From the IMG/VR virus record IMGVR_UViG_3300033146_000479, positions 1-30,788 of that record: a DNA stretch of 30,788 bases. One strand, written 5' to 3'. The position numbers and the translations under genes were made by a program. Shown here one piece after another: positions 1 through 30,788 of the stretch (position 1 is its first letter; each line of letters opens with the position of its first letter). Below the pieces are notes generated by a model, which saw only the letters and a list, made by a program, of their open reading frames with translations, did no database searches and had not been told where the DNA came from. Source of the stretch: a virus.

Positions 1-2
1 CA

Positions 3-53
3 GAACCAGAACCAGCGGAGCAGCTGGACGAACTCGAAGACCTAAGCGCCTAA
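3..53 (+). CDS. C-terminal end of an acidic protein, possibly small terminase subunit (partial)
   Basis: Only the last 16 codons and a TAA stop are inside the window. The visible residues are acidic and end in DELEDLSA. The frame closes three bases before the large terminase ATG, so it is probably translationally coupled. Position directly upstream of the large terminase makes a small terminase subunit the natural guess, but nothing in this short tail is diagnostic. Reading frame chosen because it alone stops just before the next gene and has the acidic composition typical of phage protein tails; another frame also stops nearby. Confidence 0.4.
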   Translation, partial: EPEPAEQLDELEDLSA

Positions 54-56
54 AAT

Positions 57-1304
57 ATGATATACTTAGACCATAACGGAAATTTAAACCTAAGCAAGTT
101 GCACCCAGCCCAGCGCGAGTTTGTGCAAAGCACCGCACTACATACAGGCTTAATCGGAGGCTATCAAAGTGGCAAAAGCGCGGCGGCAGTGGCCAAGGTT
201 ATAACTAAACTATTAACCAACCCGCACGCGTCGGTCGCGTATTATTTGCCGACATATCGGTTAATTTCAGATATGCTGGTTCCGAAACTTTCGCAAGCAC
301 TCGGAGCGCTTGGCATAGGTTATAAACACAACGTAAAAGACAGCTATATGGCCACACCGTACGGGCGAATTATGATGAGGAGCTTAGAGAACCCCGACAG
401 CATTGTGTCATATTCCGTGGCTTATTCACTTGTGGACGAGTTCGACGTAGTGCCGCCCGCTCGTATGAAGCTAGCACAGGGGCGCATAAGCTCCCGTAAT
501 AGTTGGCGCGGACACACTAAAAACCAGATTGATTATGTAAGCACGCCCGAGGGGTTCGGCTTCGCCTATAACTTCTTTGTTAAGAACGCCAACGATAATA
601 AAAAGCTTTTAAAAATTAGCACGCTGGACAACCTCGACAACTTGGCCGACAGCTACGTGGACGGGCTCCGCGAGGCTTATACGGAAGACCAGCTGCGGGC
701 ATATCTAAACGGCGACTTTGTGAACCTGTATAGCGGGAGCATTTACGGAAATTACGACCGAGACCTAAACGGAACCAGCGCCACAATAGAGAAGCGGGAG
801 CCTTTACACATAGGGCTAGACTTTAACATAGGCCACATGGCCGCGGTGGTGCACGTTATTAGAGGCGGGCGCCCTATGGCACTGGCCGAACTGGTGGACG
901 TGTACGACACACCCGCAATGATTGAGCAGCTAAAAGTGTATTACGGCGAACACCCCGTGACCATATACCCAGACGCAGCGGGCGCGGCGCGCTCCAGTTC
1001 TGGCAAAAGCGACCACGCACTAATTAAAGAGGCGGGCTACACCATAAACGCACCCAAGGCCAACCCAGCCGTCAAAGACAGAATAAACGCCGTTAATAAA
1101 GCGCTTAAAAATGGATTGACGGGCGAACGGGCGTACAAGGTAAACGCGGACGCGTGCCCGCGTTACGCGGCAGCACTGGAGCAACAAACATACAGGAACG
1201 GGGCGCCCGACAAGTTGAGCGGCTTAGACCACATCACAGACGCGGGCGGCTACTTTATTTCGCGACGTTTCGGAATTAAACCAAAAAGGAGGGGCGCAAG
1301 ATAA
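57..1304 (+). CDS. terL: Terminase large subunit (packaging ATPase-nuclease)
   Basis: The 415-aa protein is the DNA packaging motor that docks on the portal, hydrolyses ATP and cuts the concatemer. An N-terminal ATPase carries a Walker A-like GGYQSGKS at residues 34-41 and a Walker B with catalytic acid, YSLVDEFD, at 123-130. A C-terminal RNase H-fold nuclease follows: GLDFN at 253-257 (Asp255), a probable acidic residue in LAELVD near 279, IYPDAAG at 303-309 (Asp306) and a late Asp in LDHITDAGG. Length is typical for the family. The ATG at 57 follows the upstream stop by three bases, and its own TAA overlaps the next ATG (TAATG at 1302-1306). Which terminase subfamily (cos or headful) cannot be told by eye. 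Confidence 0.95.
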   Translation: MIYLDHNGNLNLSKLHPAQREFVQSTALHTGLIGGYQSGKSAAAVAKVITKLLTNPHASVAYYLPTYRLISDMLVPKLSQALGALGIGYKHNVKDSYMATPYGRIMMRSLENPDSIVSYSVAYSLVDEFDVVPPARMKLAQGRISSRNSWRGHTKNQIDYVSTPEGFGFAYNFFVKNANDNKKLLKISTLDNLDNLADSYVDGLREAYTEDQLRAYLNGDFVNLYSGSIYGNYDRDLNGTSATIEKREPLHIGLDFNIGHMAAVVHVIRGGRPMALAELVDVYDTPAMIEQLKVYYGEHPVTIYPDAAGAARSSSGKSDHALIKEAGYTINAPKANPAVKDRINAVNKALKNGLTGERAYKVNADACPRYAAALEQQTYRNGAPDKLSGLDHITDAGGYFISRRFGIKPKRRGAR

Positions 1305-1858
1305 TGGAATTATACGACTACACGGTGGGGGAGGTGCTCCAGCTGGAGCCAACAGAGGCGCGCAACTATTACGCGCTTAGCCGTACCTTAAGGCCGCGCA
1401 ATGTTATGGAGCTGGAGCCGTTAAGCTCGAAACCGTACGGCTACGTCAAGACGCTGCAAACCTCCGCGACATACAACGAGCCCGAGATGCTGGCCAGGCT
1501 CCAGCACGGCAGAGAACCAACGGCGCGCGAAGTGCTGGCCATTTTAAAAATGCGCTTTATTGATTACGGCCACCAGTGGCGCCATATATCGGAGGAACTG
1601 GAGGTGCTAACAGCAAAAGAAAACAGCACGCTATACAGTGAGCCGACGGCCGACGAAATGACCGCGGGCATTGACAAACTGTCTATATTCGGAGTGTTTG
1701 GAATAGTGGACACACTGGCGGGCGGCGACCCGTTAAAATATAAAGATGTGGAGGCGCTCCCGTATAATGTTATATTTGCAAAGTTATATATTGAAAAAAC
1801 GCGGGCGGAGTATCGCGACAGATACGCGGCTTTGATACGCGCAAAACATAAACGATAA
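1304..1858 (+). CDS. Hypothetical protein, possibly tail assembly-chaperone-like
   Basis: I do not recognise this 184-aa protein with confidence. Its start overlaps the terminase stop. It is mostly charged and probably helical. The segment around residues 70-125 has the look of proteins that sit next to tail genes, but no motif is decisive. Between the large terminase and a probable tail terminator, a role as tail assembly chaperone or head-tail accessory is a position-based inference only. The antisense reading frame at 1564-1872 is a shadow. Confidence 0.7.
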   Translation: MELYDYTVGEVLQLEPTEARNYYALSRTLRPRNVMELEPLSSKPYGYVKTLQTSATYNEPEMLARLQHGREPTAREVLAILKMRFIDYGHQWRHISEELEVLTAKENSTLYSEPTADEMTAGIDKLSIFGVFGIVDTLAGGDPLKYKDVEALPYNVIFAKLYIEKTRAEYRDRYAALIRAKHKR

Positions 1859-1870
1859 AAAAGCGAAGAC

Positions 1871-2158
1871 ATGAGACAACGAACAAAAAACAGACTATTA
1901 ATAAACTATTTTTTTGCCGTAAGTTCGGAACGCCTCCAAGGCCTCCCAGCTTTTAAGCACTTAACCACGGCCACTATATTAGTGGCGTTATTGACTGGCT
2001 GGTTCTGGGAGAGCTTCACAGAGGCCGCGCTGTACTTAGCCGCCCCACTGGGGCTCTATGTGCTGGCGCTGGTTGTTATGTTCGTAGCGGCCACACCAGA
2101 GCGCAAAGAGATTATAAACGTAAAAGGAAGATATAATGGGACTAATAGAACAGATTGA
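1871..2158 (+). CDS. Small membrane protein, function unknown
   Basis: The 95-aa protein has a basic N-terminus (MRQRTKNR) and two hydrophobic segments, roughly residues 31-46 and 51-75, separated by a short acidic turn (WFWESFTEA). This predicts a two-pass inner-membrane protein with both ends inside. It overlaps the next gene by 23 bases. Two-pass proteins of this size can be holins, but a better holin lies with the endolysin at 16837, and this one sits among tail genes. It may be a superinfection-exclusion or late membrane protein. The function is not assignable. Confidence 0.7.
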   Translation: MRQRTKNRLLINYFFAVSSERLQGLPAFKHLTTATILVALLTGWFWESFTEAALYLAAPLGLYVLALVVMFVAATPERKEIINVKGRYNGTNRTD

Positions 2159-3983
2159 GCAACTGGCCGCGGCTAGTGGTTACTCATTCAGCTACGGCGA
2201 CGAATATGAGCAGAACTATAATGTTGACCAGCTGGACATCGACGAGCGCCCCGTGCTGGCTTTGCTTCCAATGGTCAGTTCTGGCAGTTACGAAAATGGA
2301 ACCTTAACAGGCCGCGAAGTGTCGGCAGTAGTTAGCCTAGGCGTTAAGGGAGGAGGCGAAGCGCCTCCAAGCAACCCGCCACGCTGGGCCACGCTTAACG
2401 GCATGACCTCAATAATTTATACGGATATTTTGGAGCTAGGCGACACCTACGCGCTGGGATTTAGACTGAAGTACGGCGGAGGCACTACGCTACTGGGCTT
2501 GACGAATGGGGAGGGCTACGGCCTACGAATTGACGGGCTTAACGTGTCGCACAACGTACAAGGCACAGAGGCCGCCGTAGTGCTGGACGAGGCTATGACA
2601 GCGGGCCGCGAGTACGTGGTAACGGTAACGCGTGACGGGCAGGCCGTGGACTTTGAGATATCGCAAGACGGCGCGGCGTGGTTTAGCGCGTCGGGCACAC
2701 TGCCAAACGTCGCGACTGGCGGGCTTGTTGCCACAGTTACAACTTCAAGCGCATTAAGTTTTACAGATTTAACAAGTGTCACAATAGTAAGTCAAGTGGG
2801 CACAGCAACAGCCGAGATACTAGGGAATGAAGTAATATTTTCAGTTGGTGGCGTGATTGAATATATAGAGTTAAGCAATGGAGTAGTAATGTATTTTAAC
2901 GGCCATTGTATAGATTCCTTAACAGGTGATGCAATCCCTAATAGAGGTTTTACCTTCGCAGAAATAGCGACAGGAACTACACAAGCGGCAATAGATAGTT
3001 TAGGAAGTAATGTTATTCACACTAAAGGAATTCATTATATTAATTCAACATTTGAAGATTTAGGTGGTTGGATTCCTTTAGATGGAGGTGAAATATTAAA
3101 GATAAAAACAGATAGACATATAACCCCTCCTAGTAGTTTGAATGTGGTATCTGATGGGAAGAATAAGGGAATTACAAAACCTATAACTATTCCAAAAGGT
3201 GATGTTTATTTTGAGGCTATGCTATACATAGTTAGTGAGGTAGTCGCTAATAAAATAAGAGTGCGTACATCAACAGCCCAGGATTTCTTTTTAGGAAATG
3301 TAGCTTTAGGTGAATGGGTTAAGATAAGCGGCTCGGTAGTTCTAACAGGCGATACTACTGTTAGGATTTATAATAATACCCGGGCCACGATTAAATATTA
3401 TTTAGACAATGTAATTTTCAGGCAGAACATAGATGCTTTAGTAGTAGCACCTCAATTCACACCACTGCCAACAGATGTTATATTAACAGGAGAGGGGTAT
3501 AAAGGCGTCGGGGTGGAAGTGCCCGTGGGAGACTTCGAGCCTGACAACGTCGGAGCCTATACAGATGCGGAAGGCACGACGCTGTACAGCCCCGCAATGC
3601 TTGCATACTTCGAGGCCAACGCAGACAGATACGAGTTTTTCGACGACGACTGCAAGCTGGGAGGCTACGAGGGCGAAACGATACCGAGCACGGACATAGT
3701 GACAGGCGAGCCCGTGGAGGGCGCGCGAGGCAGCGGAGAGGCAGAGCAGACATTCACAGCGCAGAGCACCAGAGACGAGACAAGGCGCGAAAAATACGAC
3801 AACCGCCTCGGCTATTTGTCTGGAGCACTTAAAGAGTTTATTATGCAGCTGGCGCAGCTTGACGGCGTGACAATGACCAGCGACCATATAATTGAACAAG
3901 TTAATAAATATGACGCAAATTTAGAGTTTGTTGTGGCCGAAATAACTTTCGAGCACGACGAGGCGATAAGCTGCGAGAATTAA
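2136..3983 (+). CDS. Probable tail terminator/completion protein carrying a ~460-aa inserted adhesion-like region
   Basis: The 615-aa protein looks like a small tail terminator split in two. Residues 1-70 (start MGLIEQIEQLAAASGYSFSYG, then strands) and about 536-615 (helix LSGALKEFIMQLAQLDGV, then LEFVVAEITFEHDEAI) resemble the two halves of the ~150-aa tail terminator common in Bacteroidetes phages. Between them, residues about 72-220 look like a LamG/concanavalin-type beta sandwich (LGFRLKYGGG, GLRIDGLNV, VTVTRDGQAVDFEIS). Residues about 220-445 form a second beta-rich block, including a CBM-like jelly roll at 300-430 (INSTFEDLGGW, LGEWVKISGSV, YYLDNVIF). A linker rich in G, E, T and D joins back. 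The DNA for the second block (about 2760-3480) is clearly more AT-rich. ATG at 2136 has AAGGAAG upstream. Terminator identity is inferred from the end halves and from the gp10-like neighbour. Confidence 0.75.
   Translation: MGLIEQIEQLAAASGYSFSYGDEYEQNYNVDQLDIDERPVLALLPMVSSGSYENGTLTGREVSAVVSLGVKGGGEAPPSNPPRWATLNGMTSIIYTDILELGDTYALGFRLKYGGGTTLLGLTNGEGYGLRIDGLNVSHNVQGTEAAVVLDEAMTAGREYVVTVTRDGQAVDFEISQDGAAWFSASGTLPNVATGGLVATVTTSSALSFTDLTSVTIVSQVGTATAEILGNEVIFSVGGVIEYIELSNGVVMYFNGHCIDSLTGDAIPNRGFTFAEIATGTTQAAIDSLGSNVIHTKGIHYINSTFEDLGGWIPLDGGEILKIKTDRHITPPSSLNVVSDGKNKGITKPITIPKGDVYFEAMLYIVSEVVANKIRVRTSTAQDFFLGNVALGEWVKISGSVVLTGDTTVRIYNNTRATIKYYLDNVIFRQNIDALVVAPQFTPLPTDVILTGEGYKGVGVEVPVGDFEPDNVGAYTDAEGTTLYSPAMLAYFEANADRYEFFDDDCKLGGYEGETIPSTDIVTGEPVEGARGSGEAEQTFTAQSTRDETRREKYDNRLGYLSGALKEFIMQLAQLDGVTMTSDHIIEQVNKYDANLEFVVAEITFEHDEAISCEN
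2760..3480 (+). other. AT-rich segment inside the tail terminator-like gene (probable acquired module)
   Basis: Within a gene that otherwise uses GC-rich codons (GGC, GAC, GCG), this stretch switches to AT-rich codons (GGT, GAA, TTA, ATA, AAT), then switches back near 3480 without breaking the frame. It encodes about residues 210-448, including the jelly-roll-like part. The sharp composition change in an intact frame is what a recently transferred domain looks like. Confidence 0.7.
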
Positions 3984-3996
3984 GAACCTCAATAAT

Positions 3997-4473
3997 ATGA
4001 AGACCAGCAAGCAAATAGTAAAAAAGTGGACAGCGGACGCCGTGCGCGACCTCCGCAAGACCTACGAAGAAAAAGGTCTCAAAGCCTCGGGCGCGTATGG
4101 CCGAAGCTTGGAACCGTTCGCCAAATACAAGCGCGGAGGCGTGCGCCTTGGCGTGCTGGGTTCACCTCACGCTCAATATATGCAAGAGGGCACGACACCC
4201 CACGCAGACAAAAGCCCCGCACACGTGCGCACAATGTACGGAATAATTAAGCAATGGATAGAGGACAAAGGGCTCAAGGAGCTAGAGGGCGCCGCGTGGC
4301 CTATTGCTTATAAGATAGTCCACCACGGGACCAAAGTGCCCAACAAGCACAACGACGGCCGCTTTATTAGCGACGTAATAACAGAGAAACGCACGCGCGG
4401 ACTAATTGACGAGCTGGGACGAGGACTAGCCGCGGGCATACAAAGAGACTTAATACAACTTTTAAAAAATTAA
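3997..4473 (+). CDS. HK97 gp10-like head-tail/tail completion protein
   Basis: The 158-aa basic protein has the pattern of the HK97-gp10 family, small proteins that connect head and tail or complete the tail. Visible elements are an N-terminal helix (WTADAVRDLRKTYEEKGL), a beta hairpin (GGVRLGVLGSPHAQYMQEG), a helix of the type IIKQWIEDKGL (residues about 84-94) followed by AWPIAYKIVHHGTKVPN, and a C-terminal amphipathic helix. The WIEDKG…AYKI…HGTKVPN arrangement is the best family signal. It lies 13 bases after the terminator-like gene and 4 bases before the next tail gene. Confidence 0.7.
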   Translation: MKTSKQIVKKWTADAVRDLRKTYEEKGLKASGAYGRSLEPFAKYKRGGVRLGVLGSPHAQYMQEGTTPHADKSPAHVRTMYGIIKQWIEDKGLKELEGAAWPIAYKIVHHGTKVPNKHNDGRFISDVITEKRTRGLIDELGRGLAAGIQRDLIQLLKN

Positions 4474-4477
4474 CAAC

Positions 4478-6892
4478 ATGGCAGTTAATATCAAGATATT
4501 ACAGGCGGGAGACCTTGACGAGCTTATAGGCTTGGCAGCTGGCCGCGACGAGAGCTTAAGCATAAACGAAGCGCAGGAGCTAGAAGAAGCCCCGCGCGTG
4601 GTGGCTAACAACCCACTTTTATACAACTTTGAGGGCGCGGACATAACAAGCGGCGCGGAGTTATTCGTAGACGTTTTCCGCGGGTGGGACGTACCAAGCG
4701 AGCCCGATGAAATACACACCTTTAAAGCTATGCGCGTGAGTTACGACGCATACACCTCAAAAGGTGTTTTTTCTATTGACTTGGGTAGGGTCGCCGCGGC
4801 TCTACTTTTGCCAGTAGCAGACGGAGCCCAAACGCTCCAGACAGAGCCTGCGGAGCGCGTATTCAATCGCATAGGCTTAGGCGTTCGACTGCTGGACAAC
4901 GGGGCGACGACGTTTCGATTTATAAACAGTGTAGTATATACAGGCGTGCACCAGATAGGCGACCCGCGAGGCGCTGGGGAACTTCAATGGCGCGATGGTA
5001 CGCCCGCGCCTATGGTGGTTATTGGCGGCCGCGAGTTCTACTATTATATCGAGGGACAAGGTGGCGGAGCTGCGAACACCTACGAACTAAGAGACGCAGA
5101 CACGGGCGTCGTTTTGACTTGGGTAATAAACGCAGACGCGGAGGCGTTAAACCGTTCAATACTGAACGCGGACGACCTACGAGGCGCGCGCACAGTGGAG
5201 GCTTACAAGCTGCTAGACGAGCCCGTACAGCTGGAGCACGGCAGCGGCTCGGGCTGGCCAGAGGCTCAGTGGCAGCGCTTCGGGGGCGCGGTTGTATCAG
5301 ACAGAGGGGTGAGGCTACCCGCCACACCCACACACGCGCAATTATACACGAATTTAAACAGATACGCGGCCGCCTCGCACAGGGGGGAGGTGGTGCTTGT
5401 ATTTGACTGCGAGATAGAAGACGGCGCGGTTTTCACAGTATACCAAGGGCGCAGCGGCGGCCAGCCTTATACTTACCGAGAGTACACAAAAAGCGGCCGA
5501 TATACGGTGGTAATGAATAATATTAATGCGCAGCTTATGAGCTTGCGGAATTTTGGAGCCTCGGGCGAAGTTCTCGTAAAGTCAGCGGCATTTCACATAA
5601 TACGCCCCGAGCTATTGCAAAACCCGAATTTCAGAGCTGACACTAACAGCATGATAGGGAGCGCGACACCTTGGGGGCTTAAAAACGAAAACGCCGAGAG
5701 TAAAACCACCATATTAGCCGCGGGCGGGTTGGCTATGTATGGGCGCAGTTGCTACGCCTACCAAGCGCAGAGCGTGCGAGGGCGCGCTAAATTTAGACAT
5801 TATGTACGCGAGAACACAACACCCACCGCGAATAGTAGAAACGCTGTAATAAGATTTGAGCATAATAACCAAGTGCTCGCAAGTTACGGAATAAGCACAG
5901 AGCGAGGGTGGCATGAAATCGAAGTGGAGCCGCTGGGCTCCTTGGCGGTTCTATACTATTACACCAACGGCGCGGACAAAACAAAAGGGCTGACTATAGA
6001 CGCGGCCAGTCTAGTTGCACTAGAGCCCGCAACAGTTTACGACTTAGATAGCCCAGTGCTGGAGGACGGCTCGACAACATGGCCGACAGCGTGGACGAAG
6101 TATGACGATAGCGCATACCGACACGTCGATAAACTAACAACGGGCGTAAAATTAACGGCGGACGTTTACAACAGTCTCGCAGCAATATACCAACAAGCCG
6201 CAGATATACAGGCGGGCGACAGCGTAGCCGTGGCGCTCGAGTGGACAGGCGGCGACCACCCTTTCGCAGTTGACGTTATGGAGTACGACGGCGGAACCTT
6301 GAAGCAAACATGGACTTTTAATCATGGCGACACCGTGCGACACGAGGAGACGTTCAGCTTCATAGCCTCTGTAGATGCGCCCACTATCCGAGTGGCTAAC
6401 AACAACGCGGGCGACGTGCTGGTGCATGAAGTGCACGCCAGAGTGACATACGCGCAAGAGCCTGAGCTTCGACAATCAGGCAAATATTTGACGGAAATAC
6501 ACTGCGAAAATGACTATTTTCTAAAGTGGCTAGACCGCGACGGGATTTACCGCTTCGGTACATTCAACAGCTACGCGACAGCCTCCACAAAGGTAGGCGA
6601 AGCCGTAAAAACTGACAACTATATAGAGTATTTGAGCGGAGCCGACGCGCGCAGCACGGTGCACAGTCGCGCAATAGACCCGACGCTGGCACTCCATAAA
6701 AGGCGTGTAAGCTCCGAGATTTACAACCACTACGAAAGCCTCGCAGGTTCGCCGAAAGTCTATCTACAAAACGGCGACGGCGTATGGCGTGAAGTGGTGG
6801 TAGAGTGGAACTCGTCGAGGGTGCAAGACCGCAACTTCCACGATATTGATATAATAATTTATCTTGGCAGTGATTACATTCAAAAAGTATAA
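4478..6892 (+). CDS. Large tail protein with three inserted jelly-roll (carbohydrate-binding-like) modules
   Basis: The 804-aa structural protein appears built as core, insert, core. Residues 1-250 form an N-terminal tail domain (FEGADITSGAELFVDVFRGWDV, MRVSYDAYTSKGVFSIDL). Residues 660-804 form the C-terminal domain (YLTEIHCENDYFLKWLDRDGIYRFGTF, and YNHYESLAGSPKVYL), a pattern seen in distal tail proteins of Bacteroidetes phages. Between them lie three similar beta-rich units at about 252-376, 377-515 and 522-657. Each has a W/P-containing opening (GSGWPEAQWQRFGG, NPNF…ATPWGLKNE, GSTTWPTAWTKYDD), a strand set and a closing VxxxxxxV-type strand. These resemble CBM-type beta sandwiches that bind glycans. 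Receptor recognition on the host capsule is the likely role, inferred from fold-like pattern only. It precedes the baseplate-type gene by 3 bases. Confidence 0.75.
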   Translation: MAVNIKILQAGDLDELIGLAAGRDESLSINEAQELEEAPRVVANNPLLYNFEGADITSGAELFVDVFRGWDVPSEPDEIHTFKAMRVSYDAYTSKGVFSIDLGRVAAALLLPVADGAQTLQTEPAERVFNRIGLGVRLLDNGATTFRFINSVVYTGVHQIGDPRGAGELQWRDGTPAPMVVIGGREFYYYIEGQGGGAANTYELRDADTGVVLTWVINADAEALNRSILNADDLRGARTVEAYKLLDEPVQLEHGSGSGWPEAQWQRFGGAVVSDRGVRLPATPTHAQLYTNLNRYAAASHRGEVVLVFDCEIEDGAVFTVYQGRSGGQPYTYREYTKSGRYTVVMNNINAQLMSLRNFGASGEVLVKSAAFHIIRPELLQNPNFRADTNSMIGSATPWGLKNENAESKTTILAAGGLAMYGRSCYAYQAQSVRGRAKFRHYVRENTTPTANSRNAVIRFEHNNQVLASYGISTERGWHEIEVEPLGSLAVLYYYTNGADKTKGLTIDAASLVALEPATVYDLDSPVLEDGSTTWPTAWTKYDDSAYRHVDKLTTGVKLTADVYNSLAAIYQQAADIQAGDSVAVALEWTGGDHPFAVDVMEYDGGTLKQTWTFNHGDTVRHEETFSFIASVDAPTIRVANNNAGDVLVHEVHARVTYAQEPELRQSGKYLTEIHCENDYFLKWLDRDGIYRFGTFNSYATASTKVGEAVKTDNYIEYLSGADARSTVHSRAIDPTLALHKRRVSSEIYNHYESLAGSPKVYLQNGDGVWREVVVEWNSSRVQDRNFHDIDIIIYLGSDYIQKV

Positions 6893-6895
6893 CTT

Positions 6896-8512
6896 ATGAG
6901 ACTATTAATAATTGACGGCGTGCGCTTGGACTTAGACCAAGACACGGCCGTGGGCGTTACTTATAAGGCTGGGAACATCAAGGACCCACTGAGCCAACAG
7001 ACTAAAACGACGAATGCGTTCAGCCTCCCTAGCACCCCGAATAACGATAAGTTTTTTAAGTTCGCGGCCAACCCCGCGAGCTTTGGAGCTTGGCAAAGCT
7101 CGGAGCACGTGGCGGACTACTTTCAAGACGGGGCGCACCTTATGAGAGAGGCAGGCGCGCAACTTCACAGCACCGCGAAAGGGAGGTACAGCCTAACACT
7201 TTCAGAGGGCGCGAGCTTTATAAAGGAGCTGAACGACGCCAACCTAAGGGATTTATTAAAAGCGCAATTCGTGGAGGTCGATAGACCTCTGCGGGCGACG
7301 GCGAATGAGAGCTACGACGACGCGACAACTGAGGGGTTTTATAGAATCTTGTGGAGCTACGGGCACGACCCGACAACCGACAAAAGACTGGCGGCGCCTC
7401 TGGCTATACCCGTGTCACTGGTATTAACTTACATAGAGACAGAGCTAGGGTGCACCGTGAACGCACCCGCCGACACGGGCGACATAGTACTGCCATACTG
7501 GGAAGCCTTGGTATTTTTCAATAACCAGCTGGCGGGCAATCAGTACAGACTTACGCACGTGGACGAGCTGACGATAGCGGATCATGCGGAAGTAGTGGAC
7601 TGGCAGAACGACAACGGCTTTAGATTTTCATATATGCCCAACCCGTCGGACTACTACGGCGACACCTCCGCAATGGACTTAATAAAGAGCCTCGCGGCGT
7701 TGACGTGCTCCGACGTAACGATAGAGGGCAGGGCGGTAACACTCACAAGACTGGACACAGTAGCATCCAGAACACCTAGAGACTGGACGGGCAAACTAAT
7801 TGACGCGGAGAGCGCAGTCCGCAAGTTCAGCGCGTGGGACTTCGCGCAGAAAACTTATATACTACACAAAGTTGAGAAAGGGGCGGATAAGCTCACGGGG
7901 GGCGCACTAATTACCAGCGGGGCCTCCAACCTAGAGCCTGTAAAAGAGTTGCAGACTGGGGCGCTGGTGGGTACTAGGTACGAAGCCAACGGCGAGACGC
8001 TTACAAGCGTAGGCAGTCGAAGCCCGCAGAGCCTTAACGCTCCGTTAAGCTGGTCAGAACTGGAGTACCAATTCGGGCAGTATAAGACAGGCAAAGAAAG
8101 CCGCAACAGTGTGCACACAGACGCGCCGTTAAAGGCGTTGCCGTTTATGCAGTTGACAAGAAGCGGCGGAAGCCTTGTATATATAACTAGCTGGCACCCG
8201 TTTATATTTGGAACTGATGCAGCGAGCGGCGACGCACTGCGAGCCTTAGACGGAGGGGCGGCAGTACTTAACGCCGTCGAGTACGTGGACTTATATAAGT
8301 ATTATACAGCGGTTGAGCACAGCGTCGCGGAGCCTTTAAGCTACGAAGCCACCGTGCTTTTGGACGTGTTAGACATCCAAAGATTAGACCAGGGATACCC
8401 CGTATTAATTAAAGAGCTGGGCGGCCTTTTTTACTTAGACGAAGTAACAGCATACAACAGCGCCGCGAAACGCGCGGGAACTAAAATAAAAATAACTAAA
8501 CTAAAAGCTTAA
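6896..8512 (+). CDS. Baseplate/tail hub-type protein
   Basis: The 538-aa protein begins with a domain typical of Bacteroidetes phage tail proteins: a short strand with LLIIDGVRLDL, then VTYKAGNIKDPLSQQTKTTNAFSLP (residues about 22-46), where a small beta domain is followed by 'artificial-looking' TxxFxLPxTPxN. The middle and end are beta-rich (VTIEGRAVTLTRLD; LDIQRLDQGYPVLIKELGGLFYLDEV), compatible with a hub or tail-associated structural protein. It lies directly between the module-bearing tail protein and the tape measure gene. The exact position in the tail is not resolved from sequence. Confidence 0.65.
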   Translation: MRLLIIDGVRLDLDQDTAVGVTYKAGNIKDPLSQQTKTTNAFSLPSTPNNDKFFKFAANPASFGAWQSSEHVADYFQDGAHLMREAGAQLHSTAKGRYSLTLSEGASFIKELNDANLRDLLKAQFVEVDRPLRATANESYDDATTEGFYRILWSYGHDPTTDKRLAAPLAIPVSLVLTYIETELGCTVNAPADTGDIVLPYWEALVFFNNQLAGNQYRLTHVDELTIADHAEVVDWQNDNGFRFSYMPNPSDYYGDTSAMDLIKSLAALTCSDVTIEGRAVTLTRLDTVASRTPRDWTGKLIDAESAVRKFSAWDFAQKTYILHKVEKGADKLTGGALITSGASNLEPVKELQTGALVGTRYEANGETLTSVGSRSPQSLNAPLSWSELEYQFGQYKTGKESRNSVHTDAPLKALPFMQLTRSGGSLVYITSWHPFIFGTDAASGDALRALDGGAAVLNAVEYVDLYKYYTAVEHSVAEPLSYEATVLLDVLDIQRLDQGYPVLIKELGGLFYLDEVTAYNSAAKRAGTKIKITKLKA

Positions 8513-8516
8513 CGAC

Positions 8517-9152
8517 ATGGCTAAGGAGAAAATAAAACTATTCGAGATTGATATAGACTTCGACAAAGTAACAAAGGACACCGCCGCAATGGTCAAGCAA
8601 GTGGCGATACTCAAAAAGGAGCAAAAGGAGCTAAAGAAGTCCACGGACGACCTAACAACCGCGACGGACGAGCAGGCGGCGGCATACGTTAACAACGACA
8701 ACAGCATTAAGGCACTTAATAAGAGCGTGGCGGACAACAACAAGGTTTTGAAAGCCTCCACAGTGGATATTGAAAAAAGCAATATGACATTACGGGAGGC
8801 GCAACAAGCGTTAACAGCTACGGACGCACTATGGCGCCAAACTACGAAGCTGGAGGGCGAAAATTCCAAAAGCTCCAAAGACTTAGCCTCGCAAAAAAAG
8901 AAACTGGGCGAACGCATAAACGTACTGAATAAAGAACAAGGCGACTATAAGGCCAACGTCGGGAACTACACTAACAGCATAACAGACGCGGCGGGGGCTT
9001 CTTCGGCCTTTGGTGGTTCACTTGGTGGCGTGGTGCAAGGAGCCAAGGCGGCAAATACTGCAATGATGAGCCTCGCAGCCAACCCCGTAGGGCTAGTTCT
9101 GGTAGGCTTGGCCACTATCCTAATAACACTGTACAAAGTGCCACTATTTTAA
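8517..9152 (+). CDS. Tape measure protein, N-terminal fragment (frame broken at ~9137)
   Basis: The first part of a tape measure protein, which spans the tail lumen and sets its length. Residues 1-150 are strongly helical and charged (KKEQKELKKSTDDL, SKDLASQKKKLGERI). A small-residue and hydrophobic stretch follows (GGSLGGVVQGAKAANTAMMSLAANPVGLVLVGLATILITL), which looks like a membrane-active segment. The frame ends at TAA 9150 after LYKVPLF. Reading on from 9137 in the -1 frame gives SATILIDVFNDLKNGDF, a natural continuation. The likely cause is one missing A in the AAA at 9135-9137, or a real indel. This piece plus the following two form one protein of roughly 690 aa. Confidence 0.8.
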   Translation: MAKEKIKLFEIDIDFDKVTKDTAAMVKQVAILKKEQKELKKSTDDLTTATDEQAAAYVNNDNSIKALNKSVADNNKVLKASTVDIEKSNMTLREAQQALTATDALWRQTTKLEGENSKSSKDLASQKKKLGERINVLNKEQGDYKANVGNYTNSITDAAGASSAFGGSLGGVVQGAKAANTAMMSLAANPVGLVLVGLATILITLYKVPLF

Positions 9153-9409
9153 TAGATGTTTTTAACGACCTTAAAAACGGCGACTTTAGCAAAGCAATGG
9201 AGCACAGCAAGGATATGGTCAGCGGACTAGGCGACGAAATAAAGCGCGCGGGCGACGAGGCCAGCCGCTTAACTTATGAGCTGGACAGGCTTAAAGATTA
9301 CGCGACGGCATCCGCTTTGGAAATATCAAAGCTGCGCTTCCAATTTGAGGAGCTAAAGGCGGCGGAGGCTGACCAGACAAAGAGCACCAAAGAGCGGAGG
9401 ACGCGCTAA
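9137..9409 (+). CDS. Tape measure protein, middle fragment (second frame)
   Basis: This open stretch has no good start of its own; an ATG at 9197 exists but has no visible ribosome-binding site. It encodes a coiled-coil region (GLGDEIKRAGDEASRLTYELDRLKDYATASALEISKLRFQFEELKAAEADQTKSTKE) that continues the N-terminal fragment. It ends in TAA at 9407-9409 after ERRTR. Reading on from 9394 in the next -1 frame gives AEDALKTLQKLSDIEVG, again continuing the coiled coil. It is best read as part of a single tape measure gene. Confidence 0.65.
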   Translation, partial: SATILIDVFNDLKNGDFSKAMEHSKDMVSGLGDEIKRAGDEASRLTYELDRLKDYATASALEISKLRFQFEELKAAEADQTKSTKERRTR

Positions 9410-10590
9410 AAACGCTGCAAAAACTTAGCGACATAGAAGTGGGAATAGCCCGCGACACATATACGGCGAAGTTGCAATGGTCGGTTAAGGCGGGCGAAGT
9501 TAACGAAGCGGAGGCGCGGGCATTTATGCAACTAAGCGCAGCCAAACAGGAAGCGGTCAGAAACGAGGGCGGCAAGTTGGCGAAGTGGCGCAGTGATATA
9601 GGCGACGAGGAGTACGAGGAATTAAGCAACTTACTTGTAAAAGAGTTTGAAGTGCGGGCGAAATATACTAAAAAAAGTGTTGACCTAGAGCGCAAGTCCA
9701 GCGGCTACGCAAAGGCAGCCGCAAAGGCAAGAGCAAGCGACGCGGCAGCGGAAGCGGCAGCGGAAGCCAGAGCCGCCTCCGACGCCTCCGCCGCTTTGGT
9801 CGAAGTAGTGCAAGCCAGAGCCGCGCAAGTGGTCGAGGTGCACCGCGAGCAAGTGCTAGATATTGCACAGATAGACGCGGACGCGGACGCCCAGAGGCTC
9901 GAAGCTATGGCACTAAATGCAGAGAATGAATACGAACTACTCGCACAGAGTGAGCGCGGGCGCTTGGAGCTAAAACAGCAAGCACTCGACGAGGAGCACC
10001 TCGCAGCCTTAACAGCTGCGGAGCGTATCGGCGCGGACACAAAAGCCATAAACCAAAAATATAAAACAGCTCAACTCGAATTGTCAGTCCAGACGGTAAA
10101 TAGTGAGCTGCAAATGGCTAATAATTTAGTCGGAGCCGTTGGCGCCCTATTTGGCGAAAACGTAGAAGCCCAGAAAGCAACCAAGGCCGCGCAGATTGGT
10201 ATTAGCTCAATACAGGGAGCCGCGGAAGCGGTCGCCCAGTCTATGAGTTTGGGGCCGATAGCTGGCCCAATTATGGGCGGAATTTTAGCAGCTGGCCAGA
10301 TAGCCTCGGGGGTTTCGAGCATTAAAAAAGTATATGCCGTTAAGAACCCACTGCCTAAAGGTGGAAAATCACTACCCAGGGTGAGCACACCAAGCGGCGG
10401 GGGAACACAAGCGGCGACCAGAATAAGCGACGGCGGACTGCTCCAGAGGCAAAGCACCACGGAAGCAACCAAGACGGCCGCGGCGCAAACCGCGGCAGAG
10501 GGCGGCGGAGCCGTGCCCGTTCTGGTGGTGGACGACGTAACGGCAGCACAAAAAGGACTTAAAAGCGTGGAAGTAGTGGCCGAGATGTAA
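9394..10590 (+). CDS. Tape measure protein, C-terminal fragment (third frame)
   Basis: About 398 residues (a GTG at 9439 could serve as an independent start). Alanine-rich, highly charged coiled coil covers most of the first 230 residues (for example ARASDAAAEAAAEARAAS). A glycine- and alanine-rich hydrophobic stretch follows (AAEAVAQSMSLGPIAGPIMGGILAAGQIASGVSSIKKVYAVKNP), common near the end of tape measure proteins of Bacteroidetes phages, then a low-complexity tail. The stop at 10588-10590 opens the largest control region of the window. If the two frame breaks are real, the phage would lack a full tape measure protein. Confidence 0.75.
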   Translation, partial: AEDALKTLQKLSDIEVGIARDTYTAKLQWSVKAGEVNEAEARAFMQLSAAKQEAVRNEGGKLAKWRSDIGDEEYEELSNLLVKEFEVRAKYTKKSVDLERKSSGYAKAAAKARASDAAAEAAAEARAASDASAALVEVVQARAAQVVEVHREQVLDIAQIDADADAQRLEAMALNAENEYELLAQSERGRLELKQQALDEEHLAALTAAERIGADTKAINQKYKTAQLELSVQTVNSELQMANNLVGAVGALFGENVEAQKATKAAQIGISSIQGAAEAVAQSMSLGPIAGPIMGGILAAGQIASGVSSIKKVYAVKNPLPKGGKSLPRVSTPSGGGTQAATRISDGGLLQRQSTTEATKTAAAQTAAEGGGAVPVLVVDDVTAAQKGLKSVEVVAEM

Positions 10591-10866
10591 AATTGCGCGA
10601 GAGGTTGGCCACCTCAGAAACCAACGACCGCAAGAGCTCGCGGCGGGGTGGTCAACCTTGGACAACTGATCACTAATAAAGATTTATGGATAATAGTTAG
10701 AGAAAAAGAGGACACACGACCGCAACGCACAAACGTAACGCACGACACGCGTATAGAGTTTAGTGGAAAAGGTGGTCAAGGTTGACCACTTGCACAATTT
10801 TAAGGGCTGCAAGCTAATAGCCGCAGGGGCTGGGCTGGGTGGTCAACCTCCACACTAAAAAAAAAG
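10591..10866. promoter_or_regulatory. Noncoding control region with repeated GGTGGTCAACC motifs
   Basis: I see no gene here. The motif GGTGGTCAACC occurs exactly at 10647-10657 and 10838-10848. Its reverse form with one change (GGTTGGCCACC) is at 10603-10613. A perfect 18-bp inverted repeat with a 2-base centre, GTGGTCAAGGTTGACCAC, is at 10772-10789. The outer arms 10589-10605 and 10785-10801 also form an inverted repeat starting AAAATTG. These look like binding sites for one protein just upstream of the head-gene promoter. An A-tract (10857-10865) lies before the -33 element. Confidence 0.6.
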
Positions 10867-10867
10867 C

Positions 10868-10898
10868 TTGCGAAGTAGGCGTTTTATTAATATCTTTG
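10868..10898 (+). promoter_or_regulatory. Bacteroidetes-type promoter for the head operon
   Basis: TTG at 10868-10870, 20 bases, then TATCTTTG at 10891-10898. This matches the Bacteroidetes primary sigma pattern (-33 TTG, -7 TAnnTTTG). It lies after the last GGTGGTCAACC motif and about 50 bases before the protease ATG. It shows that the protease starts at 10950, not at the upstream in-frame ATG at 10839. Confidence 0.75.
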
Positions 10899-10949
10899 CA
10901 GCCTTTAGGGGCTACAAAAGCACAAAAAACATACAAAAAAGGACTATAT

Positions 10950-11162
10950 ATGGACACAAAAGCCTATTTTTTAGCGAGATACGAGACCGAAAACGGCACG
11001 CGCGCGCAAGCGTTTAGCCGTGCCAGCTTCGACGAGGCCAGCGCGGGCGAATATTTGAAAGCGCAAGGCGTGCAAAACTTTATGTTTTTTATGGAGCCTA
11101 ACGAGCCTGAGGAATTGGCAGACGGAACGGTTCTACTTTCGTTAAGGACGGCAAAAGTATAA
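10950..11162 (+). CDS. Head maturation protease, N-terminal fragment (frame broken at ~11132)
   Basis: Starts MDTKAYFLARYETENG behind AAAAAAGGAC, downstream of the promoter. The first 60 residues are the N-terminal lead-in of a ClpP-type prohead protease. The frame runs into TAA at 11160-11162. Reading from 11132 in the -1 frame gives STFVKDGKSIIIDSAGGSLVEGLRIYDG, the classic oxyanion/SPGG-like region before the active site, so the true protein switches frame near 11128-11132 (GTT). One missing T there restores the frame. Confidence 0.75.
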   Translation: MDTKAYFLARYETENGTRAQAFSRASFDEASAGEYLKAQGVQNFMFFMEPNEPEELADGTVLLSLRTAKV

Positions 11163-12148
11163 TCATAGACAGCGCGGGCGGTTCACTTGTTGAGGGCTTG
11201 CGAATTTATGATGGCCTCCGCTTGGAGGGTGGCGCCAAAATTGGCGTATTAGGCCAAGCCGCAAGCGCGGCCACGCTAGCAGTGCTGGCAGCTTCCGAAA
11301 GTTTTATAACCGAAAACTCGACTTTTGTAATTCACAACCCTTATACTTTTACAGTGGGTGACGCCCGCGCGATGCAAAGCACGGCGGAAATGCTCGAAAG
11401 CGAGACGGCCAGATTGGCCGAAATATACGCCAAGCACAGCGGGCGCAGCGTGGAAGACATGCGCGCGTATATGGACAAAGAAACCAGCTTCAACGCTTCC
11501 GAGTGTGTAAGCTTAGGATTTATCAAAGAACTAAAGAGCACGGGAGCCAATGCGCCCGAGATTATAAACCAAAATAAGGACATGAAAGCAAAAGAAACTA
11601 AGGAGCTGAAAAGCTTACTAGACGGCTTCGGCTCCAAGTTGAAAAACTTACTTACTGGCGCGGGGGTTAAGGCCTTGACAGTAACAGACGCCAACGGCGC
11701 GGAGCTAGACTTCGGCGAGGACGTGGAGAACGTCGAGGACATCGAAGTAGGGCTAAAAGGCGTAACAGTTGACGGCAAAAACGCCGACGGCGACTACGTA
11801 ATGCCGAGCGGCGAAACGTACGTTTTTGAAGCCGGGGAGCTTAAAGAAATGAAGCCAGCGGCAGACCCAGAGGAAGACCCAGAGAGCGACACGGAGGAAG
11901 TGGAGAACCTAAAAACCGAATTGTCGGAGGTTCAAAACGCTTTGAAAGTGGCGGAGACTGCAAAGGCTACGGCCGAGGCGGAGCTGGAGACAGCACGCAC
12001 AAAGTTAAGCGCAAGCACCGCAAAAGCGGAGGAAGTACGCGCGGAGTTTGACAACTTCAAAAAAGAGTTACAAAGTAAGTTTAAATTAGACACCAACACA
12101 GCAGCCGCGGGCGGAAGCCCTAAGCGTGTGGGACGTCGTAAAAAATAA
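11132..12148 (+). CDS. ClpP-type head maturation protease fused to scaffold-like C-terminus (main part)
   Basis: The self-compartmentalised serine protease that trims prohead proteins. After IIIDSAGGSLVEGLRIYDG, the catalytic Ser lies in GQAASAAT and the catalytic His in FVIHNPYTFTVGDA; an Asp or Glu in YMDKETSFNASECVSLGFI completes the usual block. About residues 1-145 of this part are protease. The last 185 or so residues are an acidic linker (EEDPESDTEEVE) and a coiled coil (VENLKTELSEVQNALKVAETAKATAEAEL), ending with a basic KRVGRRKK, as in scaffolding proteins. A TTG at 11198 could be called as a start but falls after conserved residues. The next gene, the capsid protein, starts 5 bases later. 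Confidence 0.85.
   Translation, partial: STFVKDGKSIIIDSAGGSLVEGLRIYDGLRLEGGAKIGVLGQAASAATLAVLAASESFITENSTFVIHNPYTFTVGDARAMQSTAEMLESETARLAEIYAKHSGRSVEDMRAYMDKETSFNASECVSLGFIKELKSTGANAPEIINQNKDMKAKETKELKSLLDGFGSKLKNLLTGAGVKALTVTDANGAELDFGEDVENVEDIEVGLKGVTVDGKNADGDYVMPSGETYVFEAGELKEMKPAADPEEDPESDTEEVENLKTELSEVQNALKVAETAKATAEAELETARTKLSASTAKAEEVRAEFDNFKKELQSKFKLDTNTAAAGGSPKRVGRRKK
11582..12148 (+). CDS. Possible nested scaffolding protein (internal in-frame start)
   Basis: An in-frame ATG at 11582 is preceded by AATAAGGAC, a good ribosome-binding site, and begins MKAKETKELKSLLDG, exactly where the protease domain ends. It would give a 188-aa scaffold protein: a small beta domain (DVEDIEVGLKGVTVDGKNADGDYVMPSGETYVFEAGELKEM as its core), an acidic linker, a coiled coil and a basic tail. 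Phages such as lambda make scaffold from an internal start of the protease gene in this way. This is inference from start-site quality and domain boundary. Confidence 0.45.
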   Translation: MKAKETKELKSLLDGFGSKLKNLLTGAGVKALTVTDANGAELDFGEDVENVEDIEVGLKGVTVDGKNADGDYVMPSGETYVFEAGELKEMKPAADPEEDPESDTEEVENLKTELSEVQNALKVAETAKATAEAELETARTKLSASTAKAEEVRAEFDNFKKELQSKFKLDTNTAAAGGSPKRVGRRKK

Positions 12149-12153
12149 AAGAT

Positions 12154-13233
12154 ATGGCGAAAGCAATAGATTTGAGCGGCTTAACGCTTAACGCAGAGGA
12201 AGCGCAAGACCTTAGCATGGTAGTATTTGAAAAAACCCTACTAGAAAAAAGCGCAATTACTAGCACGGCCAGCATAGAAACAGGCGTGCAGATGAAACAG
12301 CAAATTGTTATACTGGGCAAACTGGGCTTAGTCGGCAAAAAGTCGGGCGCAACTTGCGACAGAAACGAGGAGACAGGCGCGGCAGCTTCAGAAAAATTCT
12401 GGGACCCGATTCTTATGGAATGGAGCCTAGTTCAGTGCGCCAAAGATATCCCGCAATTATTCAAATTATGGAAACGCGCGGCGAAAGCTTCCGACACTTG
12501 GGCGGAAATAGACAGCGAGGAACTAGCATACCTAGAAGACATCGCGGTAGAGGGCAATATTGCAATGATTTTACGCGTTGCATGGCTAAGCGACCCGACC
12601 AACACGGCTGACGGCGCAGGCTCGGGCAATGAACTTTTGACAGCTGGAACTGACGCGGACTATTTCAACCCTATAAAGGGTATTTTTAACCAGTTGGAGA
12701 CATCGGTAGCGGCTGGAGATACTCCACGCGTTACGATTAGCGAGAACGCGCAAGCGACGGAAGCCGCACAGCTTACACTCGCAAGCGGTCAAACGCTTAA
12801 ATATTTACGCGCGGCATGGCTTAAAGCTTCGACGGCTTTAAAAGCGCAAAGAGGTAAAGACGCATTTATCGCGTTGACTTCCGAACTGTACGTTAACTAT
12901 ACGGAGACTTTGGAAGACAAAGGCTTTAATTTTACGCTGGACGAAGTACGCGACGGAGTGTCAAAAATGGCATTTAGAGGCGTGCCAGTAGTAGAGCGCC
13001 CCGACCTATCCGAAAACATCGCGGCATATTTTAGCGACGGCACGAAATTATACAACCCTAACAGGCTGGTATTTTCGACGCTTGGAAATGTGAGAATAGC
13101 GACGAGCGCAGAGGAAGACATGGACACGCTCACAAGCCTCTACGGGGTTGAGAGTAGAAAACATTATTTTGACAGCGCTCTGTATTTGGACGCTAAAGTC
13201 GTGGAAGATAATATGGTGGTTTACGGGTACTAA
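12154..13233 (+). CDS. Major capsid protein
   Basis: The 359-aa protein is placed and sized like an HK97-fold major capsid protein, right after the protease-scaffold gene and before a strong terminator. It has a long N-terminal arm (LSGLTLNAEEAQDLSMVVFEKTLLEKSAITSTASIETGVQMKQQI), a central helix-rich domain (residues about 215-245, LKYLRAAWLKASTALKAQRGKDAFIAL, as its spine helix) and a beta domain (MAFRGVPVVERPDLSENIAAYFSDG; NPNRLVFSTLGNVRIATSAEEDMDTL). It ends FDSALYLDAKVVEDNMVVYGY, a typical capsid ending in Bacteroidetes siphophages. The N-arm may be trimmed by the protease. Confidence 0.85.
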   Translation: MAKAIDLSGLTLNAEEAQDLSMVVFEKTLLEKSAITSTASIETGVQMKQQIVILGKLGLVGKKSGATCDRNEETGAAASEKFWDPILMEWSLVQCAKDIPQLFKLWKRAAKASDTWAEIDSEELAYLEDIAVEGNIAMILRVAWLSDPTNTADGAGSGNELLTAGTDADYFNPIKGIFNQLETSVAAGDTPRVTISENAQATEAAQLTLASGQTLKYLRAAWLKASTALKAQRGKDAFIALTSELYVNYTETLEDKGFNFTLDEVRDGVSKMAFRGVPVVERPDLSENIAAYFSDGTKLYNPNRLVFSTLGNVRIATSAEEDMDTLTSLYGVESRKHYFDSALYLDAKVVEDNMVVYGY

Positions 13234-13257
13234 TACCAGAACCCCCAGAGAACTAAC

Positions 13258-13291
13258 AAAGCCGCCAAGCGTTAAGCGGGGCGGCTTTTTT
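13258..13291 (+). terminator. Intrinsic terminator after the capsid gene
   Basis: GCCGCC at 13261-13266 pairs with GGCGGC at 13280-13285, extended by A/T pairs, and is followed by a run of six T. It lets capsid mRNA end here, which can raise capsid output relative to the genes downstream. Confidence 0.85.
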
Positions 13292-13316
13292 CACTAATCA
13301 GAAAAATATTAATAAC

Positions 13317-13883
13317 ATGGATTGTATTATAGGAATAGCCGACGACATTCTAAACGACTGCGCAATAAGCCCAAAGGGCGGAATTGAGCGCGACGCGATA
13401 ATATTAAATCGCGCAGACATAGCGACAATAAGCTATGATGACGCAAACAGTACGCAGGTGGAGGAAATAACCCTAGCATCTGGAAAACACGGTTACAAAC
13501 TGCGAGGTTTTAAAAATAGCAACAACGCGGGGCACTCTTTAGTCGTTAACGACGTGAGCCCTGATAGCTACAAGCAGACAGTAACGCTCCAAGCGTGGGG
13601 CATCGACGGCGACACCGTGGCGACCTTGGACGACTTGGCCGACTTGGTAATAATCACCGAGAACAAAAACAAAGGAGTGAACGGTAACGGAGCATTTGAG
13701 ATTTACGGACTTGAAACAGGACTATACAAGAACGCCGACGACCGAATGGTCGCGGATAATCAAGGTATTCAGACTGTAACACTGAGCACGAGAGACGGCG
13801 AAGACGCGAGCGTGTCGCGCCATATCTTCTTCGATACGGACTACGCGACAACCAAGGCAATGTTTGAAGCGTTATTAGTGTAA
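13317..13883 (+). CDS. Probable major tail tube protein (or other abundant structural protein)
   Basis: The 188-aa protein starts DCIIGIADDILNDCAISPKGGIERDAIILNRADIATISYDD, a start pattern shared by beta-rich structural proteins of Bacteroidetes phages. The rest alternates strands (YKQTVTLQAWGI, DLVIITENKNKGVNGNGAFEIYGLETGLY, QTVTLSTRDGED) and closes DYATTKAMFEALLV. Size, beta content and the position behind the capsid terminator fit a tail tube subunit. Assignment is by pattern, not by a decisive motif. The start ATG follows TTAATAAC, with no strong Shine-Dalgarno, which is normal for Bacteroidetes. Confidence 0.6.
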   Translation: MDCIIGIADDILNDCAISPKGGIERDAIILNRADIATISYDDANSTQVEEITLASGKHGYKLRGFKNSNNAGHSLVVNDVSPDSYKQTVTLQAWGIDGDTVATLDDLADLVIITENKNKGVNGNGAFEIYGLETGLYKNADDRMVADNQGIQTVTLSTRDGEDASVSRHIFFDTDYATTKAMFEALLV

Positions 13884-13887
13884 CCGC

Positions 13888-14481
13888 GTGAAACGCAGCG
13901 AAATAGAACAGCTAAGAAGCGCCACGGCGGCCGACATTTTGGCCGACGTGGAGCTTACTAAGCTACTGGCCCTCGCGGGCGTGTTTATTTGGGATTTAAC
14001 CCCGAGCACGTGCACCCGAGTAATGAGGCGCAGAATACAGCAAATACACAGACTGAGCAAATTACAACTTTTAAAAATATTTGACATGCAAAAAAGCAAA
14101 TACAAACTAAAAAGCGACGTAGTGCTATATAGCACGGCGCAGCATAAGCACTTCACAAACGCAAACATGACGGACGAAGACGCGATACGGCTAGTGAAAG
14201 AGAGCCCTAAAGCAGTTAACAGCTTCGAGGTTGCGCCAACGGCGGAAGACTTGGAACCAAAAACCAACAGCGCTCAATATAGCGCGGACGAGTGCATCGC
14301 CTTAATAGAGGAAGCACAGGACGCGGAGGCAGTGCAATTTTTCGCGGACGACAATCGCGTGACAGTGAAAAGAGCGGCAGTGGCTAAGCTGGAGGCTTTA
14401 AAGCCCGAGCCCATAATTACAGAGGACGAGAGCCCGGAGGCAACCAAAGAGAGCCCAGAGGACTCAGACCTAAGCAAATAA
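13888..14481 (+). CDS. Hypothetical structural-region protein with acidic tail
   Basis: The 197-aa protein starts with GTG at 13888, four bases after the preceding stop. The N-terminal 100 residues are helical and basic (CTRVMRRRIQQIHRLSKLQLLKIFDMQKSKYKLK as core). The middle holds a short repeat-like block, AVQFFADDNRVTVKRAAVAKLEAL (residues about 148-171), similar in kind to DxRxTVxxAxxxRLxxL segments common in these phages. The end is acidic (EDESPEATKESPEDSDLSK). I cannot assign a function; between the tube-like protein and the portal it may be a connector. Confidence 0.65.
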   Translation: MKRSEIEQLRSATAADILADVELTKLLALAGVFIWDLTPSTCTRVMRRRIQQIHRLSKLQLLKIFDMQKSKYKLKSDVVLYSTAQHKHFTNANMTDEDAIRLVKESPKAVNSFEVAPTAEDLEPKTNSAQYSADECIALIEEAQDAEAVQFFADDNRVTVKRAAVAKLEALKPEPIITEDESPEATKESPEDSDLSK

Positions 14482-14502
14482 TAAACCACCAACGCGCAGA
14501 GA

Positions 14503-15621
14503 ATGAAAGCCAATTTAATAGAATTGAAACCGCGTTTAGTTGCTAAGACCAACCAGCGCGTCGGAATAATAAGCAACGGGGCGGACAACGCGTACCCGTC
14601 GCGCATGGAACGGCTAATACTGGCGAGTTCCACCGCCAAAGCGGCGGCGGAAATGTACGCCAATTTTTTAACTGGCGGCGGGTTTGTAGATGAAGCGCTT
14701 AACGGCGTAATCGTCGGCGAACATAATTACAAACCCATTACACTGTATAAACTATTGGAGCGCACGGCCTTGTCCGTCGCGTTTCAAAGTGGTTTTTTCT
14801 GGGCTGTTGGCTATAAATACGAAGCCGACGCAGCGCACCGCGTTAACAGCTTGCGCCCTTTGCCTTTTAAAGCTTGCAGACTTGGCGAACCAGACGACGC
14901 CAGCTACAGCGGCAAAATAGCAGTTTTCGACAACTGGGACGGAACCAAGGGCAAAAAAATGAGCAAGGATATTAAAAAGCTGGATATATTCAACCCACGC
15001 GGCGCAGTCGTAGAGGCTCAAATGGTAGCCGCGGGAGCTCCGCAAAAGTACCGCGGGCAAATATTCCACCACTTCAACAATGATGAATATACGTACCCAC
15101 TTAGCCCGCTGGACGTAGCACAGGACGACGCAGACACAGAGCACCAGATTAGCCTCTTTAAAAATGGAGAGCTAAGGGGCGGAATGTTTGCAAAGTACCT
15201 AATCAGACACGCGTACTTCGAGACTGAAAAAAACAAAACGGAGTTTTTAAACCGCTTGCGGGAGTTTCAGAGCGCGGAAAATAACGGCGCTATTATGCTA
15301 ATCGAAGACGACATCGGAGTGGACGAGACAGGCGAAGTTACCGACAACGGATTTAAAATGGAAAAGGTGGAGCAGAACATCGACGACAAGCTTTTTATTA
15401 ACTGGGAAAAGAGCACAGCCAACAACATACGCAAAGCCTTTAAGGCTATTCCGACCGTGCTAATCGAATATGTAGAGGGCAAGCTAGGCGGAACCAGTGG
15501 CGAAGCCTTAACGCGAATTTCGGAGGCGTTCGCGGAGGTTCTGGAGCACTGGGGCGGAGACGAGTTCAGAGACGAAAGCGGCGAATTATTGAATTTTGAC
15601 ATTAAAGAACTAGAATTTTAA
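14503..15621 (+). CDS. Portal protein
   Basis: The 372-aa protein has the hallmarks of a siphophage portal, the dodecameric ring at the capsid vertex through which DNA is packed. Visible features are an N-terminal block YPSRMERLILASSTAKAAAEMYANFLTGGG, a wing region (PLPFKACRLGEPDD; FNPRGAVVEAQMVAAG), then YPLSPLDVAQDDADTEHQISLFKNGELRGG (a clip/stem-like portal motif). The C-terminal half is helical with NNIRKAFKAIPTVLIEYVEGKLGGTSGEALTRISEAF. It is shorter than many portals. It lies far from the terminase, after the capsid gene, which is not the canonical order. Confidence 0.85.
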   Translation: MKANLIELKPRLVAKTNQRVGIISNGADNAYPSRMERLILASSTAKAAAEMYANFLTGGGFVDEALNGVIVGEHNYKPITLYKLLERTALSVAFQSGFFWAVGYKYEADAAHRVNSLRPLPFKACRLGEPDDASYSGKIAVFDNWDGTKGKKMSKDIKKLDIFNPRGAVVEAQMVAAGAPQKYRGQIFHHFNNDEYTYPLSPLDVAQDDADTEHQISLFKNGELRGGMFAKYLIRHAYFETEKNKTEFLNRLREFQSAENNGAIMLIEDDIGVDETGEVTDNGFKMEKVEQNIDDKLFINWEKSTANNIRKAFKAIPTVLIEYVEGKLGGTSGEALTRISEAFAEVLEHWGGDEFRDESGELLNFDIKELEF

Positions 15622-15624
15622 TCA

Positions 15625-16113
15625 ATGGCAACGATACTAAGTTTTGAAAAGCAGCAGGAAATTAAACCACTTAGCCGGCACGCGCGCCCCGAGTTCGAGA
15701 TACTCGCGCGCGAGATTGAAAGTAAGGAGCTGCGCGAGATAGCGGGCGGCGACCTCATCGACTGGGTAAAAGCAAACCCGACCAACGAGGACGTCGTGAA
15801 ATTACTAACAGGCGACGACGGAGCGCACGCGGGGCTATATTCGGTGGAGGCTTATCTGGTGCACGGAGCGCACGCACTGACCAGCCAGCACAAGGAAACT
15901 TTCGAGGGCTACACGGATAAAAATATAGAGTATAGCGAGCGCACCAAGTACGGCGCACTCAAAAACATAAACCACCGAGACCGCGAGCTGGCACTATTCT
16001 ACTGGTCCGAGGTCGAGGCGTGGGCGAAGACAAACGAGAACGTCGCGGCGCACTTAGCGAGCTGCGAAACGGGAAAAACAGTACCAAAAACCCCAAAAAT
16101 AACAAAGGTATGA
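15625..16113 (+). CDS. Hypothetical protein downstream of the portal
   Basis: The 162-aa protein is not recognised. It is mixed alpha/beta and charged, with a WVKANPTNEDVVKLLTGDDG segment and a C-terminal lysine- and threonine-rich tail (KTVPKTPKITKV). Start ATG lies three bases after the portal stop; its TGA stop overlaps the next ATG (ATGA at 16110). It is likely a head or connector accessory, by position only. Confidence 0.65.
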   Translation: MATILSFEKQQEIKPLSRHARPEFEILAREIESKELREIAGGDLIDWVKANPTNEDVVKLLTGDDGAHAGLYSVEAYLVHGAHALTSQHKETFEGYTDKNIEYSERTKYGALKNINHRDRELALFYWSEVEAWAKTNENVAAHLASCETGKTVPKTPKITKV

Positions 16114-16388
16114 CAGACTTGAAAAAAGACCACAATATTCAGACGGCCCTGTTAGGGCTAATTTCGGCGCTTTTGCTTTTATCCATTACTTTGATAGGTC
16201 GAGAGTTCGCAAAGCTAGGTGACAAGCTTACAGAAATGGACAGCTTCACTCAGTCGGTGCATATATATGAGATAATACCCAACACGGAGAGACTTAAAGA
16301 GCTTAGCGGAGCGGTCAAGAAGATAAGCGCGGAAGTGTCCGACAATAACGGACGTATAAAAGCACTAGAGGCGGCGGACGCACTATGA
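16110..16388 (+). CDS. Single-pass membrane protein with coiled-coil tail (spanin- or holin-like)
   Basis: ATG at 16110 gives 92 aa; the upstream in-frame start at 16020 would overlap the previous gene by 94 bases and is rejected. A basic N-terminus (MTDLKKDHNIQT) is followed by one hydrophobic segment, ALLGLISALLLLSITLIG, then a soluble, probably coiled-coil tail (LKELSGAVKKISAEVSDNNGRIKALEA). This layout and the overlap with the endolysin gene fit an inner-membrane spanin or an accessory holin. The partner lipoprotein is not seen. Confidence 0.7.
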   Translation: MTDLKKDHNIQTALLGLISALLLLSITLIGREFAKLGDKLTEMDSFTQSVHIYEIIPNTERLKELSGAVKKISAEVSDNNGRIKALEAADAL

Positions 16389-16837
16389 GAGTTTACAGAT
16401 TTAGTAAAAGCTCAGCGGCTAGGCTCGACACGTGCCACCCAGACCTCCGCAAGATAGTGCGAGAGGCGCTGAAGAACAGCCCGCAAGACTTTGGAGTGGC
16501 GGAGGGGTACAGGAGCCCCGAAAAGCAACTAGAGTACTACAGGGCTGGCATGAGCAAACTAGACGGCATAAGCCGCAAGAGCAAGCACAACAAGACCCCG
16601 TCGGAAGCGGTGGACTTATTCGCCTCCGTAGGTGGGGCAGCCCTATGGGAGGCGAGAAAGCTTAGTTTTCTTGCTGGCGTGGTAATATCAACAGCCCGAG
16701 ACCTCCACCGAGGAGGGCAAGTAGAGCACCTTATAAGGTGGGGAGGCAACTGGGACGGAGACGGCGAGATAATAACAGACCAAGACTTCGACGACCTCCC
16801 ACACTTTGAACTATACAAACCAAAAGACGTAAGATAA
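16385..16837 (+). CDS. Endolysin, M15-family D,L-peptidase (L-Ala-D-Glu type)
   Basis: The 150-aa enzyme cuts peptidoglycan stem peptides at lysis. It has the zinc-peptidase M15 motifs: GYRSPEKQLEYYRAG at 41-55, SKHNKTPSEAVDL at 66-78 (zinc ligands His68 and Asp77) and HFEL at 140-143 (third ligand His140). RWGGNWDGDG at 118-127 is the usual preceding loop. No signal peptide is present, so release needs the holin. It overlaps the membrane protein gene upstream by 4 bases and the holin gene by one base. Confidence 0.95.
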   Translation: MRVYRFSKSSAARLDTCHPDLRKIVREALKNSPQDFGVAEGYRSPEKQLEYYRAGMSKLDGISRKSKHNKTPSEAVDLFASVGGAALWEARKLSFLAGVVISTARDLHRGGQVEHLIRWGGNWDGDGEIITDQDFDDLPHFELYKPKDVR

Positions 16838-17256
16838 TGGCAATATTCGACATATTCGGAAGCAAAAGCACAGACAAGGCGACTAAGATAGTGGGAGATG
16901 TAGTGGGCGGAGCTATTAAAGGGCTGGACGCGCTGGTATTCACAAAGCAGGAACGCGCGGAAGTTGACAGGCGCATAGCCTCGGAAGTTTCGACCTTTGT
17001 AGGCTTAACACTTAACGAGAGCACAGTAAGGAGCAAGACCCGCCGCTGGCTGGCGTGGGCGTTTTCGGGCGTATTTTTAGCGCTATTAGCTGGCGCGGCC
17101 ATATTCGGCAAAACAGACGCAATATACGCGGCCTTTTTGCTAGAGTTGGCGCGGGAACTAGGCTCGGCAGTGCTCGCAATAGTAATATTTTATTTTGGTT
17201 ATTACGGAGTTAACGCAATACTCGCAGGGGCTAAGAAAAAAGAGGCCAAAAAGTAG
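16837..17256 (+). CDS. Holin (3-TM type)
   Basis: The 139-aa protein has an amphipathic N-terminal region (FGSKSTDKATKIVGDVVGGAIKGLDALVFT) of the kind seen in GTA-type 3-TM holins. At least two clear membrane segments follow: about residues 70-88 (LAWAFSGVFLALLAGAAIF) and 107-128 (LGSAVLAIVIFYFGYYGVNAIL). The stretch AIYAAFLLELARE between them may be a third. The C-terminus is lysine-rich (AGAKKKEAKK). Position directly after the endolysin and before a terminator supports holin. Start overlaps the endolysin stop (TAATG). Confidence 0.85.
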   Translation: MAIFDIFGSKSTDKATKIVGDVVGGAIKGLDALVFTKQERAEVDRRIASEVSTFVGLTLNESTVRSKTRRWLAWAFSGVFLALLAGAAIFGKTDAIYAAFLLELARELGSAVLAIVIFYFGYYGVNAILAGAKKKEAKK

Positions 17257-17279
17257 GCCAGAACATACCCGACAAGGAC

Positions 17280-17305
17280 AAAAGCCGCCGCGCGCGGCTT
17301 TTTTA
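17280..17305 (+). terminator. Intrinsic terminator closing the lysis genes
   Basis: AAAAGCCGC at 17280-17288 pairs with GCGGCTTTT at 17294-17302 around a CGCGC loop, with a six-T run from 17299. It ends the late operon directly before the early promoter. Confidence 0.9.
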
Positions 17306-17316
17306 TGAGCTGCAAA

Positions 17317-17379
17317 GTAAATTATTTTTACAAAAAAGTAAATTATTTTTACATTCGGCCGCTTTTTTGCCTATCTTTG
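17317..17379 (+). promoter_or_regulatory. Early promoter 1 with two operator repeats
   Basis: Two identical 16-mers GTAAATTATTTTTACA lie at 17317-17332 and 17338-17353, a period of 21 bases, so they sit on the same face of the helix. A -7 element TATCTTTG lies at 17372-17379. No TTG is present at the -33 position; the second repeat covers that place. The pattern suggests a regulator that blocks or replaces -33 recognition. The transcript would start just before 17390 and lead into the gene at 17441. Confidence 0.75.
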
Positions 17380-17440
17380 CACCCTGTCAAGGGGCTAAAA
17401 GGCCACCCCGCAAAGCTAGAGGCCTATAAATTAGCAGTTT

Positions 17441-17815
17441 ATGCACGACAACTCAATAAAACGGAGCGCCAAAGCCTTAAAAATAAGGTTAGAACCTATC
17501 ATAAAGGAGGGTGCAGACACGGACACGCGCCGCCGTTTGGCCTTGGACGGGCTCCGCAACTTCATAGACGACGCCAAAACGGCGGAACGTGAACGCGACA
17601 GGGTGGCCGCGGAGCGCGACCGCTTCGAGCACTTGGCCGAAATGCTGGAGGCCTTGGCAAAAAGGGAGCGCAGAGAACTAGACAGGACGGCGGCAGCGCT
17701 GGAGCACTTCGACGGCTTGGCCTGTTATACCGTCGAGGACTTGGCACGACTTGCAGAACTTAAAAGGCTGGCGCAATACCCAGCGGAAGAACTAAGAAAA
17801 ATAAAAAGACAATGA
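17441..17815 (+). CDS. Hypothetical early coiled-coil protein
   Basis: The 124-aa, highly charged protein is the first gene after early promoter 1. It is nearly all helix: DDAKTAERERDRVAAERDRFEHLAEMLEALAKRERRELDR forms a long coiled coil, ending with a basic KKIKRQ-like tail. No known family is recognised. It likely oligomerises. It ends 1 base before the regulator-like gene. Confidence 0.6.
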   Translation: MHDNSIKRSAKALKIRLEPIIKEGADTDTRRRLALDGLRNFIDDAKTAERERDRVAAERDRFEHLAEMLEALAKRERRELDRTAAALEHFDGLACYTVEDLARLAELKRLAQYPAEELRKIKRQ

Positions 17816-17816
17816 C

Positions 17817-18194
17817 ATGAGCAACAAACAAAATATAAACATAGAGCTAATAATAGGAGGCCACGCACTAGACCGCGAAGCGGTGGCGAAGGCCTTATTC
17901 CCAGAGAACGCGCACCCACGACGAGCGCTAACGAGAACCATAAAAGAACGCCGACCACTTAACGAGCACCAGCTGGCCGCCTTGGCTAGACTTATGCGCG
18001 TGGCCGTGGTGGACTTGTTCGAGGACGGACGCACGGGAGCCGCTCCGATATTATCGGACTGGGTGCTGGAGTACAAAGCAGAGAACCAAGCCGCGACACT
18101 GACGACAGGAAGCGGCAAAAGCAAAAATTTAGTAATCATAAACCCCGACAAAGTGGTGGCGCTTGCTTCCGCGGTTGCTCGGGCTATTCAATAA
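17817..18194 (+). CDS. Putative helix-turn-helix regulator (XRE-like)
   Basis: The 125-aa protein starts INIELIIGGHALDREAVAKALFPENAHPRRALTRTIKERRPLNEHQLAALARLMRVAVVDLFEDG. The pattern AxAKALFPENAHPRRALTR…RPLNEHQLAALARLMRVxxxDLF resembles XRE/cI-type HTH proteins of Bacteroidetes phages, in which a grr/n-like loop is followed by 'xqlxxlAxxlgvsvxdLF'. The C-terminal half (VLEYKAENQAATLTTGSG) is strand-rich and may dimerise or bind a ligand. It sits in the operon of the operator-bearing promoter, so autoregulation of all three early promoters is plausible. DNA binding has to be inferred from pattern. Confidence 0.65.
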   Translation: MSNKQNINIELIIGGHALDREAVAKALFPENAHPRRALTRTIKERRPLNEHQLAALARLMRVAVVDLFEDGRTGAAPILSDWVLEYKAENQAATLTTGSGKSKNLVIINPDKVVALASAVARAIQ

Positions 18195-18213
18195 CCTTTA
18201 AAAAGTCAAACAC

Positions 18214-18804
18214 ATGACAAAAATTAAATTTGAAGTAATCCTAGACACTGCCAACGAGGTAGAAATGGAAGCACTAAACAGCCTACTTTTAAACCTATCT
18301 GAAGAGGTGGCAACCAAAGAGGTGGCAACCAAAGAGGTGGCAACCAAAGAGGTGGCAACCAAAGAGGTGGCAACCAAAGAGGTGGCAACCAAAGAGAGCC
18401 CAGAGGCTCCAGAGGAAACCGCGGAGGAACGCAAAGAGAGCCCAGAGGCTCCAGAGGAAACCGCGGAGGAACGCAAAGAGCGCAAGCGACAGGAAGCCAA
18501 CGCACGCAAACGCAAAAAGCGCGCAGAAGCCAAAGCGGCCAGAGAGGCGGAGGAAGCCAGAGAGGCAGCTGAAGACGCGGCAGAGGCTAAAGCGGAAGCG
18601 GCCGAGAAAGCGGACGACCTCCCAGACTTCGAGCAAAAAACCGATTTAGACCTTATCAACAAAGCGCGAAAATTGGTTAGCAAAAATGTAGGCGAGCACC
18701 GCGACGAAATAAAAGAGGAACTCGCACGCATGGGAGCGCGCAACGTGTCCAGCGTACCAGAGGACAAGCTGGAAGATTTTTGCAGTTTTTTAGAACTTTT
18801 ATAA
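18214..18804 (+). CDS. Repeat-containing charged protein with conserved C-terminal domain
   Basis: The 196-aa protein has an N-terminal ~30-residue strand/helix part, then six exact copies of EVATK (residues about 31-60), then two copies of the 14-residue ESPEAPEETAEERK. A long charged helix (RKKRAEAKAAREAEEAREAAEDAAEAKAEAAEK as a whole) follows. The last 55 residues (LINKARKLVSKN, HRDEIKEELARMGARNVSSVPEDKLEDFCSFLELL) form a small helical domain resembling those at the end of several phage recombination or ssDNA-related proteins. Function unassigned; position before the DUF2800 and DUF2815 genes suggests a replication or recombination accessory role. Confidence 0.75.
   Translation: MTKIKFEVILDTANEVEMEALNSLLLNLSEEVATKEVATKEVATKEVATKEVATKEVATKESPEAPEETAEERKESPEAPEETAEERKERKRQEANARKRKKRAEAKAAREAEEAREAAEDAAEAKAEAAEKADDLPDFEQKTDLDLINKARKLVSKNVGEHRDEIKEELARMGARNVSSVPEDKLEDFCSFLELL
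18304..18477 (+). repeat. Coding minisatellites: six 15-bp units then two 42-bp units
   Basis: GAGGTGGCAACCAAA is repeated exactly six times from 18304 to 18393. It is followed by two exact 42-bp units at 18394-18435 and 18436-18477. Unit lengths are multiples of three, so copy change keeps the frame. Confidence 0.95.
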
Positions 18805-18805
18805 T

Positions 18806-19999
18806 ATGGGAGCCCCTACAGTGAACCACCAAGCCAGAGCGCACGCACTACTCGCACCGAGTAGCGCCGCGCGCTGGATAGGGTGCACGCCGTCGGCTCA
18901 GCTAGAGGAAGCCGAACGAAAGCGCGTAGGCTCGCACGACAGCGAAGCAAGCAGAGAGGGCACGCTGGCGCATGAGTTCGCGGACTTAGCGCTCCAGCTC
19001 TACACTAAAGCCATAACGACAGAGGCGCACGACAAGGCAGCGGACAAGCTAAGAGCCGACAAGCTATACACGCTAGAAATGGAGTCGCAAGTGGCCAAAT
19101 ATCGCGACTTCGTGGTCGCGCAATACCAAAAAGAGGCGCGCAAGTGGAACGGGGCGGAGTTGATACCCGAGCAGCGCTACGACTTAACCCGCTACGTGCC
19201 CGAGAGCTTCGGCACGGCCGACGCCACAGTGCTAGGCCGTAAAATGATAACTATCGCAGACCTAAAGTACGGCCGCGGGGTGCAAGTTTACGCGGCCAAC
19301 AACGCGCAGTTAAGACTATACGCTCTTGGCGCGATTGAGCACTACGCGCAAGACTTCGAGCGGGTGCAAATGGTTATAATACAGCCACGGCTCGACCACT
19401 ACGACTATGAGATAATGACAGTAAAGGAGCTACGAGACTGGGGCTTTAGGGTAGCGCAACGCGCGGCGCATTTAGCCGTGAAAGGGCAGGGCGCTCAAAA
19501 AGTGGGCGCGTGGTGCAAGTTCTGCGACGTGGCGTATAGGTGCAAAGCGCAAGCGGACAACGCAGCCAAGCTCGCGGCGTATGACTTCGCAGACCCTAAG
19601 ACGCTAACAGACGACCAGCTGCTCGCAATATACGAGCATTTGGACAGCTTTAAGAGCTGGGCGACCTTGGTCGAAAAATACGTGTATAATGAAGCGCTAA
19701 ACGGTAAAAGCTGGGAGGGCTTCAAACTGGTGGAGGGGCGAAGCTCGCGCAAGTGGAGCAACCCAGAGCGCACGGGCGAACTATTACAGGCGGAAATGTT
19801 CGACGACAACGAGATTTATAAACCTCGGACGCTTCGAGGTATTGGTGACTTGGAAGCGCTACTAGGTAAAAAACAATTTAATGTGATATTGGAGGGTCAC
19901 ACCTACAAGAGCCCCGCATCGCCTAAACTAGTGCCGGAGGACCACGGGGGCACGCCGTACAGCAACCACAAAACAGCGGCGGAGGACTTCAAGGCGTAA
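18806..19999 (+). CDS. DUF2800 protein, Cas4/RecB-like PD-(D/E)XK nuclease
   Basis: The 397-aa protein matches DUF2800, a phage family of the RecB/Cas4 nuclease superfamily thought to act in recombination or replication. Candidate catalytic residues are Glu122 (PEQRYDL), Asp139 (GTADATVL) and Asp152-x-Lys154 (IADLKYG). Four cysteines, Cys27 (WIGCTPS) and Cys237, Cys240, Cys246 (WCKFCDVAYRC), are placed like the Fe-S cluster ligands of Cas4/AddB-type nucleases. An N-terminal helix EGTLAHEFADLAL is also typical. Length is normal. The gene ends inside an 80-bp repeated promoter region. Partner: the DUF2815 protein that follows. Confidence 0.85.
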   Translation: MGAPTVNHQARAHALLAPSSAARWIGCTPSAQLEEAERKRVGSHDSEASREGTLAHEFADLALQLYTKAITTEAHDKAADKLRADKLYTLEMESQVAKYRDFVVAQYQKEARKWNGAELIPEQRYDLTRYVPESFGTADATVLGRKMITIADLKYGRGVQVYAANNAQLRLYALGAIEHYAQDFERVQMVIIQPRLDHYDYEIMTVKELRDWGFRVAQRAAHLAVKGQGAQKVGAWCKFCDVAYRCKAQADNAAKLAAYDFADPKTLTDDQLLAIYEHLDSFKSWATLVEKYVYNEALNGKSWEGFKLVEGRSSRKWSNPERTGELLQAEMFDDNEIYKPRTLRGIGDLEALLGKKQFNVILEGHTYKSPASPKLVPEDHGGTPYSNHKTAAEDFKA

Positions 20000-20075
20000 A
20001 ATAAATTTACAATAATGTAAAATATTTTTACAGTGTAAAGAAAATTAGTGTATCTTTGCAGCGCAATAAGGGACA
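19996..20075 (+). repeat. Repeated promoter block, copy A
   Basis: About 80 bases nearly identical to 29337-29417 (offset 9341 over most of the length, one base longer in the second copy near the end). It contains the TGTAAA/TTTACA array and the -7 element. It begins inside the stop codon of the DUF2800 gene. Confidence 0.9.
20006..20058 (+). promoter_or_regulatory. Early promoter 2 with operator array
   Basis: Half-sites alternate: TTTACA 20006-20011, TGTAAA 20016-20021, TTTACA 20027-20032, TGTAAA 20034-20039. The core 17-mer TGTAAAATATTTTTACA is at 20016-20032. TATCTTTG at 20051-20058 is the -7 element. The third half-site occupies the -33 position, where no TTG is present. The promoter serves the DUF2815 gene. 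Confidence 0.8.
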
Positions 20076-20089
20076 AACCCGACACAACC

Positions 20090-20122
20090 AGCCCGCCCCC
20101 GAGACATTCGGCGCGGGCTTTT
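20090..20122 (+). terminator. Leader hairpin with T-tract (possible attenuator)
   Basis: AGCCCGC at 20090-20096 pairs with GCGGGCT at 20113-20119, with an inner CCGA/TCGG pair, followed by TTTT. It lies between early promoter 2 and the ATG at 20196, so it could stop part of the transcripts before the gene. The T-tract is short, so strength is uncertain. Confidence 0.55.
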
Positions 20123-20195
20123 GGGGTGCACGGGAGTAGGCGCCGCCCTTTAGAATAGAGCGCCGAACCAGTACAACATTAAAAACAGTAAGAAA

Positions 20196-20720
20196 ATGGC
20201 AAAAGAAACTAACAGCCGGAAAGTAGTAACAGGACAAGTAAGATTTAGTTATGTTAATGTATTCAAGCCGCGCGCAGTGGAAGAGGGTGAACGCGAAAAG
20301 TACAGCGTTGCAATTTTAATAGACAAAAGCGACACGAAGACGATTAAGAAGTGCGAAAGAGCCATAGCCGCAGCGCTGGAGCAGGGCACGGCGAAGTTTG
20401 GCGGCAAAGTACCCAAGAATTATAAAAACCCACTACGCGACGGCGACGAAGACCGAGAGGACGACGAGGCATTTGAGAATAAAATGTTTATAAATTGTTC
20501 GAGCGTGCGAAAGCCCGCAGTAGTTGACGAAATGCTCGACCCTATTATGGACGCGGACGAATTTTACTCAGGTTGCTACGGCCGTGCAAGCGTGGACTTT
20601 TACGCGTTCAATTTTAACGGCTCTAAAGGCGTGGCGTGTGGCATTAACGGGCTGCAAAAACTTAAAGACGGCGAAAACTTAGGGGGCGCGAACTTCGACG
20701 CCGAGGAAGACTTCGGATAA
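20196..20720 (+). CDS. DUF2815 protein, probable single-stranded DNA-binding protein
   Basis: The 174-aa protein matches DUF2815, a phage family believed to bind ssDNA in replication or recombination. Signals are VVTGQVRFSYVNVFKPRAVEEGEREKYSVAILIDKSD at residues about 11-47 (strand-rich OB-like opening) and YKNPLRDGDEDREDDEAFENKMFINCSSVRKPAVVDE. DEFYSGCYGRASVDFYAFNFNGSKGVACGINGLQKLKDGENLGG is the hallmark C-terminal block. The protein ends with an acidic tail (FDAEEDFG), as in many SSBs. It has its own promoter and terminator, so it is probably made in bulk. Confidence 0.9.
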   Translation: MAKETNSRKVVTGQVRFSYVNVFKPRAVEEGEREKYSVAILIDKSDTKTIKKCERAIAAALEQGTAKFGGKVPKNYKNPLRDGDEDREDDEAFENKMFINCSSVRKPAVVDEMLDPIMDADEFYSGCYGRASVDFYAFNFNGSKGVACGINGLQKLKDGENLGGANFDAEEDFG

Positions 20721-20740
20721 AAGGCACACCAGAACACACC

Positions 20741-20775
20741 AAGGCGCAGCGAATAGCCGCTGCGCCTTTCTTTTT
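20741..20775 (+). terminator. Intrinsic terminator after the DUF2815 gene
   Basis: AAGGCGCAGCG at 20741-20751 pairs with CGCTGCGCCTT at 20758-20768 around AATAGC, followed by a T-rich run. The polymerase gene 36 bases later has no clear promoter, so it relies on read-through, giving less polymerase than ssDNA-binding protein. Confidence 0.9.
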
Positions 20776-20803
20776 CACTTAATAACCTCTAAAACTTTAC
20801 AGC

Positions 20804-22786
20804 GTGAAAAAATTACATATTGACATTGAAACCTACAGCAGCACTTCCATAAAGGACGCGGGCGCCTATAAGTATTCCGAGGCCTTGGACTTCGAGATAC
20901 TCATATTCGCCTACGCATACGACGCGGAACCAGTGCAAGCCGTAGAGCTAGCCAGAGGCGAAAAAATACCCGCCCGAGTAATAGCAGACCTAACAGCCCC
21001 AACAGTTCAGAAATGGGCGCATAATGCGACGTTTGAACGCGTTTGCATAGCCGCCGCGCTGGGCATTAATATTCCAATAAGTCAAATATTTTGCAGCGCT
21101 ATAAAAGCGGCCAGCTGCGGACTTCCGCTAAGCTTAGCGAAAGTTTCGGAAGCGCTCCAGCTTGGCGACAAAGCGAAGAACAAAGAGGGCGCAGCCCTTA
21201 TTCGCTATTTTAGCATCCCAGTAAAAGCAACCCAAACCAACGGCGGGCGTGTTCGCAATCTACCCGAGCACGACCCCGAGCGCTGGGAACGCTTCGTGGC
21301 TTATTGCGTGCAAGACGTAGAGGCAGAAAGGGCAATAGCTGACAAGCTGGAGCCGTACAGCTGGACGAGACGGGAGCGCCTCAACTATATAGCTAATGAA
21401 CAGATAAACGACAGGGGGGTACTTATAGACTTGGACATGGCCGCGCAAGCCGTACAACTCGACAAGGACAACCAACTCCGAGCGCTTGGACGCTTGGCTA
21501 AGCTTACAGGGCTAAAGAACCCAAACAGCCCCGCGCAGCTTAAAAGCTGGCTATCCTTAAAGCTAAAAAAGGAAATAAAAAGCTTAAATAAGGATTTTTT
21601 GCCCGAGCTTTTGGAGCGCGCGGAGGCGCTGGGCTTGGTGGAGGTGGTGGAAGCTTTGCAGCTCCGCCGCGAGACTGGCAAAACGAGCGTAAAAAAATAC
21701 GAGGCTATGATAAACAGCGCAAGCGACGACGACCAGAGGGCGCGCGGTTTATTCCAATTTTACGGAGCTTCGAGGACTGGGCGGTGGGCTGGTCGCTTGG
21801 TGCAACTTCAGAACCTCCCACAAAATAAAGTTAAGGAACTGGACGAAGCCCGCTGGCTGGTCGCTACTGGCGACGCGGAGGGCTTGGTGGCTAGTTTTGG
21901 GTCGATTAGCAACATGTTAAGCCAGACAATAAGAACGGCACTAATAGCCCCAAAAGGCCGCGTTTTTGCAGTGGCTGACTATTCGGCAATCGAAGCCCGC
22001 GTTATTGCGTGGCTGGCTGGCGAAGCTTGGCGCCTCGAAGTATTCGCGACGCACGGCAAGATATACGAAGCCAGCGCCGCGCAAATGTTTAACGTACCCG
22101 TCGAGAGTATCGACAAGTCCAACCCGCTAAGGGCTCGCGGTAAAATAGCAGAGCTTGCGCTGGGGTATGGTGGAAGCGTCGGAGCGCTTAAAGCAATGGG
22201 CGGCGAGAAAATGGGGCTTACTGGCTCCGACATGCAATCAATAGTTAAAAAGTGGCGCAAGGCCAACCGCGCAATCGTTAAGCTCTGGCGCTTGCTGGAG
22301 GACACAGCGGTGCGAGCCGTGAAGACCCGCCGCGGCTGGGTTGTTCTGGAGCTACCGTTCACGCGTTTGGGCTTTATCTGCGACGACTACGCGCTACGCA
22401 TATCACTCCCGAGCGGGCGCGAACTATTCTACAAAGGCGTCCAGCTTCGAGAGGGCAAATGGGGCGGCTTGGCTATTACATACGAGGGCACGGAAACAAT
22501 GACACACAGGTGGGGGCGTTTGGAGACATACGGCGGGAAACTAGCCGAAAATATAGTCCAAGCCGTAGCGCGCGACATACTGGCCGACGCACTGCGAAAC
22601 CTCCACGCGGAGGGCTTCGAGGTCGTTATGCACGTGCACGACGAAGCAATCGCGGAAGTAAGCGAAGCCAGAGCCGCGGCAGAGCTGGAGCGCATGGAGC
22701 AAATAATGGCAACACCCCCGCAATGGTCGAGGGGCTTAAATTTACCCGCGGAGGGCTACACAACGCAATATTATAAAAAAGATTAA
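20804..22786 (+). CDS. Family A DNA polymerase with 3'-5' exonuclease
   Basis: The 660-aa replicative polymerase starts with GTG at 20804. The exonuclease domain shows HIDIET at 5-10 (Asp7, Glu9) and QDVEAE at 170-175 (Asp171). The polymerase domain shows motif A ADYSAIEARV at 391-400 (Asp392), motif B RGKIAELALGYGG at 445-457 and motif C VHDEA at 611-615 (His612, Asp613, Glu614). RTGRWAGRLVQLQNLP at 324-339 is the usual template/primer strand before motif A. There is no 5'-nuclease domain, as expected for phage enzymes. It works with the PrimPol/VapE protein downstream. Confidence 0.97.
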   Translation: MKKLHIDIETYSSTSIKDAGAYKYSEALDFEILIFAYAYDAEPVQAVELARGEKIPARVIADLTAPTVQKWAHNATFERVCIAAALGINIPISQIFCSAIKAASCGLPLSLAKVSEALQLGDKAKNKEGAALIRYFSIPVKATQTNGGRVRNLPEHDPERWERFVAYCVQDVEAERAIADKLEPYSWTRRERLNYIANEQINDRGVLIDLDMAAQAVQLDKDNQLRALGRLAKLTGLKNPNSPAQLKSWLSLKLKKEIKSLNKDFLPELLERAEALGLVEVVEALQLRRETGKTSVKKYEAMINSASDDDQRARGLFQFYGASRTGRWAGRLVQLQNLPQNKVKELDEARWLVATGDAEGLVASFGSISNMLSQTIRTALIAPKGRVFAVADYSAIEARVIAWLAGEAWRLEVFATHGKIYEASAAQMFNVPVESIDKSNPLRARGKIAELALGYGGSVGALKAMGGEKMGLTGSDMQSIVKKWRKANRAIVKLWRLLEDTAVRAVKTRRGWVVLELPFTRLGFICDDYALRISLPSGRELFYKGVQLREGKWGGLAITYEGTETMTHRWGRLETYGGKLAENIVQAVARDILADALRNLHAEGFEVVMHVHDEAIAEVSEARAAAELERMEQIMATPPQWSRGLNLPAEGYTTQYYKKD

Positions 22787-22920
22787 GGTCTTTTAAACAA
22801 AATAAAACCTTTAAATTGTTAATAACTTTTATACATTGGATGTTGAAAAGGCAAAATAACGCCGTATATTTGTATTAACAAAAGAGGGATATTCCTCGAA
22901 TAATATTAAATATTTGGATT
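22787..22920 (+). promoter_or_regulatory. AT-rich intergenic with canonical Bacteroidetes promoter
   Basis: TTG at 22843-22845, 19 bases, TATATTTG at 22865-22872 is the best match to the Bacteroidetes consensus in the window, and has none of the TGTAAA half-sites. The surrounding bases are much more AT-rich than the phage average. Transcription would start near 22880 and lead into the small gene at 22921, so this gene has control independent of the early regulon. Confidence 0.75.
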
Positions 22921-23147
22921 ATGAAAAATCAAATTAAAATTAGACTTCAAGAACTAGCAACTGACAATTTTAATACTTATAGTGAAGATTATCCTTTAGG
23001 ACAATACAAGCTCAAGAATTAGCAATAAGCTATTATGAGCATAGAGAAGATAATGAGATTACAAGGGATGAAGAATTGGAAATAACAAAAACTGATTATG
23101 TTGATTGGATTATGGAGGCTTTCTCAAATTATATCCAAAATTTATAA
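22921..23147 (+). pseudogene. Small acidic AT-rich accessory gene, apparently frameshifted
   Basis: ATG at 22921 gives MKNQIKIRLQELATDNFNTYSEDYPLG and stops at a TAG after 33 residues. Switching to the -1 frame near 22995-23000 continues TIQAQELAISYYEHREDNE, then TRDEELEITKTDYVDWIMEAFSNYIQNL, to TAA at 23145-23147. One extra T in CCTTTAGG would join them into a protein of about 75 aa. The product is small, acidic and helical. It is unlike its neighbours in base use and has its own promoter, like a moron. Function unknown; an anti-defence protein is possible, without direct support. Confidence 0.5.
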
Positions 23148-23149
23148 TT

Positions 23150-23269
23150 ATGGAATACTGGACACACAAATTAAAAAAGACTGATATAATCATTAACGGT
23201 TATAGGATAGTTAGAATTAAGCCTGTTAGGTCTTTGCGCACTAAAAGAGAGGTTGAACAAAAGGCATGA
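23150..23269 (+). CDS. Small basic hypothetical protein
   Basis: A 39-aa frame, MEYWTHKLKKTDIIINGYRI then VRIKPVRSLRTKREVEQKA, starts 3 bases after the previous stop, and its TGA overlaps the ATG of the primase-helicase gene (ATGA at 23266). It is basic where its upstream neighbour is acidic. The same AT-rich base use suggests it came with the upstream gene. The overlap with the next start supports it being translated. No family recognised. Confidence 0.5.
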   Translation: MEYWTHKLKKTDIIINGYRIVRIKPVRSLRTKREVEQKA

Positions 23270-25587
23270 CAGCAAAAATAGAGATAAGCACAGGCAGCAG
23301 CGCCAAGTCCAAAAAGTGGCGCGCGCAGACGATAAAATGGGCTGATTTAGTGCGAAAGCTAAGCAAGACCACGAAGACAGCCGAAACGCTGGTGGAGTTT
23401 TTGCGCATGAGCAAAGACGACCAGCTTAATATTAAAGATGTAGGCGGCTACGTCGGTGGACTACTTCGCGGAGCCAGACGAAAGCCCGAAAATGTGGTGC
23501 ACCGCCAATTAATTACGCTCGACCTCGACTTTGCAAATATTGAATTTTGGGAGGACTTCGCCCTTGCTTTTGAGTGCGCCGCCGTTTTACACGGAACGCA
23601 CAAACACCAGCCCAGCGCCGCAAAATATAGATTGATTATACCACTGGATAGAGCCGTGTCACCTCTGGAATATGAGGCAATCGCGCGACGAGTTGCGGGC
23701 GACTTAGGGATAGAGCTTTTTGATAAAACGACATTCCAGCCCAGCCGCTTAATGTTCTGGCCAAGCACCCCCGCAGACCAGCCCTACGAGTTTCACGAGC
23801 AAAAAGGCGACCCACTAAGCGCCGACGAAATGCTGGCGACTTTTACCGACTGGCGCGAGGTTAGTAGCTGGCCGCGCCACGCCTCCGAGGTGGTGGACCT
23901 AGAGAACCGAGTAGGTAAACAGGAAGACCCGACAGAGAAACGCGGACTAATCGGCGCCTTTTGCCGGACCTACACAATACAGGACGCAATCGCGGAGCAC
24001 TTGGCCGACCGGTACACAGAAACAAGCACAGAGGGGCGCTACACGTTCACAGCTGGAAGCGCAGCGGGAGGCCTAACAACTTACAACAACTTATTCGCAT
24101 ATTCGCACCACGGAACTGACCCAGCCAGCGGGCAACTATGCAACGCCTACGACCTTGTCCGACTCCATAAATTCGGGTATTTGGACGAGGGCTCGAGGGC
24201 AACCCACAACAGACCAAGCGACGCCAAAATGGCCGACTTTTGCAGAGACGACAAAAGAACACGGGAGACCATGGCACGCGAGAGCGTGGCAGCGGTTCGC
24301 GAAGCGTTCGGCGAACCAGCGGCCAGCCCCGAGAGAGTGGAGCCCGAGGCGGCGGAGTGGCTGGAGGTCTTGGACATGGACAAAAAAGGCGCAATACTAC
24401 CAAGCGCGGGCAACTTTAGCGCGATTATAAGAAATGATGAACAACTAAAAAAGGCGTTCAAGCTTAACGAACTAGACGGGCGCGGCTATCTTTGCCGCTC
24501 CGTAAAGTGGCGCAAGGTAGAGAGCCCCGAGCCCCTTAAAAACGTGGATTTTGCAGGGCTGCGCAATTACATAGAGCGCGCCTACGGCATAGCCTCCAGC
24601 GCAAAAGTAGAGGACGCGCTGGCCTTGGAAATACAGCGCGAGAGCTTCCACCCAATACAAGATTATCTAGAGGCGCTAAGCTGGGACGGCGTGGAACGCG
24701 TCGACACTCTACTAATAGACTATTTCGGAGCAGTTGACAACCAATACACCCGCGAAGCTATACGCAAACCACTGGCCGCCGCAGTGCGTAGAGTGTATGA
24801 GCACGGCGCCAAGTTCGACTTGGTGCTTACCTTAGTGGGGGAGCAGGGAAACGGCAAGAGTACTTTTTTAAATCGACTGGGCGGGCGCTGGTTTTCAGAT
24901 ACGTTTCTAACAGTGCAAGGCAAGGAAGCGCTCGAACAAATACAGGGGGTTTGGCTTATAGAAATGGCCGAATTAAGCGGGCTAAGAAAGGCGGAGGTCG
25001 AAAGTATAAAGCATTTTATTAGCAAGCGCGAGGACATATTCCGCCCAGCATACGGGCGCACCGCCGAAACTTTTAAAAGACAATGCGTATTTTTTGGCAC
25101 AACTAACAAAATAGGATTTTTGACAGACGCCAGCGGCAATCGCCGATTTGCGCCTGTGTTGACAAAATATAGCAAAGACCAGCCGCGCCCAAAGGGCACG
25201 CCGTCCCCTTTCACAATGACCCGCGAGGACGTGGCGCAAATATGGGCGGAGGTTATGGCCACGTTGCGAGATGAGCCGCTTTATTTTAGCCCCGAGGCGG
25301 AAGCAATGGCGACAGACGCACAGCGCGAGCACGTGGAGCACGACGACCGCGAGGGTCTGGTTGTCGAATATCTGGAGGCCAAGCTGCCCGACGACTGGGC
25401 CAAGTTGGACACGTACGAACGCCGCGCATATTTGGAGCTAGGCGGAACCAAGGGCGCCCAGCGTTCAAAAGTTTGCGCCGCGGAAATCTGGGTAAGCGCT
25501 GCCAGACTTTACACGCCGCGCAGCTATGGAAGTAAGCGCTATATTAAGCAACCTAAAAGACTGGAGACGCTCCACCGCCCGCGCTAG
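23266..25587 (+). CDS. PrimPol–VapE primase-helicase (C-terminus shifted to another frame)
   Basis: The fused replication protein should prime and unwind DNA for the phage polymerase. The N-terminal archaeo-eukaryotic primase-like domain shows LITLDLDFA at 82-90 (acidic Asp86, Asp88), GTHKHQPSAAKYRLIIPLDRAV at about 110-131 and TFQPSRLMFWPS at 156-167. A middle block YSHHGTDPASGQLCNAYDLVRLHKFG is typical of this fusion. The C-terminal VapE superfamily 3 ATPase shows GEQGNGKST at 525-533 (Walker A), IEMAEL at 565-570 (Walker B) and TTNKIGFLTDASGNRRF (sensor-like). The expected end of VapE proteins, MEVSAILSNL then KDWRRSTARA and GVYGRQRYFYRA, is in the +1 frame at 25526-25663. So the gene should end at TGA 25661-25663, overlapping the nuclease ATG. 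Confidence 0.93.
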   Translation: MTAKIEISTGSSAKSKKWRAQTIKWADLVRKLSKTTKTAETLVEFLRMSKDDQLNIKDVGGYVGGLLRGARRKPENVVHRQLITLDLDFANIEFWEDFALAFECAAVLHGTHKHQPSAAKYRLIIPLDRAVSPLEYEAIARRVAGDLGIELFDKTTFQPSRLMFWPSTPADQPYEFHEQKGDPLSADEMLATFTDWREVSSWPRHASEVVDLENRVGKQEDPTEKRGLIGAFCRTYTIQDAIAEHLADRYTETSTEGRYTFTAGSAAGGLTTYNNLFAYSHHGTDPASGQLCNAYDLVRLHKFGYLDEGSRATHNRPSDAKMADFCRDDKRTRETMARESVAAVREAFGEPAASPERVEPEAAEWLEVLDMDKKGAILPSAGNFSAIIRNDEQLKKAFKLNELDGRGYLCRSVKWRKVESPEPLKNVDFAGLRNYIERAYGIASSAKVEDALALEIQRESFHPIQDYLEALSWDGVERVDTLLIDYFGAVDNQYTREAIRKPLAAAVRRVYEHGAKFDLVLTLVGEQGNGKSTFLNRLGGRWFSDTFLTVQGKEALEQIQGVWLIEMAELSGLRKAEVESIKHFISKREDIFRPAYGRTAETFKRQCVFFGTTNKIGFLTDASGNRRFAPVLTKYSKDQPRPKGTPSPFTMTREDVAQIWAEVMATLRDEPLYFSPEAEAMATDAQREHVEHDDREGLVVEYLEAKLPDDWAKLDTYERRAYLELGGTKGAQRSKVCAAEIWVSAARLYTPRSYGSKRYIKQPKRLETLHRPR

Positions 25588-25659
25588 TTTTGGCGTATAT
25601 GGCCGCCAGCGTTATTTTTACAGAGCGCAACCCGCAGACGACTTCGAGGACTTAGGAGC

Positions 25660-25943
25660 ATGAGAGAAACAAAAATAGAAAAAACGCTAATTTTAGAGGT
25701 TAGCAAAGTGGGCGGCTGGGCTATTAAATTGTCCGCCGCCTACATTATAGGAATACCAGACAGGCTGGTTTTATACAAGGGGCGCGCCCCTACTTCGTAG
25801 AGCTTAAAGCACCTAGCAAAAAGCCGCGCAAAGCACAAAAATACATACACCGCAAACTCGCGGTCCTTGGTTTTCGAGTTTGGACAATAGACAGCCGCGA
25901 GGGCGTCGCATTATTTATTGGATTTTTAAAGATTACAGAATGA
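25660..25943 (+). pseudogene. VRR-NUC nuclease, frameshifted
   Basis: ATG at 25660 gives RETKIEKTLILEVSKVGGWA then IKLSAAYIIGIPDRLVLYKG, the N-terminal half of a VRR-NUC endonuclease (catalytic Asp in GIPDRLVL), and stops after APTS. The -1 frame continues from GGGG (25782-25785) as GARPYFVELKAPSKKPRKAQ (catalytic Glu-x-Lys in VELK), then LAVLGFRVWTIDSREGVALF, to TGA 25941-25943. One missing G restores a ~95-aa protein of normal family length. Both ends overlap neighbouring genes by ATGA, so it was intact in the ancestral operon. The family cuts structured DNA and often accompanies a VapE primase and an SNF2 helicase in phages. Confidence 0.85.
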
Positions 25944-26872
25944 TACAAGACAGAGGGATAAACGTGCTAAGCTTATTCGACGGCATGAGCTGCGGGCAAA
26001 TAGCCCTGGACCAGCTGGGCGTCAAAGTTAATGACTACTTCGCCAGCGAGCTAGACAAGCACGCTATAAAAGCGACACAGTACAATTACGAAATGACGGT
26101 GCAACTAGGCGACGTTCGCGAAGTGCGGGGCGCCGACCTCCCAGAGATAGACCTACTACTGGGGGGAAGCCCTTGCCAAGGTTTTAGCTTCGCTGGCAAG
26201 CAGCTTAACTTCGACGACCCGCGCTCGGCTCTATTCTTTGAGTTCGTGCGAATACTCAAAGAAACTAAACCGCGATACTTTCTACTCGAAAACGTGAAGA
26301 TGAAAAAAGAGCACCAAGACATAATAAGCGGATTGCTAGGCGTCGAGCCCGTCGAGATAAATAGCGCCTTAGTTAGCGCGCAGAACAGAAAGAGGCTATA
26401 CTGGGCTAATTTTGAGATAACACAACCCGCGGACAGAGGCGTCCGCCTGGAGGACGTACTAGAGGACCGGGCGGAGAGAGTGGGGGCTGTCCGGGGGCGG
26501 CAGTTGCAAGACGGGAAAAGGCAGGACCGGGCGGGAGTTATAACCGCGGGCAAGACAAAGCAATATTTAGAATACAGAAAAGACCATAAAAGCAACTGCC
26601 TTACTACAGTACAAAAAGACAACGTCGTAATAAGAGACAAATCGAAATGTGTGAGAGCTGGGGGGCGCGGCAGCTATGACCGCCACGAGTGGGACAGCGT
26701 GGACGCATCACACACCCGAAAGCTAAGTGTGACGGAGTGCGAGCGCTTGCAGACAGTGCCTGACAATTACACAGAGGGCGGCGGCGTTTCCAAGACGCAG
26801 CGGTATAAGATGCTGGGCAACGGCTGGACAGTAGAAGTAATTAAGCACATTCTTGAACCCCTGGACCTATGA
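25940..26872 (+). CDS. C5-cytosine DNA methyltransferase (Dcm-like)
   Basis: The start is taken as ATG 25940, which overlaps the nuclease stop and opens with MIQDRGINVLSLFDGMSCGQIALDQLG, motif I (SLFDGMSCG, binds S-adenosylmethionine). The earlier in-frame start at 25880 would lie inside the nuclease gene. From 25940 the protein is 310 aa. Motif IV GGSPCQGFSFAG has catalytic Cys79; motif VI LLENVKMKK has Glu117; QNRKRLYWANF is motif VIII-like; LSVTECERLQTVPDNYTEGG and RYKMLGNGWTVEVIKHIL are motifs IX and X. It looks complete. The SPCQGFSFAG variant recalls the Dnmt3-like phage subgroup. Target sequence cannot be read from the protein. It may protect phage DNA from host restriction. Confidence 0.95.
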   Translation: MIQDRGINVLSLFDGMSCGQIALDQLGVKVNDYFASELDKHAIKATQYNYEMTVQLGDVREVRGADLPEIDLLLGGSPCQGFSFAGKQLNFDDPRSALFFEFVRILKETKPRYFLLENVKMKKEHQDIISGLLGVEPVEINSALVSAQNRKRLYWANFEITQPADRGVRLEDVLEDRAERVGAVRGRQLQDGKRQDRAGVITAGKTKQYLEYRKDHKSNCLTTVQKDNVVIRDKSKCVRAGGRGSYDRHEWDSVDASHTRKLSVTECERLQTVPDNYTEGGGVSKTQRYKMLGNGWTVEVIKHILEPLDL

Positions 26873-28248
26873 CAGCAAAACTAAAAGAGCACCAGCTCCA
26901 CGACTACCAAAAAGAGGCGGGGCGCTATATAATGGAGCGCAGAGCCTCGGGGCTATTTCTGGACATGGGACTAGGTAAGACGGTCAGCACCTTAACGGCG
27001 ATTAATAAACTAATATATGAGGAGCTGGAACTGGACACGGTGCTAGTGATAGCCCCCAAAAGAGTAGCCGCGACAGTGTGGCGCGACGAGCTCCAGAACT
27101 GGGAACACCTCGAAAAACTAAGCATTACTGTAATAAGCGGAAGCGCCAAGCAGAGACGCGCAGCGCTCCGCGAAAAAACAAACATATACACAATAGGACG
27201 TGAGAATGTGGCGTGGCTGGTGGCCGAATATGGCGGGCACGCTTTGCCCTTTGATATGTTAGTAATAGACGAGAGCTCCAGCTTTAAAAACCATAAAAGC
27301 GTGAGATTTAAAGCGCTTAAGCGCGTAGTCGAGGCCTTTAAAAAAGTAGTGTTGCTGACAGGTACGCCCGCCCCTAATGGCTTAATAGATTTGTGGGCGC
27401 AAATTTATCTACTGGACGGAGGGCAACGCCTAGGGCGCTTCGTTACTAACTACCAAAAAAACTACTTTAATAGAGCTTATAACGGGTTCGGCTTCGACAT
27501 ACGCAAAGAGGCCGAGGGTATGATATATAAAGAGATAGAAGACATTTGCATGAGCATGAGCGCCGCCGATTATCTGGAGCTCCCAGAGCGCACAACCACG
27601 GACATAAGGGTGGAACTAAGCGCGGCAGAGCTGGCAGCTTATAAGGCGTTCGAGCGCGACAAGGTGCTGGAGCTGGTCGAGAGTGGAGAGGAAATCGGAG
27701 CACTAAACGCCGCGGGACTGGCCAACAAATTACAGCAGTATGCAGACGGGCACGTGTACGACGAAGACCACAACGCGCACGCAGTACACGCCGCCAAGCT
27801 GGACGCGCTGGAGGAATTTATAGAAGCCGCCAACGGTCGCCCCGTGCTTATTGGCTGGGCGTTTAGACACACCCGCGACGCTATTATTAAGAAGCTGGCA
27901 AAGTACAACCCGCGCACAATGGAAGACGAACAAACAATAAGAGACTGGAATGCGGGCAAAATTCGCGTTTTGCTTATGCACCCAGCAAGCGGAGGCCACG
28001 GGCTTAACTTGCAAGCGGGCGGGCACTTCATTATCTGGGCAGGGCTTACTTGGTCGCTGGAGCTATACCAACAATTTAACGCAAGGTTAGACCGCCAGGG
28101 CCAAACGCACCCCGTAACAGTGGCGCACCTTATAACCTCGGGAACTATTGACAGGGATATACGCCGCGCGCTGGACGGCAAAAAAACAAAACAAAACGCA
28201 CTGTTAAGTGCTGTTAAAAAACGAATTGACAAATACAAAAACAGTTAA
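26869..28248 (+). CDS. SNF2-type superfamily 2 helicase
   Basis: The 459-aa ATPase translocates on DNA. Motifs: Walker A DMGLGKT at 32-38; motif Ia LVIAPKRVAATVWRDEL at about 59-75; DEAD-like VIDES at 132-136 with SSSFKN; motif III LTGTPAPNGLIDLW at 163-176; in the second half, motif V-like SGGHGLNLQAGGHFIIW and motif VI QQFNARLDRQGQTHPV with arginine fingers. It is a full-length phage SNF2 protein. It overlaps the methyltransferase upstream by 4 bases (ATGA). With VapE and VRR-NUC it forms a known phage replication cassette; it probably helps fork remodelling. Confidence 0.95.
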   Translation: MTAKLKEHQLHDYQKEAGRYIMERRASGLFLDMGLGKTVSTLTAINKLIYEELELDTVLVIAPKRVAATVWRDELQNWEHLEKLSITVISGSAKQRRAALREKTNIYTIGRENVAWLVAEYGGHALPFDMLVIDESSSFKNHKSVRFKALKRVVEAFKKVVLLTGTPAPNGLIDLWAQIYLLDGGQRLGRFVTNYQKNYFNRAYNGFGFDIRKEAEGMIYKEIEDICMSMSAADYLELPERTTTDIRVELSAAELAAYKAFERDKVLELVESGEEIGALNAAGLANKLQQYADGHVYDEDHNAHAVHAAKLDALEEFIEAANGRPVLIGWAFRHTRDAIIKKLAKYNPRTMEDEQTIRDWNAGKIRVLLMHPASGGHGLNLQAGGHFIIWAGLTWSLELYQQFNARLDRQGQTHPVTVAHLITSGTIDRDIRRALDGKKTKQNALLSAVKKRIDKYKNS

Positions 28249-28252
28249 CTAA

Positions 28253-29356
28253 ATGGACAGGATTATAATAGAATTTGAACGCGGCGACTGTTTGGACGGA
28301 GCCCGCAAAGTGGCCGACGAGGCCGTGGACTTCGTGCTAACAGACCTGCCATACGGAACGATTAAAGGTATGGGGCGCAACACGCAATATGCGGACGGCT
28401 TGCGCTCCGACTGGGATACTATCGTGGACACCTCCGCGATAATGGCCAACACTCAAAGGGTGCTAAGGTACAACGGCAAAGCCGCCTTTTTTGGGAACCA
28501 GCCGTTCACAACCGAATTAATAAACCACCAGCGCGCGGGGCTCCCTTTTATTTATGTAAATTACTGGCATAAGCTAAACTTCGCCAACGCCCTAATTGCT
28601 CGTATTGCTCCCGTGTCCGTGGTGGAAGATATCGCGGTTTTCAAAAAACCTTATCCGAACCACGACTACGACCTAGCGCACCCGCTGCGCCCCTACTTTG
28701 CGGAGGTGCTCAAATACATAGGCAAACCAAAGCGCGAGATATTCGCCAAGCTTGGCACGCGCTTAGACCATACGCTCCGCGTTAATTCGTCGCAGTTTAG
28801 TTTATGTACGCGCGAAGCTTACGCGGACTTGGTGGCGGAATACCAGCTGCGGCAAATGCACACTTTTAAGAGCTTCGACGAGCTAGAGCCGATAAACCGC
28901 GCCCACGTGGAGGAACTACTCGCACGCGTAGCCAGTGAGCGCCCGAGCGTGTTTAATCTACCAAAAGGCCAAGGGCATAAAAAAAATATATTCACGTATA
29001 AAAAAGACCGCGACAACATACACAGCACGCAGAAACCCGTCGCGCTATTGGTCGACTTAATACTAACATACACACGGGAGGGCGACACAGTGCTAGACTG
29101 GACGGCGGGCTCTGCTTCGTGTGCAATAGCAGCCGCGAGCACTGGCCGACATTTCAAGGGCTGGGAAATGGACGCGACGCACTACGCGGACGCGGTGGAG
29201 CGCTTGCGAATTTGGATCCAAGCACAACCAAACCCAGAACGCTACGAGCTACGACTAAGCGTGGGGGGAACCAGTGGAGCCGCTCCAGAACCAAGGGCGA
29301 CACCCGAGGCGCTGGCGCTATGTTTGAGCTTTGAATGTAAAATAAATTTACAATAA
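28253..29356 (+). CDS. DNA N6-adenine/N4-cytosine methyltransferase (beta class)
   Basis: The 367-aa enzyme has catalytic motif IV as LTDLPYG at 29-35 before the S-adenosylmethionine site DTVLDWTAGSASC at 278-290, the order of beta-class enzymes. HSTQKPVALLVDLIL at 257-271 (motif X) and GWEMDATHYADAVERL at 303-318 (motif II) complete the fold. A long target-recognition region (residues about 80-240) lies between the motifs. The gene runs into the second copy of the promoter repeat and uses its TAA at 29354. No restriction endonuclease partner is seen, so it is an orphan methyltransferase, likely protective or regulatory. Confidence 0.93.
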   Translation: MDRIIIEFERGDCLDGARKVADEAVDFVLTDLPYGTIKGMGRNTQYADGLRSDWDTIVDTSAIMANTQRVLRYNGKAAFFGNQPFTTELINHQRAGLPFIYVNYWHKLNFANALIARIAPVSVVEDIAVFKKPYPNHDYDLAHPLRPYFAEVLKYIGKPKREIFAKLGTRLDHTLRVNSSQFSLCTREAYADLVAEYQLRQMHTFKSFDELEPINRAHVEELLARVASERPSVFNLPKGQGHKKNIFTYKKDRDNIHSTQKPVALLVDLILTYTREGDTVLDWTAGSASCAIAAASTGRHFKGWEMDATHYADAVERLRIWIQAQPNPERYELRLSVGGTSGAAPEPRATPEALALCLSFECKINLQ

Positions 29357-29399
29357 TGTAAAATATTTTTACATTGTAAAGAAAATTAGTGTATCTTTG
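29336..29399 (+). promoter_or_regulatory. Early promoter 3 with operator array
   Basis: Half-sites alternate TGTAAA, TTTACA, TGTAAA, TTTACA, TGTAAA between 29336 and 29380; the core TGTAAAATATTTTTACA is at 29357-29373. The -7 element TATCTTTG is at 29392-29399. The array also covers the end of the methyltransferase gene. It drives the small genes from 29462. Confidence 0.8.
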
Positions 29400-29417
29400 C
29401 CGAGCAATAAGGGGACA
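29337..29417 (+). repeat. Repeated promoter block, copy B
   Basis: About 80 bases nearly identical to 19996-20075. Differences are only a few single-base changes and one extra G near the end. It includes the half-site array and the -7 element. Two copies 9.3 kb apart in the same direction give a substrate for recombination. Confidence 0.9.
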
Positions 29418-29461
29418 AACCCAGAGCACGAAACAGTTAAACAGTTAAAGAACAGTAAGTT

Positions 29462-29695
29462 ATGACAAAGAAAGAAAAGAAAATTAAGGAGATAGCCAAG
29501 CAAGCGGCAGAGCTGGCCGGCTTAATAGAGCAATTTAGACTACTAAACAACAAGGACAAAGACAGCGCAGACCGCAATACCTTCCGCCACGCGTGGGACC
29601 TAGACTGGACGGCTATGAGCTTAGCGCAGCACGTGAGTAAAATAGAAGCCGTACTAAGCAACATACCAGAACAACTAAAAAAAGCAAGACTATGA
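29462..29695 (+). CDS. Small hypothetical early protein
   Basis: The 77-aa protein is basic, helical and charged (TKKEKKIKEIAKQAAELAGL at the start; KIEAVLSNIPEQLKKARL at the end). No family recognised. It is the first gene behind early promoter 3. Its TGA overlaps the next ATG (ATGA at 29692), so the two are coupled. Confidence 0.6.
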   Translation: MTKKEKKIKEIAKQAAELAGLIEQFRLLNNKDKDSADRNTFRHAWDLDWTAMSLAQHVSKIEAVLSNIPEQLKKARL

Positions 29696-30096
29696 CAACT
29701 CAAATAGACATTACCCCAATGGGGCGCGGACATTACCGCTTATCTTATGCACCTATTAACGGCAATATAATTACAGCTGTTACAACTAATACACCTTGCA
29801 TTGACGAATATAGGAGCGAAGACGGCGACGAGTTAAGCTACTGCGACAGCCGACAACAGGCCGCCGCCTATCTACTGGAGGAAATACTGCACAACAACGA
29901 GCTCGCGGCTCGCGAAGTGTTAAGCGCGGAGCACCAGCTGGAGCACTACGCAGCGCTCAAAAATTACAGTATAGGCGAACAACCAGAGAGCCGACGACCT
30001 AAAGGCGCCACGGTTTTAGAGTTCGCAGACGAGGAGACGGGCGAAGTATTGGAAGCCTTTATTTTTAACGAAACGATATATACCCTTAAAAACTAA
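29692..30096 (+). CDS. Hypothetical early protein
   Basis: The 134-aa protein has a beta-rich N-terminus (MTTQIDITPMGRGHYRLSYA then PINGNIITAVTTNT), which may form a small antiparallel sheet, a helical middle (QQAAAYLLEEILHNNELAAREVL) and a C-terminal strand pair (ATVLEFADEETGEVLEAFIF). No known domain is recognised. It overlaps the upstream gene by 4 bases. Confidence 0.6.
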   Translation: MTTQIDITPMGRGHYRLSYAPINGNIITAVTTNTPCIDEYRSEDGDELSYCDSRQQAAAYLLEEILHNNELAAREVLSAEHQLEHYAALKNYSIGEQPESRRPKGATVLEFADEETGEVLEAFIFNETIYTLKN

Positions 30097-30108
30097 AAAC
30101 TAAAGACA

Positions 30109-30555
30109 ATGGCGCGTAATAAAATTTTAGACAGAGGCCTCGCGGGACTACTCAACACAACTATAAAAGGGCTAAAAATAGCAGCCCAGACCAAGGGCGA
30201 CATCTCGTTAGAGGTGGCCGCCGACTTGGCGGAGGTTCTAATAAGAACCGCGAGAGAGGCCGACCACGAGCCTACGGGCTTTATAAATTACATCCGTGTA
30301 ACATACGGAATAAAAGCCAGAGAGGGCGAGAGCTTATCTGAGGAACTGGCGGAAATGACAGAGCAGCGCGACGAGCTGGAGGGGGAGCTGGAGGAAATGA
30401 CAGAGCAGCGCGACGAGCTGGCGGGGGAACTAAGAACGCGCGAAGCTTGGCCACCGCTGGACAACATGGCGGACGTGCTAAAAGCGGAGGCGCTGGGCGC
30501 CTTAATGGTGCACGACCTCGGACTACTTCAAGACATAGAAACCTTAATGCAATAA
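30109..30555 (+). CDS. Hypothetical protein with duplicated coiled-coil block
   Basis: The 148-aa protein has an N-terminal helical domain (ILDRGLAGLLNTTIKGLKIAAQ). A coiled coil contains the 14-residue unit EMTEQRDELxGELx twice in tandem, then a C-terminal helical part (LKAEALGALMVHDLGLLQDIETLMQ). No family recognised. It likely dimerises. Confidence 0.6.
   Translation: MARNKILDRGLAGLLNTTIKGLKIAAQTKGDISLEVAADLAEVLIRTAREADHEPTGFINYIRVTYGIKAREGESLSEELAEMTEQRDELEGELEEMTEQRDELAGELRTREAWPPLDNMADVLKAEALGALMVHDLGLLQDIETLMQ
30352..30434 (+). repeat. Tandem 42-bp duplication in a coding coiled coil
   Basis: The unit starting GGAAATGACAGAGCAG at 30351 recurs at 30393 with few changes, a spacing of 42 bases (14 codons). 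The frame is kept. Confidence 0.8.
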
Positions 30556-30565
30556 ACTTATAAAA

Positions 30566-30788
30566 ATGAGCAAACAAAGACGGATTAAAAGAGCAGAGAG
30601 CCGCAAGGCCTCCGCGGGTATAAACTACTCGGAAACAATCGCAGCGCTTAACCAAGGCGTCAAAACAGCAAAGCGCAATATTAAAGACTTTGAGGCGTGG
30701 GCGAAAGCCGCGGGCACTCTATCAGAGACGCACCCGTTTATCATAACAATAGGCGACCCAAGGCTAGGAGCCACGGGCGCGCCTGTTA
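30566..30788 (+). CDS. Hypothetical protein, 3' end outside the window
   Basis: ATG at 30566 opens a frame that runs to the window end. The visible 74 residues start very basic (MSKQRRIKRAESRKASAG), then a helix (ETIAALNQGVKTAKRNIKDFEAWAKAAG) and a strand (HPFIITIGDPRLGATGAPV). Too little is seen to assign a function. The basic start may bind nucleic acid. Confidence 0.55.
   Translation, partial: MSKQRRIKRAESRKASAGINYSETIAALNQGVKTAKRNIKDFEAWAKAAGTLSETHPFIITIGDPRLGATGAPV

Follow-up and report, generated by a model that had tools for sequence, protein, structure and literature searches.

We identified, between the genes for DNA polymerase A (polA) and the VapE primase-helicase (vapE) of a Bacteroidota-type phage, an A+T-rich island that appears to be an acquired cassette with its own promoter, an interpretation that is well supported. 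We consider it probable that the island is a cargo cassette derived from a Bacteroidota phage or host of higher A+T content, that it occupies a recurrent polA-vapE insertion site, and that it carries a complete promoter, a pair of accessory proteins, and thereby an internal promoter for the rest of the replication operon. The observed parts of this explanation are the composition of the island, its insertion site, its promoter motifs, and the phased spacing of these motifs in other phages. Positions of the features are listed in Table 1.

The window, by which we mean the whole stretch of DNA analyzed, is the whole of IMG/VR record IMGVR_UViG_3300033146_000479 (30,788 bases). It encodes structural and lysis proteins (terminase, portal, protease, tape measure, and endolysin), proteins of replication and DNA processing (exonuclease, single-stranded DNA-binding protein, DNA polymerase A, VapE primase-helicase, VRR nuclease, and SNF2 helicase), and two DNA methyltransferases. 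A search with its capsid protein found no close relatives of the phage. Elsewhere on the contig, a strong, attenuator-like hairpin with a T-rich tail lies within the replication operon, directly 5' of the DNA polymerase gene (20741-20768), and 15-base tandem repeats (18287-18421), which appear as EVATK in the protein, lie within an ORF of unknown function.

Table 1. Features of the island, its neighbors, and the repeated promoter-like element (positions in the window).
Feature	Position	Strand	Remarks
77-base promoter-like element, three copies	17317-17393, 19996-20072, 29337-29413		two copies 96% identical
DNA polymerase A (polA), left neighbor	20804-22786	+	family profiles
A+T-rich cassette between polA and vapE	22787-23265	+	G+C 0.28
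Upstream promoter element TTGTTAATAACTTTT	22816-22830	+	about -61 to -47; phased relative to the -7 box in IMG/VR
-33 region TTG (GTTG, 3/4 of consensus TTTG)	22843-22845	+	19 bases 5' of the -7 box
-7 box TATATTTG, Bacteroidota primary sigma factor	22865-22872	+	consensus; intergenic matches in other Bacteroidota phages
Small leader hairpin GAGG-GATATT-CCTC	22884-22897	+	fold; leader-region z -1.2, not significant
ORF1a, first part of split gene, 33 aa	22921-23022	+	A at position -3
ORF1b, -1 frame, 53 open codons	22986-23147	+	no start of its own; two helices predicted
ORF2, 39 aa, basic, pI 10.4	23150-23269	+	stop overlaps vapE start (ATGA)
VapE primase-helicase (vapE), right neighbor	23266-25587	+	phrog_256, PF05272

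The island occupies the space between polA and vapE exactly. Its G+C content is 0.282, versus 0.511 for the window, and lies about 5 standard deviations under the mean of 480-base windows. In a best-segment search, the top A+T-rich segment of the contig was 22767-23220, with a score of 60.5, compared with a maximum of 11.8 in 200 shuffles. An initial sequence-only reading had described an AT-rich island in the replication block, and this description is borne out. The same reading held that the segment differs from everything around it, which is true locally, but a second A+T-rich segment is located at 2753-3486, and the window holds three copies of another promoter-like element. The second A+T-rich segment (G+C 0.35) is inside a long ORF without a family match (2136-3983) and may represent a tail or surface domain that was acquired. 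Two other candidate identities for the island were rejected: a mobile element, because the island has no terminal repeats worth the name, and a structured RNA, because the fold energy equals that of shuffles and Rfam gave no match.

In several related phages, polA and vapE are arranged compactly, with a gap of about 3 to 30 bases. The gap is 8 bases in Croceibacter phage P2559Y, 9 in Elizabethkingia phage TCUEAP1, and 11 in Clostridioides phage phiCDKH02, and, among Bacteroides phages, 3 in BS162P3, 18 in EMB1, and 30 in BF486P2; the genes are adjacent in IMG/VR loci L004 and L009 as well. Because the compact form is present across phages of two phyla, it is most simply taken as ancestral. Mutually different inserts are found at the junction in L002, L003, L005, L007, L008, L057, Dulem virus 37, and Bacuni_F1. 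The insert of L002 is 350 bases long and includes a 79-aa ORF as well as a TATATTTG of its own, and that of Dulem virus 37 carries thymidylate synthase, dUTPase, and other genes. The differing genes that other phages carry between polA and vapE mark this junction as a recurrent cargo site and as a place in which to seek accessory genes of such phages.

Promoters of the Bacteroidota primary sigma factor (sigma-ABfr) have the consensus TTTG / TAnnTTTG (PMC7366714, PMC2483708, PMC6847099). The -7 box of the island, TATATTTG, fits TAnnTTTG, and GTTG, which matches the -33 consensus at three of four positions, is found at the correct spacing; transcription is predicted to start near 22877. When the first 135 bases of the island were shuffled, a pair consisting of TTG and TAnnTTTG arose in 1.6% of cases; shuffling of the whole island gave 4.8%. 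The island resembles sigma-ABfr promoters in its perfect -7 box, 19-base spacer, 44-base leader, and A at -3 of the start codon, and differs from the consensus in its -33 sequence and in an additional GTTAATAACTT element at about -61 to -47. Of the consensus promoter that had been proposed for the island, TATATTTG is present at 22865 and TTG at 22843, the -33 box being imperfect. Its proposed span, 22843-22872, includes both boxes, but the promoter reaches further 5', to TTGTTAATAACTTTT at 22816-22830. A blastn search with the upstream region matched 71 bases (78%, E 6e-5) of intergenic DNA in Chryseobacterium phage MA9V-2, located 5' of a sigma factor gene; the stretch in common includes TTGTTAATAACTTTT. 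A longer pattern that comprised promoter and leader had no match in IMG/VR.

The phage probably has a promoter type of its own, with operators, in the form of the 77-base element. This element contains GTAAA/TTTAC palindromes and a TATCTTTG box, and its copies precede early genes. The island promoter is not of this type, which fits an acquired cassette.

The cassette had been said to contain two tiny ORFs, one acidic and one basic. The basic ORF is indeed present, but no intact acidic ORF exists: ORF1a alone has a pI of 8, and only the product joined across a -1 break, about 75 residues long, is acidic (pI 4.2, charge -10). Since ORF1 is broken and neither ORF has a homologue, the case for coding is purely statistical. 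Only 0.25% of shuffles contain two open runs of 53 codons. Base-position bias is significant for joined ORF1 (p 0.0006) and not for ORF2 (p 0.61). The openness of the frames was itself the basis for choosing them, which calls for caution in reading these statistics. Searches of phage sets with both proteins, the first in joined form, which had been suggested as a check, returned no relatives: homologues were absent from IMG/VR, nothing significant was found in named phages and fetched loci, and joined ORF1 had no relatives in genomes, plasmids, or PDB sequences. Pfam, PHROGs, PADLOC, and NCBIfam likewise gave no hit for either ORF, and neither matched a DNA-binding or Aca-type family. Single-sequence structure models gave two helices for ORF1b (pLDDT 79) and a hairpin plus helix for ORF2 (best pLDDT 73, others about 50). 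For now, ORF1 and ORF2 are ordinary ORFans.

Programmed -1 frameshifting in ORF1 was considered and rejected, as the overlap contains no slippery heptamer. Other genes on the contig are interrupted in a similar manner. The VRR nuclease gene (25588-25940) is split over two frames by a -1 change, and its halves match adjoining parts of phrog_93. The tape measure gene (8517-10590), whose initial and final pieces both match the family phrog_37298, is probably broken twice, both times by -1. In the ClpP-like protease (11080-11230), the first part is absent in frame, and a shift of -1 at about 11150 may account for this. That several breaks have the same sign suggests base-level assembly errors in the contig, and the ORF1 break is likely to be such an error; given the same-sign breaks in other genes, it is not yet readable as biology.

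The most likely role of the island, as far as its sequence allows a role to be assigned, is that of accessory cargo combined with an internal promoter that serves vapE and the genes that follow. In this proposal, host RNA polymerase carrying the Bacteroidota primary sigma factor would bind the -33 and -7 elements, while GTTAATAACTT, on the same helix face, would be touched by the alpha-subunit tail, in the manner of an UP element, or by an activator, and would raise initiation. A transcript from about 22877 would encode ORF1, which in the intact phage is probably a single acidic protein of about 75 aa, and then ORF2. The ATGA overlap would carry expression on to VapE and the genes behind it; because ORF2 overlaps the vapE start, the promoter would drive the replication operon and not a gene standing on its own. 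The net contribution of the cassette would be a small pair of accessory proteins and a promoter inside the operon that serves its second half.

This arrangement only partly agrees with a moron, the type of element to which the island had been assigned. Like lambdoid morons, it is situated between genes that are adjacent in relatives, has a deviating composition, and has its own promoter, as judged by motifs and comparison. Unlike them, it reads along the operon and overlaps the next gene. A search of the + strand of 22787-23265 detected no terminator-like site, and the assignment to morons in the strict sense is therefore not supported.

Among other explanations, we weighed the possibility that only the promoter matters, that is, that the phage acquired an internal promoter and leader for vapE, and that the ORFs are decaying or are open by chance. 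The broken state of ORF1, the lack of homologues of either ORF, the missing codon signal in ORF2, and the exact coincidence of the segment's end with the vapE start all favor this explanation. However, two 53-codon open runs are improbable by chance (P 0.0025), joined ORF1 shows base-position periodicity, and the VRR nuclease gene and probably the tape measure gene share the -1 type of break, such that the break in ORF1 may be a contig error. We regard this explanation as rather unlikely.

A more specific function, anti-defense, was suggested at the outset; in this reading, the island would be a moron and ORF1 a small acidic inhibitor (a DNA mimic or anti-CRISPR) made immediately on entry. The joined product is small and acidic, the lineage-specific insertion has a host-type promoter of its own, and the phage already carries two DNA methyltransferases. 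Nevertheless, small acidic ORFans are common and mostly have no tie to defense, a terminator and an adjoining regulator gene are absent, and the family searches described above detected no defense-related, Aca-type, or other match. The suggestion derives from size and charge alone, there is no evidence for it, and we judge it improbable. Least probable, and by our estimate very improbable, is that replication starts in this A+T-rich stretch between polymerase and primase. The location of A+T-rich DNA within the replication block and the sequence GTTAATAAC, which we take to be loosely like a DnaA box, were counted in its favor. By contrast, no repeated iterons are present, the cumulative GC skew does not turn, the segment is absent from compact relatives, and the GTTAATAACTT word acts like a promoter element elsewhere.

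The behavior of the upstream word in other phages merits more follow-up than do the island ORFs. The window contains one exact copy of TTGTTAATAACTTTT, the next best site having three mismatches; in shuffled windows, the expected count of this word in combination with a -7 box is 0.00. No copy was found in three smaller relatives of the phage, or in the window outside the island. A search of IMG/VR for TTGTTAATAACTTTT, followed after 22-44 bases by TATATTTGTA, returned 94 stretches. In the 65 distinct sites among them, the gap was 24-25 bases (two sites), 32-35 bases (41 sites), or 42-44 bases (22 sites), and never 26-31 or 36-41. The gap in the window is 34 bases, the commonest value elsewhere. 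When 36 sites were taken that had not been selected for a -7 box, 22 of the 23 boxes nearby were at 24-25, 32-34, or 44-46 bases, whereas the boxes near 97 sites in the opposite orientation were scattered. When the upstream word alone was searched for (74 sites), 39 sites had TATATT at the phased distances; on the opposite side, 3 of the 74 did, and the expectation was about 1.6% of sites.

Eight large phage contigs, which correspond to about five independent lineages because some are near-copies, have 10-20 copies each, all on one strand, and the backward pattern was not found in them. The reverse-complemented element, used as a control, was absent from six of the eight and occurred four times and twice in the other two. 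One large contig with the phased promoters encodes proteins with tails at the C terminus that resemble those of type IX secretion, which fits Bacteroidota hosts for that contig.

We see about an even chance that GTTAATAACTT, located 24, 34, or 44 bases 5' of a -7 box, functions in Bacteroidota phages as a promoter element not described before, and that either the alpha-subunit tail of RNA polymerase or an activator from phage or host recognizes it. In this view, large phages would use it at 10-20 sites each, and a small cargo cassette would have carried it into the present, unrelated phage, whose promoter type is different. As with UP elements and class I activator sites, an A+T-rich word lies 5' of the core promoter at distances that are one helical turn apart, but the word is much stricter than an UP element and has a palindromic core, GTTA-A-TAAC. 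We found no description of the phased element in the papers searched. A search for promoter motifs in B. thetaiotaomicron could hardly have seen it, because that search spanned only -50 to +1. Bacteroidota promoters are unlike textbook promoters and are known mainly through a pair of short boxes. An additional element with strict spacing, present at many phage promoters, would aid in the reading of these genomes, offer a way into how genes are controlled in large phages of the phylum, and provide a testable promoter part. In many large Bacteroidota phages (sites in L144, L182, L150, and G003), the upstream word and the -7 box are separated by a hairpin that has a variable stem, a T-rich loop, and a tail of T residues, and these sites seem to unite a terminator and a promoter in one element.
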